DNA of 64,000 nt. It comes from Kutzneria kofuensis. GTDB lineage: Bacteria; Actinomycetota; Actinomycetes; Mycobacteriales; Pseudonocardiaceae. Location: the NCBI RefSeq assembly GCF_014203355.1, contig NZ_JACHIR010000001.1, positions 6,698,038 through 6,762,037 on the forward strand, written 5' to 3'. How positions within the stretch are numbered: the first letter of the stretch is position 1; every line of letters starts with the position of its first letter. Position numbers and translations under genes: made by a program. Under the pieces are notes generated by a model. That model did not search any database. It saw only the letters and a program-made list of their open reading frames with translations, and was not told the DNA's origin. Below are positions 1 to 64,000 of this stretch, in pieces.

Positions 1-1
1 G

Positions 2-910
2 AGCGGCGGCATCGGCATGGCCATCCTCGGCTTCAGCCGCTCGGCGCAGATGGGGGTGTCGGCGATCGTCGGCGTCGGCAACAAGGCCGACATCGACGAG
101 GACGACCTGCTGACGTTCTTCGAGCACGACGACAACACCAAGCTGATCGCCATGCACCTGGAGGACCTCAAGGACGGCCGGGCCTTCGCCGAGACGGCCA
201 AACGGGTCTCGAAGACCAAGCCGGTGGTGGTGCTCAAGGCCGGTCGCACCGCGCAGGGCGCGAAGGCGGCCAGCTCGCACACGGGCGCGCTGGCCGGCAA
301 CGACAAGGTCTACGACGACATCCTCAAGCAGAGCGGCGTCATCCGGGCGCCGGGCCTGAACGACATGCTGGAGTACGCCCGCGGCGTGCCGCTGCTGCCG
401 ACCCCCAAGGGCGAGAACGTCGTGATCATCACCGGCGCCGGCGGCTCGGGCGTGCTGCTGTCGGACGCCTGCGTGGACAACGGCCTGTCGTTGATGGCCA
501 TCCCGGAAGATCTGGACAAGGCGTTCCGGGAATACATCCCGCCGTTCGGCGCGGCGGGCAACCCGGTCGACATCACCGGCGGCGAGCCGCCGTCGACCTA
601 CCGCAACACCATCGCGCTCGGCCTGGCCGACGAGCGGGTGCACGCGTTGATCCTGGGCTACTGGCACACCATCGTCACGCCGCCCATGGTCTTCGCCGAG
701 CTCGTCGTCGACGTCGTCGAGCAGTACCGGGAACACGGCATCCACAAGCCGGTCGTGGCGTCGCTGTCGGGCGACGTCGAGGTCGAGCAGGCCGCCGAGT
801 TCCTGTACCGGCACGGGATCGTCGCCTACCCGTACACCACGGAGAAGCCGGTCGCCGTGCTCGGCGCGAAGTACCGCTGGGCTCGCGAAGCGGGACTTCT
901 GGAGGGCTGA
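2..910 (+). CDS. Acyl-CoA synthetase (NDP-forming) / acetate-CoA ligase family, 3' part
   Basis: The reading frame is open from the window edge, so the N-terminus lies outside; about 302 residues are visible. Seen: a glycine-rich SGGIG start of a flavodoxin-like succinyl-CoA-ligase domain, the SSHTGALAGND segment carrying the His that is phosphorylated in ADP-forming acyl-CoA synthetases, then a second GAGGSG domain. No ATP-grasp domain follows before the stop. Family role: acyl phosphate/CoA transfer between an acid, CoA and NDP. Its neighbours are an OFA transporter and formate dehydrogenase, so oxalate or a related small acid is a plausible substrate (inference). The internal ATG at 17 is probably not the true start. 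Confidence 0.8.
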   Translation, partial: SGGIGMAILGFSRSAQMGVSAIVGVGNKADIDEDDLLTFFEHDDNTKLIAMHLEDLKDGRAFAETAKRVSKTKPVVVLKAGRTAQGAKAASSHTGALAGNDKVYDDILKQSGVIRAPGLNDMLEYARGVPLLPTPKGENVVIITGAGGSGVLLSDACVDNGLSLMAIPEDLDKAFREYIPPFGAAGNPVDITGGEPPSTYRNTIALGLADERVHALILGYWHTIVTPPMVFAELVVDVVEQYREHGIHKPVVASLSGDVEVEQAAEFLYRHGIVAYPYTTEKPVAVLGAKYRWAREAGLLEG

Positions 911-1032
911 CTTTCGGCCGGATAGGAGGCATGATGCCGGTCCAGACCTAGCCGCTTTCACTCGTGATCAATAGACGCCTTCGGAGGGACACACAGGGGA
1001 ACTGGGGACTCGCACGCACGAAAGAGGCTCTG

Positions 1033-2415
1033 ATGACCACAAGTTCCACCAGTTACAGGGAGTTGACTGACGACAACGGCAGGGTCTACCGGATCGGCGA
1101 GAGTCCCCGGGACATCATGGGGCGTTCCCGAGCCTGGATGGTCTGGCTGCCATGGGTCGCGATGATCGCGGTGAGCGTCTACGAGTACGGCTGGGGTGCC
1201 GTCGTCAAGACGCTGCAACAGAAGAACGGTTGGACGCTGACCGAGGTGTTCTGGTTGGCGACGGTGTGGGCGGTCTTCCAGGCCGCCATCGCGTTCCCCG
1301 CGGGACGGTTACGGGAGCGCAACGTGGTGTCGGCCCGTTCGGCAATGTTGTTGGGCGCGGTGTTGTCGGGCGTCGGCTATTTCACCATCGCTTACAGTGG
1401 CAGCCTCGGGCTGGCCTTCGCCGGCTACTCGGTCTGCGGCGGCATCGGCGCGGGCCTGGTGTACGCCACCTGCATCAACATGGTCGGCAAGTGGTACCCG
1501 GAGAAGCGCGGCGCGCGGACCGGGTTCGTCAACGGTGGCTTCGCCTACGGGGCGGTGCCGTTCATCTACATCTTCAGCGCCGTGCTCACCCCGGGGAGCA
1601 CCACCGCCATCCTGTCGGTGATCGGCCTGTACATGCTGATCGTGGTGGCCGCCTGCGGCCTGATGTTCCGGGACCCGCCGAAGAACTGGTGGCCCGAGCA
1701 CATCGACCCGAAGGAATGGGCCCGCAACACCAAAACCAACAGGAGCCTGGCCAAGAACCCGCCCGCGGTGCGCCAGTACACGCCGATGGAGGCCATCCGC
1801 ACCGGCATGCTGCCACTGATGTGGGTCACGCTGGTCATCATCGGCGGCGTGTCGTTGTTCGGGATCAACTTCCAGGTGCAGTTCGCGACGGCCAGCCACT
1901 TCGGGCCGTTCGTGGCGGCGTCGTCGGCCGGCATTCTGTCCATTGTGAACGGTACAGGGCGGGCGCTGGTCGGCTGGCTGTCCGACCACATCGGACGTCG
2001 GCAGACGCTCACCGTGGTGCTGCTGATCGCGGGCGTGGCCCAGTTCGGCCTCGTCTACTCCGGCAACACGGAGAACATCGCGCTGTTCATGATTTTCGCG
2101 TTCCTGGTCGGCTTCGGCAGCGGTGCGTTCTATCCGCTGTTCGCGGCCCTGGTGCCGGACTACTTCGGTGAGAACTACAACGCCACCAACTACGGCCTGG
2201 TGTACAGCGCCAAGCTCGTGGGCGGTGTCGGCGGCGGCGGTCTCGGCGCCATGGTGGTCACCGCGTGGGGTTACACCGGCGCGTACATCCTGGCCGGCTG
2301 CATCGCGCTTGTCGCGGCCGGGCTCACTCTGTTCCTGCACCAGCCGGGACGACCGAAGACCAAGACCACGGTGTCGGCCGCGGCCTCGGGCTTCGGCGCC
2401 CCAACCACCGCCTAG
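1033..2415 (+). CDS. OFA-family MFS transporter (oxalate/formate antiporter-like)
   Basis: A 460-residue multi-pass membrane protein with 12 likely helices. ATG 1033 is chosen because AGAGG (1023-1027) sits just upstream; the frame extends back to 964 without a good ribosome site. Seen: the MFS signature around 'GWLSDHIGRRQ' between the two halves, and the N-terminal 'GWTLTEVFWLATVWAVFQA' segment and the 'GAGLVYATCIN' helix typical of OFA carriers such as OxlT. Predicted role is oxalate uptake with formate exchange, which fits the formate dehydrogenase genes downstream. Its TAG stop overlaps the stop of the convergent GntR gene in a shared CTAG. Confidence 0.85.
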   Translation: MTTSSTSYRELTDDNGRVYRIGESPRDIMGRSRAWMVWLPWVAMIAVSVYEYGWGAVVKTLQQKNGWTLTEVFWLATVWAVFQAAIAFPAGRLRERNVVSARSAMLLGAVLSGVGYFTIAYSGSLGLAFAGYSVCGGIGAGLVYATCINMVGKWYPEKRGARTGFVNGGFAYGAVPFIYIFSAVLTPGSTTAILSVIGLYMLIVVAACGLMFRDPPKNWWPEHIDPKEWARNTKTNRSLAKNPPAVRQYTPMEAIRTGMLPLMWVTLVIIGGVSLFGINFQVQFATASHFGPFVAASSAGILSIVNGTGRALVGWLSDHIGRRQTLTVVLLIAGVAQFGLVYSGNTENIALFMIFAFLVGFGSGAFYPLFAALVPDYFGENYNATNYGLVYSAKLVGGVGGGGLGAMVVTAWGYTGAYILAGCIALVAAGLTLFLHQPGRPKTKTTVSAAASGFGAPTTA

Positions 2416-3152
2416 CTGCTCTTGCTCCGAGCATTCTCGTTGAGGTAGGCCAGTCGGGTCCGTTCCGTGTGCACGGTCATGATCCGGCTGGCCTCCTCGC
2501 TGTCGCCGGCGGCGATGGCTTCGATCAGCTGTTCGTGCTCGGCCCAGGCGTCTTCCCCCCGGGGCTGCGCGATCGGGGTGTAGTACCAGCGCACCCTGCG
2601 GTCCACCAAGCCGATCAGCTCGGCCAGCACCGCGTTGCCGGAGAGCTTGGTGATGAAGGCGTGCAGATTGGCGTTGGCCTCGACCAGCCGGTGCACGTCG
2701 AGGTCGGCCAGCGCCTTGACGCCGTCCTCCTGGAGGTCCCGTAGCAGGTCGACGTCCGCCGGAGTGGCGCGGCCGGCCGCCAACTTCGCGGAGTGCGTCT
2801 CCAGCACGCTCCGCACGCTGAGCAGCTGGTCGGCCTCCTCCTCGGTCGGCGTGTGCACGAATGCGCCCTGGGCCGGGCGCAGATCCACCCAGCCCTCGGT
2901 CTGAAGCCGTTGCAGCGCCTCACGAACGGGCTGGCGGCTGACCCCCAGGTACTCCGCCAGCTCGATCTCGACGAGGTGCTGTCCCGGCTGGAGGGTGCGG
3001 TTGACGATCAACTCGATGAGCGCCTCGTAGACGGCCTGCCGCAGCGGGGCGGGGCGCTCCACCTTGCGACCGGCCGAGCCGCCGAGCGTGCCGCGGGCCG
3101 CCCGGCGTCGGTTGACCGCTCCGCCGGGGAACGGTGTCGCGGGCTCGCTCAC
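2412..3152 (-). CDS. GntR-family regulator, FadR/FCD subfamily
   Basis: GTG 3152 is preceded by a strong GAGGAGG (3159-3165, minus strand), giving 246 residues; an upstream in-frame ATG at 3305 has no such site. Seen: a GntR winged helix ('YLGVSRQPVREALQRLQTEGWV', given in part: residues ~60-90) followed by an all-helical FCD domain with the expected metal/ligand His and Asp positions (LHAFITKLSGN and AEHEQLIEAIAAGD). These regulators usually bind small organic acids. The gene is convergent with the transporter and divergent from the PanE-like gene, so it is the likely local repressor; the GCATAC-type palindromes are candidate operators. Confidence 0.85.
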   Translation of the reverse strand: MSEPATPFPGGAVNRRRAARGTLGGSAGRKVERPAPLRQAVYEALIELIVNRTLQPGQHLVEIELAEYLGVSRQPVREALQRLQTEGWVDLRPAQGAFVHTPTEEEADQLLSVRSVLETHSAKLAAGRATPADVDLLRDLQEDGVKALADLDVHRLVEANANLHAFITKLSGNAVLAELIGLVDRRVRWYYTPIAQPRGEDAWAEHEQLIEAIAAGDSEEASRIMTVHTERTRLAYLNENARSKSS

Positions 3153-3334
3153 CAGGTGCCTCCTCGAACAAGGGGATCGGTGCTTAAAGGTTACAGAATT
3201 TCGTATGCAAAAGACACTCCACGTGGGGCTTGTCACCTTGCGTGCCCATACTACCCCAAATCGTGCACACAGGGCAATCGACTTGCTACGGGACGTAACA
3301 CCCACGCGGGTCTACCGTCGAACGTCCGCAGATC

Positions 3335-3347
3335 GCATACTGTATTC
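3335..3347. promoter_or_regulatory. Candidate GntR/FadR operator upstream of the PanE-like gene
   Basis: GCATACTGTATTC is a 13-bp palindrome (centre T) with one mismatched pair. It is preceded by AGATC, as is the related site at 4362-4374. A weaker, reverse-oriented GCATAC (GTATGC at 3203-3208) lies in the leader of the GntR gene. The spacing fits FCD-type GntR operators, but binding is inferred. Confidence 0.5.
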
Positions 3348-3374
3348 AATCTCCGCCGACACCTGAGGTGAGCC

Positions 3375-4358
3375 ATGAAAGTCGCTGTTCTCGGCGCCGG
3401 GGCCATCGGCGCCTATGTGGGGGCGGCCCTGCACAGGGCCGGTGTCGACGTCCATCTCATCGCGCGCGGCGCGCACCTGGCGGCCATGCGCCGCGACGGC
3501 GTGCGGGTGCTCAGCCCGCGCGGCGACTTCACCGCCCGTCCGCCGGCCACTGACGACCCGGGCGAGGTCGGCGAGGCCGACTTCGTCTTCCTCGGCCTGA
3601 AAGCCAACTCGTACGCGTCGTGCGGCAAGCTGCTCGCGCCGCTGCTCGGCCCCGACACGGCCGTCGTCGCCGCGCAGAACGGCATCCCGTGGTGGTACTT
3701 CCACGGCCTGGCCGGGCATCCGCTGGAGGGGCAGCGGATCGAGGCGGTCGACCCCGGCGGCGCCGTCAGCGAGGTGCTCGACGTGCGCCGCGCGATCGGC
3801 TGCGTCGTCTACTGCTCAACGGAGATCGAGGAGCCGGGCGTGATCCGGCACCTGGAGGGCACGCGGTTCTCCATCGGCGAGCCCGACGGCACGATCTCGC
3901 GGCGTTGCCGGGACCTGTCCGCGGCGATGATCGCCGGCGGGCTGAAGTGCCCGGTCGAGGCGCGGCTGCGCGACGACATCTGGATCAAGCTCATGGGCAA
4001 CGTGGCGTTCAATCCGCTCAGCGCGCTGACCGGCGCCACCATGGCGGAGATCTGCGCGCACGACGACACCAGGGCGGTCGTCGCGGCGATGATGGCCGAG
4101 ACCGTCGCCATCGCGCGGGCGGCCGGCGCGGAGCCGTCGGTGTCCATCGAGAAGCGCATCGACGGGGCGCGCCGGGTCGGCCACCACAAGACCTCGATGC
4201 TGCAGGACCTCGAGGCCGGAAAGGCCCTGGAAACCGACGCGATCATCGGCGCGGTGGTGGAGCTGGCCGACCTCACCGGCGTGCCCGCGCCCACCCTGCG
4301 CAACGTCTACGCGGCGGTGGACCTGCTTGCCCTGAATCGTGCTAGGCGAATATCGTAG
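3375..4358 (+). CDS. 2-dehydropantoate 2-reductase family protein (PanE/ApbA-like)
   Basis: 327 residues, with GAGGTG (3365-3370) before ATG 3375. Seen: an N-terminal Rossmann GAGAIGAYVG NADP-binding loop, the central lysine/asparagine segment 'IWIKLMGNVAFNP', and the C-terminal 'TSMLQDLEAGKALETDAI' block that is diagnostic for the family. Family reaction: NADPH reduction of a 2-oxo acid such as ketopantoate. No pantothenate genes are nearby; its position between a GntR repressor and formate dehydrogenase suggests a different 2-oxo acid (e.g. from C2 metabolism) or a detoxifying reductase. Substrate unknown. Confidence 0.8.
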   Translation: MKVAVLGAGAIGAYVGAALHRAGVDVHLIARGAHLAAMRRDGVRVLSPRGDFTARPPATDDPGEVGEADFVFLGLKANSYASCGKLLAPLLGPDTAVVAAQNGIPWWYFHGLAGHPLEGQRIEAVDPGGAVSEVLDVRRAIGCVVYCSTEIEEPGVIRHLEGTRFSIGEPDGTISRRCRDLSAAMIAGGLKCPVEARLRDDIWIKLMGNVAFNPLSALTGATMAEICAHDDTRAVVAAMMAETVAIARAAGAEPSVSIEKRIDGARRVGHHKTSMLQDLEAGKALETDAIIGAVVELADLTGVPAPTLRNVYAAVDLLALNRARRIS

Positions 4359-4361
4359 ATC

Positions 4362-4374
4362 GCATACAGTCTGC
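4362..4374. promoter_or_regulatory. Candidate GntR/FadR operator upstream of the formate dehydrogenase operon
   Basis: GCATACAGTCTGC is a 13-bp palindrome with one mismatch, preceded by AGATC exactly like the site at 3335-3347. It begins four bases after the PanE-like stop codon and ends 33 bp before the formate dehydrogenase start, so the operon may have its own regulated promoter. Confidence 0.5.
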
Positions 4375-4407
4375 ACAAGAAGGTGGACTGGAGACACGGG
4401 AGGCGTG

Positions 4408-6339
4408 ATGGGCCGGAGGAAGCGGGAACCCTACGTCCGACTCACCCAGCCGCTTGTCCGCGACGCGGGCATACTGCGGCCGGCGAGCTGGGACGAGGCC
4501 CTGGACCGGGCCGCGGAGGGCTTCCGGCGCAACATCGCCGCCGGCGGCGCGAACGCGTTCGGCATGTTCTCGTGCGCGCGGGCCACCAACGAGATGAACT
4601 ACGTGGCGCAGAAGTTCGCCCGCGCGGTCATCGGCACCAACAACGTCGACTCCTGCAACCGCACCTGCCATGCCCCCAGCGTCGCGGGCCTGGCCAAGGT
4701 GTTCGGCAGCGGCGGCGGCACGTCCTCCTACCAGGAGATCGAGGACGCCGACCTGATCGTGCTGTGGGGCTCCAACGCCCGCGAGGCGCACCCGATCTTC
4801 TTCCAGCACGTGCTCAAGGCCGTGCACAGGGGCGCGAAGCTCTACGTCGTCGACCCGCGGCTGACCAGCACGGCCAAGTGGGCGCACAGGTGGCTGCGGC
4901 TCAACGTGGGCACGGACATCCCGCTGGCCAGCGCCATCGCCCGCGAGATCATCCACTCCGGCCTGGCCAACCGGTCGTTCATCGAGCGCGGCACCGAGGG
5001 CTTCGAGGAGTACGCCGCGTCGGTGGAGGAGTGGACGCTGCCGGTGGCGGAGCTGGAAACCGGTGTGCCGGCCGAGCTGATCCGGGAGCTGGCCCACGCC
5101 TACGCGCGGGCCGACCGGGCGCAGATGTCGTGGACGCTGGGCATCACCGAGCACCACAACGGCACCGACAACGTGCTGTCGCTGATCAACCTGTCGCTGC
5201 TGACCGGACAGGTCGGCCGCTACGGGGCCGGGCTGAACCCGTTGCGCGGCCAGAACAACGTGCAGGGCGGCGGGGACATGGGCGCGATCCCGGACCGGCT
5301 GCCCGGCTTCCAGGACATCGAGGACGCGTCCGTGCGCGAGGTCTTCGACGCCGCGTGGGGCGCGCAGATCCCGCCGTACAAGGGCTGGAACCTCACGCAG
5401 ATGCTGGAGGCGATGGAACGCGGCGACATGACGACCGTGTACATCATCGGCGAGAATCCCGTGCAGTCCGAGGCGGACTGCGAGCACACGGTCAAGCGTC
5501 TGTCCAATCTGGATCACGTGGTGGTGCAGGACATCTTCCTCACCAAGACCGCCCAGCTGGCGCACGTCGTGCTGCCGGCGTCGGCCGCGTGGTGCGAGAC
5601 GGACGGCACGTTCACCAACAGCGAGCGTCGGGTGCAGCGGGTGCGCAAGGCGGTCGACGCGCCCGACGGCGCGCGCGACGACATCGAACTGCTCTGCGAG
5701 CTGGCGCGGCGCCTGGGTCACGACTGGCACTACGACAGCGCGGAGCAGGTGTGGGACGAGATGCGGTCGCTGTCCCCCATGCACCGGGGGATGAGCTACG
5801 CCCGGCTGGCCGACCTCGGGGGCATCCAGTGGCCCTGCCCGGACGAGGACAGCCTGGAGCCGACGTACCTGCACGCCCGGTTGTGGGAGACCGACCCGGT
5901 GAAACGGGGTCGGCCGGCGCCGTTCTCGGTGCTGCGGCACAGCCCGCCGGTGGACGAGCTCAGCCCGGAGTTCCCGCTCCGGCTGACCACCGGACGGCGA
6001 CTGGACTCCTACAACACGGGCGTGCAGTCGGGCGGCTTCTCGTCCCCGCTGCGTCGCGGCGAGACCCTGGACCTGTGTCCCCAGGACGCCTCCGACCTCG
6101 GCGTCGTCGAGGACGAGCTGGTGCAGGTCTCGTCGCGGCGCGGCGCCATCGTCGCGCCGGTGCGCATCGACGAGGGGCTGCGGCCGGGGCTGGCCTTCAT
6201 GACGTTCCACTTCCCGGACGAGGTCGACACCAACGTGATCACCATCGAGGCCACCGACCCGGTCGCCGGCACCGCCGAGTACAAGGCGGCCGCGATCCGG
6301 GTCGACAAGCTCGGGTCCGACAAGCTGGTGAACCACTGA
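4408..6339 (+). CDS. Formate dehydrogenase catalytic subunit (Mo-bisMGD domain only)
   Basis: 643 residues from ATG 4408 (GGGAGG 4399-4404). It lacks the N-terminal iron-sulfur domains of FdsA/FdhA; it begins where the catalytic part normally follows the 4Fe-4S domain (VRLTQPLVRDAG). Seen: 'NVDSCNRTCHAPSVAGL' with Cys87 as the likely molybdenum ligand (Cys, not selenocysteine) and His88 next to it, then molybdopterin-binding segments ('WGSNAREAHP', 'GQNNVQGGGDMGA') and a C-terminal dinucleotide-binding barrel. Reaction: formate to CO2. The missing N-terminal half is encoded two genes downstream (7991-8836). The next gene starts inside its stop codon (TGATG). Confidence 0.9.
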   Translation: MGRRKREPYVRLTQPLVRDAGILRPASWDEALDRAAEGFRRNIAAGGANAFGMFSCARATNEMNYVAQKFARAVIGTNNVDSCNRTCHAPSVAGLAKVFGSGGGTSSYQEIEDADLIVLWGSNAREAHPIFFQHVLKAVHRGAKLYVVDPRLTSTAKWAHRWLRLNVGTDIPLASAIAREIIHSGLANRSFIERGTEGFEEYAASVEEWTLPVAELETGVPAELIRELAHAYARADRAQMSWTLGITEHHNGTDNVLSLINLSLLTGQVGRYGAGLNPLRGQNNVQGGGDMGAIPDRLPGFQDIEDASVREVFDAAWGAQIPPYKGWNLTQMLEAMERGDMTTVYIIGENPVQSEADCEHTVKRLSNLDHVVVQDIFLTKTAQLAHVVLPASAAWCETDGTFTNSERRVQRVRKAVDAPDGARDDIELLCELARRLGHDWHYDSAEQVWDEMRSLSPMHRGMSYARLADLGGIQWPCPDEDSLEPTYLHARLWETDPVKRGRPAPFSVLRHSPPVDELSPEFPLRLTTGRRLDSYNTGVQSGGFSSPLRRGETLDLCPQDASDLGVVEDELVQVSSRRGAIVAPVRIDEGLRPGLAFMTFHFPDEVDTNVITIEATDPVAGTAEYKAAAIRVDKLGSDKLVNH

Positions 6340-7994
6340 TGGATCTGCGATTTCTGGAGGCAGCACCGTCCACAGTGGAACAGGACGCGATCGACGCCGC
6401 GTTGGACGGCACCGATTGCGGCCGGGACCAACTGCTGCCGGCGCTGCACGCGGCCAACGACGCCGTGGGGTGGATCAGCGAGGGCGCGTTGAACCACATC
6501 TGCCGGCGGCTGTCCGTGCCGCCCGCGGAGGCCTACGGCGTGGCCACCTTCTACTCGCTGTTCGCGATGGAGGAGCGGCCGCGCAAGGTCGTGCACGTCT
6601 GCGTGGACCTGGCCTGCAAGGTCAACGGCGCCGAGGCGCTGGCGGCCGCGCAGACCGACTACGTGGTTCGCAGCCCGTGCCTGGGGGTCTGCGAACGCGC
6701 GCCGGCGGCGCTGGCCGTCGAGGCGGGTGTCGGATCCGAGTACCTGATGCCGGAGCTTCCGCTGCCGCAGAAGGGAGACCCGTCGCTGCGGCTGCTGCGG
6801 CGGGTCGGCGTGGTGGATCCGTCCAGCCTCGACGACTATCGCGCCGCCGGCGGATATGCGGCGCTGCGCAACGCCTTCCTGCTCGGGCCGCAGGACGTGA
6901 TCCGTGAGGTCACCGAGGCCAAGCTGATGGGCCGTGGCGGGGCGGCGTTCCCGACCGGCCGCAAGTGGGCGGCGACCGCCGGGCAGCCGGAGCGGCCGCA
7001 CTACCTGGTGTGCAACGCCGACGAGAGCGAACCGGGCACGTTCAAGGACCGCGTGCTGATGGAGGGCGACCCGTTCGCGGTGATCGAGGCGATGACCGTC
7101 GCCGCGTACGCGACCGGGTGCACCCGTGGGTATCTGTACATCCGCGGTGAGTACCCACAGGCGTTCACCCGCTTGCAGAACGCCATCGACGTGGCGCGGG
7201 AGCGTGGCTTCCTCGGCACGAACATCATGGGGCAGCCGGGGTTCGAGTTCGACATCGAGATCCGGCGCGGCGCGGGGGCGTACATCTGCGGCGAGGAGAC
7301 CGCGATCTTCAACTCCATCGAGGGCTTCCGCGGCGAACCCCGCAGCAAGCCGCCGTTCCCGGTGGAGAAGGGCCTGTTCGGCAAGCCGACCGTGGTCAAC
7401 AACGTGGAGACGCTGGCCAACGTGCTGCTCATCCTCACCGAGGGTGGCCAGGCGTACCAGAAGATCGGCACCGCGCAGTCCACCGGCTCCAAGCTGTTCT
7501 GCGTCTCGGGAACCGTGCCTCGGCCCGGTGTCTACGAGGTGGCGTTCGGCACCACGCTGCGGGAACTGCTCGACCTTGCCGGCGGCGTCGAGGACCTGCG
7601 GGCGGTGCTGCTCGGCGGCGCGGCCGGCGGGTTCGTCCGGCCCGACGAGATCGACCTGCCGCTGACCATGGAGGACGCTCGCGCCGCCGGCACCACCCTC
7701 GGCTCCGGCGTCGTGCTCGTCCTGGACGGCACCGTCGATGTCGGCGGATTCCTCTTGCGGATAGCCGAGTTCTTCCGGGACGAGTCGTGCGGGCAGTGCG
7801 TGCCGTGCCGGATCGGCACCGTGCGCCAGGAGGAGGCGCTGCACCGGATCGTTCGGCGGGAAGGCGATTCCCAGGACCTGGTGCTGCTGCGGGACGTCGG
7901 CCGCGTGATGCGGGACTCGTCCATCTGCGGTCTCGGGCAGACCGCCTGGAACGCCATCGAATCCGCCATCGACCGACTCGGGGTGCAGCTGTGA
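6339..7994 (+). CDS. Formate dehydrogenase NAD-reducing subunit, NuoE-NuoF fusion
   Basis: 551 residues starting at an ATG that overlaps the previous stop. Residues ~1-135 are a NuoE/FdsG thioredoxin-like 2Fe-2S domain with Cys88, Cys93, Cys114 and Cys118. Residues ~150-551 are NuoF/FdsB: FMN/NADH loop GRGGAAFPTG (~199-208), 'NADESEPGTFKDR', and a 4Fe-4S site Cys484-Cys487-Cys490 plus Cys530. Family role: passes electrons from the catalytic subunit to NAD+. In FdsGBA systems these are two polypeptides; here they are fused. GTGA overlap with the next gene indicates translational coupling. Confidence 0.92.
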   Translation: MDLRFLEAAPSTVEQDAIDAALDGTDCGRDQLLPALHAANDAVGWISEGALNHICRRLSVPPAEAYGVATFYSLFAMEERPRKVVHVCVDLACKVNGAEALAAAQTDYVVRSPCLGVCERAPAALAVEAGVGSEYLMPELPLPQKGDPSLRLLRRVGVVDPSSLDDYRAAGGYAALRNAFLLGPQDVIREVTEAKLMGRGGAAFPTGRKWAATAGQPERPHYLVCNADESEPGTFKDRVLMEGDPFAVIEAMTVAAYATGCTRGYLYIRGEYPQAFTRLQNAIDVARERGFLGTNIMGQPGFEFDIEIRRGAGAYICGEETAIFNSIEGFRGEPRSKPPFPVEKGLFGKPTVVNNVETLANVLLILTEGGQAYQKIGTAQSTGSKLFCVSGTVPRPGVYEVAFGTTLRELLDLAGGVEDLRAVLLGGAAGGFVRPDEIDLPLTMEDARAAGTTLGSGVVLVLDGTVDVGGFLLRIAEFFRDESCGQCVPCRIGTVRQEEALHRIVRREGDSQDLVLLRDVGRVMRDSSICGLGQTAWNAIESAIDRLGVQL

Positions 7995-8836
7995 CCGTTG
8001 TCGACATCGGACTACCCCGCCGGCTGGTGGAGTTCACCTTGGACGGTGAGCAGGTCGCCGTGCCCGAGGGGTCCACGATCCTCAGTGCCTGCAAGGACAT
8101 GCCCACGCTCTGCTACGGCGACACCCTAGAACCGGCCAACGCGTGCCGCGTGTGCATGGTCGAGGTCGAGGGCTCCCGCACGCTCGTGCCGTCCTGCTCG
8201 CGCAAGGTCGAGCCCGGCATGGTTGTGCGCACGGACACCGAGCGGACCCGGCACAGCCGGCGCATGGTGCTCGAACTTCTGGGCTCCGCAACCGATCTGT
8301 CCACCACTCCGCAGGTGGCGGAGTGGATGGCCGAGGTCGGGGCCGACCCCACGCGCTTCGGCCCCGACGCCGCCACCGTCGCCCAGCCCGCGCACGTGGA
8401 CAACGCGCTCTACGTGCGGGACTACTCCAAGTGCATCCTGTGCTACAAGTGCGTCGACGCCTGCGGCGACCAGTGGCAGAACACCTTCGCCATCGCCGTC
8501 GCCGGCCGGGGCTTCGACTCCCGCATCTCCACGGAGTTCTCCGCCCCGCTACCGGACAGTGCCTGCGTGTACTGCGGCAACTGCATCGAGGTCTGCCCCA
8601 CCGGCGCCCTCAGCTTCCGCCGTGAGTACGACAAGCGGGCCGAGGGCACCTGGGACGAGTCCAAGCAGACCGCCACCACCACCGTCTGCACCTTCTGCGG
8701 CGTCGGCTGCAACCTCACCCTTCACGTGCAGGACAACGAGATCGTGAAGGTCACCTCGCCGCACGACAGCTCGGTGACCCACGGCAACCTCTGCATCAAG
8801 GGGCGCTTCGGCTGGCAGCACGTGCAGAACACCTAG
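7991..8836 (+). CDS. Formate dehydrogenase iron-sulfur subunit (detached N-terminal part of FdsA)
   Basis: 281 residues from GTG 7991, overlapping the previous TGA. Order of domains: 2Fe-2S ferredoxin (Cys41, Cys52, Cys55, Cys69), a His/Cys G-type segment, two 4Fe-4S clusters ('CILCYKCVDAC' and 'CVYCGNCIEVCP'), then the 4Fe-4S domain that normally opens the molybdopterin subunit ('CTFCGVGCNLTL' to 'NLCIKGRFGW'). It stops at 'WQHVQNT', exactly where the catalytic gene at 4408 would continue. It should therefore dock on that subunit and wire it to the NuoE-NuoF fusion. Its TAG stop shares a CTAG with the convergent gene. Confidence 0.9.
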   Translation: MTVVDIGLPRRLVEFTLDGEQVAVPEGSTILSACKDMPTLCYGDTLEPANACRVCMVEVEGSRTLVPSCSRKVEPGMVVRTDTERTRHSRRMVLELLGSATDLSTTPQVAEWMAEVGADPTRFGPDAATVAQPAHVDNALYVRDYSKCILCYKCVDACGDQWQNTFAIAVAGRGFDSRISTEFSAPLPDSACVYCGNCIEVCPTGALSFRREYDKRAEGTWDESKQTATTTVCTFCGVGCNLTLHVQDNEIVKVTSPHDSSVTHGNLCIKGRFGWQHVQNT

Positions 8837-9360
8837 GCCAGGGCCAGCTGCGGCTTGCTGCGGCGCCAGGCGATCACCAGGAACGCGATCAGCCCGGCGA
8901 ACGGCAGCGAACAGACGACCCAGCTCAGTGCGAGCGGCGGACCGGGCTGGGCCAGCACCTGGAGGTTCGACAGCGTGCCTTCGCCGTGCCCCTGCGGGCC
9001 GTCGATGGCGAAGGTGAACTTCCAGGTGCCCTGCACCTGGAGGGCGAACACGTCCAGGCCCCACACGTCCCGCTTGCGCGGGTGGCGCGCGAGCGGGATG
9101 GGGTAGGTGTGCGAGCCGGACGGCCCGGTGCGGACGAAGGTGCCGGACTTGCCGTCGATGCCGCCGTCGGGGATGAACGTGAAGTCCAGCGACTGCATGG
9201 CCCGCAGCGGCCAGGTGGAGAAGCCGACGGTGAGGCCGTAGGGGCCGACCTGCACCCGTTCGGTGTGCACGATGTTGACCGGCTCGTACGCCATCGCCGG
9301 CGTGGCGGTGCCGACCGACAGCGCCAGAACCGCCAGCACGACAAGGAGACGCCTGATCAC
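8833..9360 (-). CDS. Secreted single-pass membrane protein, FixH/YtkA-like, unknown function
   Basis: 175 residues from GTG 9360, overlapping the stop of the upstream gene (GTGA). Seen: a signal peptide ending in 'ATPAMA', a beta-rich extracytoplasmic domain (~25-140) with several His residues and 'TWKFTFAIDG', and a C-terminal membrane helix (~148-165) followed by a basic tail. It is the last gene of a three-gene minus-strand operon with two other envelope proteins. The fold resembles FixH/YtkA-type Ig-like domains; the specific role is not recognised. Confidence 0.7.
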   Translation of the reverse strand: MIRRLLVVLAVLALSVGTATPAMAYEPVNIVHTERVQVGPYGLTVGFSTWPLRAMQSLDFTFIPDGGIDGKSGTFVRTGPSGSHTYPIPLARHPRKRDVWGLDVFALQVQGTWKFTFAIDGPQGHGEGTLSNLQVLAQPGPPLALSWVVCSLPFAGLIAFLVIAWRRSKPQLALA

Positions 9361-10394
9361 GCCGCCACCTTCTCCCTGATTCGCAGCATCGCGCCGAACC
9401 GGGCGCCGAGATAGCCACCCAGCAGCCCGAACAGCCCGCCGGCGATGGTGGTGGCGATGAGGGTCAGCGCGGTCACCGGTGGGGCGAAGCCGAGCCAGTC
9501 CCGTTGCAGGACGAACGTGAGCCCGAGGACCAGGCCCGCGATGCCGCCGGCCAGCGCGGGGCCGCGCTTGAGCAGCAGTTCGATCGCGGCGGCGGCGACG
9601 AGGCCGGCCAACGGTATGCCGGCCGGGATGAGCGACGGCTCGCCGCCGAGACCGTCCCGCAGCGGCAGGCCGACGGCGGCGGCGTAGGTCTCGGTGGCCC
9701 AGGGCGTGAACACCCACAGGATCGCTTGCATGGCCAGCAGAGCGGCGGCGGTGCCCAACGCGGCGCCGGGGCGGCCGATGGCGACCCGGGTGACCACGAG
9801 CATCAGGACGATGATCAGCACAGTGGCGGCCACGATGGTGTCGAACGGCAGCGGAACGCCCTGGAACGCGTTGGCGGTGATCGGGAAGAAGGTCATCAGC
9901 ACCGGCACGCTGATCGCCATCGCGATCCGGCCCCAGCGTTGCTCGCGCGCCGCGGCGGCGATGATCACGGCGCCGATCATGGTGATGGAGTTGGTGGTGA
10001 ACAGGGCCACGTGCGGCGGCGAGTTCAGCACCGCGTCGAAGCCGTACACCGTGTGCCACCACAGGTCGATCAAGCCGTACAACAGGAAGGCGGCGGCGCC
10101 GAGCCCGGCCACGAGATAGCCGAGCGGCGCGGTGAACGTGCCGCCGAACACCCGAACCGGCACGCCGCCGTCACTCGGGTCGGGCGTCTCGCCACGACGC
10201 TGCGCGGCTGTCACGGCGAGCACGACGACCAGGCTGGCGATGCCGGCGATGGCGGCGCCCGCGTAGATGAACAGGTGCGGCAACGTGAAGAACGTGTCCG
10301 GCCCGACGTCGATGTGCCACTGCACGTCCCATGACGCGCCGATCATCGATATTCCCGTGCCCAACAACACAAATCCGGCCCCGATCGGCCTCAT
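9357..10394 (-). CDS. Polytopic membrane protein with duplicated WH-G-D-PH motif, unknown
   Basis: 345 residues, about nine membrane helices, with GGGGAGG before ATG 10394. Not recognised as a named family. Two similar motifs are visible: Trp26-His27-x3-Gly31-x-Asp33-...-Pro39-His40 and Trp113-His114-x3-Gly118-x-Asp120-...-Pro127-His128. This suggests an internal duplication and a possible metal or heme site near the membrane surface. Flanked by His-containing secreted proteins in the same operon, so a role in copper handling or oxidase maturation is a reasonable guess only. Confidence 0.7.
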   Translation of the reverse strand: MRPIGAGFVLLGTGISMIGASWDVQWHIDVGPDTFFTLPHLFIYAGAAIAGIASLVVVLAVTAAQRRGETPDPSDGGVPVRVFGGTFTAPLGYLVAGLGAAAFLLYGLIDLWWHTVYGFDAVLNSPPHVALFTTNSITMIGAVIIAAAAREQRWGRIAMAISVPVLMTFFPITANAFQGVPLPFDTIVAATVLIIVLMLVVTRVAIGRPGAALGTAAALLAMQAILWVFTPWATETYAAAVGLPLRDGLGGEPSLIPAGIPLAGLVAAAAIELLLKRGPALAGGIAGLVLGLTFVLQRDWLGFAPPVTALTLIATTIAGGLFGLLGGYLGARFGAMLRIREKVAA

Positions 10395-10404
10395 TTCCTC
10401 CCCC

Positions 10405-12090
10405 TCATCCGGTCACCGTCACCGGCGACACGTGTTCGTCCACTCCGGACTGGTCCCGAACGGTGGTGATGATCTCCCACTGACCCGGCGTCATCAGCGG
10501 CAGCCCGGCCACCCGGTACTTGTCGACATCCGTTGCCACGGCGGGAACCTGGCCCGACGCGTAGCCGGTCGTCGGCATCACCGCCTGCACCGTGACCGTC
10601 GCCCCGGCCGACGGCGTGACGTCCAGCTCCACGGTCCCGGTGCCCGCCAGCCGAGCCTGCACGGAGTGCTTTCCTTGCTTGGCAACGGATGCCGGGCCGA
10701 CATGGATCGTCAGCGGGATCGTCTCGACGCGGTAGTTCCGTTCCACCTGAATCCAGGCCTGATAGTCGCCGGGCAGCGGGAACGTGTACGTGAAGGCCAC
10801 GTCCGGCCCGTACGCCGCAACGGTTTCGTCCGGCGCGCTGTCCCCGTTCACCGGCATCAGCCCGCCCATCGACCCGGCGGCCATCGCCATGCCGGTCATG
10901 TCGCCGCCCATCGAGTGCGCGTGCACCCACACGGGCGCGGCCTGCGCGCCACCCGGGCCGAGCGGCCCCACAGCGATCATGTGACCGAGCATTCCCAGCC
11001 AGGGCTGGAGATCCGCCGCATCGCCGACGTGCGCGTCGATCGTGCCCGGCTGCCCGGCGGTGAACTCCGGCACGGTCACGTGCACGTCGGTCGTAGCTTG
11101 CGGGGTGTCGGTCGACGGCCCGCTGGCGTCGATGCCGGTCGCGGACCGCACCAGCTGCACACCGCCGCCGATGCGCGCGAGCTCCGCCGACACGGCGTAG
11201 TGGCCGGCGACCGGAGCCGTCAGCGGGAACTGGAACACGCCCGGGGCCACGCGAATCGGGTGCAGGTGCCACAGCTGCCCGGACGGCCCGATGACGATCA
11301 GGTGCATCAGCGCGCTGTCGTGCACCATCAGGTCGTCCACCGGCCGACCGGTGGCGCCGTCGGTGAGAGTCAGGGTCACGGTCGACTTCCCTTGCGTGGC
11401 AAGCGAAGTCGGCGACAGCGACAGATTCGCCGGCTGCCGGGAGTAGTCACTGGTCAAGGGCTGGGCCAGCGCGTACGGGTCGGTGGTGTTCACGCCGTCG
11501 GCGTCCACCTGCGCGCCGGGCTGCGGCGGCAACGGCAGCGTCGTCGACAGCACCGCACCGGTGATCGCCACCGCGACGCCGGCGATCGCGCCGCCGACCG
11601 GGATCATCGCCCACCAGCCGCGGCGAGCCCGGGTGGCGACGACGATCGCCACCAGCAGGCAGCCGCCGGCCACGAGAAAGCCCAGGTAGACGGCCTTTTC
11701 CGGCGGGCTGACCGGCTGCTCGGACACCACGAACGGGATGCGGGCCACCCGCTGCCCGTCGTCGATCGCCAGCTCCCAGCGCCCGGCGGCGTCCACCTGC
11801 AGCTCGCCGCCGTAGGAACCGGGCCGGGCGCCGAGGGCGACGGCGGTCCCCTCGGACGTGCCCGGACCGGTGATCGACAGCCGCAGCGTTCCCGCCGGTG
11901 AACCGGCATGCGTGAGCAGGTCGACGTGCAGCGGGCCGGGCACGCCCGTGACCCGCCGCAGCGTGACGGTCAGCTCGCGGTCGCCGAGCGTCTGCGCGAC
12001 GTGCACGTCGCCGCCCGCGGACGAGGTGTCCGCGTACGCCGGCGCGGCCAGCAGCAGTCCGAGCAGCAGGGCGAGAACGGTGGCTTTCAT
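10405..12090 (-). CDS. Secreted/membrane His-rich multi-domain protein, copper-resistance-like
   Basis: 561 residues from ATG 12090; only a weak ribosome site is visible and the open frame further upstream is antisense to the kinase gene. Seen: signal peptide ('LLAAPAYA'), an Ig-like domain, two central membrane helices (~150-200), then two extracytoplasmic domains with clustered His/Met ('ALMHLIVIGPSGQLWHLHP', 'GMLGHMIAVG', 'VWVHAHSMGGDMTGMAMA'). The His/Met pattern is typical of periplasmic copper-binding proteins. First gene of a three-gene operon divergent from a two-component system. Confidence 0.7.
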   Translation of the reverse strand: MKATVLALLLGLLLAAPAYADTSSAGGDVHVAQTLGDRELTVTLRRVTGVPGPLHVDLLTHAGSPAGTLRLSITGPGTSEGTAVALGARPGSYGGELQVDAAGRWELAIDDGQRVARIPFVVSEQPVSPPEKAVYLGFLVAGGCLLVAIVVATRARRGWWAMIPVGGAIAGVAVAITGAVLSTTLPLPPQPGAQVDADGVNTTDPYALAQPLTSDYSRQPANLSLSPTSLATQGKSTVTLTLTDGATGRPVDDLMVHDSALMHLIVIGPSGQLWHLHPIRVAPGVFQFPLTAPVAGHYAVSAELARIGGGVQLVRSATGIDASGPSTDTPQATTDVHVTVPEFTAGQPGTIDAHVGDAADLQPWLGMLGHMIAVGPLGPGGAQAAPVWVHAHSMGGDMTGMAMAAGSMGGLMPVNGDSAPDETVAAYGPDVAFTYTFPLPGDYQAWIQVERNYRVETIPLTIHVGPASVAKQGKHSVQARLAGTGTVELDVTPSAGATVTVQAVMPTTGYASGQVPAVATDVDKYRVAGLPLMTPGQWEIITTVRDQSGVDEHVSPVTVTG

Positions 12091-12222
12091 CGTGGGCAAC
12101 GCTAGGGAGCGAAAGGCCCCACGGTAACCACGGTCGCGAGGGATCATTGTCCCCCGAGGGAGGGACTCGGCGTCAGGGGCGGGTGTCGCATGATCGGTGG
12201 CGGGCCGACCAGGGGAGGGACG

Positions 12223-13371
12223 ATGCAGGTGACCGTGCGCGGCACGCTCGCGCGCCAGTCGCTGCTGGTCAGTGCGTTGTGCGTGGCCACGGACGTGAGC
12301 CTGGTGTTCTTCGCGGACTGTGTGCCCGGCAGCATCGAGCAGATCGTCACGCTGCTCGCGATCATCGCCGTCGACCTGTGGCTGGCCGGCCCGGCCCGGC
12401 TGTCCGGCTTCGTCGCCGTCGCGCACGGGCTGGTCAAGATCCTGGCCGTGCTGGCGATCGGGCCGTCCGCGGCCGGCAACACCGCCGGCCTGATGATCGC
12501 CGGCTACCGGGCGGGCGCCTGGCTGCGCGGCTGGCCGGCGTGGTTCACCATGGCCGCCACGACCACCTGTGTCGGGCTGGCCCGGGTGTTCGCCAACGGG
12601 TTCCACAACTGGGCGCTGATTCCGATCACCATGGCCGAGTTCGGGCTGCTGCCCTGGCTGGTCGGCCGCTACACCACCACCCGTCGCGCCTACCTGGCCG
12701 AGCTGGAGCAGCGGGCCGAGCAGGAACGCCGCGACGCGAAGGATGCCGTGGCCAAGGCGGTCGTGGAGGAACGCGCGGCCATCGCCCGCGACCTGCACGA
12801 CGTCATCGCCCACCACGTCAGCGCGATCAACGTGCACGCCGGCGCGGCCCGGCTGATCATGGCCGGCGACCGGCAGGACGCCAAGCTCGGCGCGTCCGTG
12901 ACGGCGGTGGAGAGCGCCGCCCGCTCGGCCATGGTCGAGCTCCGGCACCTGCTCGACCTGCTGCACGGCGACCGCGCCGCCAGCGCCCGCCAGCCCGGCC
13001 TGGACAACATCGACGAGTTGTTCGACGGCGTGCGGGCGGCCGGCCTGCAGGCCGAGCTCGTGGTCGCCGGCCACCCGCGTGACCTGCCGGAATCCCTGGA
13101 CATCGCGCTCTACCGGATCGCTCAGGAGATGCTCACGAACGCACTGCGCCACGGCGACGGCACCGAGGTCGCCGTGCACCTCGACTACGGCGAGACCTCA
13201 CTCGTGCTGTCCGCCAGCAACCCGATGCCGGCCAACGCCCGGCATTCCGACGGGCAGCAGCGGGGCCTGGCCGGCATCGCCAACCGGGTCACGCTGTTCA
13301 ACGGCGTCGCCAGCAGCGGCCCCTCGGCCGACGGCCGGACGTGGCGCACCGCGGTGGTGTTCCCGCTGTGA
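12223..13371 (+). CDS. Two-component sensor histidine kinase, NarL/DesK class
   Basis: 382 residues; GGGAGGG (12214-12220) supports ATG 12223 over the ATG at 12190. Seen: about five N-terminal membrane helices (residues ~10-155) without a large sensor loop, a HisKA_3 dimerisation segment with 'EERAAIARDLHDVIAHHVSAI' (phospho-acceptor His in ARDLHD; only part listed), and an ATP-binding domain with the N-box 'TNALRHG' and G-box 'GLAGIANRV'. Partner is the LuxR-type regulator after the 83-bp tandem repeat. It is divergent from the His-rich operon, a plausible regulatory target. Confidence 0.88.
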   Translation: MQVTVRGTLARQSLLVSALCVATDVSLVFFADCVPGSIEQIVTLLAIIAVDLWLAGPARLSGFVAVAHGLVKILAVLAIGPSAAGNTAGLMIAGYRAGAWLRGWPAWFTMAATTTCVGLARVFANGFHNWALIPITMAEFGLLPWLVGRYTTTRRAYLAELEQRAEQERRDAKDAVAKAVVEERAAIARDLHDVIAHHVSAINVHAGAARLIMAGDRQDAKLGASVTAVESAARSAMVELRHLLDLLHGDRAASARQPGLDNIDELFDGVRAAGLQAELVVAGHPRDLPESLDIALYRIAQEMLTNALRHGDGTEVAVHLDYGETSLVLSASNPMPANARHSDGQQRGLAGIANRVTLFNGVASSGPSADGRTWRTAVVFPL

Positions 13372-13454
13372 CCGAGCTTGCGAGGGAACCAATCGGCACT
13401 GCGACCGTGGTCGCGGACCTTCGTGCTCCGAGCGTTAGCGAGGAAGGTCCGTGA
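13368..13454 (+). CDS. Possible 28-residue coupled mini-ORF, first repeat unit
   Basis: GTG 13368 overlaps the kinase stop (GTGA) and the frame ends at TGA 13452-13454, which overlaps the GTG of the second unit. The peptide begins MTELAREPIG and ends SEEGP. No family is recognised. All five differences between the two units change the amino acid, so there is no sign of protein-level selection; it may serve only to carry ribosomes to the next start. Confidence 0.3.
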   Translation: MTELAREPIGTATVVADLRAPSVSEEGP

Positions 13455-13533
13455 CCGAGCTTGCGACGGAACCAATCAGCACTGCGATCGTGGTCGCGGA
13501 CCTTCGTGCTCCGAGCGCTAGAGAGGAAGGTCC
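13368..13533. repeat. 83-bp tandem direct repeat (two units) between kinase and regulator
   Basis: Units are 13368-13450 and 13451-13533, differing at five of 83 positions. Each starts with GTGACCGAGCTTGCGA and ends with GAGGAAGGTCC. Each holds an inverted repeat GGACCTTC/GAAGGTCC (13415-13422 with 13443-13450; 13498-13505 with 13526-13533) that can fold over the ribosome site of the following GTG. Each unit also encodes a 28-codon frame that begins in one GTGA and ends in the next, linking the kinase stop to the regulator start. Confidence 0.95.
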
Positions 13534-13537
13534 GTGA
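13451..13537 (+). CDS. Possible 28-residue coupled mini-ORF, second repeat unit
   Basis: GTG 13451 to TGA 13535-13537, the latter overlapping the GTG start of the response regulator (13534). The peptide begins MTELATEPIS and ends REEGP. Same arrangement as the first unit; the GGAAGG just before GTG 13534 is its last coding part and is also the regulator's ribosome site. Confidence 0.3.
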   Translation: MTELATEPISTAIVVADLRAPSAREEGP

Positions 13538-14190
13538 CCCTGGACGTGCTGCTGGCCGACGACCACGCGATGTTCCGCTCCGGGATGCGCGCGATCCTCG
13601 ACACCCAGGACGAGTTCCGGTGCGTGGCCGAGGTCGGCGACGGCAGCGCGGCCGTCGCCGAGACGCAGCGGCTGCGGCCGGACGTGGCCGTCCTCGACGT
13701 GCGGATGCCGAAGATGGACGGGCTCGCCGCGACGGAGGCGATCCTCGCCGCGCCGGGCAACCGCACCAAGGTCATCGTGCTCACCACGTACGACCACGAC
13801 GAGTACGTGTACCGGGCCCTGCACGCCGGGGCCAGCGGTTTCCTGCTCAAAAGCCTGCCGCCGGAGGAGCTGATCACCGCCGTGCGGGTGGCCGCCCGCG
13901 GCGACGCGCTGATCGACCCGTCGGTCACGCAGCGGCTGATCACCCGGTTCGCCACGGCCGTCGCGCCGCCGGTTGAGCCGCGCGAGCTGGGCCAGCTGAC
14001 GCCCCGTGAGCGGGAAGTGCTGCTGCTGGTCGCGGCGGCCGACAGCAACGCGGAGATCGCCGCCAAGCTGCACGTCGGCGAGGAGACCGTGAAGACGCAC
14101 GTCTCGCGGATCCTGGCCAAGCTGGGGCTTCGGGACCGGGTGCACGCCGTCGTCTACGCACACCTGAATGGGCTTGTGCGGGGCGAATAG
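13534..14190 (+). CDS. NarL/FixJ-family response regulator
   Basis: 218 residues from GTG 13534 with GGAAGG just upstream in the repeat. Seen: a receiver domain with the acidic pair in 'LLADDHAMFR', phospho-acceptor Asp55 in 'VLDVRMPKMDG', Thr/Lys switch residues ('VLTTYD', 'GFLLKS'), and a C-terminal LuxR helix-turn-helix ('LTPREREVLLLVAAADSN' to 'EETVKTHVSRILAKLGLRD'). Cognate regulator of the kinase upstream. Confidence 0.92.
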   Translation: MTLDVLLADDHAMFRSGMRAILDTQDEFRCVAEVGDGSAAVAETQRLRPDVAVLDVRMPKMDGLAATEAILAAPGNRTKVIVLTTYDHDEYVYRALHAGASGFLLKSLPPEELITAVRVAARGDALIDPSVTQRLITRFATAVAPPVEPRELGQLTPREREVLLLVAAADSNAEIAAKLHVGEETVKTHVSRILAKLGLRDRVHAVVYAHLNGLVRGE

Positions 14191-14199
14191 CCTGGGGAG

Positions 14200-14769
14200 A
14201 TGCGACCTGAACCTGGGCAGGTTATGCACTTCTCCGAGGATCCGACCATCACCGTCTTCGAGCCGCACGTCGCCGTGACGGCCAAATACCGCGAGGCCTA
14301 CGTCTGGGCCGTGGACTTCGAGCGGGCGCCCGACTACTGGTTCCCACGGCAGTGCCCGCGAGCGATGGCGTGGGCGCAGGAGTCCACAACGGAGGACGAC
14401 CGCTCGCGCATCATCGGCGACGAGGACCGTGTGCACGCCGTCGAGTACGGCTGGCTGGAGGCGATGCGGACCGTCGAGCTGTACGCGTACCGGCTGCCGG
14501 CCGCCGACTTCGAGCCGTTCGGCGACTACTGCCACGTGTCGACCCGCACCGTCCGCCCGCTCGGCCCGGCCGAGCGCGTCGGCGACCTGTTCGCGCTGCA
14601 CGCGGCGGCCGACATCCAGCTCCGGGTGCTGCCGAACCTGTGGCCGTTCTGGGAGCGGGTGACCGCCAGCTCGCTCGGCTTCAGCGGCATCAGGCTGGCC
14701 AATGCCTGCCCGCGCGGGCAAGCAGACCCGGTTTTCCAGTCAGAAACCGGATGCATCCGGTCGACATGA
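14200..14769 (+). CDS. DUF6886-family protein
   Basis: 189 residues from ATG 14200 (GGGGA 14194-14198, close spacing; ATG 14224 is an alternative). The sequence 'MHFSEDPTITVFEPHVA', 'YVWAVD', 'YWFPRQCPRAMAW' and the ending 'GFSGIRLANA' match the DUF6886 family, a small cytosolic protein of unknown function that looks like an ADP-ribosyl/nucleotide-fold relative. The usual family end lies near residue 168; the last ~20 residues run through a hairpin region (14707-14750), so the native stop may have been lost. Confidence 0.7.
   Translation: MRPEPGQVMHFSEDPTITVFEPHVAVTAKYREAYVWAVDFERAPDYWFPRQCPRAMAWAQESTTEDDRSRIIGDEDRVHAVEYGWLEAMRTVELYAYRLPAADFEPFGDYCHVSTRTVRPLGPAERVGDLFALHAAADIQLRVLPNLWPFWERVTASSLGFSGIRLANACPRGQADPVFQSETGCIRST
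14707..14750 (+). terminator. Two consecutive hairpins at the end of the DUF6886 gene
   Basis: TGCCCGCGCGGGCA (14707-14720) is a perfect 14-bp palindrome. It is followed by CCGGTTT/AAACCGG (14728-14734 with 14744-14750). They lie inside the last codons of the reading frame and could end the kinase-regulator transcript. Confidence 0.4.
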
Positions 14770-14837
14770 CGGCTCGGAATGAACACCATCGCTAGCATCG
14801 CCGGACAGCCCGGCCGTGTTAGTTGAGGAGGCGTCCG

Positions 14838-15758
14838 ATGCGCCGCGTGGTGTTCCTGGTGCAGCCGCAGGTGTACCTGCTCGACCTCGCGGGACCGGCC
14901 GAGGTGTTCCACACCGCGCGCGACTACGGCCTGCCCTACGAACTGTCCTATGTGGCCGACGAGCCCGAGATCGTCACCGCCGAGCTGCTGCCCGTGCGGA
15001 CCTCGACGACGTGGCCCACGTTGTCCCCCAACGACATCGTCATCGTCCCGGGGCGACAGTGCGCCACTCTCGAGGACATCAGCCCCAGCGAACGCGCCCT
15101 GGCGATGCTGCGCTCGCACCACCGCCAGGGCGGCATGGTCGTCAGCGTCTGCGCCGCCACCGAGGCGCTCGGCCGGGCCGGGCTGCTCGACGGACGGCGC
15201 TGCGCGACCCACCACCAGCTCCAGGACGAGCTCGCCGCGCGGTACCCGGCGGCGGAGGTCGTGCGGGACGTCCTGTACACAGTGGACGGAAATCTGGCCA
15301 CGTCCGCCGGGATCGCCAGCGGCATCGACCTGTGCCTGCACCTGATCGCCACCTGGCACGGTCCGACCATGGCCGGCCGGATCGCCCGGGCCCTGGTCGT
15401 CTACGCCCGCCGCAACGGCACCGACGAGCAGGTCAGCGCCCTGTTGCGGCACCGCAGCCACCTGTCCGACCTGGTCCACCGGCTGCAGGACGTGATCGAC
15501 GAGCGGTACACGGAACCGCTGCGGCTGGCCGAGCTCAGCCGCAAGTTCGGCTGCAGCGAGCGCACCATCACCCGGCGGTTCCGCGACGCCACGGGCCTGA
15601 CGCCGCTGCGCTACCAGCAGGCGTTGCGGCTGGAGCGGGCCGAGCACCTGATCGCCAGCGGGACCACGGTCGAGGGCGCGGCGCGGGCGGTCGGCTTCTC
15701 CGACTCCCGGACGCTGCGGGCCCTGCGCGCCGCGGCCAGGACCGCCGCCGGCGTCTGA
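14838..15758 (+). CDS. GlxA-family AraC-type regulator (DJ-1/PfpI + AraC HTH)
   Basis: 306 residues from ATG 14838 with GAGGAGG at 14825-14831. Residues ~1-165 are a class I glutamine amidotransferase-like (DJ-1/PfpI) domain with the nucleophile-elbow Cys in 'VVSVCAATEALG'; residues ~210-300 are a double AraC helix-turn-helix ('LRLAELSRKFGCSERTITRRF' segment and 'EGAARAVGFSDSRTLRAL'). Such proteins act as activators responding to small nitrogen compounds or stress. No adjacent target on the same strand is obvious. Confidence 0.85.
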   Translation: MRRVVFLVQPQVYLLDLAGPAEVFHTARDYGLPYELSYVADEPEIVTAELLPVRTSTTWPTLSPNDIVIVPGRQCATLEDISPSERALAMLRSHHRQGGMVVSVCAATEALGRAGLLDGRRCATHHQLQDELAARYPAAEVVRDVLYTVDGNLATSAGIASGIDLCLHLIATWHGPTMAGRIARALVVYARRNGTDEQVSALLRHRSHLSDLVHRLQDVIDERYTEPLRLAELSRKFGCSERTITRRFRDATGLTPLRYQQALRLERAEHLIASGTTVEGAARAVGFSDSRTLRALRAAARTAAGV

Positions 15759-15759
15759 G

Positions 15760-16182
15760 TCAGGAGGCCAGGGCGAGGCCGTTGAGCACCAGCTCCTCGC
15801 CCTGGACCGTGAAGGCGTCGTCGGAGGCCAGGAACAGCACCGCCTCGGCGACCTCATCCGGGGGCGTGGAGGCGTCGGCTGTCACGTAGTTGACCCGGAG
15901 CCAGCGCGGTTCGAGCAGACCGGTCGGCGGGTGGGCGGAAGCGCGGCCGTAGAGGATGACGGCGCCGTTGTCCCGGAGGTGGGGCAGCGCGGCGTGGACC
16001 GTGTGGGCGTGGGCCGGGGCGAAGACGATGTCGAGGCCGCCGAATCGGGCGGCGGCTTCGGCGAGGGCTGCCTCGATGTCGTCGGTGGTTTCCACGCGTG
16101 CGCCCGCGCGGCGCAGCACCGTGGCCACGGCGGCTGCGCTCCCGCTCTCCGCAACCAAGGCGGTCTTGCCGGCCAGCTTCAT
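15760..16182 (-). CDS. Shortened short-chain dehydrogenase (SDR) lacking the catalytic centre
   Basis: 140 residues, ATG 16182 preceded by GGGAGC. The start (MKLAGKTALV) and the end ('DEVAEAVLFLASDDAFTVQGEELVLNGL') are clearly SDR, but the usual ~250 residues are reduced to 140: the glycine-rich loop is replaced by 'AESGSAAAV' and there is no Ser/Tyr/Lys catalytic triad. The middle seems deleted or remodelled with no frame break. It may be a non-catalytic relic or a binding protein. Divergent from an HxlR regulator across 54 bp. Confidence 0.65.
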   Translation of the reverse strand: MKLAGKTALVAESGSAAAVATVLRRAGARVETTDDIEAALAEAAARFGGLDIVFAPAHAHTVHAALPHLRDNGAVILYGRASAHPPTGLLEPRWLRVNYVTADASTPPDEVAEAVLFLASDDAFTVQGEELVLNGLALAS

Positions 16183-16200
16183 CGCTCCCGGTCCTCCATC

Positions 16201-16221
16201 TGAGTATCAGATCGGAACTCA
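16201..16221. promoter_or_regulatory. Candidate HxlR operator between divergent SDR and hxlR genes
   Basis: TGAGT (16201-16205) and ACTCA (16217-16221) form an 11-bp-spaced inverted repeat in the 54-bp gap between the two divergent genes. HxlR regulators usually control the adjacent divergent enzyme gene; the site is inferred from symmetry only. Confidence 0.35.
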
Positions 16222-16236
16222 GAGTACACTGGTCGG

Positions 16237-16713
16237 GTGGACGACAGCACCGGGTACAGCGCCGAGAACTGTTCGATCGCGCGCACGCTGCAGATCGTGG
16301 GCGAGCGGTGGTCGCTGCTGATCCTGCGCGAGGCGTTCTACGGCAACCGGCGGTTCGAGCAGTTCCAGCGGCGCATCGGCGTCGCCCGCAACCTGCTCGC
16401 CACCCGCCTGGCGACGCTGGTCGAGCACGGCATCCTCGACCGGCAGAGCTACCAGGAGCCCGGCCAGCGGTCCCGTCACGAGTACCGGCTCACCGCCAAG
16501 GGCAAGGAGCTGTACCCGATCCTGGTCGCCCTGCTCGACTGGGGCGACCGCCACGCCGCCGATCCCGAGGGCCCCGCCCTGCTGCTGCACCACCGCGACT
16601 GCGGCGCTCCCGTGCACGCCGAGCTCCGCTGCGACGCCGGGCACGGCCACCTCGTCCCTCGCGACGTCACCGCCACTCCCGGCCCCGGCGCCCGCCTACT
16701 GCCCTCGGCCTAG
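16237..16713 (+). CDS. HxlR-family transcriptional regulator
   Basis: 158 residues from GTG 16237. Seen: the winged-helix block 'CSIARTLQIVGERWSLLILRE' (given to show the conserved Cys and W), 'NLLATRLATLVEHGIL' and 'RHEYRLTAKGKEL', all classic HxlR. A ~50-residue C-terminal tail adds two His/Cys pairs ('LLHHRDCG', 'LRCDAGHG') that could bind zinc. There is almost no room for a leader, so the mRNA may be leaderless. Its 3' end overlaps the convergent membrane gene by 18 bp. Confidence 0.85.
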   Translation: MDDSTGYSAENCSIARTLQIVGERWSLLILREAFYGNRRFEQFQRRIGVARNLLATRLATLVEHGILDRQSYQEPGQRSRHEYRLTAKGKELYPILVALLDWGDRHAADPEGPALLLHHRDCGAPVHAELRCDAGHGHLVPRDVTATPGPGARLLPSA

Positions 16714-17391
16714 CAACGCCTCGATGATCTTTCGTGCCGGCTGGACCAGCACGGCGCCGGTTGCGATGAGCACGCCGATCGCCACCAGGCTGATCACGTT
16801 CGACACGTCGATGGCGTGCGCGAGGTCGGTGGCGGAGTAGAGCACCCATGCCCGAATCAGGGCCGACGCCACCATGATCACGCCGTACGACGCGGTGATC
16901 AGCCGCTGCCAGAACCGGTAGCGCGGCACCTCCGCCCAGGCGTGGGCGAACGCCCGCTCGCGCTTCGGGTCGCCGAAGGTGGCCAGAGTGGCCGTCGCGG
17001 CGTGGCTGAACGGGACCCGGTGCAGCAGTGTGACCAGGCAGAACACCCCGCCGATGAGGAAGTACGCCGGCTCTCGCAGCGCGGCGACCAGCGGGCTCTG
17101 CGTCACCGCCGACAGCACGATCGTCACCGCCAGCTCGCACAGCACCAACAGCCCGATCATGTCGAGCCGTCCGCGGCGGACGGTGAACAGGACCGCCACG
17201 GCCCCGACTGCGATGGCCGGGGCGGTGAGCGCCCAGAACACGTCGATGCCGAACGCGCGCAGCAGGTAGTAGAGCCCGAACGACAGGGCGAGTTCCAGCA
17301 GCGTGGACAACAACCCGCTGCTGGCCCGCGGCTTCTGTGGGGTGTCTCCGGCCCGCGCGGCCGGTCCACCCTCCGCTCGCGGTTTCCGCAT
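16696..17391 (-). CDS. VC0807/septation-A-like integral membrane protein
   Basis: 231 residues, ATG 17391 with AAGGAG upstream. Five to six membrane helices with the polar signature 'GDPKRERAFAHAWAEVPRYRF' in the second half, seen in the VC0807 family of actinobacterial and proteobacterial membrane proteins of unknown function. A basic, low-complexity N-terminus (~25 residues) is cytoplasmic. Confidence 0.7.
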   Translation of the reverse strand: MRKPRAEGGPAARAGDTPQKPRASSGLLSTLLELALSFGLYYLLRAFGIDVFWALTAPAIAVGAVAVLFTVRRGRLDMIGLLVLCELAVTIVLSAVTQSPLVAALREPAYFLIGGVFCLVTLLHRVPFSHAATATLATFGDPKRERAFAHAWAEVPRYRFWQRLITASYGVIMVASALIRAWVLYSATDLAHAIDVSNVISLVAIGVLIATGAVLVQPARKIIEALLGRGQ

Positions 17392-17415
17392 CCCCGCTCC
17401 TTGGTCTGTGCCGTA

Positions 17416-17434
17416 CTAGTCCAGTACAGACTAG
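17416..17434. promoter_or_regulatory. Inverted repeat upstream of the membrane-protein gene
   Basis: CTAGTC (17416-17421) and GACTAG (17429-17434) with a 7-bp spacer form a 19-bp palindrome 25 bp upstream of the start at 17391 on the minus strand. The size and position suit a TetR/MarR-type operator; the regulator is not identified. Confidence 0.4.
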
Positions 17435-17550
17435 CAATCGGCGGTGGTGACCGTCTGCCGTCCGTGACGACGCGCGTGCACGGGGTCGCGGTCGCGAGGG
17501 CGGGCGTGTCCCGCTGAAAGTTGGCTCTCGCCGTGGAGGTATCGACTGTC

Positions 17551-17576
17551 TATATTCATCGGACGTCTGTCCGATG
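17551..17576 (+). promoter_or_regulatory. Promoter -10-like TATATT and adjoining 8+8 palindrome before the beta-helix gene
   Basis: TATATT (17551-17556) is followed at once by the perfect inverted repeat CATCGGAC-GTCT-GTCCGATG (17557-17576), whose last base abuts the ribosome site GGAGG (17576-17580). The element can act as an operator or as an RNA hairpin over the start; both are inferences. Confidence 0.45.
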
Positions 17577-17584
17577 GAGGTCTG

Positions 17585-20173
17585 ATGCGGTTCGCCATCG
17601 TTGTCGCCGCACACCTGGTAGCAGCCGCTACCGCCACGGGTGTGGCCGGTTATACCTCGGATGTTCTGCACGTTTCGCCCGATGGGCGGGGCAGCCTGTG
17701 CACCGCCCAGGCGCCCTGCGCTCTGACCACCGCACGGGACCGGGTCCGTCAGGAGCAAGGAGATGTCGTCGTCGAACTGAGCGGCGGCACCTACCGGCTC
17801 ACCAGCGCCTTCACCTTGGGCCCGCAGGATTCTGGCCGACCCGGGCACAGCGTCGTCTACCGGGCGGCCGCCGGCCAGCACCCGGTGTTCAGCGGCGCGA
17901 CCAGGGTCACCGGCTTCACCAAGGTCGACGCCGCGAAGAACATCTACCGCGCCAAGGTGCCCAAGGGCAGCGAGAGCCGGGACCTGTTCGTCGACGGCAC
18001 GAGGGCGCAGCGGACCCGCAGCGCCGTCAACCCGCCGGGTTTCTCCACCACCGCAACGGGTTTCACCACTGCTGACGGCTCGTACGCCGACTGGACGAAC
18101 CAGAGCCAGGTCGAGGTCGTCAACGACAACGCCTGGAAGCAGATGCGCTGCCCGTTGGCGTCGATCACCCGCAACGCGAGCGGCGGCTCCGACCTCATGG
18201 TCGACCCGGGCTGCTGGAACAACAACCACAGCAACGTCCCCAACCCCGGCTTCCCGTTCAACGGCGCCGGCCTGCCCACGCTGAACGGCATCAGCTGGAT
18301 CGAGAACGCGTACCAGCTGCTCGGCACGCCCGGCCAGTTCTACCTCGACGGCGCCGCCGGCTACCTCTACTACGTGCCGCGCCCGGGCCAGAACCTGGCC
18401 AAGGCGGACGTCGAACTCCCGACCACGCAGGAGTTGGTGGACGTCAGCGGCACGCCCGGCCACCTCGCGCCGCTCAACGACAGCGACTGGCGGGCCACGT
18501 ACACCGGCAGTTGGGGTTACCAGAACGGCCGGCCGCTGGGCGATCTCGGCGGCGACGTGCACTACACCAGCACCGACGGGGACTCCTTCAGCTACACCTT
18601 CACCGGCACCGGCATCCAGGTGCTGTCGGAGACCAACTCCGACGAGGGCACGATCGACGTCTACGTGGACGGCGCCAAGACGCAGACGGTCACCGCTGCC
18701 ACGTCGGAACGCCTTGCCCAGCAGGCGATCGTGAGCGTCACCGGCCTGGCCAAGGGGCAGCACACGCTCAAGCTGGTCAAGACCGGCGGCCAGTACATGC
18801 TCGTCGACGGCGTCACGGTGATTCCCGACGTCGTGAATCCCGTGCACGACATCACCTTCTCCGGCATCACGTTCGCCTACACGACCTGGAACGCACCCAC
18901 CGCCGAGGGGTACGTCGACAACCAGGCGGGCGTGCTGTGGGATCCGACCACGCGCTCGCCGATCCGCATTCCCGCCGCCGTGCAGGTGCACCGCGGGCAG
19001 CGGATCACCTTCTCCGACGACACGATCCGCAATCTGGGCACCAGCGGCATCGATCTCGCCGACCAGACCCAGGATTCCACGGTCTACCGTTCCACCGTCA
19101 CGGACACGTCCGGCATCGGCGTCGCCGTGGGCGAGGTCGACGACTACTACCAGACCCAGACCGCGCTGATGACCAGCGGAAACACCGTCTCCGACAATAC
19201 GATCCAGTTCGTCGGGCAGGAGTTCGCCGACGCCGTCGGCGTTCTTGTCGGGCACAGCCGCAACACCACCCTGTCGCACAACGACATCGGCTACACGCCG
19301 TACTCCGGCGTTTCCATCGGCTGGGGTTGGGGCTGGGCGTCGAGCTGCGATCTGCAGGCCAAGCAGGGCCTTCCGCAGCCGTGTGCGCATGGCAGCACCT
19401 ACACCGGCGGCAATCACGTCGTCGGCAATCACGTGCACAGCGTGATGGGTGAGCTCAATGACGGCGGCCCCATCTACACGCTCGGCGGCCAGGCGTCGCA
19501 GTCCGAGTTCACCGGCAACGTGCTCGGCGAATGCATCAACGGCTGCAACGCCATTTACCACGACGAGGGAAGTTCCCTCTGGTACACCCACGACAACGTG
19601 GTGAAGTCGATCGGCGGCTCCCTGTGGCTGAATCTGTGGACGCCGACCATTCACGACGACACCATTCAGAACGACTTCACCGACACCGACCACTACAACA
19701 ACAACGGCACCGACATCACGTTCCAGCCGTCCACCGTGGTGCCCGACGGCAACTGGCCGCCGGCGGCGCAGGCGATCATCGACGCCGCCGGCCCGGACAC
19801 CCCCAAGCCCGCTCTGGTCGACGACGATGACCTGCGCATCGCCTACCACGGCAGCTGGTCGTCGAGCGGCTCGCGGAACTACGGCGATCTGGACAACGGC
19901 GTCCACTACAGCCAGCAGGACGGCGCGTCGGCGACGATCACCTTCCAGGGCACCGGGATCAGCTTCCTCACCGAGACCAACTCGGACGAGGGCAAGATCG
20001 GCGTGACGCTGGACGGCACGGCCGAGCCGGCGGTCGACGCCAACACGGCCCAGCGGGGCGCGCAGCAGAAGGTGTTCACGGTCAAGGGATTGCCGTCCGG
20101 CTCGCACACCCTGACGGTGAGCAAGATCGACGGAACCTATTTCCTGGTTGACGGATTCGAGTTGATCGGCTGA
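17585..20173 (+). CDS. Secreted right-handed beta-helix protein with two beta-sandwich modules
   Basis: 862 residues from ATG 17585 (GGAGG 17576-17580). Seen: a signal peptide; a pectate-lyase/GH141-like N-terminus ('DVLHVSPDGRGS', 'TARDRVR', 'VELSGGTYRL'); beta-helix repeats around residues 420-720 with stacked Asn/Gly turns ('NTVSDNTIQFVG', 'NTTLSHNDIGYTPYSGVSIGWGWGW'); and two copies of a ~115-residue module, one inserted near 300-415, one at the C-terminus (750-862), both with 'FTGTGIQ/FQGTGIS..TETNSDEG'. It is probably a polysaccharide-degrading enzyme acting outside the cell; substrate not known. Confidence 0.8.
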   Translation: MRFAIVVAAHLVAAATATGVAGYTSDVLHVSPDGRGSLCTAQAPCALTTARDRVRQEQGDVVVELSGGTYRLTSAFTLGPQDSGRPGHSVVYRAAAGQHPVFSGATRVTGFTKVDAAKNIYRAKVPKGSESRDLFVDGTRAQRTRSAVNPPGFSTTATGFTTADGSYADWTNQSQVEVVNDNAWKQMRCPLASITRNASGGSDLMVDPGCWNNNHSNVPNPGFPFNGAGLPTLNGISWIENAYQLLGTPGQFYLDGAAGYLYYVPRPGQNLAKADVELPTTQELVDVSGTPGHLAPLNDSDWRATYTGSWGYQNGRPLGDLGGDVHYTSTDGDSFSYTFTGTGIQVLSETNSDEGTIDVYVDGAKTQTVTAATSERLAQQAIVSVTGLAKGQHTLKLVKTGGQYMLVDGVTVIPDVVNPVHDITFSGITFAYTTWNAPTAEGYVDNQAGVLWDPTTRSPIRIPAAVQVHRGQRITFSDDTIRNLGTSGIDLADQTQDSTVYRSTVTDTSGIGVAVGEVDDYYQTQTALMTSGNTVSDNTIQFVGQEFADAVGVLVGHSRNTTLSHNDIGYTPYSGVSIGWGWGWASSCDLQAKQGLPQPCAHGSTYTGGNHVVGNHVHSVMGELNDGGPIYTLGGQASQSEFTGNVLGECINGCNAIYHDEGSSLWYTHDNVVKSIGGSLWLNLWTPTIHDDTIQNDFTDTDHYNNNGTDITFQPSTVVPDGNWPPAAQAIIDAAGPDTPKPALVDDDDLRIAYHGSWSSSGSRNYGDLDNGVHYSQQDGASATITFQGTGISFLTETNSDEGKIGVTLDGTAEPAVDANTAQRGAQQKVFTVKGLPSGSHTLTVSKIDGTYFLVDGFELIG

Positions 20174-20178
20174 GGACC

Positions 20179-20220
20179 GGCCGCCGGGTCGCACGCGCGG
20201 CCCGGCGGCCTTCCTCTTTC
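20179..20220. terminator. Intrinsic terminator between convergent beta-helix and SGNH genes
   Basis: GGCCGCCGGG (20179-20188) pairs with CCCGGCGGCC (20201-20210) with a 12-nt loop, followed by TTCCTCTTTC. It starts five bases after the beta-helix stop codon and ends before the SGNH stop, so it can serve both strands. Confidence 0.75.
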
Positions 20221-20221
20221 C

Positions 20222-21418
20222 TCAGCGGATCAGGCTCAGGTCCACCGCGTTGGCCATGGCCTGCATGCCGGTGGCGTTCGGGTGCAGGTGGTCGCCGGAG
20301 TCGTAGGCGGGATTCAGGCTGTGCGGGTTGGCCGGATCGGCCATGGCCCGGTCGAAGTCGACGACGCCGTCGAAGGCTCCGCCGGTCCGCACCCAGTCGT
20401 TGACGGCCTGGCGCATGGCCTCGCGGTCGGTCGGCTCGTTGTCGGGCATGATCGTGCCGCCGATGATCCGCACGCCCGCCCGGTGCGCTTGGGCGATGAG
20501 CTGCTGGTAACCGCCGATCAGGTCCGCGGCGGTGAGCGGGCCGCCGGCGGTGTTCACGCCGGCGTGCAGGTCGTTGATGCCCTCCAACAGGATCACGGTC
20601 GAGACGCCGGCCTGGCCGAGGGCGTCGTGGCCGAAGCGCTTGAGGGCGCTGATGCCCTGCCAGATGTTCGGCACGTCGGTGAGCACGCGGTTGCCGCCGA
20701 GACCGGCGTCCACGACGCCCCGCGGCGTGCCGGCGGCGGCCAGGCGGCGGGCGAGGTCGTCGGGCCAGCGCTGGTAGGCGCCGGTGGGGGTGTTGTAGCC
20801 GTCGGTGATGGAGTCCCCGAACGCCACCACGGTACTGCGCGCGACCGACGGCACGAGGTCCACATCGGACAGATAGAACCAGGAAGTCCTTGCCGCGATG
20901 TAGTTCCCGTCGCCGTCGTCCCGGCTGTGGTCGCCGGGCAGGGACAGGAAGGTCGTGTCGAAGGCGTCCGAGTGCCAGGTGGCGGAGCTGGTCGCCTTCG
21001 GCAGGAACACGCTGACCAGCAGGTTCTGGCCGGCGCCGACGGACATCGGGATCGGGTCGCTGACCGCCTCCGCGCCGGCGGCGATGGTCAGCGTCCGCGA
21101 CCGCGAGAAGGTGACGGTGTGGTGGCTGCCGGCCACCGCGGTCGCCACGCCGCTCTGCACGGCGACGTCGACGGCGCCGACCGCCAGCGGCGTGGTGCCG
21201 CGGAGGTTGGACAGGGTGATCCGGGGCGAGGTGCCGGCGATGCTGCTGTGCACCACCATCCGGATCGTCTGGTTGGCGAAGTTGGGGCCACCGATGGTCA
21301 TGCTCGGGCCCCAGGTGGCCAGTCGGTGGGCGGCATCCGTGGCGGCGGAGGCCGGGGTCGCGCAGGTCGCCAGCGTCGCCGCGACCGCGATGGCCGCGAG
21401 CAGGGGTCTTCTCGTCAC
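20222..21418 (-). CDS. Secreted SGNH/GDSL-type hydrolase
   Basis: 398 residues from GTG 21418 (GGAGC upstream); a longer frame to 21559 runs into a repeat element and is not credible. Seen: signal peptide ('ATCATPASA'), an N-terminal beta-sandwich (~30-190), then the SGNH core: 'VVAFGDSITDG' (nucleophile Ser), 'GLGGNRV', 'EGINDL' and the C-terminal 'SGDHLHPN' with the catalytic Asp/His. Likely an esterase acting on acylated polysaccharides or lipids outside the cell. Convergent with the beta-helix protein, which could share the substrate. Confidence 0.88.
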   Translation of the reverse strand: MTRRPLLAAIAVAATLATCATPASAATDAAHRLATWGPSMTIGGPNFANQTIRMVVHSSIAGTSPRITLSNLRGTTPLAVGAVDVAVQSGVATAVAGSHHTVTFSRSRTLTIAAGAEAVSDPIPMSVGAGQNLLVSVFLPKATSSATWHSDAFDTTFLSLPGDHSRDDGDGNYIAARTSWFYLSDVDLVPSVARSTVVAFGDSITDGYNTPTGAYQRWPDDLARRLAAAGTPRGVVDAGLGGNRVLTDVPNIWQGISALKRFGHDALGQAGVSTVILLEGINDLHAGVNTAGGPLTAADLIGGYQQLIAQAHRAGVRIIGGTIMPDNEPTDREAMRQAVNDWVRTGGAFDGVVDFDRAMADPANPHSLNPAYDSGDHLHPNATGMQAMANAVDLSLIR

Positions 21419-21533
21419 GGGCTGCTCCACTCGACACGTCCTTGTGCGGAGTGCAGACGATACCCGCAGACATCGGATCTCAGGAGGGTCTGAGCGGGAG
21501 AATCTGAGCCCAGAGCGCCTAGTCATCGGAGGA

Positions 21534-21652
21534 CCCCGGCGAGTCACGCTCTCAGGCACCCCGAAATGTACGAACGGAGCAGAACTGAGCCCCGAGGCTC
21601 AGTTCTGCCCGAAACCGACATTCGGTGTGCCTGAGAGCGGGACTCGCGGGGG
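21534..21652. repeat. Inverted-repeat element copy 1 (MITE- or REP-like, 119 bp)
   Basis: The ends CCCCGGCGAGTCACGCT (21534-21550) and AGCGGGACTCGCGGGGG (21636-21652) are imperfect inverted repeats. Inside is a perfect 12-bp stem GCAGAACTGAGC/GCTCAGTTCTGC (21579-21590 with 21597-21608). It begins directly after the stop of the binding-protein gene on the minus strand. A second copy is at 26591-26707. Confidence 0.85.
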
Positions 21653-22906
21653 TCAGGCCGGGGTGTTCAGGAGCTGGGTGATCTTGGTGTCGGCGGCGGC
21701 GCTGGCCTCGGCGACCGTGGCCCGGCCGTTGTAGATGGACTGCAGCATGTCCTGGATCACGTTGGCGTTGTCCACGGCGGACCAGCGCGTGGACAACGGC
21801 GTGAACCAGCTCTTGCCGGCGGCGGTCAGCTCGACCGCCGTCACACCGCTGACAAAAGTGGACAGGCCGGTGCTGTTCGGCACCAGACCGCTCTGGCCGA
21901 GCAATCCCTCGTACTGGGTCCCGGTCAGCAGGCGGATCCACTCGGCGGCCAGATCGGCCTGCCGGCTGGCCTTGGGCACGACGAGATTGGAGCCGCCGAG
22001 GAACACCGGCATCGGCCCGTTCGCCCCCGGCATCGGGAACACGCCGAGCTGCTCGCCCAGGGTCGGGTACTTCTTGGCCACGGCGCTCGCCGTCACGCCC
22101 TGGTCGATGATCATCGCCGCCCGGCCGCTGCCGAGGGCGTCCACGTCGCTGGTCTCGTCCTTGTCCGCGGGCGCGCGAGAGACCTTCGCCACGAACTCGG
22201 CCCAGTTGCGCAACCCGGCCTGCGACTTCGGCGACGACAGGGTGCCGGCCCACTTCCCGTTCTGCTGCGTGGCGATGGTGCCGCCGGCGTCGAGCACGAA
22301 GGGCAGGGCGGCGTACTGATAGCGACCGGGGAAGTACAGCGCGGAGAAGTCCGTGGCCTTGTTGGCGGCCATCAGCTTCGCGGCGTCCGCCTCCAGCTGG
22401 GCCAGAGTGGTCGGCGGGTCGCCGAGCCCCGCCTGCTGCCACAGATCCTTGCGGTAGATGACGACGCGGTCCCCGCCGTAGTACGGGACGCCGTAGAGCC
22501 TGCCCTGGTAGCTGCCGGCATCCCGCAGACCGGTGAGCCACGTGTCGGAGTTCTCGAAGTCCTGCTTGGTCAGGTCGGTGAGCTTGCCGGTGCTGGCGTA
22601 GGCCAGCACGTCGCTGTTGCCCATCTCCATCACGTCCGGCGGCGTCGCGGCGGCCATGCCGGCCTGCCAGCGCGCGTCCCGCCCGGGCCACTCCAGCGTG
22701 GTCAGCTTCACTTGCACGTTCGGGTGCAGGGTGTGGAACTGCTGGTTCAGCTCGGAGATGACGTTGTCCGGCGCGCTCTCCTTCATCAGCCACACCGACA
22801 GCGTGGTACTCGGCCCCGGCTGCGCGTTCGGCGGCGCTGCTGCACATGCGGTGGTGAGCAGGGTCAGCGCCAGGGTGGTCAGGCCGAACGCGCGCACATG
22901 TCTCAT
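21653..22906 (-). CDS. ABC sugar transporter substrate-binding lipoprotein (orphan)
   Basis: 417 residues from ATG 22906. Seen: lipoprotein signal with lipobox 'LTTAC', then a family 1 extracellular binding protein fold ('LSVWLMKESAPDNVISELNQQF', listed to show the start of the mature domain; 'LYGVPYYGGDRVVIYRKDL'; 'VFLGGSNLVVP'). No permease or ATPase genes lie beside it, so the partner transporter must be elsewhere. Ends at the inverted-repeat element. Confidence 0.88.
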   Translation of the reverse strand: MRHVRAFGLTTLALTLLTTACAAAPPNAQPGPSTTLSVWLMKESAPDNVISELNQQFHTLHPNVQVKLTTLEWPGRDARWQAGMAAATPPDVMEMGNSDVLAYASTGKLTDLTKQDFENSDTWLTGLRDAGSYQGRLYGVPYYGGDRVVIYRKDLWQQAGLGDPPTTLAQLEADAAKLMAANKATDFSALYFPGRYQYAALPFVLDAGGTIATQQNGKWAGTLSSPKSQAGLRNWAEFVAKVSRAPADKDETSDVDALGSGRAAMIIDQGVTASAVAKKYPTLGEQLGVFPMPGANGPMPVFLGGSNLVVPKASRQADLAAEWIRLLTGTQYEGLLGQSGLVPNSTGLSTFVSGVTAVELTAAGKSWFTPLSTRWSAVDNANVIQDMLQSIYNGRATVAEASAAADTKITQLLNTPA

Positions 22907-23120
22907 ATGATCATCCCCCCGCCGGGACCGCGGTTGCGTGACGACGACAGTGAAGACGGTTTCGCACCGTGTCAATGCCTCCATTCGCGCGGGGCTGGGT
23001 ATTGTCTACGGCGTTCTGCCGTGGTGGCCCCAACCGCGTGGCGCGCGTGGCTGGTTACATGGGCGGCGGGCAGCAGTCGCGGCGCCGTGGAGCGCGCGAA
23101 ACCGTGAACGAGGAGATGGC

Positions 23121-24650
23121 GTGACCGTCGATGGCCGGGTAGTCGCGGGCCGTTACCGCTTGGGCCGACGGATCGGCAGCGGCGCGATGGGCGTCGTGTG
23201 GCAGGCGCACGACGAACTTCTGTACCGCACCGTGGCGGTCAAGCAGCTGTTGCTGCAGCCGGGGCAGACCGAGGCGGACGCCGAGGAGGCACGCCGCCGC
23301 GCGATGCGTGAGGGCCGCATCGCCGCGCGACTTCAGCATCCCAACGCGGTCGCGGTGTTCGACGTCGTGGACGAGGGCGACGGCATGCCGTGGCTGGTGA
23401 TGGAGTACGTGCCGTCCCGCAGCCTGTCCGCGGTGCTGGAGGAGCAGGGCACGCTGCCGCCGCAGGAGGCGGCCCGCATCGGCATGCACGTGGCCTCAGC
23501 GCTGGCCGCCGCGCACGCCGCCGGCATCGTGCACCGGGATGTCAAGCCCGGCAACGTGTTGCTCGGCGACGACGGCACCGTGAAGATCACCGACTTCGGC
23601 ATCTCGCGGGCCCAGGGCGACTCGACGGTGACGGCCACCGGCATGCTCGCCGGCACGCCGGCGTATCTCGCGCCGGAGATCGCCAAGGGCCACGACCCGA
23701 CCCCGTCCTCGGACGTTTTCTCCCTTGGCGCAACGCTTTACGCCGCGGTGGAGGGCGTTCCGCCGTTCGGTCTCAGCGACAACCCGTTGGCACTGCTGCA
23801 CAAGGTGGCGTCCGGCCAGATCGAGCCGCCGCGCCAGGCGGGGCCGCTCACCCAGCCGCTGCTGTCGCTGCTGTCGTCGGAGCCGACCGAGCGCGTGACG
23901 ATGGTGCGCTGCCGGGACGCGCTGGGTGCGGTGGCCGCGGGCCAGCCGGCGCCGCCGATGCCGATCCCGCAGCAGGCGCACATGCCGACCGTGGCGACCA
24001 ACGCGCAGCGGCCGGCGCCGATGGCGACGCGGGTGGAACAGCGTCCGGTCGGCGGCCCGTCGCGGTCCACCTCGACCACGGCGCTGCCGCCCGTTCGGCC
24101 GAAGGGCCAGCAGCAGTCGGGCGGCATGAATCGCGGGGCCCTGATCGGCATCGTCGCGGCGGTTGTCGTCGCGGTGATCGTCGGCGTGATCGTGGTCAGC
24201 AACCAGATGACCGGCAACCGGCCGGACAACCAGGGCGGCGGCGGCAACGCGCAGGCCGGCGGCAGCACGTCGACCACGACGAACGCGCCCGCGGTGACGT
24301 CCATCTCGCGCCAGCCCGTCACGTCGTCGCCGGACGAGAGCGTGCAGCAGCAGACGATCACCGACTTCTACGCGCAGCTGCCCAACAACGCGCAGAACGC
24401 GGCCGCCGCCTACCTCAGCCCGGACTTCATCGGCGGCGCGGACTCGTTCGTCAGCCAGATGAGCGGGCTGAAGTCGGTGACGCTGGACAACATCCGGCCC
24501 GGCGACTTCTTCTTCCAGGCCGACGAGCACCTGGTGAGCAAGGACGGCACGAAGACCGTGCAGCCGGTCGGCATCGGGCTGAAGTGGGCCGGGAGCCAGC
24601 TCTACATCAACAAGGTGCAGAACCTGGGCGCGGCGAAGCCGGAGAGCTGA
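23121..24650 (+). CDS. Membrane Ser/Thr protein kinase (PknB-like) with NTF2-like sensor
   Basis: 509 residues from GTG 23121, GAGGAG at 23110-23115; the frame extends back to 22938 without support. Kinase domain ~10-270: glycine loop 'RIGSGAMGVVW', Lys41, catalytic HRD Asp140, 'DFGISRA', 'TPAYLAPE'. A Pro/Gln-rich linker leads to a membrane helix (~340-365), a Thr/Asn-rich spacer and an extracytoplasmic domain (~415-500, 'TITDFYAQLPNNAQNAAAAYL') that looks NTF2/SnoaL-like rather than PASTA. Likely senses an external signal; substrates unknown. Confidence 0.9.
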   Translation: MTVDGRVVAGRYRLGRRIGSGAMGVVWQAHDELLYRTVAVKQLLLQPGQTEADAEEARRRAMREGRIAARLQHPNAVAVFDVVDEGDGMPWLVMEYVPSRSLSAVLEEQGTLPPQEAARIGMHVASALAAAHAAGIVHRDVKPGNVLLGDDGTVKITDFGISRAQGDSTVTATGMLAGTPAYLAPEIAKGHDPTPSSDVFSLGATLYAAVEGVPPFGLSDNPLALLHKVASGQIEPPRQAGPLTQPLLSLLSSEPTERVTMVRCRDALGAVAAGQPAPPMPIPQQAHMPTVATNAQRPAPMATRVEQRPVGGPSRSTSTTALPPVRPKGQQQSGGMNRGALIGIVAAVVVAVIVGVIVVSNQMTGNRPDNQGGGGNAQAGGSTSTTTNAPAVTSISRQPVTSSPDESVQQQTITDFYAQLPNNAQNAAAAYLSPDFIGGADSFVSQMSGLKSVTLDNIRPGDFFFQADEHLVSKDGTKTVQPVGIGLKWAGSQLYINKVQNLGAAKPES

Positions 24651-24666
24651 TCCCGGCCCGGTCGCC

Positions 24667-25155
24667 TCAGGCCGGCAGCACGGATTCGACGGCCGCGACC
24701 AGCCCGGCGTCCTCGGGCTCGGTCCGCGGCCGGAACCGGCCGACCACCTTGCCGCCCGGCGCGACCAGGAACTTCTCGAAGTTCCACTGCACGTCGCCGG
24801 CGGCGCCCTCGGCGTCCGCGGTCTGGGTGAGCTCGGTGTAGAGCGGGTGCCGGTCCTCCCCGTTGACCTCGACCTTGGCCATCATCGGGAACGTCACGCC
24901 GTACGTGGTGGAGCAGAAGGTCTGGATCTCCTCGGCGCTGCCGGGCTCCTGGCCCATGAACTGGTTGCACGGGATGCCGACGACGCTGAAGCCGCGGTCG
25001 GCGTAGCGCTCGTGCAGCCGCTCCAGGCCGGCGTACTGCGGGGTCAGGCCGCAGCGGGACGCCACGTTCACCACGAGTAGCGCCTTGTCACCGAGCGCGC
25101 CCAGGGTGGTCGGCTCGCCGCCGAGTGTGGTCAGCTGAAGATCCAGGATGCTCAT
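24667..25155 (-). CDS. Glutathione peroxidase family (thioredoxin-type peroxidase)
   Basis: 162 residues, the usual bacterial length. Seen: peroxidatic Cys35 in 'NVASRCGLTPQY', the Gln of 'CNQFMGQEPG' and the Trp/Asn of 'WNFEKFLV', which together form the catalytic tetrad. There is a second Cys in 'GIPCNQF' and another in 'TFCSTTY', so it probably uses thioredoxin-like reductants or mycothiol rather than glutathione. Divergent from the amidase gene by 26 bp. Confidence 0.92.
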   Translation of the reverse strand: MSILDLQLTTLGGEPTTLGALGDKALLVVNVASRCGLTPQYAGLERLHERYADRGFSVVGIPCNQFMGQEPGSAEEIQTFCSTTYGVTFPMMAKVEVNGEDRHPLYTELTQTADAEGAAGDVQWNFEKFLVAPGGKVVGRFRPRTEPEDAGLVAAVESVLPA

Positions 25156-25181
25156 GGTTCGAGCCTAGACGGAGGCGTTGC

Positions 25182-26645
25182 GTGACCGAGTTGCACGAGC
25201 TGTCGGCGCTGGAGCAGGCCGCTGCGGTCCGGGCCCGCGAGGTGAGCCCCGTCGAGCTGGTCGACCACCACCTGGATCGGATCGAGCGGCTGGACAGCCT
25301 GCTGTTCGCCTTCGTGACGATGACCGCCGAGCAGGCCCGGGCGCAGGCCAAGGAGGCCGAGCAGGCAGTGCTCAGCACGCCTGACGAGCTGCCGCCGCTG
25401 CACGGCGTGCCGACGGCGATCAAGGATCTGACCATCACCCGGGACGCCCCGACGGCGTTCGGCTCCCGGGCCCTGCTGGGCTTCCAGTCGCCGGTGAACG
25501 CCCACGCCGTGACGGCGCTGCGGCGCGCCGGCCTGATCAGCCTGGGCAAGACCGCCACCCCGGAATTCGGGCTCACCGCCCACTCGGAGACGGACTTCGG
25601 CGTCGAGACGCGGACGCCGTGGAACGTCCGGTACTCGGCCGGCGGCTCCAGCGGCGGGGCGGGCGCGGCGGTCGCCGGCGGGTTCGTGCCGATCGCGCAG
25701 GGCAGCGACGGCGGCGGCTCGATCCGCATCCCCGCCAGCGTGTGCGGCCTGGTCGGGCTGAAGCCGTCCTGGGGGCGGGTCTCCGACGGGCCGACGCCGC
25801 CGGACGCGACGCGGCTGTCCGTGCGCGGCGTGCTGACCCGCACCGTGCGCGACTCCGCCGCCGGCCTGGACGCCCTCGTCGCGTACAAGCCGGGCAGCCT
25901 GGTGCCCATCGCCGGGCCGGACGGGTCGTTCCTGGCGCAGGCCGACCGGGAGCCGGGGCGGCTGCGGATCGGCCGGTTCACCGCCGCGCCGAGCGGGGTC
26001 GACGTGGATCCGGAGTGCGTGCGGGCCGTGGACGTGGCGACCGAGCTGCTGGTCGGCGCCGGGCATGTCGTCGAGGAGATCGAGCCGCCGGCCGGGCCCG
26101 CCCTCACGGACGCGTTCCTGAAGGTGTGGGCCCTGCTGGCGGCGGCCGCGCCCGTGCCGGCGGACAAGGAGCTCCTGCTGCGGCCCGTGACGCGGATGCT
26201 GCGCGAGCGGGGCGCCGGGATCGGCGGCGCGGAGGCGCTGGGCCTGCTGGCGGCGTTGCAGGGGGCGGCCCGGCCGATCATCGACCGGACGGCGGAGTAC
26301 GACGTCGTCCTCTGTCCCACGCTCGCGATGCCGCCCCGGCCGGCCGGCTGGTTCACCGAGGCCGACGACCCGGTGGAGGAGTTCGAGCGGACCATGCGGT
26401 TCGTGGCGTTCACGCCGGTGCAGAACGTGACCGGCCAGCCGGCGGTGTCGCTGCCGGTGCACTGGACCGCCGACGGGCTGCCGGTGGGCGTCATGCTGGT
26501 CGGGCGGCCGGCCGACGAGGCGACGCTGATCTCGCTGAGCGCCCAGCTGGAGGCCGCCAGCGGCTGGGTGCACCAACGGCCGGAGCTGCCCCCCCGCGAG
26601 TCACGCTGTGGGGCACACCGAAATGTAAGAACCGAGCAGAACTGA
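25182..26645 (+). CDS. Amidase (amidase-signature family) with repeat-encoded C-terminal tail
   Basis: 487 residues from GTG 25182 with GGAGG at 25171-25175. Seen: the Ser-cisSer-Lys triad: Lys81 ('AIKDL'), GGSSGG (Ser156/157) and nucleophile Ser180 in 'GSDGGGSIRIP'. Hydrolyses a carboxylic amide; substrate unknown. The native end is near 'ASGWVHQRPELPP'; the last ~18 residues ('RESRCGAHRNVRTEQN' and neighbours) are encoded by the inverted-repeat element starting at 26591, so the original stop has been displaced. Confidence 0.9.
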   Translation: MTELHELSALEQAAAVRAREVSPVELVDHHLDRIERLDSLLFAFVTMTAEQARAQAKEAEQAVLSTPDELPPLHGVPTAIKDLTITRDAPTAFGSRALLGFQSPVNAHAVTALRRAGLISLGKTATPEFGLTAHSETDFGVETRTPWNVRYSAGGSSGGAGAAVAGGFVPIAQGSDGGGSIRIPASVCGLVGLKPSWGRVSDGPTPPDATRLSVRGVLTRTVRDSAAGLDALVAYKPGSLVPIAGPDGSFLAQADREPGRLRIGRFTAAPSGVDVDPECVRAVDVATELLVGAGHVVEEIEPPAGPALTDAFLKVWALLAAAAPVPADKELLLRPVTRMLRERGAGIGGAEALGLLAALQGAARPIIDRTAEYDVVLCPTLAMPPRPAGWFTEADDPVEEFERTMRFVAFTPVQNVTGQPAVSLPVHWTADGLPVGVMLVGRPADEATLISLSAQLEAASGWVHQRPELPPRESRCGAHRNVRTEQN

Positions 26646-26707
26646 GACTCGAGGCTCACTTCGGCCCGAAACCTACATTCGGTATGCCTGAGAGCGTGAC
26701 TCGCGGG
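26591..26707. repeat. Inverted-repeat element copy 2 (117 bp)
   Basis: The ends CCCCCGCGAGTCACGCT (26591-26607) and AGCGTGACTCGCGGGGG (26691-26707) are a perfect 17-bp inverted repeat. The interior shares 'CGAAATGTA', 'GAGCAGAACTGAG' and 'TGCCTGAGAGCG' with copy 1. It overlaps the 3' end of the amidase gene and reads in frame for 18 codons. Confidence 0.88.
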
Positions 26708-26734
26708 GGTGTTATCAGCGGGTTGTCACTGTGC

Positions 26735-26790
26735 GGGCGGCGGGGCGCCGGGGGTAGGGGCGGCCGGCGGGTGGGCGCTGGGGGTTGGGG
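26735..26790 (+). repeat. G-run tract, possible G-quadruplex former
   Basis: Eight runs of three to five G occur within 56 bp on the plus strand, directly after the inverted-repeat element and before the end of the convergent DsbA-family gene. The region has no gene. Quadruplex formation is inferred from run spacing. Confidence 0.5.
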
Positions 26791-26815
26791 CGGTTCGCGG
26801 AGCGCATCTCGGGAC

Positions 26816-27469
26816 TCAACTTCGGGCGTATTCGGACGTGTCCCAGGCCTCGGTGAGGGCCTGGGTGAACAGCTCGGTCGGCTGCGCGCCGGACACCCCG
26901 TAGCGCATGTCGATCACGAAGAACGGGACGCCGTTGGCGCCGAGGCGGGCGGCGGCCCGAGCGTCCTCGTCGACCTCGGCGGCGTACCGGTCCGACTCCA
27001 GCACGGACCGCACCTCGTCGGCGTCCAGGCCGACCTCGACGGCCAGGGCGATCAGGGAGTCGTGGGAGAAGACGGAGAGCTTCTCGGTGAAGTGGGCCCG
27101 GAACAGGCGCTCCACCATGGCGTCCTGCCGCCCGTGCGAGCGGGCCAGGTGCACGACCCGGTGCGCGTCGGCGGTGTTGCCGATGTGCAGGCCGTCCATG
27201 TGGTACTCGAGGCCGTCGCCGGCGGCGGTCTGCTCCAGCCGGGCCTCCATCTGCGCGGCCTCGTCGACGCTCATGCCGTACTTGCGGGACAGCATCTCCA
27301 CGGTCGGCTCGGTGTGGCCGGCGGGGTACGACGGGTCGAGCTGGAAGGAGTGGTGCACGACCTCGATCCGGTCGCGGTGCTCGAACGCGGCCAGGGCCCG
27401 CTCGAACCGCCGCTTGCCCACGTAGCACCACGGGCAGACGATGTCGGACCAGATGTCGACGCGCACCAC
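26816..27469 (-). CDS. DsbA-family oxidoreductase (FrnE-like)
   Basis: 217 residues from GTG 27469 with GGAGGAG upstream. Seen: thioredoxin-fold start 'VDIWSDIVCPWCYVGKRRF' with the CPWC redox pair (Cys12, Cys15), a helical insertion, and the cis-Pro loop 'GVPFFVI'. No signal peptide, so it acts in the cytosol, as FrnE/HCCA-isomerase-like proteins do. Likely thiol-disulfide or CoA/thiol-dependent isomerase chemistry; the substrate is not known. Confidence 0.9.
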   Translation of the reverse strand: MVRVDIWSDIVCPWCYVGKRRFERALAAFEHRDRIEVVHHSFQLDPSYPAGHTEPTVEMLSRKYGMSVDEAAQMEARLEQTAAGDGLEYHMDGLHIGNTADAHRVVHLARSHGRQDAMVERLFRAHFTEKLSVFSHDSLIALAVEVGLDADEVRSVLESDRYAAEVDEDARAAARLGANGVPFFVIDMRYGVSGAQPTELFTQALTEAWDTSEYARS

Positions 27470-27492
27470 AACTCCTCCACCTCGAAAGACCT

Positions 27493-28098
27493 CTAGGTAG
27501 AGCGACGCAATCCGAGCGCGTTTTGTTCCAGGGCGGCCAGCTCGCCGATCACCTTGCGCCGGCCTTTGCGCCAGTCGCCGGCGGGGTCGTCGCTGACCTG
27601 GGCCAGCGATCGCAGCGGCAGCCGGGTCAGGGCGCGCAGGGCCAGCAGGTCCTCGCCGCCGTCCAGCCGCCCGAGCCGCCGGACCGCCCCGGCGGAGCGC
27701 GCGTAGCGGATGCGCAGCGGCAGCCAGATGGCCAGCGCGACCAGCACCGGTCCGATCACGAGCGCGAACGGAACCCAGAACGCCAGGCTTTCGGCGGTGT
27801 CGATCTCTCCGTTGCCGGCGTTCACGAGCGTGGCGCCGGCGTTGGTGCCGGCGCCGAGCGCGTCGGCGAGCTGCCCGCCGACGAACGGCACCTTGCCGGC
27901 GCTGGCGGCCGCGTCGCGGAACGTGTCCCGCAGGCCGCTGCCGGCGTTGACGAGCCCGTCACCCGGCGCCCGTAATCGGCGGACGGTGTCGTGGACCTGG
28001 ACCCCCAGCCAGATCCAGCCGCCGATCCACCCGAGCGCGACGACGTCGGCGAGCACCTGACGCAGGAACCGGCCCGGCCGGTCCGCGTACCACTTCAC
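27493..28098 (-). CDS. Two-helix membrane protein, unknown
   Basis: 201 residues from ATG 28098 (GGGAGG upstream). Seen: a short basic N-terminus, a membrane helix (~18-36), a ~60-residue loop rich in Gly/Ala ('LVNAGSGLRDTFRDAAASAGKVPFVGGQL' region), a second helix (~107-128) and a basic cytoplasmic tail. Matches a common actinobacterial uncharacterised type. It follows the Ser/Thr kinase on the same strand by 18 bp and may be co-transcribed with it. Confidence 0.7.
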   Translation of the reverse strand: MKWYADRPGRFLRQVLADVVALGWIGGWIWLGVQVHDTVRRLRAPGDGLVNAGSGLRDTFRDAAASAGKVPFVGGQLADALGAGTNAGATLVNAGNGEIDTAESLAFWVPFALVIGPVLVALAIWLPLRIRYARSAGAVRRLGRLDGGEDLLALRALTRLPLRSLAQVSDDPAGDWRKGRRKVIGELAALEQNALGLRRST

Positions 28099-28116
28099 CT
28101 TTCCCTCCCGGCAACA

Positions 28117-29364
28117 TCAACTTGTTGGCGACACGGAAGTCTGTTCCCTGGCCGTGGTGCTGGTGTTCTCGGGTGTGGTCGTCGGCTCGGTGGTGACCGC
28201 GGTGGTGGTGGTCGTCGTCGTTGGCGGCTCGGTCGTCGTCTCGGTTGTTGTCGTCGTCGACGTCGTGGTTTCAGGCGTCGACGACGTGGTGTTGCGGGCG
28301 GTCGACGTGGTGGTCGCCCGCACCGGCGCGATCTGCTCCGGCGCATGGTTCGTCGTCGTCATCGACGGGGGAGCGGCCGGGGTGTGCGAGTCGGCCGGTG
28401 GCGGGCCCGTGCGGAACAGGAACAGCATCACGCCGACGACCGCCGCCAACGCGAAAGCGCCGACGGCCATCGGGGCGCGTCGGCGGTGCTGCGGGGGACC
28501 GGGGTGCATCGGCACGGTCGTCTGCACGAGCGGGGAGCCGCTGAGGGCCGTGAAGATCTCGTCGGGGCCGGGTCGGCCGGCGGGATCCTTGTCGAGCAAC
28601 CGGGTCAGCAGCGGGGTGAGCCAGCCGGCCCGGGTGGGCGCCGGCGGCGGATCCATCAGCACGGAGGTCATGGTGGCCAACGGATCGGTCCGGTCGAACG
28701 GCACGATTCCTTCTACAGCAGCGTAGATCGTCACGCCGAGGGACCAGAAGTCCGACTCGGGGCCGCATTCCAGCCCCTGCACCCGCTCCGGCGCCATGTA
28801 GGCGGGGGCGCCGACCAGCGTGCCGGCCGCGGTGAGCGTGCTGTCGCCCTCGGCGCTGGCGATGCCGAAGTCGGCCAGGTACGCGTGCCCGGCGGAGTCG
28901 AGCAGCACGTTGCCGGGCTTGACGTCCCGGTGCAGCACGCCGCTGTCGTGCGCCGCCCGCAGTGCGGCGAGGAGGTCCAGGCCGATTTCCGCGGCGCGGT
29001 CCGGCGACATCGGGCCGTCCTCGGCGATCACGTCGGCCAGCGTCCGCGAGTCCACGTGCTGCATGACGATCCACTGCCGGTCGTCGTGCTCGACGACGTC
29101 GTAGACGGTGACCACGTTCGGGTGCACGATCCGGGCGGCGGCGCGGGCCTCCCGCAGCACGCGTTCACCCTGTCCGGTGACTTCCTTGACGGCCACGTCC
29201 CGGCCCAGCAGCAGGTCCCTGGCCAGCCACACGGTGCCCATGCCGCCCGCGCCCAGCGTCCTGACCAGCACATATCTACCGGCCACTGGCGGCGGCGTCG
29301 AAGCTTCGCTAGGACTCACCCTGACCAGGTACCCGCGTTCACCGAGGGGCAATCGGGGTGTCAT
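28117..29364 (-). CDS. Membrane Ser/Thr protein kinase with Thr-rich tail
   Basis: 415 residues from ATG 29364; GTG 29325 is an alternative and neither has a clear ribosome site. Kinase domain ~30-280: 'LGAGGMGTVW', Lys60, HRD Asp147, 'DFGIASA', 'APAYMAPE'. A membrane helix (~298-318) leads to an ~90-residue extracytoplasmic tail made almost only of Thr, Pro, Ser and Glu, with no folded sensor. The tail could be a wall-spanning or O-glycosylated stalk. Co-directional with the two-helix membrane protein. Confidence 0.88.
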   Translation of the reverse strand: MTPRLPLGERGYLVRVSPSEASTPPPVAGRYVLVRTLGAGGMGTVWLARDLLLGRDVAVKEVTGQGERVLREARAAARIVHPNVVTVYDVVEHDDRQWIVMQHVDSRTLADVIAEDGPMSPDRAAEIGLDLLAALRAAHDSGVLHRDVKPGNVLLDSAGHAYLADFGIASAEGDSTLTAAGTLVGAPAYMAPERVQGLECGPESDFWSLGVTIYAAVEGIVPFDRTDPLATMTSVLMDPPPAPTRAGWLTPLLTRLLDKDPAGRPGPDEIFTALSGSPLVQTTVPMHPGPPQHRRRAPMAVGAFALAAVVGVMLFLFRTGPPPADSHTPAAPPSMTTTNHAPEQIAPVRATTTSTARNTTSSTPETTTSTTTTTETTTEPPTTTTTTTAVTTEPTTTPENTSTTAREQTSVSPTS

Positions 29365-29389
29365 TGACTGCCCGAGTTGCCGATGCGTA

Positions 29390-29402
29390 AGTTCGGCGAA
29401 CT
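29390..29402. promoter_or_regulatory. Palindromic candidate operator upstream of xylA
   Basis: AGTTCGGCGAACT is a perfect 13-bp palindrome about a central G, 24 bp upstream of the xylA start and inside the gap to the divergent kinase. Xylose operons of actinomycetes are often controlled by ROK-type XylR; no such gene is in the window. Confidence 0.4.
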
Positions 29403-29425
29403 AACTAAACCCGATGGAGGTCGAC

Positions 29426-30592
29426 GTGGCCGCGGACCCGACACCGGCGGACAGATTCAGCTTCGGCCTGTGGACGGTCGGCTGGCGCGCCAACGACCCG
29501 TTCGGCGAGCCGACCCGGCCGGCACTGGACCCCGTCGAGTCGGTCCACCGGCTGGCCGAGCTCGGCGCGTGGGGCGTGTCCTTCCACGACGACGACCTGA
29601 TCCCGTTCGGCTCCGACGACGCCGTGCGCGAGGAGCGGGTGAAGCGTTTCCGCAAGGCCGTCGACGAGGCCGGCCTGGTGGTGCCGATGGCGACCACGAA
29701 CCTGTTCACCCATCCGGTGTTCAAGGACGGCGGTTTCACCAGCAACGACCGGTCGGTGCGGCGTTTCGCGCTGCGCAAGGTGTTGCGGAACGTGGATCTG
29801 GCGGCGGAGCTCGGCGCGTCGACGTATGTGCTGTGGGGCGGCCGTGAGGGGTCGGAGACCGACGCCGCCAAGGATGTCCGCGCGGCGCTGGACCGCTACC
29901 GCGAGGCGATGAACATCCTCACCCAGTACGTCGTCGATCAGGGCTACCGCCTGCGGTTCGCGATCGAGCCCAAGCCGAACGAACCGCGCGGCGACATCCT
30001 GCTGCCGACCATCGGCCACGCCCTCGGCTTCATCTCGACGCTGGAGCACGAGGAGCTGGTCGGCGTGAACCCCGAGGTCGGGCACGAGCAGATGGCCGGG
30101 CTGAACTTCGTGCACGGCATCTCGCAGGCGCTGTGGCAGGACAAGCTGTTCCACATCGACCTCAACGGCCAGCGCGGTCCCCGCTACGACCAGGACCTGA
30201 TCTTCGGCCACGGCGACCTGCTGTCCGCGTTCTTCCTGGTGGACCTGTTGGAACAGGCCGGATACGGCGGCCCGCGGCACTTCGACTACAAGCCGCTGCG
30301 CACCGAGGACGTCACCGGCGTGTGGGCCAGCGCGGCCGCGAACATGCGGACCTACCTGCTGCTCAAGGAGCGTGCGGCGGCGTTCCGCGCCGATCCAGAG
30401 GTGGGCGAGGCGCTGCGGGCGGCCAAGGTGGACGAGATCCTGCTGCCGACGCTGTCCCGCCGCGAGACGGTGGCCCAGCTGCGGGCGTCCGATCCGGACT
30501 TCGACCCCGACGCGGTAGGGGCCAGGGGGTACGGCTTCGTGCGGCTGTCGCAGCTCGCGCTGGAGCATCTGGTGGGCGCGCGGCGGTCGTGA
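29426..30592 (+). CDS. xylA: Xylose isomerase
   Basis: 388 residues from GTG 29426 with GGAGG at 29416-29420. This start puts the catalytic residues at His54, Asp57 ('[10 protein letters not shown]'), Glu181 and Lys183 ('[10 protein letters not shown]'), the same numbering as Streptomyces class I enzymes, which supports it over ATG 29414. Converts D-xylose to D-xylulose (also glucose to fructose) with two divalent metals. No xylB or xylose transporter is adjacent; divergent from a Ser/Thr kinase. Confidence 0.96.
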
Positions 30593-31068
30593 TCGGCCAC
30601 GCCTGGCCGCAACCCCTGTTTTTCCGATGGAATCCCGGCTGTCGGACCGTCAAGATCAAAGTCGCGATTTCTTCACGGGGTGGTCATTCCCGGTCGCGTG
30701 ATAATGCCAAACGGTGACGCCCGTTTACTTCGTCGATCGCCGCCGAATTGGCCGGTGGAGCGCGACAACGCGGGCGGGCGCGCCGTCAGGCCCGGGCACT
30801 GGGCCATCCGCCGGGCCGATGGATCACCCGACCACCCTGATCCGTGGGCCGATGGGGGCCGGTTGCTCAACAAAACTTCACCGGCCCGCAATCATCGTGC
30901 TTACATCATCGACAGTGGTGTAGGAGCCCCTGCGCCACTCACCCTAGGTGGCATCGGGGGGTGCCGCATGGTCACGACTGATCAAGGTCAGATCGTCGGC
31001 ATTTTCAGGACCGTTAGGGCAGGCCTTCGGTATCCTTCACCGCCTGATGGCGGTCGCCCTGATAAGCA
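30593..31068. other. 476-bp gap between xylA and the LAL regulator block
   Basis: No credible gene: short frames here lack ribosome sites and protein-like codon use. A small hairpin CGGCCA/TGGCCG (30594-30599 with 30604-30609) followed by five T (30619-30623) may terminate xylA. The rest is somewhat less GC-rich and probably holds the promoter for the regulator genes. Confidence 0.5.
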
Positions 31069-33987
31069 GTGGGTCACAGCCAGGCGCGAGAGGGAAGGCG
31101 GTCTGCCCTGAACCCGGATCGGAGGCTCGTCTCCGCCGGCGCGGCCCCGGACTTGTCCACTCAGGACAACACCGGCGTCCCCGCGGTCGGCCGGGTCCTG
31201 CTGGGCAGGACCGACGAGCTGGCACAGCTGGAATCCAAGGCCGACCTCGCGGTCGCCGGGCACGGCCAGGCGGTGCTGCTGCGCGGGCCGTCCGGAATCG
31301 GCAAGACACAGCTGTTGCGCACCGCCGAGCAGCGCTTTGCCGCACGGGGCATGCGAGTGCTGCGGGCCGACTGCGCCGAGGTGAGCAGCGGTTCCGGTTA
31401 CGCCGGCGTGCGGGCGCTGTTCGAGGGCATCGATCAGGCCATGGTTCACGGCCCTGCCCGCTGGGCTCGTGCCGCGCTGACTCCCGCCGCCGACGGCGAC
31501 GTGCCCAGCGGCGGTTACGCGGTTCTGCACGGCCTCTACTGGCTTGTAGTTGGTCTGTCCAGCGAGCAACCGCTGGCGCTGATCGTCGACGACGCGCACT
31601 GGTGCGACAACTCCACCTTGCGCTGGTTGGACTTCCTGTTGCGGCGCGCGGACAGCCTCCGGTTGCTGGTGGTGGTCGCGCAGCGCAGCGGCATCGAGGG
31701 CGGCGAGCTGCTGACCCAGCTGACCACGCACGAATGCTGCACGACGCTGGAGGTGCGGCCGCTCGGCGCGGACGACGTCGTCGACCTGATCGCCGCCGGC
31801 CTGGACGAGGTGCCGGCGCCCTCGTTCGCCGCGCGCTGCAACGACGTCAGCGGCGGCAATCCGCTGCTGCTCTACCGGCTTCTGGGTGAGCTGCGGCGCA
31901 ACGGCGTGCAGCCGGACGCGCAGAGCGCGGAGCTGGTGCAGGAGATGGGCCGGAACGTGCTGGCCGCGTCCGTCGTCGCCGCGCTGGCCAAACAGCCCGA
32001 GTACGTCACCGAAGTCGCCCGCGCGGCCGCGCTCGTCGGCACCGGGCGACCGCACCTGGTGGCCGCGCTGTGCCGGGTGCCGGTTCGCTCCGTGATCACC
32101 GCGCTGCACCTGCTCGTCCGCTGCGACGTGCTCGACGCCGACCGCCACGACTTCGTCCACGACCAGGTCCGAACCACCATCCTGGCCGGCATCTCCGAGG
32201 AGGAACTGCACGCCACCAGGGCGCGGGCGGCGCGGCTGCTCAGCGACGAGGGCGAGCCGGCCGAGACCGTCGCCGGCCATCTGCTGCTGACGCCGGTGGA
32301 CGAGCCGTGGATGCCGCCGGTGCTGCGCGACGCCGCCACGAGCGCCAACCGGCGCGGCTCCGCCGAGGCGGCGATCGGCTACTTGCAGCGAGCGTTAGGA
32401 TCCAAATGGTTGGACGTCGACACCCGCACCAGGTTGCAGATCGACCTGGCCGGCCTGCTCGCGCAGGTCGACCCGGCGAGCGCGCTGCCCACCCTGCGTG
32501 AGGTGCTGGGGCGGGTGTCGGACCCACGGGAGCGCACGACCGTCGCCGCACTGTTCGCCCGCGCCGCACAGCCGGTGTATTCCTCGCAGGAGGCGGTGGA
32601 ACTGCTCGTCGAGGTGATCGACCAACTGGATGCCGCGATCGGGCCGAACCCCGGTCCCGCGGACCAGGAACTGCGCATGCTCGCCGAGGGCACGCTGCTG
32701 ATGTCCGCAACCGACGAATGCTCGACACTGCCGCTGGCCACCGCGCGGGCCCGGATGTTGCCCGACCCGCCCGGCCACACCGGCGCGGAGATGCTGACCC
32801 TGTCGCTGATGGCGATGCTGTCCGCGTTCGAGGGCGGTTCGGTGGAAACCGTGTTGCGCCGCGCCCGTACGGTGATGGAGACACCGGACGTCCCGATGGA
32901 CGGCCTGACGCTGCTGAGCGCCTCGCTGGCGTTCGAGATGGCCGGCGACATCGACTCGGCGCTGGCCGGGCTGGAGCGCACGCTGGCCGAGACGCGGCGG
33001 CGGGCCGAGCCGGTGATGCACGTGATGGCGCTGGGTTTCCGGGCCGTGCTGCAGCGCCGGCGCGGCGAACTGGCCGAGGCCGCCGCCGACGCGCAGACCG
33101 CGGCCGACGTCGCCGGCCAGGAACTGCCGGGCCTGCTGCTGACGTTGCCTCAGATCGCGCAGGCCGGCGTGTTCGCCGACCTCGGCCAGCCCGACCGGGC
33201 GATGGAGCTGCTCGACCAGGTGGTTCGGCCGCGGTACGAGGAATTCGGCTGGGAGTGGTACAACTACGCGCTCGTCCGGGCCAAGGTGATGCGGCAGCTC
33301 GGTGACGCGGCGGGCGCGCTGGAGATGCTGCGGCGCTGCGAGCGCAGCATCGACGACGCCGGCATCACCAATCCGATGTACGTGCTGTGGTGGCCGGAGG
33401 CCGTGGACATCCTCGTCGAGCTGGGCCGGCGCGAGGAGGCGGCGGCGCTGGTCGCCCGGATGAGCGAGGACGTGCGGCGGCAGTGGCCGATTCCCAAGGC
33501 GGACGGGTTGATCGCGCTCGTCACCGGGCTCGTCGCCGAGGACCCCAAGGACGCGGTGGCGCCGCTGACCGCGGCGGTCGAGCGGCTGGAGGGCTGCGGC
33601 GCGGTGCCGGACCGGATCCGCGCCGGGCACCGGCTCGGCCAGGCGCTGCTGCGCGCGGGTGACGTCAAGCAGGCGCGGCAGGTGCTGCGCGCGACCATGG
33701 ACGTGGCCACCCGCAGCGGCGAGCGCGCCGAGCTGGCCGAGGTCGGCAAGCTCGTGGTGGAGGCGGGCGGCCGGGTGCGCAAGCACATCGACTCGCCGAT
33801 GGACGCGCTGACCGGCAGCGAGCGGAGGGTGATCGCGATGGCCGCCGAGGGGCTGAGCAACCGGGCCATCGCCGAGACGCTGTTCGTCGCGCTGCGCACC
33901 GTCGAGGTCCACCTCACGAGCTCGTACCGCAAACTCGGGGTGTCCGGCCGTGCGGAGCTCACCGCGATGCTGCGAGCCGAGCGGTAA
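31069..33987 (+). CDS. LAL-type LuxR-family ATPase regulator 1
   Basis: Up to 972 residues. GTG 31069 has no clear ribosome site; a start near 31108 after GAGGGAAGG (31091-31099) is possible. Seen: AAA-type ATPase domain with Walker A 'GPSGIGKTQLL' and Walker B 'LALIVDDAHW', ~500 residues of helical TPR-like repeats, and a C-terminal LuxR helix-turn-helix ('TGSERRVIAMAAEGLSNRAI', 'LRTVEVHLTSSYRKLGV'). LALs are pathway activators in macrolide clusters. First of three consecutive LAL genes. Confidence 0.9.
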   Translation: MGHSQAREGRRSALNPDRRLVSAGAAPDLSTQDNTGVPAVGRVLLGRTDELAQLESKADLAVAGHGQAVLLRGPSGIGKTQLLRTAEQRFAARGMRVLRADCAEVSSGSGYAGVRALFEGIDQAMVHGPARWARAALTPAADGDVPSGGYAVLHGLYWLVVGLSSEQPLALIVDDAHWCDNSTLRWLDFLLRRADSLRLLVVVAQRSGIEGGELLTQLTTHECCTTLEVRPLGADDVVDLIAAGLDEVPAPSFAARCNDVSGGNPLLLYRLLGELRRNGVQPDAQSAELVQEMGRNVLAASVVAALAKQPEYVTEVARAAALVGTGRPHLVAALCRVPVRSVITALHLLVRCDVLDADRHDFVHDQVRTTILAGISEEELHATRARAARLLSDEGEPAETVAGHLLLTPVDEPWMPPVLRDAATSANRRGSAEAAIGYLQRALGSKWLDVDTRTRLQIDLAGLLAQVDPASALPTLREVLGRVSDPRERTTVAALFARAAQPVYSSQEAVELLVEVIDQLDAAIGPNPGPADQELRMLAEGTLLMSATDECSTLPLATARARMLPDPPGHTGAEMLTLSLMAMLSAFEGGSVETVLRRARTVMETPDVPMDGLTLLSASLAFEMAGDIDSALAGLERTLAETRRRAEPVMHVMALGFRAVLQRRRGELAEAAADAQTAADVAGQELPGLLLTLPQIAQAGVFADLGQPDRAMELLDQVVRPRYEEFGWEWYNYALVRAKVMRQLGDAAGALEMLRRCERSIDDAGITNPMYVLWWPEAVDILVELGRREEAAALVARMSEDVRRQWPIPKADGLIALVTGLVAEDPKDAVAPLTAAVERLEGCGAVPDRIRAGHRLGQALLRAGDVKQARQVLRATMDVATRSGERAELAEVGKLVVEAGGRVRKHIDSPMDALTGSERRVIAMAAEGLSNRAIAETLFVALRTVEVHLTSSYRKLGVSGRAELTAMLRAER

Positions 33988-33997
33988 GCCGGCGGTC

Positions 33998-36265
33998 ATG
34001 ATGTCCGGCGCCCCTGCCTTCGCGGACACCCTCGTCGATCGCCAGATCGAGGTTGCCCTGCTGCGGGCGGTGTTGGCGGGAGCGTCCGACGGGCGGTCCG
34101 CGGTCGTCACCGTCGAGGGCCCGCCGGGCATCGGCCGGACGGCTCTGGCCGGCTGCGCCGACGCGATGGCCGCCGACGCGGGCATGCGGGTGGTGCACGC
34201 GACCGGCTCGCCCAGCGAGGCGGAGACGCCGCTGGGCGTGGTGGCGCAGCTGATGGCCCCGCTGCTGCCGCCTGACAGTCCACAGTGGAATCGGCTGCGC
34301 AACGGGGCCGGCCCGGCCGCGCTGGGCCAGCTGATCCGGGAGTTCCTCGCCCCCGCGCGGCAACGGCCGCTGCTGGCGATCGTCGATGACGCGCAGTGGG
34401 CCGACCCCGAGTCGTTGCGCTGGCTGCAGGGCGTTGCACGGCGGATGACCGGCACGCGGCTGGTGCTGCTGCTGACCGTGCGCAGCGGCGCCGATCTCGC
34501 CGAGACCGCCATCGCCGCGACTCATCAGCTGCGGCTCGCGCCGCTCGATCCGGCGTCGGTGCGGGCGGTGCTGGACCGGGAATTCCCCGACGGCGTAGGG
34601 GAAACCTTCGCGGAGGTGGCCGCCGAGGCCACCCGTGGCAACCCGGCCGTGCTCCGGGCCGTGCTCGGACGGCTGAGCGCGCAACGGGTTCTGCCCAGCG
34701 ACAAGGCCGTTCCCCAGCTGCGCGAGGCCGTCGCGGAGGCGACCAGCGACCTCGTGTCCCGCACGATCGACGGCCTGCCGGGCGAACTCGTGCTGCTGCT
34801 GCGGGCCATCGCGATCTGCGGCGGCATCCTGGACTTCGACCTCGTCTGCACGGTCGCCGGCCTGCACTCGTTGTCCGCGCCGCGGGCTCGCGCGCTGCTG
34901 CACAACGCCGGCCTGATCACCAGCGGCGGCCGTCCGCTGCTGGCGGCGTGGGTGTCGGCCGACCGGCTGCTGGCCGGAATGCCGGTGGCGCAACGTGAAT
35001 CGATGCACGCGCACGCCGCGCGGCTCGGCCACCTCAGCGCCGCCCCGGACACCGGCGTGGCGAAGATCCTGTTGGGTACCAAGGCAATCGGCGAGCCGTG
35101 GGCGGTGGATGTGCTGCGCCGCGCCGCCGCCTGGCACAACCTGGCCGGCGACACCGCGTCCGCGACCAAGCTGCTCTCCCGGGCCACGCGGGAGACCGGG
35201 GATCCGTTGGCGCACGCCAAGGTGCTGCTGGAGCTGGGCGAGATCGAGCTGCTGGAGAGCGCGGAGGCGGCCGACCGGCACCTCGGCCAGGTCGTCGTCG
35301 CCGACGGCGGTCCGGAGATCGGGCCGCTGCGGGTGCGCGCCGCCGACCTGCTGTTCGCCCGCGGCGCCGGCATGCTGGTGCGGCGGCTGACCGCCGACGC
35401 GTATCGCAGCCACGGAGCGGATCCGGAGTCCATGGACCAACTCGTGGCGCTGCACTGGCTGGCCGAGGACGACGCCTCGAAGCCGATCAGCCTGGACGCG
35501 CCGGCGACGCTCGCGGAGGAGCCGGAGAACCCGGCGCAGGCCGGCGTCGCGGCCTGGCACCTGGCCATGGCCGGCCGCAACATCGAGCTGTGCAAGGTGT
35601 TGGCGCGCAAGGCGATCGCCGCCGACGGGCCGGTCGGTGTGCGCACCTGCGCGGCGTGGGCGCTGGCCGTGGCCGACGAGGTGGACGAGGCCGGCGCCGC
35701 GCTGCGGGCACTGCTGGGAAACCTGCGGCTACCCACCGACCGCGCGCTCGCGGCGTACGCCTGGAGCTCCTACGCGGATCTCTTCGCCCGCAACTTCGAC
35801 CTCGACGCCGCCGAGCGGGCGCTGGCCACCGCGCTGGAGCTGCTGCCGCTGGAGTGCTGGCACCCGCGCGTGTCGCCGAGCCTGGTCGCCGCGCAGGTGC
35901 TGTTGTCGCTGGCCCGCGGCGAACTCGATGCGGCGCAACGGATCGCGCGTGATCACCCGGCGCCGACCGGGCTGCCGGACGGCATGACGTGGCCGCACCT
36001 GCTGTACGCGCACGGCCAGCTGCGGCTGGCCAGCGGCGACCACGGCGAGGCCGCCGCCATGATGCTGGAGTGCGGCCGGCAGCTGCAGGCCAAGACCGCG
36101 GACAACCCGGCGCTGCTGTCGTGGCGGGCTCCCGCGGTGATCGCGTTGCGTGCGCTCGGGCGTACCGAGCAGGCGGAGAACCTGTTGGCAGCCGAGTACC
36201 GGCTGGCCAAGGCGTGGGGAGCCCCGAGCGTGGTGGCCCGCGTCGAGCAGCTGAGGAGGGACTGA
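33998..36265 (+). CDS. LAL-like ATPase 2 without DNA-binding domain and with altered P-loop
   Basis: 755 residues from ATG 33998 (ATG 34001 is equally likely). Same architecture as its neighbours but with two differences. The Walker A motif reads GPPGIGRTAL: the invariant Lys is Arg47. The protein stops at 'VARVEQLRRD' after the TPR-like part, with no LuxR helix-turn-helix. Walker B 'LLAIVDDAQW' is intact. There is no frame break, so it looks like a maintained variant, perhaps a partner subunit for LAL 1 or LAL 3. It starts 10 bp after LAL 1. Confidence 0.85.
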   Translation: MMSGAPAFADTLVDRQIEVALLRAVLAGASDGRSAVVTVEGPPGIGRTALAGCADAMAADAGMRVVHATGSPSEAETPLGVVAQLMAPLLPPDSPQWNRLRNGAGPAALGQLIREFLAPARQRPLLAIVDDAQWADPESLRWLQGVARRMTGTRLVLLLTVRSGADLAETAIAATHQLRLAPLDPASVRAVLDREFPDGVGETFAEVAAEATRGNPAVLRAVLGRLSAQRVLPSDKAVPQLREAVAEATSDLVSRTIDGLPGELVLLLRAIAICGGILDFDLVCTVAGLHSLSAPRARALLHNAGLITSGGRPLLAAWVSADRLLAGMPVAQRESMHAHAARLGHLSAAPDTGVAKILLGTKAIGEPWAVDVLRRAAAWHNLAGDTASATKLLSRATRETGDPLAHAKVLLELGEIELLESAEAADRHLGQVVVADGGPEIGPLRVRAADLLFARGAGMLVRRLTADAYRSHGADPESMDQLVALHWLAEDDASKPISLDAPATLAEEPENPAQAGVAAWHLAMAGRNIELCKVLARKAIAADGPVGVRTCAAWALAVADEVDEAGAALRALLGNLRLPTDRALAAYAWSSYADLFARNFDLDAAERALATALELLPLECWHPRVSPSLVAAQVLLSLARGELDAAQRIARDHPAPTGLPDGMTWPHLLYAHGQLRLASGDHGEAAAMMLECGRQLQAKTADNPALLSWRAPAVIALRALGRTEQAENLLAAEYRLAKAWGAPSVVARVEQLRRD

Positions 36266-36270
36266 CCACC

Positions 36271-39090
36271 GTGCTGTGCGAACGGGAGACCGAGTTCGGC
36301 CTGGTGGCCGAGGCGTTGCAGGCGGCCGCCGACGGCCACGGCTCGCTGATGGTGATCACCGGTCCACTCGGCATCGGCAAGACCGCGCTGCTCGGTGGCC
36401 TGCCCAGTCTCGCCGGCCTGCAGGGCGCGCGGGTGATGCGCGCCAACGGGGCCTTGCTGGAACAGGACTTCGCGTTCGGCCTCGTGCGCCAGCTGCTGGA
36501 ACCCGTGCTCGCGAGCGTCGACCAGCGGCAGCGCGACGAGTGGCTGGCCGGCGCGGCCGAACCCGCCCGGCTGGTGTTCGACGACCTCGCCGGCCCGGAC
36601 GAGACCCAGGAGTGGGAGCACCTGCGCTGGGACGACGGCCGGCCTGACGGCGGTGTCCGGCACACCGTGCTGCACGGCCTGCTCATGCTGCTCACCGCGA
36701 TCAGCCTGCAGCGGCCGGTCCTGGTGGTCGTGGACGACCTGCAGTGGGCCGACCAGCCGTCGCTGCGCTGGCTGGGGTACCTGGCCAAGCGGCTGGGCGG
36801 GGTGCGGGCGACCGTCGTCGTCACGGTTCGGGAGGGCGACCCGCTGTCCGAGCGGCCGCTGGTGCGGGCCGTCACCGACGGGGCCCGCCGCACGCTGCGC
36901 CCCGGACCGCTGTCCCTGGCCAGCACCCGGCTGATGGTCGCCGAGGAGTTCGGCGAGCCCGGCGAGGAGGAGTTCGTCCAGGCCTGCCACGAGGTTTCCG
37001 ACGGCAACCCGATGTTCCTGATGTCGGTGCTGCTGGGCATGGCCGTCTCCGGCTACCGGCCGATCGCCGCCGACGCGCCGATCGCCCGCTCGCTGCTGCC
37101 GTCCCAGCTGCGCGAGCGGCTCACCTCCTGCCTGAGCAGCCAGCCCGCCGGCATCCAGTCGTTCGTCAAGGCGATGGCCGTGCTCGGCGAACAGGCCGAC
37201 GCCGAGCTGCTGGGGCAGCTGTCCGAGCTGGACCCGATCGGCTGCGTCGAGGCGGCCCGGGTGCTGGACCGGATGGGGCTGCTCGCCTGCACCACGCCCG
37301 TGCCGAAGTTCCTGCACATGGCCGTTCAGGATGCCGTCGAGCAGCTGATGAGCGCCGACGACGCCGAGCGGCTGCACCGGCGGGCCGCGGCGCTGCTGCA
37401 CGCCGGCGGCTACCCCGCCGAGCAGGTGGCCGCGCACCTGTTGGTGATCAGCGCGGATCAGGACGACTGGACCATTCTGGTGCTCCGAGCGGCCGCCGAC
37501 ACCGCCTTGTCACGTGGCGCTCCCGAAGTGGCAACCCGCTATTTGCGGCGCGCTTTGCTCGATTGTTCATCAGATGGCTCCGATCGCGCCATGCTGCTCG
37601 TCGAACTGGCCACCGCGGAATGCTGGTTCGATCCGGCCGCGGCCGTGCGACACATTTCCCAGGCCGTTCCGCTACTTAGTTCGACGCGCGAACGAGCCCT
37701 CGCGGTCTCGCGTATCGCACCGCCATTGCTGGGCGTCGCTTCCTCGCCCGTGCTGGACGTGATCGCGCAGGTCGCGGCCGAGCTCGGCGACCCGGACAAG
37801 CTCGCCGGCACCGACCGTGAGCTGGCCCTTTCCCTGGAGGCGCGGCTGCGCTGCACCCAGGCCGACAACCCGGCGCGGCTGGCGATGGCCGTGGAAAGGC
37901 TGCGTGAGCTGGGGGATCACCCGTCGCTGGACACCCGCGGCGAGCGCGAGCTGGCCGCCGTCCTGGTGCACGCCGGCACGCTCAGCGGCGGCCTGCCCGC
38001 GGCTCAGGCCGTGCCGCTGGCCCGGCGCATCGTCGAGCACGAGCCCGCGGTGGCCAGCCACGCGCACGCGGCCGTGCCGCTGGTGGTCACCACGCTGGTC
38101 GCCGGCGACTGCGACGACGTCGCCGGACCGTGGCTCGACCTGGCCCTGCGGCAGGCCCGCCGGCAGAACGCCGTCGTGCCCCAGGCGATCATCACCACCC
38201 ACCAGTCCATGATCCTCATGCGCGCCCGCATGCTGTCCCAGGCCCGCGGCGCGGCCGCCGAGGGGCTCGCGCTGGCCGACGCCGACTGGCTGCGGACCGT
38301 CTCCGCGCCGACCAAGGCGCTGGCCATGGTGGCCATCGAGACCGACTCCGTCGACCTGGCCGAGCGGCTGCTGGCCAAGTGCACCGAGCACGGCGAGGCG
38401 CTGCCCAGCCTGTGGCCGCTGCACATGGTCCGGGCCTGGCTCGCCGCTCGCGACGGGCGGCTCGGGCAGGCCCTGAACCACCTCTACGACCTGGGCCGGC
38501 GCACCGAGCGCATCGGCTGGCGCAACCCGGCCATCGTGCCGTGGCGCAGCTGGGCCGCCGGCCTGCACCACCAGCTCGGCGAGCAGGCCGACGCCGTCGA
38601 ACTCGTCCGTACCGAGCACGAGATGGCCCGGGAATGGGGTTCGGCCACGGCGATGGGCCGGGCGCTGCGGGTGTGGGGCACCATCACCGAGGGGCCCAAG
38701 GGCACGCAACTTCTTCGCGACGCAATTACAACGTTGGACAACAGCGCGCACCAGCTCGAACTGGCCCGCGCGCAGGCCGCCCTCGGCGCCCGTCTCGGTG
38801 GCGCTGAGGGCGACGTGTACCTGAGGCAGGCCGGCGCCGTGGAGTCCACCCCCTGGCTACCCGTACGGTCCACCGCCCCCACCCGTACCACCGCCACTCG
38901 GACCCAGCTGACCAAGACCGAACGCAAGGTCGCGATGCTCGCCGCGGCCGGCCGAACCAACGGGGAGATAGCCGATGAGCTGGGAGTTTCCTCACGGGCG
39001 GTGGAGAAGCACCTCACCAACTCCTACCGCAAGCTGGCCGTGCCCGGCCGGGCCGGGCTCGTCGCGGCCATGCTCGCGCAGGCCGACTGA
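36271..39090 (+). CDS. LAL-type LuxR-family ATPase regulator 3
   Basis: 939 residues from GTG 36271 with GAGGAGGG (36253-36260). Seen: Walker A 'GPLGIGKTALL', Walker B 'VLVVVDDLQWAD', long helical repeats and an intact LuxR domain at the end ('LTKTERKVAMLAAAGRTNGEI', 'SSRAVEKHLTNSYRKL'). Starts five bases after LAL 2, so the three LAL genes are one transcription unit. Arrangement resembles NysRI-RIII or AmphRI-RIII of polyene clusters. Confidence 0.9.
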   Translation: MLCERETEFGLVAEALQAAADGHGSLMVITGPLGIGKTALLGGLPSLAGLQGARVMRANGALLEQDFAFGLVRQLLEPVLASVDQRQRDEWLAGAAEPARLVFDDLAGPDETQEWEHLRWDDGRPDGGVRHTVLHGLLMLLTAISLQRPVLVVVDDLQWADQPSLRWLGYLAKRLGGVRATVVVTVREGDPLSERPLVRAVTDGARRTLRPGPLSLASTRLMVAEEFGEPGEEEFVQACHEVSDGNPMFLMSVLLGMAVSGYRPIAADAPIARSLLPSQLRERLTSCLSSQPAGIQSFVKAMAVLGEQADAELLGQLSELDPIGCVEAARVLDRMGLLACTTPVPKFLHMAVQDAVEQLMSADDAERLHRRAAALLHAGGYPAEQVAAHLLVISADQDDWTILVLRAAADTALSRGAPEVATRYLRRALLDCSSDGSDRAMLLVELATAECWFDPAAAVRHISQAVPLLSSTRERALAVSRIAPPLLGVASSPVLDVIAQVAAELGDPDKLAGTDRELALSLEARLRCTQADNPARLAMAVERLRELGDHPSLDTRGERELAAVLVHAGTLSGGLPAAQAVPLARRIVEHEPAVASHAHAAVPLVVTTLVAGDCDDVAGPWLDLALRQARRQNAVVPQAIITTHQSMILMRARMLSQARGAAAEGLALADADWLRTVSAPTKALAMVAIETDSVDLAERLLAKCTEHGEALPSLWPLHMVRAWLAARDGRLGQALNHLYDLGRRTERIGWRNPAIVPWRSWAAGLHHQLGEQADAVELVRTEHEMAREWGSATAMGRALRVWGTITEGPKGTQLLRDAITTLDNSAHQLELARAQAALGARLGGAEGDVYLRQAGAVESTPWLPVRSTAPTRTTATRTQLTKTERKVAMLAAAGRTNGEIADELGVSSRAVEKHLTNSYRKLAVPGRAGLVAAMLAQAD

Positions 39091-39181
39091 CATCGTTGTC
39101 AGACCGGGTGCGGGGGACCGAACCGCACCTACCGCACCCCTGCCGCACCACCGAACCAAGAGAGTTCGGCGACCACAGTGT

Positions 39182-39201
39182 TAGTGCCCACTAGTGCCCA
39201 C
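39182..39201. repeat. Tandem 10-bp direct repeat upstream of the PAS-LuxR gene
   Basis: TAGTGCCCAC occurs twice without a gap (39182-39191 and 39192-39201) about 100 bp before the PAS-LuxR start. One-turn spacing would place both on the same DNA face. Just upstream, ACCGCACC recurs at 39122-39129 and 39131-39138. Candidate activator site; binding partner unknown. Confidence 0.45.
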
Positions 39202-39299
39202 GCCGTAGACGTCGGCGACAAGGCCTTCATACGATCGTTCCGTACTCGAAAGACGGCTTATCCGCCTTGTCATCAACGTCAAGACAACCGGGGGTCCTC

Positions 39300-39992
39300 G
39301 TGTCCGAGTCCTACAGTCGGCCACTGAGCGTGGTCACCGAACTCGCCGACCGGCGAATGGTTGCCGACCAGTCCGACGACCTTTTCCGATCGCTTTTCGA
39401 GCGGTCCGGAGTTTGCATCGCCGCCCTCGATCCCGCGTATCGGGTGCTGGAGGCGAACGCCGACCTGTTCCACCTGCTCGACCGGTCCGCCCCCGAGGTG
39501 ACCGGCCGCGAGTTCACCGACCTGCTGCACCCCGGGGTCCGCGCCGGCCTGCGCCGCCAGTTCGCCAAGCTGGCCGAGGGCAAGCGCGGCCGCTTCACCG
39601 AGCACGTCGTCGCGATGCGCCCCGACGGCACCGTCGTCGCCGGCAACCTCACCGCGGTCGCCGTGCGGGCCAACAACCGGGTCGCCGCCAGCATCCTGAT
39701 CCTGATCACGCCGAGCAACCCGGCCAAGTCCGGCCGCGTCGTCGTCGACCAGAGCAAGGTCCTCACCGACGTGGACGCCCGCATCCTCGAGGGTGTCGCC
39801 GCCGGCGTCTCCACCGTGCAGATGGCCTCGCAGCTGTACCTGAGCCGGCAGGGCGTCGAGTACCACGTGAGCGCCATGCTGCGGAAGCTCAAGGCCCCCA
39901 ACCGGCCCGCCCTGGTGTCCAAGGCCTACGCGCTGGGCATCCTCAGCGTCGCCACCTGGCCGCCGCGCGTGCTCCCGGACTACGTGAAGTGA
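39300..39992 (+). CDS. PAS-LuxR cluster regulator (PimM/NysRIV type)
   Basis: 230 residues from GTG 39300. Seen: an N-terminal PAS domain (~25-135, 'LDPAYRVLEANADLFHLLDRS' segment) and a C-terminal LuxR helix-turn-helix ('DARILEGVAAGVSTVQMASQL', 'LSRQGVEYHVSAMLRKL') ending in 'PPRVLPDYVK', the hallmark end of PimM, NysRIV and PteF. These activate polyene macrolide genes through a CTVGGGAWWTCCCBAG-type operator. GTGA overlap couples it to the next gene. Confidence 0.92.
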   Translation: MSESYSRPLSVVTELADRRMVADQSDDLFRSLFERSGVCIAALDPAYRVLEANADLFHLLDRSAPEVTGREFTDLLHPGVRAGLRRQFAKLAEGKRGRFTEHVVAMRPDGTVVAGNLTAVAVRANNRVAASILILITPSNPAKSGRVVVDQSKVLTDVDARILEGVAAGVSTVQMASQLYLSRQGVEYHVSAMLRKLKAPNRPALVSKAYALGILSVATWPPRVLPDYVK

Positions 39993-40636
39993 TCACGCCT
40001 CGCGACCACGACCTGTTCGCGGCCGCGACGCGTGCGTTCGACCGGCTCGACCCGGTGATCGGCCGCTACGGCCGGCCGGGACGGGCGCTGGACGTGCGAA
40101 TCGCCAACAGCCTGCCCCGAAGGCTTCAGGTGATCCGGATGCGTGACCAGCACTACCGTGACGCGCTCGCGGGACTGGGTGTCCCGGTGTGGGACTCCTA
40201 CGACGAGGACGCGGTGCAGCTGGTGTGCACCGAGGACGACCGGCCGGTCGGCAGCCTGCGGCTGACCGCGAACACCGAGCACGGCGGGGACCTGCACGAT
40301 GATTTCGACGGCGTGGAGTCCATTGTGGAGCCCGGGCGGTTCGCGGTGGTCGGGCGGGCGCTGGTGGTGCCGGAGCTTCGATCCTGTGGGGTGTTGACGG
40401 CCGTGGTGCACGCGGCGTGCCGATGGTGGCTTCGGCACGGCGGGAGCACCCGGCTGGTGGTGACCTGCCTGTCGGCGACGGTGCCGACGGCGGTTGCCTT
40501 CGGCGGGCGGGTGCTCACCGAACCGTTGCCGCTGGGGCCTCGCAAGGTTCCCGTGGTGCTGGTCGAGGTGGACGCCCGGCGGGCCGTGGACAACGGCTGT
40601 CGGTGGCTGGGCCAGCACGGGTGGTCGGTGGCGTGA
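39989..40636 (+). CDS. GNAT/acyl-homoserine-lactone-synthase-like acyltransferase, uncertain
   Basis: 215 residues from GTG 39989, overlapping the PAS-LuxR stop. Seen: 'IRMRDQHYRDALAGLG', a strand 'VQLVCTEDDRPVGSLRLT', 'VGRALVVPELRSCGVLTAVVHAAC' and 'VVTCLSATVPTAVAFGG', an order of elements like the autoinducer-synthase/N-acyl-amino-acid-synthase branch of GNAT folds. The acyl donor and acceptor are unknown. Its coupling to the regulator and to the P450 suggests either a signal-forming or tailoring role. Confidence 0.5.
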   Translation: MITPRDHDLFAAATRAFDRLDPVIGRYGRPGRALDVRIANSLPRRLQVIRMRDQHYRDALAGLGVPVWDSYDEDAVQLVCTEDDRPVGSLRLTANTEHGGDLHDDFDGVESIVEPGRFAVVGRALVVPELRSCGVLTAVVHAACRWWLRHGGSTRLVVTCLSATVPTAVAFGGRVLTEPLPLGPRKVPVVLVEVDARRAVDNGCRWLGQHGWSVA

Positions 40637-41694
40637 GGCGGGTCCTGACGCCGACGGGCCACCCGGCCTGGCTGGCGACCAGCTACGCGGACGTGCGGCT
40701 GGTGCTGTCCGATCCCCGGTTCGGCAAGGCGCCGCTGACCGCCGGGACCGCCACCACCCGGTCCGGGCGGTTGCTGCCCGGACTGCTGTTCACCACCGAT
40801 CCGCCCGAGCACACCCGCATTCGTGACCAGCTGCTGGCGGCGATGCGCCTGTGCCCCAGCGGTTTGCTGCGGGACCGCCTTGTTGCCGAGGCGGATTCGT
40901 TGCTCGGGGCGGTTTCGGGTGACCTCGTCGGTTCGTACGCCGCGCCGCTGGCCATGTGGACCATCGGCACCTGGCTGGGCATTCCGGTCGAGGGTTACTC
41001 GCGTTGCGCCGAGTGGTCGTCCATCGTGCTGTCCCTGAACCGCTTTCCCGGCGCTGTCGTCGAGGATGCGCAGTGCGCTTTGATCGACTACCTGGCCGGC
41101 TTGGCCGCTTCTCGGGTGTCGTCGCCGTCGTCGGACCTGCTGACCGCCTTGACCGTGACGGCATCCGAGCCGGCCCCGTTGGCCGCGACCGTGCTGGCCA
41201 CCGGGTACGAGACCCTGGTCGCCGGCATCGCCAACGCCGCCCTGACGTTGCTCACCGAGGGCCCTGGTTTCGCTGCTTGGCCCACCTCCCGAGTCGATGT
41301 CCGCCGCCTCGTCGACGAACTCCTCCGCTTCGCGCCGCTCGGCGGCACCATGCGTTCCCGGTGCGCCTTGGAGGACGTTCCGGTCGGTTCCGTGGTCGTG
41401 GGCAAGGGCGAAGTCGTGCTCGCCGCCACCGGCCCCGCCAACCGCGACCCCGTTCGCTTCGCCGACGCCGACAAGTTCTGCCCGGCGCGCAAGGACAACC
41501 GGCACATGGCTTTCGGTGTGGGGGAGCGGTTCTGCGCCGGCTCCCAGCTGGCGGTGATGGTGTTGACCGTCGCCCTGGAACGCATCGCCCTGCGGTATCC
41601 GGCGACCCGGCTGGCGGTCGACCCTTCGGAGCTGGTCGTCCTCCCCGGCGCGGCGGAACCCCGGCCGGAAACCCTGCCCGTGCACTGGCGTTGA
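40633..41694 (+). CDS. Cytochrome P450, N-terminally short
   Basis: 353 residues from GTG 40633, overlapping the previous stop. Seen: I-helix 'ATGYETLVAG', K-helix ExxR 'ELLRF', heme loop 'FGVGERFCAGSQLA' with Cys301. Typical actinobacterial P450s have ~400 residues; this one starts directly at 'TPTGHPAWLATSYADVRLVL' and lacks the A-helix region. Likely a polyketide-tailoring hydroxylase or epoxidase that needs ferredoxin; none is encoded nearby. The missing N-terminus may affect substrate access. Confidence 0.88.
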   Translation: MRRVLTPTGHPAWLATSYADVRLVLSDPRFGKAPLTAGTATTRSGRLLPGLLFTTDPPEHTRIRDQLLAAMRLCPSGLLRDRLVAEADSLLGAVSGDLVGSYAAPLAMWTIGTWLGIPVEGYSRCAEWSSIVLSLNRFPGAVVEDAQCALIDYLAGLAASRVSSPSSDLLTALTVTASEPAPLAATVLATGYETLVAGIANAALTLLTEGPGFAAWPTSRVDVRRLVDELLRFAPLGGTMRSRCALEDVPVGSVVVGKGEVVLAATGPANRDPVRFADADKFCPARKDNRHMAFGVGERFCAGSQLAVMVLTVALERIALRYPATRLAVDPSELVVLPGAAEPRPETLPVHWR

Positions 41695-41702
41695 CTCCGG
41701 GG

Positions 41703-42845
41703 TCAGCGGCGGACGGCGAGGATCTGGTGGACACTCATCTTGTCGTCGGCGAAGGCGAGGGCGTTGTCGGCGAGTTGGAGACGCCAGATGCGAGCCCGGG
41801 AGGCGCCGACGCGGGTGACGACGTCGTCCCAGTTGAGGTCGAGGGCATGCCGCCAGGCGTCGATGGTGCGGACGTAGTGCTCCCGCATGGACATGACGTC
41901 CTTGATCTCCAGGCCGGCGTCGCGGAGCTGGCCGAGGGTGTGCTCGACGGGCCGGGTGGCCATGGCGGGCGTGAGGTACGAGCCGGTGAACATGCCGCCG
42001 CCGGAGGTCTGCTGCATCAGCAACTGCCCGCCGGGCCGCAGCAGTCGGCGCAAGGTGGCGCAGTAGGACGGGTAGTCGTGGGCGCTGACGTGTTCCCCGG
42101 TCTCGATGGAGGCGACGGCGTCGAAGGGCTCGCCATCGATGTCACGAGGGTCGACCCGTTGCACGGTGACGGAGTCCGAGAGACCCCGCTCGGCGGCGCG
42201 GGCCCGGACGAACTCGCACTGGGTGGCGGAGACGGTGACACCGGTGGCGGCGACACCGTGGTTCTCGGCGGCGTGCAGCACGAGGGAGCCCCAGCCGCAC
42301 CCGACGTCGAGCAACCGCATTCCCTTGGCCAGTCCCAGTTTCCGGCACACGAGGTCGAGCTTGTCGTGCTGGGCGTCGGACAGGTGGTACTCGGGGCCGT
42401 CGGACGTCCAGTACCCGCAGGAACGGGCCATCGTGTCGTCCAAGATGGACGGCGGAAAGTCCACTGTCGGTTGCGAGGCGTCGACGGGCGCCCGCCGGCC
42501 GCCGATGCCGGTCCGGGCGAGCAACCCGATCAACCGGGGCCAGTGCGCGGGCCGCGGCGGGCCCTGCGCGCGGACGTGCGCGACGAGCTCCCGGCAGTGC
42601 CGCAGCCCGACGGCGAAGTCCCCGTCGATGTCGAGATGACCGGTCACATACGCCGTGACCAGCCCGGACCGCCCCGGCCGCAGCAGCAGCTGCCGCACGG
42701 CGCGCGGCGACCGCAGCACGGCCACCGGCCCCTCCGGCGTGCCGGCCCGGCTGCCGTCCCACGCCCGCATGCCGATCGGGAAGCGCAGGCCGTACACGGT
42801 CTCGATCGCCGTCACGACCTGCACGGCGACTCCCGGATTCGGCAT
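41703..42845 (-). CDS. Cyclopropane-fatty-acid-synthase-like SAM methyltransferase
   Basis: 380 residues from ATG 42845 (CTGGAGC upstream); the longer frame to 43070 is unsupported. Seen: CFA-type N-terminal domain, the 'SCGYW' segment (~142-146), SAM motif 'LLDVGCGWGSLVLHAAENHG' (~178-197) and C-terminal 'REHYVRTIDAWRHAL' of the Cfa/mycolic-acid synthase family. Methylates or cyclopropanates unsaturated acyl chains of membrane lipids. Convergent with the P450, eight bases between stops. Confidence 0.88.
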   Translation of the reverse strand: MPNPGVAVQVVTAIETVYGLRFPIGMRAWDGSRAGTPEGPVAVLRSPRAVRQLLLRPGRSGLVTAYVTGHLDIDGDFAVGLRHCRELVAHVRAQGPPRPAHWPRLIGLLARTGIGGRRAPVDASQPTVDFPPSILDDTMARSCGYWTSDGPEYHLSDAQHDKLDLVCRKLGLAKGMRLLDVGCGWGSLVLHAAENHGVAATGVTVSATQCEFVRARAAERGLSDSVTVQRVDPRDIDGEPFDAVASIETGEHVSAHDYPSYCATLRRLLRPGGQLLMQQTSGGGMFTGSYLTPAMATRPVEHTLGQLRDAGLEIKDVMSMREHYVRTIDAWRHALDLNWDDVVTRVGASRARIWRLQLADNALAFADDKMSVHQILAVRR

Positions 42846-42988
42846 CGGCTGCTCCAGGCTCGGGGGCGCAACAGTGGTCCTATCGCACGACACCCCGGGA
42901 ACGTGACGTGTAACCCTTTCGGGCTCAACCGCGCTAATCCCCGTGTGCCGGCGGCCTCGCCGGCCGTCGACGTCGACGGGAGTGACCA

Positions 42989-44359
42989 ATGAGTGGTGCG
43001 GGCAAGGGGATCCGAAGACTCGTCGCGGCGGGAACGACCGTGGTTCTCGCGGGCCTCGGCCTGGCCGCACCGGCCTCGGCCGCCACCGCCGGCGGCTACA
43101 ACGCCTTCGTCACGGACAGCCGGCAGAACCTGGTGTACGTGATCGACACCGCCACCAACGCCATCACCGCGACCGTGCCGGTCGGCACGAACCCGCACGG
43201 CCTGGCGGTGCTCCCGGACGGCAGCCGGGTTTACGTCGCCGACCACGGCAGCGCCGCGGTCTCGGTGATCGACTCCGCCACCTCGACGGTGACCGCGACC
43301 ATCCCGGTCTCCGGCGCCCCGAACTTCGTCACCAGCGCGCCCGACGGCCGCCACGTGTACGTCAGCAACGACGGCACCAACTCGCTGAACGTGATCGACA
43401 CCGCCTCGAACACCGTGACCGCGACCATCCAGGTCGGCTCGGTCGCCTCCGGCGTCGCGGTGATCACCCCCGACGGCAAGGCCGTGTTCGTGGCCAGCAC
43501 CAACGCCGGCACCGTGTACAAGATCGACACGGCGTCCAACACGGTCACCTCTACGATCGCCACGCCGCACCCGAGCGCCCTGGCGGTCTCGCCGGACGGC
43601 AGTGAGCTGGCGGTGGTCAACGCCGTCGAGAACACGGTGACCACGTTCGCCACCGCGACCGGCGCGCAGACCACGGCCACCCCGATCGCCGGCAGCCCGC
43701 AGGAGTTGGCTTACACGCAGGGCGTGCTGTACGTGACCGCCGCCGACGGCACCGTGTCGGTGCTCGACCATGGCGCCGTCACGCACACGATCCCGGTGTC
43801 CACGCGCGTGCTCGGCGGCATCGCGGCCACCCCGGACGGCGCTTCGCTGTACGTGGGCAACTACTTCGGCACCGGCGTGAGCGTGCTGAGCACGGCCAGC
43901 AACGCCGTCAGCGCCGTGGTTCCGACGCCGGACGGCAGCCAGCCGTACGAGGTCGCGATCGGCCAGCGCAGCGCCGACCTCGCGGTGAAGCTGACCGCCA
44001 GCCCGGCCGGCCTGCTCGTGCACGAGGTGACGTTCACCGCCACCGTCACGAACAAGGGCCCCGGCTCGGCCAGTGGCGCGACGGTGAAGTTCAGCTACGC
44101 CAACGGCTTCGTCTCGCCGTACGCGCCCGGCTGCACCGTGGACGCCGGCGTCCGCACCGCGACCTGCCAGTTCGGCGCCCTCGCCAACGGCGCGGCGGCC
44201 AGCAAGTCGCTGCGGCTGACCGTCGGCCTGCTGACGATCTCCGGGTCGATGGCGGTGACCGCCACGCGGACCGCCAGCATGCCCACGGATGGCAACGCCG
44301 CCAACGACAGCGGCACCGTCAGGTGCTCGGCGCTGACCTCGCTCCTGGTCAGCTGCTAG
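42989..44359 (+). CDS. Secreted YVTN beta-propeller protein with DUF11-type domain
   Basis: 456 residues with a signal peptide ('GLGLAAPASA'). Residues ~35-320 are seven repeats of ~42 residues built on 'VYVIDTATNAITATVPVG', 'VSVIDSATSTVTATIPV' and 'LNVIDTASNTVTATIQVG', forming a YVTN/NHL-like propeller. Residues ~330-430 are a DUF11/CARDB-like beta-sandwich ('ATVTNKGPGSASGATVKFSY'). Probably a cell-surface adhesion or scaffold protein. Its TAG stop shares a CTAG with the convergent LysR gene. Confidence 0.85.
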   Translation: MSGAGKGIRRLVAAGTTVVLAGLGLAAPASAATAGGYNAFVTDSRQNLVYVIDTATNAITATVPVGTNPHGLAVLPDGSRVYVADHGSAAVSVIDSATSTVTATIPVSGAPNFVTSAPDGRHVYVSNDGTNSLNVIDTASNTVTATIQVGSVASGVAVITPDGKAVFVASTNAGTVYKIDTASNTVTSTIATPHPSALAVSPDGSELAVVNAVENTVTTFATATGAQTTATPIAGSPQELAYTQGVLYVTAADGTVSVLDHGAVTHTIPVSTRVLGGIAATPDGASLYVGNYFGTGVSVLSTASNAVSAVVPTPDGSQPYEVAIGQRSADLAVKLTASPAGLLVHEVTFTATVTNKGPGSASGATVKFSYANGFVSPYAPGCTVDAGVRTATCQFGALANGAAASKSLRLTVGLLTISGSMAVTATRTASMPTDGNAANDSGTVRCSALTSLLVSC

Positions 44360-45237
44360 GAGACGAGCGCGGCGATGCCGTGATCGATCAACGCGGTGGC
44401 CGCCGGGCTGATCGGACCGTCCGCACGCCACGCCAGCGCGAGTTTGCCCCGCAGGGCCGGGCTGGCGACGGTGATCGGATGCAGTCCGGGCCCGGCGGCC
44501 ATCGACGTCGGCACGAACGCGACGCCGAGGCCGCGCCGGGCCAGCTGCATCACCATGGTCGGATCGTTGGCCTCGAAGGCGATCCGAGGCGTGAAGCCGG
44601 CCAGCGCGCACGCTTCGTCCACACAGGACCGGATGCCGGTTCCCGGCGGCATGCTGATCAGCTCGCGGTCGCGGAACGCCTTGATCGGCAACGATTCCTT
44701 GCCGGCGAACGGATCGTCGTGGCCGACCACCGCGACCATCCGCTCGTCCACGAAGATCTTCAGCGCCACGCCCGGGTAGGACGTCGACGAGCTGAGCGCG
44801 ATCACCGCCAGATCGAGGGCGCCGGCGCGGACCGCGTCCACCAGCCGGTCGGAGTTGTCCTGTGACAACGTGATCTCGATGGCCGGGTGCGCGCGGTGGA
44901 AGCCGTCGATCATGTCCGCGATCGCCACCGCCGGGCAGGACGTGATCGTGCCGATCGCCACCCGCCCGCGCACCAGCCCCGTCAGCTCGTCCACCGCCTG
45001 CTTCGACCCCGCGACCGCGCCCAGCGCCGCGCGGGCGAACGGCAGCACCGCCGCGCCCGCCTCGGTCAGCGTCACCGTGCGGCCGGACCGGTCCAGCAGC
45101 GGCAGGCCCAGCTCCTTCTCCAGCTGTCTGATCTGTGCGCTCACGCCCGGCTGCGCCACGTGCAGGCGCTCCGCCGCCCGGGTGAAGTTGGCGTCCTCGG
45201 CCACCGCCACGAAGTACTCAAGCTGGCGAAGTTCCAT
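44356..45237 (-). CDS. LysR-family transcriptional regulator
   Basis: 293 residues, full length for the family. Seen: N-terminal winged helix 'MELRQLEYFVAVAEDANFTRA' segment, 'QPGVSAQIRQLEKELG', and a substrate-binding domain ('RGRVAIGTITSCPAVAIADM', 'ARRGLGVAFVP'). Divergent from a small SnoaL-like gene, the usual layout of a LysR target. The 70-bp gap contains the palindrome AACTAGTT (45263-45270), a possible binding half-site. Confidence 0.9.
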   Translation of the reverse strand: MELRQLEYFVAVAEDANFTRAAERLHVAQPGVSAQIRQLEKELGLPLLDRSGRTVTLTEAGAAVLPFARAALGAVAGSKQAVDELTGLVRGRVAIGTITSCPAVAIADMIDGFHRAHPAIEITLSQDNSDRLVDAVRAGALDLAVIALSSSTSYPGVALKIFVDERMVAVVGHDDPFAGKESLPIKAFRDRELISMPPGTGIRSCVDEACALAGFTPRIAFEANDPTMVMQLARRGLGVAFVPTSMAAGPGLHPITVASPALRGKLALAWRADGPISPAATALIDHGIAALVS

Positions 45238-45307
45238 AACTGGCGATTCTAGCTACCAGCTCAACTAGTTCTTGGACTTCTTGTTCGCGACCGCGCAGGC
45301 TTGAGCC

Positions 45308-45664
45308 ATGACAAACGCACAGACCCCGGAAGACCTGTCCCGCCTGTTCGTCGAACGGGCCAACGCCCGCGACGCCGACGGCCTCGCCGCCCTGTACGAG
45401 GAGGACGCCGTGCTGGCGTTTCCGCCCGGGCAGCAGACCGTCGGCCGCGCCGCCATCCGTGAGCTCATGGTCCAGCTCGTCTCGACCGGCGCCACCTTCA
45501 CCGAGGAGGAGACCCTGCCGACCGTGTACCAGGGCGACAACCTGGCCCTGACCTCCACCGTGCCGTCCGACAACACCGGCGGCCGCGTGCAGCTCGTTCG
45601 CCGTCAGGCCGACGGCTCCTGGCTGCGCGTCATCGACCGCCCCGAAACGCGTGCCGCCCGGTGA
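45308..45664 (+). CDS. SnoaL-like/NTF2-fold small protein
   Basis: 118 residues: 'LFVERANARDADGLAALYEEDAVLAFPPGQQTVGRAAI' region is the alpha-beta cone start of the DUF4440/YybH group. No catalytic Asp/His pair typical of polyketide cyclases is evident, so it is probably not an SnoaL cyclase. Target candidate of the divergent LysR regulator. Its 3' end overlaps the convergent RNA ligase-like gene by 35 bp. Confidence 0.8.
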   Translation: MTNAQTPEDLSRLFVERANARDADGLAALYEEDAVLAFPPGQQTVGRAAIRELMVQLVSTGATFTEEETLPTVYQGDNLALTSTVPSDNTGGRVQLVRRQADGSWLRVIDRPETRAAR

Positions 45665-46124
45665 CCCGCCACTCGGTGTCGTAGCGAAGCAGCCAGAGCT
45701 CCGTCAACCGCGCGCTGACGGGGGTCGCCATCGTCGCGATGTCCGCGGCTTCCTCCTCGGCGACCCCCATCGCCAGCGTCAGGTGCGCCGGCGGCGTCGG
45801 TCCGAACCGCCCGCCGTACGGCACCACTTCCGGCCAGTGACCGCGGATCTTGGCCGTCAACGGCCCCAGCGCATCCGCGGTCAGCGCGACGAAACCCGGC
45901 TCTCGGACCACTCGGTCCAGCACCACGTCCACCGGCTCGATGTCGTCGGCGACCGCCGCCAGTTCGGCCGGCGCGACGTCGGTGAAGGGGTAGAGCATCG
46001 TCACGTGGCCGGTGTCGCCCGGGCGCACCACGTCGGGGTACCTGGCCGCGACCCGGGCGAGCAGGGGAGCGGCGGTGGGCACGGGGATGATCAGGGCGGA
46101 CTGACCGGGCTGGGGCACCGGCAC
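45630..46124 (-). CDS. 2'-5' RNA ligase/cyclic phosphodiesterase family protein
   Basis: 164 residues from GTG 46124. Two HxT motifs are visible: 'GHVTMLYPF' (~40) and 'AHLTLAMG' (~113), the catalytic pair of the 2H phosphoesterase superfamily. Such proteins hydrolyse or join 2'-5' or cyclic phosphate bonds in RNA or nucleotides. No partner gene is nearby. Confidence 0.82.
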   Translation of the reverse strand: MPVPQPGQSALIIPVPTAAPLLARVAARYPDVVRPGDTGHVTMLYPFTDVAPAELAAVADDIEPVDVVLDRVVREPGFVALTADALGPLTAKIRGHWPEVVPYGGRFGPTPPAHLTLAMGVAEEEAADIATMATPVSARLTELWLLRYDTEWRVTGRHAFRGGR

Positions 46125-46167
46125 ATTATCCGTGGCGCCCGGCCGGCCGCTGAAGGCCCGGCCTCCG

Positions 46168-46923
46168 TCATCCCCGGGTGGCGTCCATTTCCCGGGCCAG
46201 CACCTTCGCCGCCTTGGTCAGCAGCGGCACGACCTCGTCCACCGCGATCATGCCCATCCGGGTTTCCGGCCCGCTGATGGAGATCGCCGCGTTGGACGGC
46301 GCACCGGGCACCGCCACCGCGAGGCAGCGCACGCCGATCTCCTGCTCGCCGTCGTCGACCGCGTAGCCCTGCTCGCGGATGGCCTTCAGCTCGGTGCGCA
46401 TGGCGTCGACGGTGGTGATCGACCGCTCGGTCTGCGGCTTCATCTTGGCCCGCGCCAGCACCTGCTCGACGGTGTCGTCGGGCAGCTGCGCCAGGATCGC
46501 CTTGCCGACGGCGGTGCAGTGGGCGTCGACCCGCCGCCCGACCTCGGTGAACATGCGCATGGAGTGCCGGGACGGGGCCTGCGCCACGTAGACGACCTGG
46601 TCGCCGTCCAGCACGGCCATGTTCGACGTCTCGCCGGTGACCTCGGTGAGCTCGGCCAGGTAGGGCCGGGCCCACGCGCCGAGGGTGCGGCTGGCGGTCT
46701 CGCCGAGGCGGATCAGCCGCGGGCCCAGGGCGTACCGCCTGGACGGCTGTTGCCGCACGTAGCCGCCGCCGACCAGGGTGCGCATGATGCGGTGGATGGT
46801 CGGCAGCGGCAGCCCCGAGCTGGCCGCGAGCTGGCTGAGCGCGACCTCGCCGCCGGCCTCGGCCATCAGCTCCAACAGCTCGAAGGTGCGCTCGACCGAC
46901 TGCACCCCACCGTTGCTCGTCAT
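46168..46923 (-). CDS. IclR-family regulator (likely of the malate synthase operon)
   Basis: 251 residues from ATG 46923. Seen: N-terminal winged helix 'SVERTFELLELMAEAGGEV' and 'SSGLPLPTIHRIMRTLV', then an IclR effector domain ('VDAHCTAVGKAILAQLP', 'GVRCLAVAVPGA'). It is divergent from aceB; IclR-type regulators commonly control glyoxylate-bypass and allantoin/glyoxylate genes, so glyoxylate is a plausible effector. Confidence 0.88.
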   Translation of the reverse strand: MTSNGGVQSVERTFELLELMAEAGGEVALSQLAASSGLPLPTIHRIMRTLVGGGYVRQQPSRRYALGPRLIRLGETASRTLGAWARPYLAELTEVTGETSNMAVLDGDQVVYVAQAPSRHSMRMFTEVGRRVDAHCTAVGKAILAQLPDDTVEQVLARAKMKPQTERSITTVDAMRTELKAIREQGYAVDDGEQEIGVRCLAVAVPGAPSNAAISISGPETRMGMIAVDEVVPLLTKAAKVLAREMDATRG

Positions 46924-46943
46924 GCGATCAGGGTCTCCCTGTA

Positions 46944-46960
46944 CTTGGCTGGACCCCAAG
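46944..46960. promoter_or_regulatory. Candidate IclR operator between iclR and aceB
   Basis: CTTGG (46944-46948) and CCAAG (46956-46960) with a 7-bp spacer form an inverted repeat in the divergent 90-bp gap. Binding by the adjacent IclR protein is an inference. Confidence 0.35.
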
Positions 46961-47013
46961 GGTAGCGTGGCTGCCGTCGGTTCTGGAAGAAAAACTCCAC
47001 GATGAGGAAAACA

Positions 47014-48528
47014 GTGCCTGAGATCCTGACCCCGGAAGCGGTGGATTTCATCACCGACCTCAACCGGACGTTCGCCCCCCGTCGCGACGAGCTGATCGCC
47101 GCTCGGGCCGCCAAGCGCGGCCGGAAGCTGGACTTCCTGCCGGAGACGGCGCACATCCGTGACGCGCAGTGGCAGGTCGCCGCGGCCCCGCCCGCGCTGC
47201 GGGACCGGCGGGTGGAGATCACCGGGCCGACCGAGCGCAAGATGGCGATCAACGCGCTCAACTCCGGGGCCAAGGTGTGGCTGGCCGACCTGGAGGACGC
47301 CAACACCCCGCACTGGCACAACGTGATCTCCGGCCAGGAGAACCTGTACGACGCCGTGCGCGGCACCATCGTGCACACCTCGCCCGAGGGCAAGCACTAC
47401 GCGCTGCGCTCCGACGTCCGGCCCGCGACCATCGTGATGCGCCCCCGCGGCTGGCACCTGGACGAGCGGCACGTCGACGTCGACGGCCGGCCCGCCGTCG
47501 GCGCGCTGGTCGACTTCGGCCTGTACTTCTTCCACAACGTCCGCGAGCTGCTCGCCCGCGGCAGCGGCCCGTACTTCTACCTGCCGAAGATGGAGAGCCA
47601 CCTCGAGGCCCGGCTGTGGAACGACGTCTTCACGCACGCGCAGGCCGCGCTGGACATTCCGCACGGCACCATCCGCGCCACCGTGCTGATCGAGACCGTG
47701 CCGGCCGCGTTCGAGATGGAGGAGATCCTCTACGAGCTGCGTGATCACGCCTCCGGCCTGAACGCCGGCCGCTGGGACTACCTGTTCAGCCTGATCAAGA
47801 CCTTCCGGGACGCCGGCGAGGAGTTCGTGCTGCCGGACCGCAACACCGTCACCATGACCGCCCCGTTCATGCGGGCCTACACCGAGCTGCTCGTGCGGAC
47901 CTGCCACAAGCGCGGCGCTTTCGCCATGGGCGGCATGGCCGCGTTCATCCCGAACCGCCGCGACCCCGAGGTCACCGCCGCCGCGCTGGAGAAGGTGCGG
48001 GCCGACAAGAGCCGTGAGGCCAACGACGGCTTCGACGGCTCGTGGGTCGCCCACCCCGACCTGGTTCCCGTGTGCCAGCAGGTTTTCGACGATGTGCTCG
48101 GCAAGCGTCCCAACCAGTTGGACAAGCTGCGCCCCGAGGTGCGGGTCACCGCCGACCAGCTGTTGGACGTCAAGTCGACGCCCGGCGAGGCCACCTTCGC
48201 CGGCGTCCAGTCCGCCGTCGACGTCGGCGTTCGATACATCCAGTCCTGGCTTTCCGGCAACGGCGCCGCCGCCATCCACAACCTGATGGAGGACGCCGCC
48301 ACCGCCGAGATCTCACGCTCGCAGCTGTGGCAGTGGGTGCACAACGGCACCGTGTTGTCCGATGGTCAGGTCGTCACCGCCGACCTCGTCCGCCAGGTCC
48401 TCGCCGACGTCAAGGGTTCCTTGTCCGGTGACCACCTCGACGACGCCTGTGCCCTGTTCGAACAGGTCGCCCTCGATGACGACTTCGTGGACTTCCTGAC
48501 GCTGCCGGCCTACGACAAGATCGACTGA
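47014..48528 (+). CDS. aceB: Malate synthase A
   Basis: 504 residues from GTG 47014, with GAGGA at 47004-47008 at ideal spacing; ATG 47002 would add four residues and is an alternative. Seen: '[19 protein letters not shown]', '[14 protein letters not shown]', '[20 protein letters not shown]', '[18 protein letters not shown]', covering the TIM barrel and C-terminal domain of the A isoform. Condenses glyoxylate with acetyl-CoA to malate. No isocitrate lyase is adjacent, so glyoxylate may come from purine or C2 acid breakdown. Confidence 0.96.
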
Positions 48529-49733
48529 TGGATCTCGACAAGCTCGTGTCCGAGTTGGACAGTCAGCTGTCCGATGTGGATGCCGTGCGTGAGCGCCTCT
48601 ATCCGGGTTCGGCCGGCGCCCGTCAGCCCGTGCACACCGTGTACGTGCCGGCGGACGCCGTCGTGCCGGATTTGGTGGACTCGTGGGGCAAACGCGCCCT
48701 TGCCGCCCTGGACGAATTCGCCCCCGACGCCGGTGCCCTGACCGACGCCACCGGCGTCGACGCCGTCCCCGTGCACGATCGGGTTCGTTCGAAGCTCGCC
48801 CGTGAGCCCATCGAGGATCTTCGTATCGACTTCGAGGACGGCTACGGTTCCCCCGACGACGCCACCGAGGACCGCCATGTGGTTGCCGCCGCCGAGGTTC
48901 TGGAGGCCGCCGCCACCCCGTTTTCCGGCGTCCGCATCAAGGGTTTCGAGCCTTCCGGCCGTCGCCGCGGCGTCCGCACCCTCGCTCTGCTGTTGGACGC
49001 CTTGAATCCCCTGCCTCCCAACTTCGTCATCACCCTGCCCAAGGTCACGTCGGTGGAGCAGGTCGAGTCCATGGTCTGGCTCTGCACCCAGTTGGAGCGT
49101 TTCGATCATGAACTCCGCTTCGAGCTCCAGATCGAGACCACCCAGGCCGTGCTCGGCCCGGACGGCGCCGCCACCGTGGCCCGCATGATCCATGCCTCCG
49201 ACCGCCGCTGCGTTGGTTTGCACTACGGCACCTACGACTACAGCGCCGCCTGCGGCGTCACCGCTGCCCACCAGTCCATGGAGCATCCCGTCGCCGACCA
49301 CGCCAAGAACGTCATGCTCCTGGCCGCCGCCGGCACCGGCGTCACCGTCTCCGACGGCTCCACCAACATTCTTCCCGTGGGCGGTTCGGATGCCGTTCAC
49401 GCCGGTTGGCGCCTGCACACCCGCCTCGTCACCCGCTCCCTGTCGCACGCCCTCTACCAGGGCTGGGACCTGCACCCCCATCAGCTCCCCACCCGCTTCC
49501 TCGCCACTTTCTCCTTCTACCGCAACGCCTTCCCCCAGGCCGCCGCCCGCCTCCGCGCCTACTTGTCCAAGTCTTCCGGCACTTTCCTCGACGAGCCCGC
49601 CACCGCCCAGGCCATGAGCGCCGCCCTCGTCCGTGGAATGGACTGCGGCGCCTTGGACGTCGCCGAGGTGGAGGCCGCCGTCGGTGTCGAGCGTTCCGTC
49701 CTGGACGGCTTCGCCCGCCGCCGCGTCGGCTAG
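48528..49733 (+). CDS. HpcH/CitE-like aldolase/lyase-fold protein (DUF6986)
   Basis: 401 residues, ATG overlapping the aceB stop (TGATG). Seen: 'DLRIDFEDGYG', 'RIKGFEPSGRR', 'FVITLPKVTSVEQVESMVWL' and 'LQIETTQAVLG', a CitE/malyl-CoA-lyase-like TIM barrel with conserved Asp/Glu metal ligands. It is regularly found after aceB in actinomycetes; it may make or cleave a glyoxylate-derived hydroxyacid. Its TAG stop shares a CTAG with the convergent HNH pseudogene. Confidence 0.8.
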   Translation: MDLDKLVSELDSQLSDVDAVRERLYPGSAGARQPVHTVYVPADAVVPDLVDSWGKRALAALDEFAPDAGALTDATGVDAVPVHDRVRSKLAREPIEDLRIDFEDGYGSPDDATEDRHVVAAAEVLEAAATPFSGVRIKGFEPSGRRRGVRTLALLLDALNPLPPNFVITLPKVTSVEQVESMVWLCTQLERFDHELRFELQIETTQAVLGPDGAATVARMIHASDRRCVGLHYGTYDYSAACGVTAAHQSMEHPVADHAKNVMLLAAAGTGVTVSDGSTNILPVGGSDAVHAGWRLHTRLVTRSLSHALYQGWDLHPHQLPTRFLATFSFYRNAFPQAAARLRAYLSKSSGTFLDEPATAQAMSAALVRGMDCGALDVAEVEAAVGVERSVLDGFARRRVG

Positions 49734-50865
49734 TTCAGGTAGTGCGGCGGCACGAATTCCGGCCGCTTGTCCACCATCACCACGTTCCACCTGCTGTGGT
49801 GGATCACGCGGTGGTGGTGTCCGCACAGCAACACACAGTTGTCCAGGCTGGTCGGCCCACCGTCCGCCCAGTGCACGATGTGGTGGGCGTGGCATTGTCT
49901 CGGCAGCCGTTGGCAGCCGGGGAAGGCGCATCCTTGATCCCGGTGGATCAGCGCTCTGCGGAGCCGGTGGGGGATTGTCCGGGTGAGCCGCCCGAAGTCC
50001 AGCGGGTCGGATTTTGATCCGAGGACGATCGGGAGGACCTTGCAGTCGCAGGCGATCCTGCGCGCCGAGGCCGCGTCGGTGTACCCGTTGGCCGCCAGCT
50101 TGGCGGTGCCGATCTGCTTCTTCAGCACCTCCAGTGACACCGTCACCGCCACGTGCGGCCGCTCGCCGGCTTCCGTAGGGGCCTTCTTGTTGCCCGCCGC
50201 CAATTCGATGACCTCGACCAGCGCATCCCCTTGCCGCTGTGCGATGTCACGCTCGTCGTTGGCGGAGGTCGGCTTGGCCAACGGGCTGATCAGCGCCGCG
50301 AGGGTGGCCCCGGCCTCGGCGTCGATCCGTCCCCGAAAGGCGAAGGTGCCGTCGGTGCGGCTGGTGAAGTGAAACTCCCTGCGCGGCTCGGCGAGGTCGC
50401 GGTCATCGGGCGCTTTCCCGTCCTGGTCGAGCAGTTGGAGGATGCGGCGTCCGATTGCGGCCATGCCGGCGGAATCGACCTTGGGCGCTTCGGCGAGCAT
50501 ATGCTGCTCAACCTTGTTCCGATCCGCCACCGGCGCAGCCCAATGGTCTTGTCAATCGCGGCAAGATGCTCCGGACTGAGCCCCTCGACATGAGCCGCCT
50601 CGCGGACCTTGTCCCGCCGCAGCAGTTGCGCCCGCTCGATCAGCCGAAGCGCCTCGCGCCGCGAGATCCCCATCCCCGCACACATGTCCGCACACAGAAC
50701 GGCGACGGCGTCCTTGTCCCTACCCGCGCGGGACAACAACTCCCCAACGACTTCGAGGCTCTCCAGATATATCCGCCGCCGCTCCGCCTCCCCATCCCTG
50801 AGCGCGCCATGCAGCGATTCCTCATCGAGCTGCCACAAAGCAGTCCCATCGAAGATCGCTGTCAT
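49730..50865 (-). pseudogene. HNH endonuclease (DUF222) broken by a one-base frameshift
   Basis: Two frames join to one normal DUF222-HNH protein. The first (from ATG 50865) runs through 'LSPEHLAAIDKTIGL', then shifts; the second continues from 'VADRNKVEQHML' to the HNH core 'CAFPGCQRLPRQCHAHHIVHWADGG' (residues listed in part) and 'LLCGHHHRVIHH'. Adding one C near 50531-50536 restores 'GLPPVADRN' and a ~378-residue protein. Such genes are often mobile repeats of actinomycetes and are frequently decayed. A sequencing error is possible. Confidence 0.85.
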
Positions 50866-51250
50866 AGCCTCATTCTACCGCCCCAACCAGCCATTTTCCC
50901 CTTGCTTGCCAAACATTACCCTTGTGGGTGATATTCTCGGAAAGTGCTTTCCCCACTGTAACTCCCGTCAACCATCCCTCCCGTCCTAAGCCCTCTTTAA
51001 ACGCAACCACCAACCAACAGGCGGCAATCCGCATCCGCAACCACCCACCTGACTGAAGAACGGAGAATCTTCAACACAGGCCCCCGCTAACGAACCGAAA
51101 GGGCGGGTGGGCGGGAACCCTCCGACCAATCCCACCGCCAGCCGGCAGAACGCAGAAGCGCCAGCACGCAGCAGCGCGACGACGAAGTGAGGCAGGCCCG
51201 GCCACAGCCGGCTGCGCCCACCCTCACCATGTGGACGCAGCCGCCGAGAA
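50866..51250. other. 385-bp gap with no gene
   Basis: Locally lower GC with runs of AC and many stops in all frames. No RNA gene or strong hairpin was recognised. It separates the HNH pseudogene from the atypical response regulator, both leading away or converging, and marks the edge between primary metabolism and the second regulator block. Confidence 0.4.
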
Positions 51251-51946
51251 CTACACCATCCCCATCCCCAACCCCGCCTCCCTGGCCAACACGATCGCCT
51301 CCGCCCGCGACGCTGTCCGCAGCTTGGCGAAGATCGCCGACAGATGGTTGCTGACGGTCTTCGGCGACAGCCGCAGCTGTCGGGCGATCAGCTGGTTGGA
51401 CAGCCCGGCGGCGACGAGGTTCAGCACCTCTCGTTCCCGCCCGGTCAGCCCGGGAAACGGTGTCGCGGCCACACCGAGCGGCCGCCCGACCAATCCCAGC
51501 AGCCGGTCGGCCGCCGCCGGCCCGAAGATCATCTCCCCGGCGGCCACGCCCTGGATCGCGCGCACGATCTCGTCGCGGTTGGCGTCCTTGTGCAGATAGC
51601 CCCGCACGCCGGAGCGCAGCGCCGCCCGCAGGGAATCGTCGTCGTCGGTCGACGCCAGCGCCAGCACGGCGACGTCCCGCGCGGAACGCCGCAGCTCGGC
51701 GAGCACGGTCTCGCCGTCGACGAGGTCGAGCACGAGCACGTCGGGCCGGTGCAGCAGCACCTCCCGAACGGCGTCGCGCGCGGTCGCGGCCTCGGCGACG
51801 ACGTCGAAGTCGCCGCACAGCACCCGTAGTCCGAGTCTCACCACCGGTTCGCCACTGGCCACGACGACCGTCACCGCCTCGATGACGGCCGGCCGCGCCG
51901 GCAGCGTGAGGACGGCCCCCGCGGCCGCCACGTTGCTCATCGCCAT
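51251..51946 (-). CDS. Atypical NarL-type response regulator
   Basis: 231 residues from ATG 51946 (GGGGTCAGGA upstream). The receiver domain keeps the presumed phospho-Asp in 'VLVLDLVDG' but the N-terminal acidic pair that binds Mg is replaced ('VVVASGEPVVRLG'), so phosphorylation is doubtful. The C-terminal LuxR domain is normal ('LTGREREVLNLVAAGLSNQLI', 'SPKTVSNHLSAIFAKL'). No kinase is adjacent. Divergent from LAL 4, so it may respond to a ligand as in JadR1-type regulators. Confidence 0.85.
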   Translation of the reverse strand: MAMSNVAAAGAVLTLPARPAVIEAVTVVVASGEPVVRLGLRVLCGDFDVVAEAATARDAVREVLLHRPDVLVLDLVDGETVLAELRRSARDVAVLALASTDDDDSLRAALRSGVRGYLHKDANRDEIVRAIQGVAAGEMIFGPAAADRLLGLVGRPLGVAATPFPGLTGREREVLNLVAAGLSNQLIARQLRLSPKTVSNHLSAIFAKLRTASRAEAIVLAREAGLGMGMV

Positions 51947-52279
51947 AGTCCTGACCCCCAAGGTCCTCGGCCGACGTTGACGTTAGGGCAGGGCGTTCAT
52001 ATCCCGTTCAAATCCCCGGTCGTGACCGACTCGTGACACTGAATCGGCAATTCCGAAATGGGGGTGAAGACTGGCCTTCTCCTAGGGGATCCCCTGTTAG
52101 GTTGACACGGTCGGAGCCGTGCTGACGTTGTTGGGCAGGCTGTCGCGGCGAGGACGGGCAGGCGGTGCAATTACCCCGGTTTTCCCTAGTTGACGTCGGT
52201 CCACCGCCATTCTACGGTCGGCTCGACGCGTTCGATGAGGGTGTTTTTGCGAGCGGTGCGAACGTGGGGTGAGTGCACT
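51947..52279. promoter_or_regulatory. Divergent control region with PAS-LuxR-like palindrome
   Basis: The 333-bp gap between the atypical regulator and LAL 4 holds no gene. AGGGGATCCCCT (52084-52095) is a perfect 12-bp palindrome inside CTAGGGGATCCCCTG, close to the PimM/NysRIV operator consensus CTVGGGAWWTCCCBAG. It is followed by TTGACA (52102-52107), a possible -35 for LAL 4. An activator at this position is plausible. Confidence 0.5.
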
Positions 52280-55015
52280 ATGGAGCTTGTCGATCGGTCC
52301 GGCGAATTGGAACTGCTCAAGGACGCGTTCGCCGGCTGCGGCGAGGGCCGGGGCCAGCTGGTCCTGGTCAGCGGCCGGTTCGCCAGCGGCAAGACCGAAC
52401 TGCTGCACGCGTTCGGCGACTTCGTGGTCGACTCCGGTGCACTGCTGCTCAGCGCGACCGGCGCTCGTGCCGAGGGCGCGCTCCAGCGCGGCGTGCTGGG
52501 CCAGCTCTTCCACAGCGACACCCTGCCGCCCGCGGTGATCGCGCGCGCGGCCAGCCTGATCCTGCCGGCGGCGGACCCGGGGCGGTTCGGCGGCCCGGCG
52601 ATGCGCCCGTCCGACGCCCGCGTGGCCCAGGAGCTGTGCACGATCGTCTCCACGCTGGCCAAGGACCGCCCCGTCGTCATGGTCGTCGACGACGTCCAGT
52701 ACGCCGACGACGCCTCGCTGCAGGCCCTCCTCTACCTGATCCGGCGGATGCGGACCATCCCGGTGCTGATGGTGCTGAGCGAATGCGCCCAGCCCTGGTC
52801 GTCCCGCCCGTGGTTCCACGCCGAGCTGGCCGGCTGCCCGCACCGGGAGCTCACGCTCAAGCCGCTGTCCGCGGCCGGCGTCGCCGATCTTGTCGAGCTG
52901 AAACTGGGCGCAGGCAAGGAAAAGCTCGCGGAGGGCATTCACGCGGTGAGCGGCGGCGTGCCGCTGCTGGTGAAGGCGCTGATCGACGACCAGGCGCACG
53001 GTGAGGGGGAGCCCTACGTCGGCGCCGCGTTCGGCCGGGCGGTGCTGGCCTGCCTGCACCGCAGCGAGCCGAGTTTCCTGGAGGTGGCGCGGGGCATGGC
53101 GATTCTCGGTGAGCAGGCGACGCCCGCGCTGGTGGGCCGGCTGATCGAGATGGACGGCGGCTCCGTGGAGCAGCACCTGGACAGCATGGCGCGCTCGGGC
53201 CAGTTCAGCCCCGCCGAGCTGAAAAGGCCGGCCGTGCACGCGGCGCTGCTGGACAGCCTGAGCCCGGCCGAGCGGATCACGATGCACCGGGACGCGGCGG
53301 AACTCCTGTACTGGAACGGCGCCTCGCCGATCACGGTTGCCCGGCACGTGCTCGGTTCGGACGACGCCGGCGCGCCGTGGGCGATCCGGATCCTGCGCGA
53401 GGCGGCGGACCAGTCGCTGGTCGACGACGACGTGGACACCGCGATCCGTTGTCTCAGCCTGGCTTTGCGGGCCAGCGAGGACGAGAGGGAACGCATTCTC
53501 ATCACCGCGGCGCTGGCGCGGGCGGAGTGGCGGGTCAACCCGCTGGCGGCTTCGCGCCGGCTCGCGCCGCTGCACGACGCCATGGCCGACGGCACGCTCA
53601 CCGGCCGTGATCTCGTCACGTTCATCAGGTACCTGCTGTGGCAGGGGAAACTCGACGACGCGACCGCACAGCTGGGCACCGTGATGGAGTCGCTGACGGA
53701 GGCGGACGCGCAGATCGCCGCCGAGCTGGGCCTGGCCTACCAGTTCGTCTACGGCACGGCCCCCGGCTCGATGCCGCAGGAGACGACCAACAATCCCTGG
53801 ACCCGGGCCCGGGTCACGCTGACGTCGATGATGCAGCACAGCGGCGGCGAGGAGCTGGTCAACAACGCGCTGCACGTGCTGGCCAGTTGCGCGCTCGGCG
53901 ACTCCACGCTGGAGATGCTGGCGACGGCGCTGTCGGTGCTGATCGGCGCGGACCGGGTGGAGGAAGCGGCTTCCTCGTGTGACCGGCTGCTCGCGGACGC
54001 CGAGCGGCGCAATGCCCCGATGTGGCAGGCGGTTCTGTCCAGCATGCGGGCGCACATCGCGCTGCGCCAAGGGGATCCGCTGCACGCGGACGAACTGGCC
54101 GCGGCGGCGATGGAGCTGATGAGCCCGCAGAACTGGGGTGTCCTCATCGGATACCCGCTGTCCACGCTGATGCTGGCCAACACCGCGATGGGCCGGCACG
54201 ACAAGGCTGCCGCGCTGGCGCAGCAGATCGTGCCGGAGGCCATGTTCTCCACGATCTTCGGCCCGCGCTACCTGAACGCCCGTGGCCACCACTACCTGGC
54301 CACCGGCCGGCTGCTGGCCGCGTTCAGCGACTTCGAGGAGTGCGGCGAGCTGGTGGGCGCGCTCGGCCTGGACGTGCCGGTGATCTCCATGTGGCGCGGC
54401 GACCTGGCCGAGGTGCAGGTGCTGCTGGGCCGGCCGTGGACGGCCAAGGAGCTGGTCACCGCCCAGCTGGAGTGGGCGGGTGGGGTCACCGGCCGGGTCA
54501 AGGGCGTGTCGCTACGGGTGTTGGCGGCGACCAGCGATCCGAAGGAACGGCCGCGGCTGCTCTACGCCGCGCTGGACCACCTGCAGGCGTGCGGCGACCG
54601 GCTGGAGCTGGCCCGCTGCCTGGTCGACCTGGCCCAGGCGCACCACGAGCTGGGCGAACTGGAGCTGGCGCGGTCCGCCGCGCTGCGGGCGAGTCAGGAG
54701 GCGAGGTCGTGTCACGCCGCACCGCTGCTGGACCGGCTGTCCCGGTGGAGCGTCGACGTCGCGGAGACACCGACCGCCGCACCGGAGGAGGCCGACGACG
54801 CCGTCGGCTCGGTGCTGAGCGCGGCGGAGCTGCGGGTGGCCGCCCTGGCGACCCTCGGGCACACCAACCGCGAGATCGGTCGCCGCCTGTACATCACGCC
54901 CAGCACCGTGGAACAGCACCTGACCAAGGTGTACCGCAAGCTCAACGTGGGTGGCCGCAAGGACCTCCCGGCGGGTCTGTCCCTGCACGTCGCGTCGTCG
55001 GCGCCGACCGGATGA
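52280..55015 (+). CDS. LAL-type LuxR-family ATPase regulator 4
   Basis: 911 residues from ATG 52280; upstream in-frame TTG 52190 lacks support. Seen: Walker A 'GRFASGKTELL', Walker B 'VVMVVDDVQYAD', ~550 residues of helical repeats, and a LuxR domain ('LSAAELRVAALATLGHTNREI', 'TPSTVEQHLTKVYRKLNV'). Preceded by the PAS-LuxR-like palindrome, so it may be the second tier of a cascade from the PAS-LuxR protein at 39.3 kb. Confidence 0.9.
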   Translation: MELVDRSGELELLKDAFAGCGEGRGQLVLVSGRFASGKTELLHAFGDFVVDSGALLLSATGARAEGALQRGVLGQLFHSDTLPPAVIARAASLILPAADPGRFGGPAMRPSDARVAQELCTIVSTLAKDRPVVMVVDDVQYADDASLQALLYLIRRMRTIPVLMVLSECAQPWSSRPWFHAELAGCPHRELTLKPLSAAGVADLVELKLGAGKEKLAEGIHAVSGGVPLLVKALIDDQAHGEGEPYVGAAFGRAVLACLHRSEPSFLEVARGMAILGEQATPALVGRLIEMDGGSVEQHLDSMARSGQFSPAELKRPAVHAALLDSLSPAERITMHRDAAELLYWNGASPITVARHVLGSDDAGAPWAIRILREAADQSLVDDDVDTAIRCLSLALRASEDERERILITAALARAEWRVNPLAASRRLAPLHDAMADGTLTGRDLVTFIRYLLWQGKLDDATAQLGTVMESLTEADAQIAAELGLAYQFVYGTAPGSMPQETTNNPWTRARVTLTSMMQHSGGEELVNNALHVLASCALGDSTLEMLATALSVLIGADRVEEAASSCDRLLADAERRNAPMWQAVLSSMRAHIALRQGDPLHADELAAAAMELMSPQNWGVLIGYPLSTLMLANTAMGRHDKAAALAQQIVPEAMFSTIFGPRYLNARGHHYLATGRLLAAFSDFEECGELVGALGLDVPVISMWRGDLAEVQVLLGRPWTAKELVTAQLEWAGGVTGRVKGVSLRVLAATSDPKERPRLLYAALDHLQACGDRLELARCLVDLAQAHHELGELELARSAALRASQEARSCHAAPLLDRLSRWSVDVAETPTAAPEEADDAVGSVLSAAELRVAALATLGHTNREIGRRLYITPSTVEQHLTKVYRKLNVGGRKDLPAGLSLHVASSAPTG

Positions 55016-55039
55016 CGCGGCAAGTACCAGACTTCTGTC

Positions 55040-55070
55040 TAGGACATTTGTATAGGACATGAGGTAGAAT
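55040..55070 (+). promoter_or_regulatory. TetR gene promoter with operator repeats
   Basis: TAGGACAT occurs twice, 13 bp apart (55040-55047 and 55053-55060), the second within TTTGTATAGGAC (55047-55058). AGGACA (55041-55046) and TAGAAT (55065-55070) with 18-bp spacing look like -35/-10. The ATG at 55077 would be about +1, suggesting a leaderless transcript. The 12-mer recurs inverted before the ABC genes. Confidence 0.6.
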
Positions 55071-55076
55071 GGATGC

Positions 55077-55691
55077 ATGGGACATCGAGAAGACCTGCTG
55101 GCCGGCGCCAAGCGCTGCCTCGTCGAGAAGGGTTACGCGAGAACGACCGCGCGTGACATCGTGGCGGCCTCCGGCGCCAATCTGGCGTCCATCGGCTACC
55201 ACTACGGGTCCAAAGAGGCCCTGCTGAACCAGGCGCTGATCCAGTCGGTTCGGGAGTGGGGTGAACAGCTTGCGAAGACTCTGATCGAGGCCGAGGTGGA
55301 CCACCTGGGCCCGCGCGAACGCTACGAGGCGATCTGGGCGCGCATCGTCGAGATGTTCGGTGCCAACAAGCAGTTGTGGACCGCGCAGTTCGAGGTGCTG
55401 GCGCAGATCGAGCACGCCGAGGACGTTCGCCAGGTGCTGACCGCCGGCAACGCCGAGGGTTGGCCGGGTCTGGGCATGCTCTTCAACAACATCGACCCCG
55501 AGGTGGACGGGCGGCAGGCGTCGCTGGTCGGCGCGTTCAACCAGGCGCTGCTGACCGGGATCATGGCCCAGTGGCTGATCGATCCCACCACCGCGTTGAA
55601 CGGTGACGACATCACCGAGGCGCTGGGCATCATCGCGCGCAGCTTCTCGGGCAACTCCGAGACCGTTCCGGTCGGCAGTGCCAGCAACTGA
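55077..55691 (+). CDS. TetR-family regulator (exporter control)
   Basis: 204 residues from ATG 55077, with a probable leaderless start. N-terminal TetR helix-turn-helix ('YARTTARDIVAASGANLASIGYHYGSKEALL' region, residues ~19-50) and a helical ligand-binding domain with Trp/Phe-rich pocket ('LWTAQFEVLAQI'). The shared 12-bp operator before the ABC transporter genes shows that it likely represses itself and the exporter until the pathway product binds. Confidence 0.9.
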   Translation: MGHREDLLAGAKRCLVEKGYARTTARDIVAASGANLASIGYHYGSKEALLNQALIQSVREWGEQLAKTLIEAEVDHLGPRERYEAIWARIVEMFGANKQLWTAQFEVLAQIEHAEDVRQVLTAGNAEGWPGLGMLFNNIDPEVDGRQASLVGAFNQALLTGIMAQWLIDPTTALNGDDITEALGIIARSFSGNSETVPVGSASN

Positions 55692-56092
55692 TCCTTGGTT
55701 GACCCGGGCGCCGCGGCCCCGCCAGCGGGGCCGCGCCCGACCCGGACTGGCCCTGTTCGTCCGTGGAGTCGAGCAGGGCATGCGTGTCCACGAGCCGCCG
55801 CAGCGCGCTGACGCCGGCCGCTCGATCTGAGATTCCTCCCTTCTTTTCCGACGCCCCAGGGCGTTGATGACGCACGCCCGTGGTCCACCGCGCCTGTCCA
55901 CCCGCGGTGGAGCGACCCGGCCTGCCCTTTCACCCTGCTCCCCATCCCTGTCCTCCCCCGCGCTCGGCAGCGGGGGAGGGCCCTCTACTCGTGCCTCCGG
56001 TGGGTCACTCACCGTGCTGTGACGATCACCTAGGGGCCTCGACGTGGTGCCGTCGGGGACAAAACCGCAGGTAGAAGTACATTTAAACGTAC
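55692..56092. terminator. Gap after tetR with two strong GC-rich hairpins
   Basis: No gene fits here. GCGGCCCCG/CGGGGCCGC (55713-55721 with 55726-55734, 4-nt loop) lies 22 bp after the tetR stop and likely ends its transcript. A second hairpin CCTCCCCCGC/GCGGGGGAGG (55952-55961 with 55970-55979) follows. Neither has a T-tract, as is usual in actinomycetes. Confidence 0.55.
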
Positions 56093-56125
56093 GTCCTATA
56101 CAAACGCATCATACGTATGTATAGT
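56093..56125 (+). promoter_or_regulatory. ABC exporter promoter with TetR operator
   Basis: GTCCTATACAAA (56093-56104) is the exact inverted copy of the 12-mer before tetR. TATACA (56097-56102) and TATAGT (56120-56125) with 17-bp spacing resemble -35/-10 boxes, so the operator overlaps the -35. A further palindrome ATACGTAT (56111-56118, CATACGTATG) lies between the boxes. Confidence 0.6.
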
Positions 56126-56184
56126 TCAGCGCAACGGGTTCCAACTCAGCAGTCCGAAGTGCCGATCCCACACAGGAGTCTGAA

Positions 56185-56973
56185 GTGACAACCACGCAGC
56201 TCAACACCGCGACCACCGTCCAGCTGGACCAGGTGCGCAAGGTCTACGGCAAGGGAGACAACGAGGTCGTCGCCCTCGGCGGCGTCACCATCGGCTTTCG
56301 CCAGGGCACTTTCACCGCCGTGATGGGGCCGTCGGGCTCCGGCAAGTCCACGCTGCTGCACTGCGCGGCCGGCCTGGACACGCCGACCTCCGGCTCGGTG
56401 ACGCTGGCCGGCCAGAAGATCGAGGGCCTCAGCGAGGCCAAGCTGACGATCCTGCGCCGGGACCGCATCGGCTTCATCTTCCAGTCGTTCAACCTGCTGC
56501 CCGCGCTGACCGTGTACCAGAACGTGACGCTGCCGCTGCAGTTGGCCGGCCGCAAGCCGAACAAGGCCGAGGTCAACCGGATCATCGAGCAGGTCGGCCT
56601 GGCCGAGCGCAAGCACCACCGGCCGGCCCAGCTCTCCGGCGGCCAGCAGCAGCGCGTCGCCATCGCCCGCGCCCTGGTCACCCGCCCGGCGGTGATCTTC
56701 GCCGACGAGCCGACCGGCGCCCTGGACACCCGCACCGCCCGTGACGTGCTGAACCTGTTGGGCCGCAGCGTGCGCGCGACCGGCCAGACGATCGTGATGG
56801 TCACTCACGACCCGGTGGCCGCCTCGCACGCCGACAGCGTGGTCTTCCTCGCCGACGGCCAGCTCGCCGGCGAGCTGCACCAGCCGACCCCCGAGTCGGT
56901 CGCCGAGCGCATGACCCAGCTCGGCAACTTCGTCGCCGCCCGCCGCAACACCGTCGCCACCGGGAGCAAGTGA
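56185..56973 (+). CDS. ABC transporter ATP-binding protein (LolD/MacB type)
   Basis: 262 residues from GTG 56185 (AGGAG 56174-56178). Seen: Walker A 'GPSGSGKST', Q-loop 'FIFQSFNLLPALTV', signature 'LSGGQQQR', Walker B 'VIFADEPTGALD', H-loop 'VTHD'. Works with the FtsX-type permease directly downstream (TGATG overlap). The pair is typical of exporters for antibiotics or peptides, and the TetR operator upstream suggests product-induced export. Confidence 0.94.
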   Translation: MTTTQLNTATTVQLDQVRKVYGKGDNEVVALGGVTIGFRQGTFTAVMGPSGSGKSTLLHCAAGLDTPTSGSVTLAGQKIEGLSEAKLTILRRDRIGFIFQSFNLLPALTVYQNVTLPLQLAGRKPNKAEVNRIIEQVGLAERKHHRPAQLSGGQQQRVAIARALVTRPAVIFADEPTGALDTRTARDVLNLLGRSVRATGQTIVMVTHDPVAASHADSVVFLADGQLAGELHQPTPESVAERMTQLGNFVAARRNTVATGSK

Positions 56974-59558
56974 TGTTCAAGCTTGCCATGCGCAGCCTGC
57001 GCCACCGCTGGGGCGGCTTCGTCGCCACCTTCATCGCCATGTTCTTCTGCGCCGGCCTGCTGATGGCGGCCGGCGGCCTGGTCCAGACCTCGGCCGACCA
57101 CGCGGTGCCGGCCCAGCGGCTGGCCGCGGCCCCGATCGTCGTCGCCGGCAACTCCACCTTCAACCTGCCCGGCGGCTCGACCCCGTACACCCTGGCCGAG
57201 CAGGTCCGGGTCAACCAGAGCGTCATCGACACCGTGAGCAAGACCCCGGGCGTGGAGAAGGCCGTCCCGGACGTGTCGTTCCCGGCCGTGGTGCTCTCCG
57301 ACGGCAAGCCGGTCACCGCGAGCGGCCAGCTGTTCCGCGGCCACAGCTCCCGGGTCGAGACCGACACCACCTCCCTCGGGCACGGCTGGTCCTCGGCCGA
57401 GCTCGCCCCGTACAAGCTGACGGCCGGCAACCAGCCGACCGCGGCCGGCCAGGTCGTCATCGACTCGGAGTCCGCCCGGGTGGCGGGAGTCCAGGTCGGA
57501 CAGTCCGTCGACGTGCTGGTGCACGGCGCCACGCAGAGCTTCACCGTGAGCGGCATCGCCGAGGCCGGCACCGTGACGCAGGCGGCGATCTTCTTCAGTG
57601 ACGCCGACGTCGCCAAGTACAACACCGAGCCCGGCACCGTCAACGCCATCGGCGTCATCCCGGCCGCCGGCCAGGACGTCGCCGCGCTGAGCGACAAGCT
57701 GACCGCGGCCGTCGGCGCCGAGGCCGTCGTGCTCACCGGCGACCACCGGGGCTACGCCGAGTTCCCGGACACCCTCAAGGTCACCGACGTCACCATCACC
57801 TCGGTCGTGTTCGGCATCATGGCGATCATGGCCGGCCTGTTCGGCGCCTCCTCCACCCTCGCGCTGGCCTACCAGCAGCGCGGTCGGGAGATGGCGCTGC
57901 TGCGGGCGATCGGCACCACGCCGCGGCAACTGCGCCGCATGATCCGCGGTGAGACGATCGTGGTGTCGCTGCTGGCCTCCGTGGTGGCCATCGCGCCGGC
58001 CTACCTGGCCAGCCAGTGGCTGTACAACGAGATCGTGGCCAGCGGCATCGCCCCCGAGGGCATCGTGTTCCACCTGGGCCCGGTGCCGATCGTGATCGCC
58101 ACCCTGATCGCGCTGCTGACCGGCATCGCCTCGGCCCGCATCGCCGGCCGCCGCGCCGCCGTCACCAAGCCCACCGCCGCCCTGCAGGAGGCCGAGAACC
58201 AGCCGGTGCGCCTCGGCTGGGGCCGGGTCATCCTGGCCTGGGTGTTCATCCTCGTCGCCGCCCTGATGGCTTTCGTGACGCTGACCTCGGTCACCGGCCC
58301 GCTCACCGCCAGCCCGGCCGCGATGATCTCCATCTGCCTGGCCATCGGACTCGGCCTGCTCGGCCCGGCCATCGCCAAGCTGATGACCGCCGTCGTCGCC
58401 CCGCTGCTGCGGCCGTTCGCCGGCCTGGCCGGCTACCTGGGCTCGCTCAACGCCCGCTCCCGCGCCACCCGGATGGCGGCGGTGATCACCCCGGTGATGC
58501 TGCTGACCGCCATCGCCACCGCCAACCTGTACCTGGTCACCACCGAGCAGGACGTCAGCACCGCCGCCTACACCGACGACCTGCACGCCGACCTGGTGCT
58601 GCAGTCCGGCGCGACCGGCTTCACGCCGGACGTGCTGGCCAAGGTCCGCCGGCTGCCCGGCGTGGACGCCGCCTCGGAGTTCGTCGCCAGCACCGGTTTC
58701 GTGGAGAAGCCCACGGACCCGTTGGGCGGCAAGGACCTCGACGGCTGGCCGATCCAGGGCGTGACCGCGGACGCGGCGTCGAAGATCGGTGTCTCCTCGA
58801 CGGTCTCCGGCGACCTGAACAACCTGACCGGCAACACCGTCGCCCTGACCGACACCTACGCCAAGCGCATCGGCCGCACCATCGGTGACACCATCACCCT
58901 GCGGCTGGGCGACCGGGCCCTGGTGGACGTCAAGCTGGTCGCGACCTTCCCGACCCGGCCCAGCTTCGACAAGATCCTGCTGCCCGCCAACCTGCTGGCC
59001 GCGCACACGCTGCCCGGCCTGCCGATCCAGATCCTCGTCCGCGCCACCCCCGGAACGAACGTCGACCAGCTGCGCACGGCACTGTCCTCGCTGTCGCAGA
59101 CGTTGCCCGGCAGCAGCATCACGGACCGCAACGCCCTGGCCACCGCCTACGCCGGTCACCTCAAGTCGCAGGCGCTGGTGAGCTACCTGATCGTCGCGAT
59201 GATCGCCGGCTACACCACCATCTCCATCGTGAACAACCTGGCGCTGTCGATCACCCGCCGCCGCAAGGAGTTCGGCCTGCAGCGGCTGACCGGCTCCACC
59301 CGCCGGCAGATCATGGGCATGATGGCGTACGAGGGAGCGCTGGTCGCGGTGATCGGCGTGATCCTCGGGGTCATCGCGACCCCGTCCACGCTGATCCCGT
59401 TCAGCCTGGCCCGGACCGGCAACCCGATCCCGACCGGTCCACTGTGGATGTTCTTCGCGGTGATCGCCTACGCCGCGGTGGTGGCCCTGCTGGCCACGCT
59501 GGTGCCGACCTGGTTCCGGCTGCGCGGCCGGCCCCTGGAGGCCGCGGTTCCCGAGTGA
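56973..59558 (+). CDS. FtsX/MacB-type ABC transporter permease
   Basis: 861 residues from ATG 56973 (GTG 56970 also possible). Large duplicated FtsX architecture: N-terminal helix, extracytoplasmic domain (~40-260), a three-helix FtsX block (~265-400), a further helix pair, a second extracytoplasmic domain (~520-730) and a final FtsX block ('VSYLIVAMIAGYTTISIVNNL'). One polypeptide with two FtsX modules can form the full membrane part with the ATPase dimer. Confidence 0.92.
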   Translation: MFKLAMRSLRHRWGGFVATFIAMFFCAGLLMAAGGLVQTSADHAVPAQRLAAAPIVVAGNSTFNLPGGSTPYTLAEQVRVNQSVIDTVSKTPGVEKAVPDVSFPAVVLSDGKPVTASGQLFRGHSSRVETDTTSLGHGWSSAELAPYKLTAGNQPTAAGQVVIDSESARVAGVQVGQSVDVLVHGATQSFTVSGIAEAGTVTQAAIFFSDADVAKYNTEPGTVNAIGVIPAAGQDVAALSDKLTAAVGAEAVVLTGDHRGYAEFPDTLKVTDVTITSVVFGIMAIMAGLFGASSTLALAYQQRGREMALLRAIGTTPRQLRRMIRGETIVVSLLASVVAIAPAYLASQWLYNEIVASGIAPEGIVFHLGPVPIVIATLIALLTGIASARIAGRRAAVTKPTAALQEAENQPVRLGWGRVILAWVFILVAALMAFVTLTSVTGPLTASPAAMISICLAIGLGLLGPAIAKLMTAVVAPLLRPFAGLAGYLGSLNARSRATRMAAVITPVMLLTAIATANLYLVTTEQDVSTAAYTDDLHADLVLQSGATGFTPDVLAKVRRLPGVDAASEFVASTGFVEKPTDPLGGKDLDGWPIQGVTADAASKIGVSSTVSGDLNNLTGNTVALTDTYAKRIGRTIGDTITLRLGDRALVDVKLVATFPTRPSFDKILLPANLLAAHTLPGLPIQILVRATPGTNVDQLRTALSSLSQTLPGSSITDRNALATAYAGHLKSQALVSYLIVAMIAGYTTISIVNNLALSITRRRKEFGLQRLTGSTRRQIMGMMAYEGALVAVIGVILGVIATPSTLIPFSLARTGNPIPTGPLWMFFAVIAYAAVVALLATLVPTWFRLRGRPLEAAVPE

Positions 59559-59576
59559 TTTCCCCAGTAGTACGAG

Positions 59577-59613
59577 CGTCCGGCCACTCCTGCTCCGCAG
59601 GGGTGGCCGGACG
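59577..59613 (+). terminator. Terminator after the ABC permease
   Basis: CGTCCGGCCAC (59577-59587) pairs with GTGGCCGGACG (59603-59613), an 11-bp perfect stem with a 15-nt loop, followed by TCGTTGT. It begins 18 bp after the permease stop. Confidence 0.7.
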
Positions 59614-59675
59614 TCGTTGTGCGGTGAGGGAATAGGGGCCGGCGAAGTCATGACCGACGCATCGGAGCGACTGCT

Positions 59676-60845
59676 GTGATCGAACTCCCTGACGCGGAAG
59701 GCAACCTGATTGCCTTCGAGCCCAAGAAGACGCCCTCCCCCTTTGCTCCCGGCGGCCCCGCGTTGCGCAGCCGCACCATGTTCTCGGCGGCCCACGTCGT
59801 GGCCGACCCGACCGCGCCGAACGCGCAGTACGGCCCGGCCACCCTGGACTGGGACGCCACGATGGCGTTCCGCCGCCACCTCTGGTCGCACGGCCTGGCC
59901 GTCACCGAGGCGCAGGACACCTCGCAGCGCGGCATGGGCCTGGACTGGCCGCTGGCCGCCGAGCTGATCAGGCGGTCCGGCGCGGAGGCCAAGGCCGTCG
60001 GCGGCCGGCTGTCCGCGGCCATCTGGACCGACCAGCTCGACCCGACCGCCACCCACTCCGTCGCCGACGTGCTGGCCGCGTACGAGCAGCAGATGGAGGT
60101 CGCGGAGGCGGCCGGCGCCGAGATCGTGATCCTGGCCAGCCGGCAGCTCGCCGCCGCGGCCGCCGGCCCCGACGACTACGCCGAGGTGTACCGCCAGCTG
60201 ATCAAGCAGGCCAGCAAGCCCGTTGTGCTGCACTGGGTCCGCGAGCTGATGGACCCGGGCCTGGCCGGCTACTGGGGCAGCGCCGACCCCGACCAGGCGC
60301 TGGAGAACTTCCTCGCGGTGGTGGCCGAGAACTCCGACAAGATCGACGGCGTGAAGGTGCTGCCGCAGGCGCTGGACCGCGAGATCGACATGCGCCGCCG
60401 GCTGCCCGAGGGCGTCAAGTGCTACACCGGCGACGACATGAGCTACCCCACGCTGATCGCCGGCGACGGCCAGCACCACAGCCACGCGCTGCTGGGCATT
60501 CTCGACCCGCTGGCGCCGCTGGCCGCTGCGGCCGTGCGCAAGCTGGACGAGGGCGACACCGCGGGCTTCACCGAGCTGCTCGGCCCGACCGTGCAGATGT
60601 CCTTCCATCTCTTCGAGGGCACCGGCATGGACATCCGCTTCTACAAGACGGGCTTCACCTTCCTGGCCTGGCTGTCGGGCCACCAGGACCACTTCAAGAT
60701 GATCTGGAGCGAGCAGAACGACCGCTCGCCGGCCCATCTGGCCAAGGCCTACCAGCTGGCCGACGCCTTCGACCTGTTCCCGGACCCGGACCTGGCCGAG
60801 CAGCGCATGCGGCAGTACCTGGCCGACGCGGGGGTCACGGCATGA
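59676..60845 (+). CDS. DUF993 family protein (dihydrodipicolinate-synthase-like TIM barrel)
   Basis: 389 residues from GTG 59676 (GGAGCGA upstream). Seen: 'TMFSAAHVVADP', 'HLWSHGLAVTEAQDTSQRGMG' region, 'PVVLHWVRELMDPGLAGYWG', 'KIDGVKVLPQALD', matching the DUF993 family with a putative aldolase-type Lys. Members usually sit in sugar/inositol gene sets with Gfo/Idh dehydrogenases. Here it is coupled by an ATGA overlap to a polyketide-type flavin epoxidase, so it may supply or modify a pathway building block. Reaction unknown. Confidence 0.8.
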   Translation: MIELPDAEGNLIAFEPKKTPSPFAPGGPALRSRTMFSAAHVVADPTAPNAQYGPATLDWDATMAFRRHLWSHGLAVTEAQDTSQRGMGLDWPLAAELIRRSGAEAKAVGGRLSAAIWTDQLDPTATHSVADVLAAYEQQMEVAEAAGAEIVILASRQLAAAAAGPDDYAEVYRQLIKQASKPVVLHWVRELMDPGLAGYWGSADPDQALENFLAVVAENSDKIDGVKVLPQALDREIDMRRRLPEGVKCYTGDDMSYPTLIAGDGQHHSHALLGILDPLAPLAAAAVRKLDEGDTAGFTELLGPTVQMSFHLFEGTGMDIRFYKTGFTFLAWLSGHQDHFKMIWSEQNDRSPAHLAKAYQLADAFDLFPDPDLAEQRMRQYLADAGVTA

Positions 60846-62239
60846 GCGACACACACGCCGTGGTTCTCGGCGGCGGCATGGCGGGCATGCTCGCCGCCGC
60901 CGCGCTGGTCGGGCACGCCGACGCGATCACGATCGTCGAGGGCGACACGTTCCCGGAGACCCCGTTGCCCCGCAAGGGTCTCCCGCAGGGCTACCACTCG
61001 CACATGTTCATGGGCGGTGGCGTGCAGGCGATGGACACGCTGCTGCCCGGCACCAGCCAGCTGCTGGTCGCGGCCGGCGCGAACCGCCGCGAGCTGCCCG
61101 GCGGCTCGCTCACGCTGGCCTCGGTCGGCTGGCACCGGCGCGCCGCCAGCACCGCGTACTCCCTGGTGTGCAGCCGCGAGCTGATGGATCACGTGGTGCG
61201 CCAGCAGACCCTGCGCAACGCGCAGATCAGCGTGCTGCAGCAAACCCAGGTGAAGGGCCTGGTCGGGGACGCCGACCGGATCACCGGCGTGAGGATCCAG
61301 CGCGGCGACGCGCCGGTGGAGACGATCGACGCCGACTTCGTCGTGGACGCGACGGGTCGCCGCTCGCAGACGCCGAAGTTCCTTGCGGCGCTCGGCCTTC
61401 CGGCCGTCGAGGAGGAGACCGTCGACTCCGGGCTGTCCTACTCCACGCTGCTGTTCCAGGCGCCGCCGGGCGGCTCCGAGATCCCGGTGATCCTGATCCA
61501 GCCGCAGGCCGGCACCGGCAAGCCGGGGCAGGGCGCGACGCTGTTCCCGATCGAGAACAACCTGTGGATCTGCACGATGACCGGTACCCGGGGCGGTGAG
61601 CCGCCGGCCGACGAGGAGGGTTTCCTGCGGTTCGCCGAGTCGCAGCGGCACCCGATCATCGCCGAGATGATCTCCGGCCTGACGCCGCTGGGCGAGGTCA
61701 AGCCGTACCGCGGCACGGCCAACCGTCGCCGCTTCTACGACAAGTTGCCGGTGCCGGAAGGCTTTGTCGTCATCGGTGACGCCGCCACCGCGCTGAACCC
61801 GGTGTACGCACACGGCATGTCCGTCGCCGCGCTCGGCGCGGTGGCGCTGCGCCGGGCGCTGGAAGCCAACGGCGGCCTGAAGCCGGGCACGTCCCGCAAC
61901 GCGCAGACCGCCATCGCCCGGGCAGGCGACTTCGCGTGGTCGACGGCGAGCGAGCAGGACCGCGGGTTCCCCGGCACCAAGGCGAACCGCGAGATCAAGA
62001 TCAGTAAGGGCCAGCAGAAGTTCGCCGACCGCATGACCCGCACCTCGATCAGCGAGTCCGTGGTGGGCAACGCGATCTACGAGGTCTACACGCTGGCCGC
62101 GCCGCCGTCGCGCGCGGCCACCCTGCCGGTGCTGCTGGCCACGCTGCGCGGCCCGCGCAAGCCCCAGCTCACCGCCGAGCAGGCGATCGCGCAGTTCCCG
62201 GAGCTGGCGGCGCTGCGCCGCACCAGGATTAGCAGTTGA
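60842..62239 (+). CDS. FAD-dependent epoxidase/monooxygenase (MonCI/LasC-like)
   Basis: 465 residues from ATG 60842, overlapping the DUF993 stop. Seen: FAD motif 'VVLGGGMAGMLAAAAL', 'PLPRKGLPQGYHSHMF', 'LLPGTSQLLVAAGANRRELPG' region, 'VDATGRRSQTPKFLAALGLPA' and the second FAD motif 'GDAATALNPVYAHGMSVAAL'. The pattern (HAVVLG, RKG-PQ, LPGT, VRQQTL) is that of MonCI/LasC polyether epoxidases by memory of the family. Expected to epoxidise alkene groups of a polyketide. Followed by a strong terminator and the PKS gene. Confidence 0.8.
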   Translation: MSDTHAVVLGGGMAGMLAAAALVGHADAITIVEGDTFPETPLPRKGLPQGYHSHMFMGGGVQAMDTLLPGTSQLLVAAGANRRELPGGSLTLASVGWHRRAASTAYSLVCSRELMDHVVRQQTLRNAQISVLQQTQVKGLVGDADRITGVRIQRGDAPVETIDADFVVDATGRRSQTPKFLAALGLPAVEEETVDSGLSYSTLLFQAPPGGSEIPVILIQPQAGTGKPGQGATLFPIENNLWICTMTGTRGGEPPADEEGFLRFAESQRHPIIAEMISGLTPLGEVKPYRGTANRRRFYDKLPVPEGFVVIGDAATALNPVYAHGMSVAALGAVALRRALEANGGLKPGTSRNAQTAIARAGDFAWSTASEQDRGFPGTKANREIKISKGQQKFADRMTRTSISESVVGNAIYEVYTLAAPPSRAATLPVLLATLRGPRKPQLTAEQAIAQFPELAALRRTRISS

Positions 62240-62249
62240 CCTAGTGAGG

Positions 62250-62290
62250 CCGCACCCGATGCGCGAGATAATGGCATCGGGTGCGGTTTT
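62250..62290 (+). terminator. Rho-independent terminator between epoxidase and PKS genes
   Basis: CCGCACCCGATGC (62250-62262) and GCATCGGGTGCGG (62274-62286) form a perfect 13-bp stem with an 11-nt loop and TTTT (62287-62290). The PKS gene therefore probably has its own promoter between 62291 and 62349. Confidence 0.9.
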
Positions 62291-62349
62291 CCCTTGTGTG
62301 TGAACGAAACCGCTGATGTTCTCCGATCGAGCAGATGAGGTGGCGTGAG

Positions 62350-64000
62350 GTGTCCAACGAGGAGAAGCTTCTCGACTACCTCAAGCGAGCGACGTCCGAT
62401 CTGCGGGAGACCCGCAAGCGGCTGGCCGACGCCGAGCGGCGCGAGCAGGAGCCGATCGCGATCATCAGCATGGGCTGCCGCTACCCGGGCGGCGTGGCCT
62501 CCCCGGAGGACCTGTGGCGGCTGGTGCTCGACGGCGTGGACACCGTCGGACCCATGCCCACGGACCGGTTCTGGGACCTGGACGCCAGCTACGACCCCAC
62601 CCCCGGTGTCCCCGGCAAGATCTACTCCAAGGATGGCTCCTTCCTCGACGACGCGGCCGGCTTCGACGCGGAGCTGTTCCGGATCAGCCCTCGCGAGGCC
62701 GCCGAGATGGACCCGCAGCAGCGGCTGCTGCTGGAGACCTCGTGGGAAGCGCTGGAGCGGGCCGGCATCGATCCCTTGTCGCTGAAGGGAAGCCGCACCG
62801 GCGTCTTCGCCGGAGTCATGTACCACGACTACGGAGCCGGCACGAGCGACGGCAGCATGGTCTCCGGCCGCGTCTCGTACACCCTGGGTCTGGAGGGCCC
62901 GGCGGTCACTGTGGACACTGCCTGCTCGTCCTCGCTCGTCGCGCTGCACCAGGCGATTCGGGCGCTGCGAGCTGGTGAGTGCACGCTGGCTCTGGCCGGC
63001 GGTGTGACCGTGATGGCCACGTTGGAGACGTTCGTCGAGTTCTCGCGCCAGCGCGGACTTTCGCCGACCGGACGGTGCCGCGCCTTCGCCGACGCGGCCG
63101 ACGGCGTCGGTTGGGGCGAGGGCGCCGGTGTGCTGCTGCTGGCGCGGCTGTCCGAGGCCCAGCGGCTGGGACACCAGGTGCTGGCGGTGATTCGCGGCAG
63201 CGCTGTCAACCAGGACGGCGCGTCGAACGGCATCACCGCGCCGAACGGCCCGTCGCAGCGGCGGGTGATCCGGCAGGCGCTGGCCTCGGCCGGCCTCGCA
63301 CCGTCCGATGTGGACGCCGTCGAGGCGCACGGCACCGGTACCACGCTGGGCGATCCCATTGAGGCGCAAGCCTTGTTGGCGACCTACGGCCAGGATCGGG
63401 ATGAGCCGCTGTGGCTCGGATCCGTGAAGTCGAATATGGGGCACACGCAGGCGGCCGCCGGCGTCGCCGGGATCATCAAGATGGTGATGGCGATCCGGCA
63501 CGGCGCGCTGCCGAAGACTCTGCACGTGGACTCGCCGAGTTCGCACGTCGACTGGACTGCGGGCGCGGTTGAGCTGTTGACGGAGTCCCGGCCGTGGCCC
63601 GCGGTGGAGCGCCCGCGTCGTGCGGGCGTCTCCTCCTTCGGCATCAGCGGCACCAACGCGCACGTGATCATCGAGCAGGCTCCGCCCGTGGAGGCCGTCG
63701 AGCGCTCGGTCACGCAGCGCCCGGTGCCGTGGATCATCTCCGGTAAGACCGCGCCGGCACTGGCGGAGCAGGCTTCGCGGCTGTCCTCTGTGGAGGGCGT
63801 TGAGCCGTTGGACGTCGCGTACACGCTGGCGACCGGCCGTGCCGCGATGGAGCAGCGGGCAGTGGTCGTCGGCGAGACGCTGGACGAGCTGGTGTCCGGA
63901 CTTGCCGGAGTGGCCGGGGTGACGGCCGACGCGGGGAAGACCGCGTTCCTGTTCACCGGTCAGGGTGCGCAGCAGGTGGGGATGGGCCGCGAGCTCTACG
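62350..64000 (+). CDS. Modular type I polyketide synthase, 5' part (docking, KS, start of AT)
   Basis: 550 residues visible; the frame is open to the window end. Start GTG 62350 (GAGGTGG 62337-62343); ATG 62335 is in frame but has a poorer site. Residues ~3-32 ('[20 protein letters not shown]') are a coiled-coil docking domain, so this protein takes its chain from another PKS rather than loading it. KS domain ~34-460 with Cys192 ('DTACSSS'), His327 ('EAHGTGT') and His365 ('[11 protein letters not shown]') all present, so it condenses. The acyltransferase begins at '[17 protein letters not shown]'. Confidence 0.96.

Follow-up and report, generated by a model that had tools for sequence, protein, structure and literature searches.

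Two tandem copies of a probable MIRU-type mobile repeat between a histidine kinase gene and a response regulator gene of Kutzneria kofuensis

The window analysed here is a 64,000-nucleotide stretch of Kutzneria kofuensis DNA, in which a histidine kinase gene is followed by two tandem repeat units and a gene encoding a response regulator (Table 1). The kinase frame ends in VVFPL and takes its stop codon from the TGA of a GTGA at 13368; the true kinase start may be a later ATG. A second GTGA (13451) joins the two units, and the third (13534) provides the start of the regulator, which begins VTLDVLLAD. The two 28-codon frames within the units encode the peptides VTELAREPIGTATVVADLRAPSVSEEGP (first) and VTELATEPISTAIVVADLRAPSAREEGP (second). 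Tandem Repeats Finder identified the region 13368-13539 with a period of 83 and 94% matches, and together with direct reading this bears out the three GTGA junctions, two 83-bp units and two small frames proposed in a preliminary description of this DNA. The units differ at unit positions 17, 28, 38, 68 and 72, and all five differences are non-synonymous, as had been stated. A pattern representing the left end of the unit (up to three mismatches) matched twice in the window against a mean of 0.00 in shuffled sequence. The array is far from a chance occurrence, as this contrast shows together with the 29 further places in the genome at which the unit is found.

Table 1. Features at the array and at locus L032. 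Positions are those of the window, except in the last two rows, which belong to L032.
Feature	Position	Strand	Basis
Upstream gene, histidine kinase (HisKA_3)	12190..13371	+	Pfam PF07730, E 2.8e-13
Unit 1, 83 bp	13368..13450	+	Repeat finding, reading of sequence
Mini-ORF 1, 28 codons, GTG start, stop overlapping the next GTGA	13368..13454	+	
Left hairpin of unit 1, GTGACC / GGGAAC with GAGC-TT-GCGA inside	13368..13389	+	Covariation
Right stem of unit 1, 5' arm GGTCGCGGACCTTC	13409..13422	+	Predicted fold, pair counts
Right stem of unit 1, 3' arm GAAGGTCCGTGACC	13443..13456	+	Predicted fold, pair counts
Unit 2, 83 bp, five differences from unit 1	13451..13533	+	Repeat finding, reading of sequence
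Mini-ORF 2, 28 codons, GTG start, stop overlapping the regulator start	13451..13537	+	
Right stem of unit 2, 5' arm	13492..13505	+	Predicted fold
Right stem of unit 2, 3' arm, over the regulator start codon	13526..13539	+	Predicted fold
Downstream gene, NarL/LuxR-type response regulator, GTG start	13534..14190	+	Pfam PF00072 (Response_reg) and PF00196 (GerE)
L032, TnpB-like 446-aa ORF	1736-3076	-	
L032, short Y1 match	~3000-3102		

Hairpins of the same orientation lie near both ends of the unit, (N)CGAGC..GCGAG(N') on the left and CGAGC..GCGAGG on the right. In the left hairpin, the initial G of GTGA is paired with unit base 22; this hairpin is not the lowest-energy structure of either window unit under the energy model. 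The inverted repeat noted previously at the next ribosome site was confirmed and extends further than claimed (arms in Table 1): the predicted fold has 15 pairs in unit 1 and 14 in unit 2. The 3' arm in unit 1 overlaps a Shine-Dalgarno-like GAGGAAGG and the next GTG, and the predicted right stems of both units cover the next ribosome site and start codon. Unit 2 breaks one pair of the left hairpin (unit position 17) and one of the inner hairpin (unit position 72). Folding z-scores of -1.67 for unit 1 and -1.39 for unit 2 (0.15 and 0.56 for the units at L104 and L073) suggest that the window units fold only modestly better than shuffles.

Pairing was counted on A2, an alignment of 63 units drawn from several families. 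Of its cells for the named pairs, 81.7% are paired; sliding the arms by 1-3 columns lowers this to 26-39%. A double change is seen in 129 cells, whereas shuffling gives a mean of 52.5 and none of 500 shuffles reaches 129. The number of pairs with any double change is not decisive (9 against a shuffled mean of 7.5, with 63 of 500 shuffles as high). At pair 5/18, 27 units have C-G, 25 G-C, five U-A and one A-U; of the 63 rows, 28 lack pair 3/20 and 40 lack pair 4/19. RNAalifold recovers eight pairs only from A2 (-4.58 kcal/mol). The 22 rows from this genome are 87.1% paired, with 13 double-change cells against 4.0 in shuffles, and further pair types in these rows do not exceed the shuffles (110 of 500 as high). 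The right stem, which was named by hand and then counted on A2, has a mean score of 11.9 compared with a mean of 9.6 and a maximum of 10.1 for shuffled arms, and is thus supported. Specific pairing of the D of the right DTGA is weak, because its base and the partner found by scanning are G-C in 79 units, A-T in seven and another combination in 48 of 134 (six of these being G-T). A third hairpin was seen by eye in the middle of the units at L025, L100, L104 and L110 (unit bases ~38-53; for example CCGCG-AA-CGCGG and GCACTGC-GA-GCAGTGC), its sequence varying between units while the pairing is kept.

The first search of this genome with the 170 bases of the array returned 23 places, window included. 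A model (R1) built from sequence only identified 31 units at 30 loci, all on contig C1 (E <=1.2e-5); another six matches, with E between 0.2 and 0.8, were not counted. The sequence of each of the 30 loci was read. The left tetranucleotide at these loci is GTGA in 26 and ATGA in four, R1 having been built solely from GTGA copies with C, and the right DTGA is present at 29 of 30. A frame of at least 100 codons starts from the right junction at 26 of the 30 loci (controls: 18 in frame +2 and none in frame +1), and a frame of at least 100 codons is closed by the left TGA at 23 (16 and five in the other two frames), counts that have to be read with the long chance frames of high-G+C DNA in mind. 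Copies are thus mostly found at gene starts, reading with the downstream gene. The expectation that a unit always bridges two coding genes in GTGA phase holds in part: most copies are in register at a gene start, but at seven of the 30 loci the upstream open frame is shorter than 100 codons, and bridging is not universal. For this reason, the insertion rule is better described as a start codon than as a position between two genes. Of the 30 complete units in this genome, 26 have a length of 2 mod 3, the exceptions being L007, L021, L026 and L031, which are out of register. At L022 (from ~1502; C1:6579460), only the left part of a unit is present, fused in frame to the downstream gene and now forming the N-terminus of that protein.

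The family is present in all seven genomes of the genus, this one included, with 31, 59, 19, 83, 79, 3 and 68 matches. Units were matched in 46 of the 150 genomes of the family sample (21 of 46 genera) and in 93 of the 298 genomes of the order sample (29 of 77 genera), both including this genome; in samples exceeding 40 genomes few candidates were scored, and the counts per genome are minimum values. Three of the 296 genomes in the phylum sample match, this one included, and one of them lies outside the order (E 6.1e-5, stricter filters). Units occur in six families of one order (f1, f2, f4, f8, f15 and f16). Spread by plasmids or phages was considered, and neither collection gave a match in blastn with the window's two units as the only queries.

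Orthologous junctions within the genus were located by a joined query of the N-termini of 18 downstream genes, of which 17 were matched in congeners at the protein level. These 17 genes and the kinase junction make up 18 loci, L026 being left out for want of a good match, and 76 orthologous junctions plus four other unit loci were read. At the 18 loci, 46 junctions are empty and 12 unclear, and 42 are filled, of which this genome contributes 18; two of the unclear junctions (L155 and L185) carry a unit, and since any junction lacking a DTGA at the aligned start was classed as unclear, the empty rows have a DTGA by selection. Copy number varies between orthologous sites, with 0, 1, 2 and 4 units at L015, 0, 1 and 5 at L016, and 0, 1 and 3 at L002. 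Because 46 empty junctions stand beside 42 filled ones, the unit is read from sequence comparison as a mobile insertion at (A/G)TGA start codons, its movement being deduced from this distribution. A 77-bp ATGA-type unit lies just ahead of an ilvN-like gene (by eye) at L020, L161 and L163 and is absent at L162 and L164; this junction holds a unit in three genomes and none in two others. In arrays of four or five near-identical units (L062, L063 and L064, from G001 and G003), the last unit differs at one or a few positions, and at L064 the first unit also differs from the rest; such deviant end units may show the direction of array growth.

The two ends of the insertion can be assigned tentatively. 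At L027 and L031 the left tetranucleotide is ATGA and the right GTGA, and five of their six empty orthologues have ATGA, so the left D is best read as that of the target and the right D as that of the element. Two cases run counter to this: L023 is flanked by GTGA on either side while ATGA stands in each of its three empty orthologues, and the left tetranucleotide of L175, the G003 copy at the L027 site, is GTGA. A C occupies the sixth position of the right core in 35 of the 42 filled junctions and in 24 of the 46 empty ones, which would fit an element that brings the right DTGA(C/G)C with it. The sixth empty orthologue, L178 (G004, orthologous to the L027 junction), carries no unit, and its left flank ends in GTGCAGCAGTGAGC, the right-end sequence of the unit; it looks like the scar of a unit deletion and was counted among the empty rows.

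Unit length is 2 mod 3 in 127 of 138 units and 1 mod 3 in none, after five of 143 units without a recognisable right end had been dropped; 90 of the 138 are 77 bp long, and an 83-bp size class is also present. The earlier suggestion that duplication preserves the coupling register is correct as to the outcome. The cause given for it, that each mini-frame ends in the GTGA of the next unit, is replaced by the 2 mod 3 length together with the repeated GTGA core, which are properties of the whole family and not of this array. Within the array, one L002-like unit was probably inserted once at the kinase junction and then duplicated, because an A at position 25 is common to units 1 and 2 and absent from the eight other 83-bp copies compared (L002-L006 and three in L119).

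All 123 distinct in-register units keep the mini-frame open, while frame +2 contains a stop in 53. A selected small protein encoded by the mini-ORF would account for the open frame, but coupling alone would also require one, and the substitution pattern speaks against such a peptide. The pN/pS ratio is 0.79 within the genus (743 pairs) and 0.88 in other genera (113 pairs), values that average overlapping pairs and are not a formal test, and differences within the genus fall on codon positions 1, 2 and 3 in 2275, 2177 and 2533 cases. All five differences between the window units change a residue as well. The preliminary description had used this last observation against a selected peptide; alone it is weak evidence, because with a chance of ~3/4 per random change it has p ~0.24, and it is the family-wide ratios that indicate little selection on the peptide. 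A selected small protein is thus very unlikely. The frame is conserved and the peptide scarcely so, as expected if the act of translation is what matters.

These properties correspond to those of the mycobacterial MIRUs. According to PMC12548453, which cites Supply et al. 1997, MIRUs seem to be mobile elements that enter at start codons and carry an ORF with them, coupled at a spacing of -4 nt. PMC4213456 describes 77-bp MIRUs between senX3 and regX3 that are confined to M. leprae and the M. tuberculosis complex, attributes promoter activity to this intergenic region, and states that the MIRUs drive senX3-independent regX3 expression. The likeness to the MIRUs of senX3-regX3 (ETR-D/MIRU04) includes short repeats (77 bp for the classic example and for the predominant class here, 90 of 138 units), a position between operon genes including a kinase-regulator pair, a variable tandem copy number and presumed mobility (PMC12548453, PMC4213456 and PMC2453075). 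The units described here are likewise interspersed at many loci, lie at gene starts reading with the gene, have ORF ends that overlap the flanking stop and start at DTGA, vary from 0 to 5 tandem copies per locus, and have both empty and filled DTGA sites. They differ in their occurrence in six families of one order, among which the mycobacterial family may be included, and in the 83-bp size class and the A/G target base matched by an internal base. The likeness drawn here is one of architecture; a scan for the M. tuberculosis ETR-D primer gave two records, both unrelated. The view that no system of this form had been described is contradicted, because the mycobacterial MIRUs, first described in the senX3-regX3 operon and so likewise in a two-component system, share this architecture (PMC12548453). 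Among the literature matches listed, which include few subscription papers, no report of MIRU-like units outside mycobacteria was found.

Kinase orthologues (E <=1e-60) were identified in 12 of 60 genomes, this one included, and their junctions bear on the proposal that the array is a selected relay or attenuator that sets the kinase:regulator ratio of this operon. The coupling architecture and the stems over start codons on which that proposal drew are present, with a strong predicted stem over the regulator start, and the senX3-independent regX3 expression ascribed to MIRUs in PMC4213456 would be in keeping with it. The proposed purpose is not supported. The junction is empty in three congeners (G002, G003 and G004), where the stop of the kinase gene directly overlaps the start of the regulator gene in a GTGA, and a fourth (G001) carries three units of the 77-bp size class, giving copy numbers of 0/0/0/2/3 across five congeneric genomes. 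The nine more distant junctions, in other genera (L038-L046), have no unit, and the same element occupies the other places in this genome described above. A device selected for this operon is accordingly an unlikely explanation, and an effect on the kinase:regulator ratio is probably incidental. It is also quite improbable that the main role of the repeats is to serve the regulator as a promoter or at the transcript level: a scan of 13300-13600, covering one promoter type, found no sigma-70-like promoter and no intrinsic terminator, and a promoter would need neither the open frame nor the 2 mod 3 length, both of which are kept.

The array very probably represents two tandem copies of a short, non-autonomous MIRU-type mobile repeat that inserts after the (A/G)TGA of a start codon and hands translation on. 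Comparison of the loci shows an insertion with DTGA on both sides, an open frame of 2 mod 3 length, differing copy numbers and paired structure at both ends; from these we infer translation of the mini-frame, coupling and mobility as a process. The unit would insert directly after the (A/G)TGA of a gene start codon, whether or not the TGA is also the stop of an upstream gene, and the mini-ORF would use the resident start. Translation would restart on the mini-ORF, by ribosomes that have finished the kinase gene or that load at the resident Shine-Dalgarno sequence. A ribosome terminating there would open the right-hand stem, and restart on the downstream gene would follow with the Shine-Dalgarno sequence and start codon carried in the right end of the unit. 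Insertion and duplication would be tolerated because translation is handed on, and the frame, the length, the unit's own Shine-Dalgarno sequence and the stems probably keep the next gene coupled.

We know of no accepted answer to how MIRUs move and why they do so exactly on start codons. No mobilising enzyme was found in a Y1 search of this genome, its congeners and the family sample. Y1_Tnp (PF01797) has one match in this genome, in a 58-aa open frame, and none in the six unit-carrying congeners. In the family sample of 150, with Y1 and unit counts taken as the same draw of genomes, seven of 46 genomes with units and 24 of 104 without units have a Y1 match, so the Y1 transposase is not associated with the units. 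Locus L032, with its short Y1 match and a 446-aa ORF that reads as TnpB-like by its motif, was considered as an autonomous partner; its 6.1-kb stretch has no unit-like hairpin pattern, and the locus is regarded as an IS605-type remnant. A RAYT (Y1) gene with repeat-like flanks was not found in this genome, where the flanks were examined.

Other structured elements share individual traits with the units. IS608, of the IS200/IS605 family, recognises a tetranucleotide target by base pairing (PMC5934647). The units share with this family the like-oriented hairpins close to either end, the one-sided tetranucleotide target and the link between a target base and an internal one; unlike it, they are accompanied by no Y1 transposase in the congeners or family-wide. 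The left guide of IS608 lies 5' of its hairpin, whereas the putative left guide of the units lies 3'. REP/BIME elements, described in PMC8266576 as short, interspersed, structured repeats that may be non-autonomous and moved in trans by TnpA-REP (RAYT), resemble the units in the first three of these respects and differ in that no Y1/RAYT gene accompanies the units. Integron gene cassettes (attC) resemble the present units as tandem units with a short repeated core between them and folded single strands; the present units are far smaller, with a start codon as their core. Unlike the units, REPs are palindromes that lie outside genes and have no ORF in register.

The first base of the left tetranucleotide covaries with unit base 22. 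Over 143 left ends matching the hairpin core, GTGA occurs with C in 123 and ATGA with T in 18, with two exceptions (L083 and L090), so that the rule is kept in 141; GTGA with T never occurs among them. The 143 include orthologous and tandem copies, and units with a broken core were left out, among them unit 2 of the window, which is without G17 yet has GTGA and C. A/T units were found in f1 and f15 (two genera each), f4, f8 and f16. A tree-based count of the joint label (base 1 and base 22) required a minimum of 11 changes, the two exceptions counted, where shuffled labels averaged 17.3 and never fell below 14; switches between G/C and A/T are therefore repeated but clustered. Separate reconstruction of the two bases gave tie-dependent branches (11 and 10 changes, four shared) and was discarded. 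The base after the left DTGA and the native base after the right DTGA also tend to match, being C/C in 31, G/G in 49, C/G in six, G/C in three and otherwise in 16 of 105 last or single units, counts that are not independent.

This covariation, which links the start codon at the target (its first base) to a base inside the unit, is apparently new. Either base pairing guides insertion, or the start-codon hairpin is under selection. There is an even chance that selection acts on the hairpin after insertion and that target recognition plays no part: the pairs form a plausible hairpin over the start codon, one site in two species holds related units of A/T and G/C type (L027 and L175), and ATG and GTG starts also alternate among the empty orthologues. 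Selection at the left start does not by itself predict the match between the bases following the left and right DTGA, though this match could also be explained by a duplicated core or by right stem pair 44/90. More tentatively, insertion may be guided, with unit bases ~18-22 pairing with the DTGA of the start codon, a second internal stretch pairing with the unit's own right DTGA, and a non-Y1 recombinase acting on a folded single strand. GTGA-type and ATGA-type elements would then differ by one guide base.

The structure between the kinase and regulator genes is real and its coupling was sensibly inferred in the preliminary description, but it is a mobile repeat of a described kind and not a device of this operon. 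By way of caution, what looks like a leader peptide or an attenuator between two genes of an actinomycete operon may be a mobile element. In this lineage, empty and filled junctions can be paired by the dozen, the target has two states (ATGA or GTGA) and an internal base matches it; target choice and the coupling function thereby become testable in harmless actinomycetes. If guided insertion is correct, MIRU-type elements across the order would be a guide-directed mobile family specialised for translation starts, which would be restored by the new start, ribosome site and coupled mini-ORF that each element carries.
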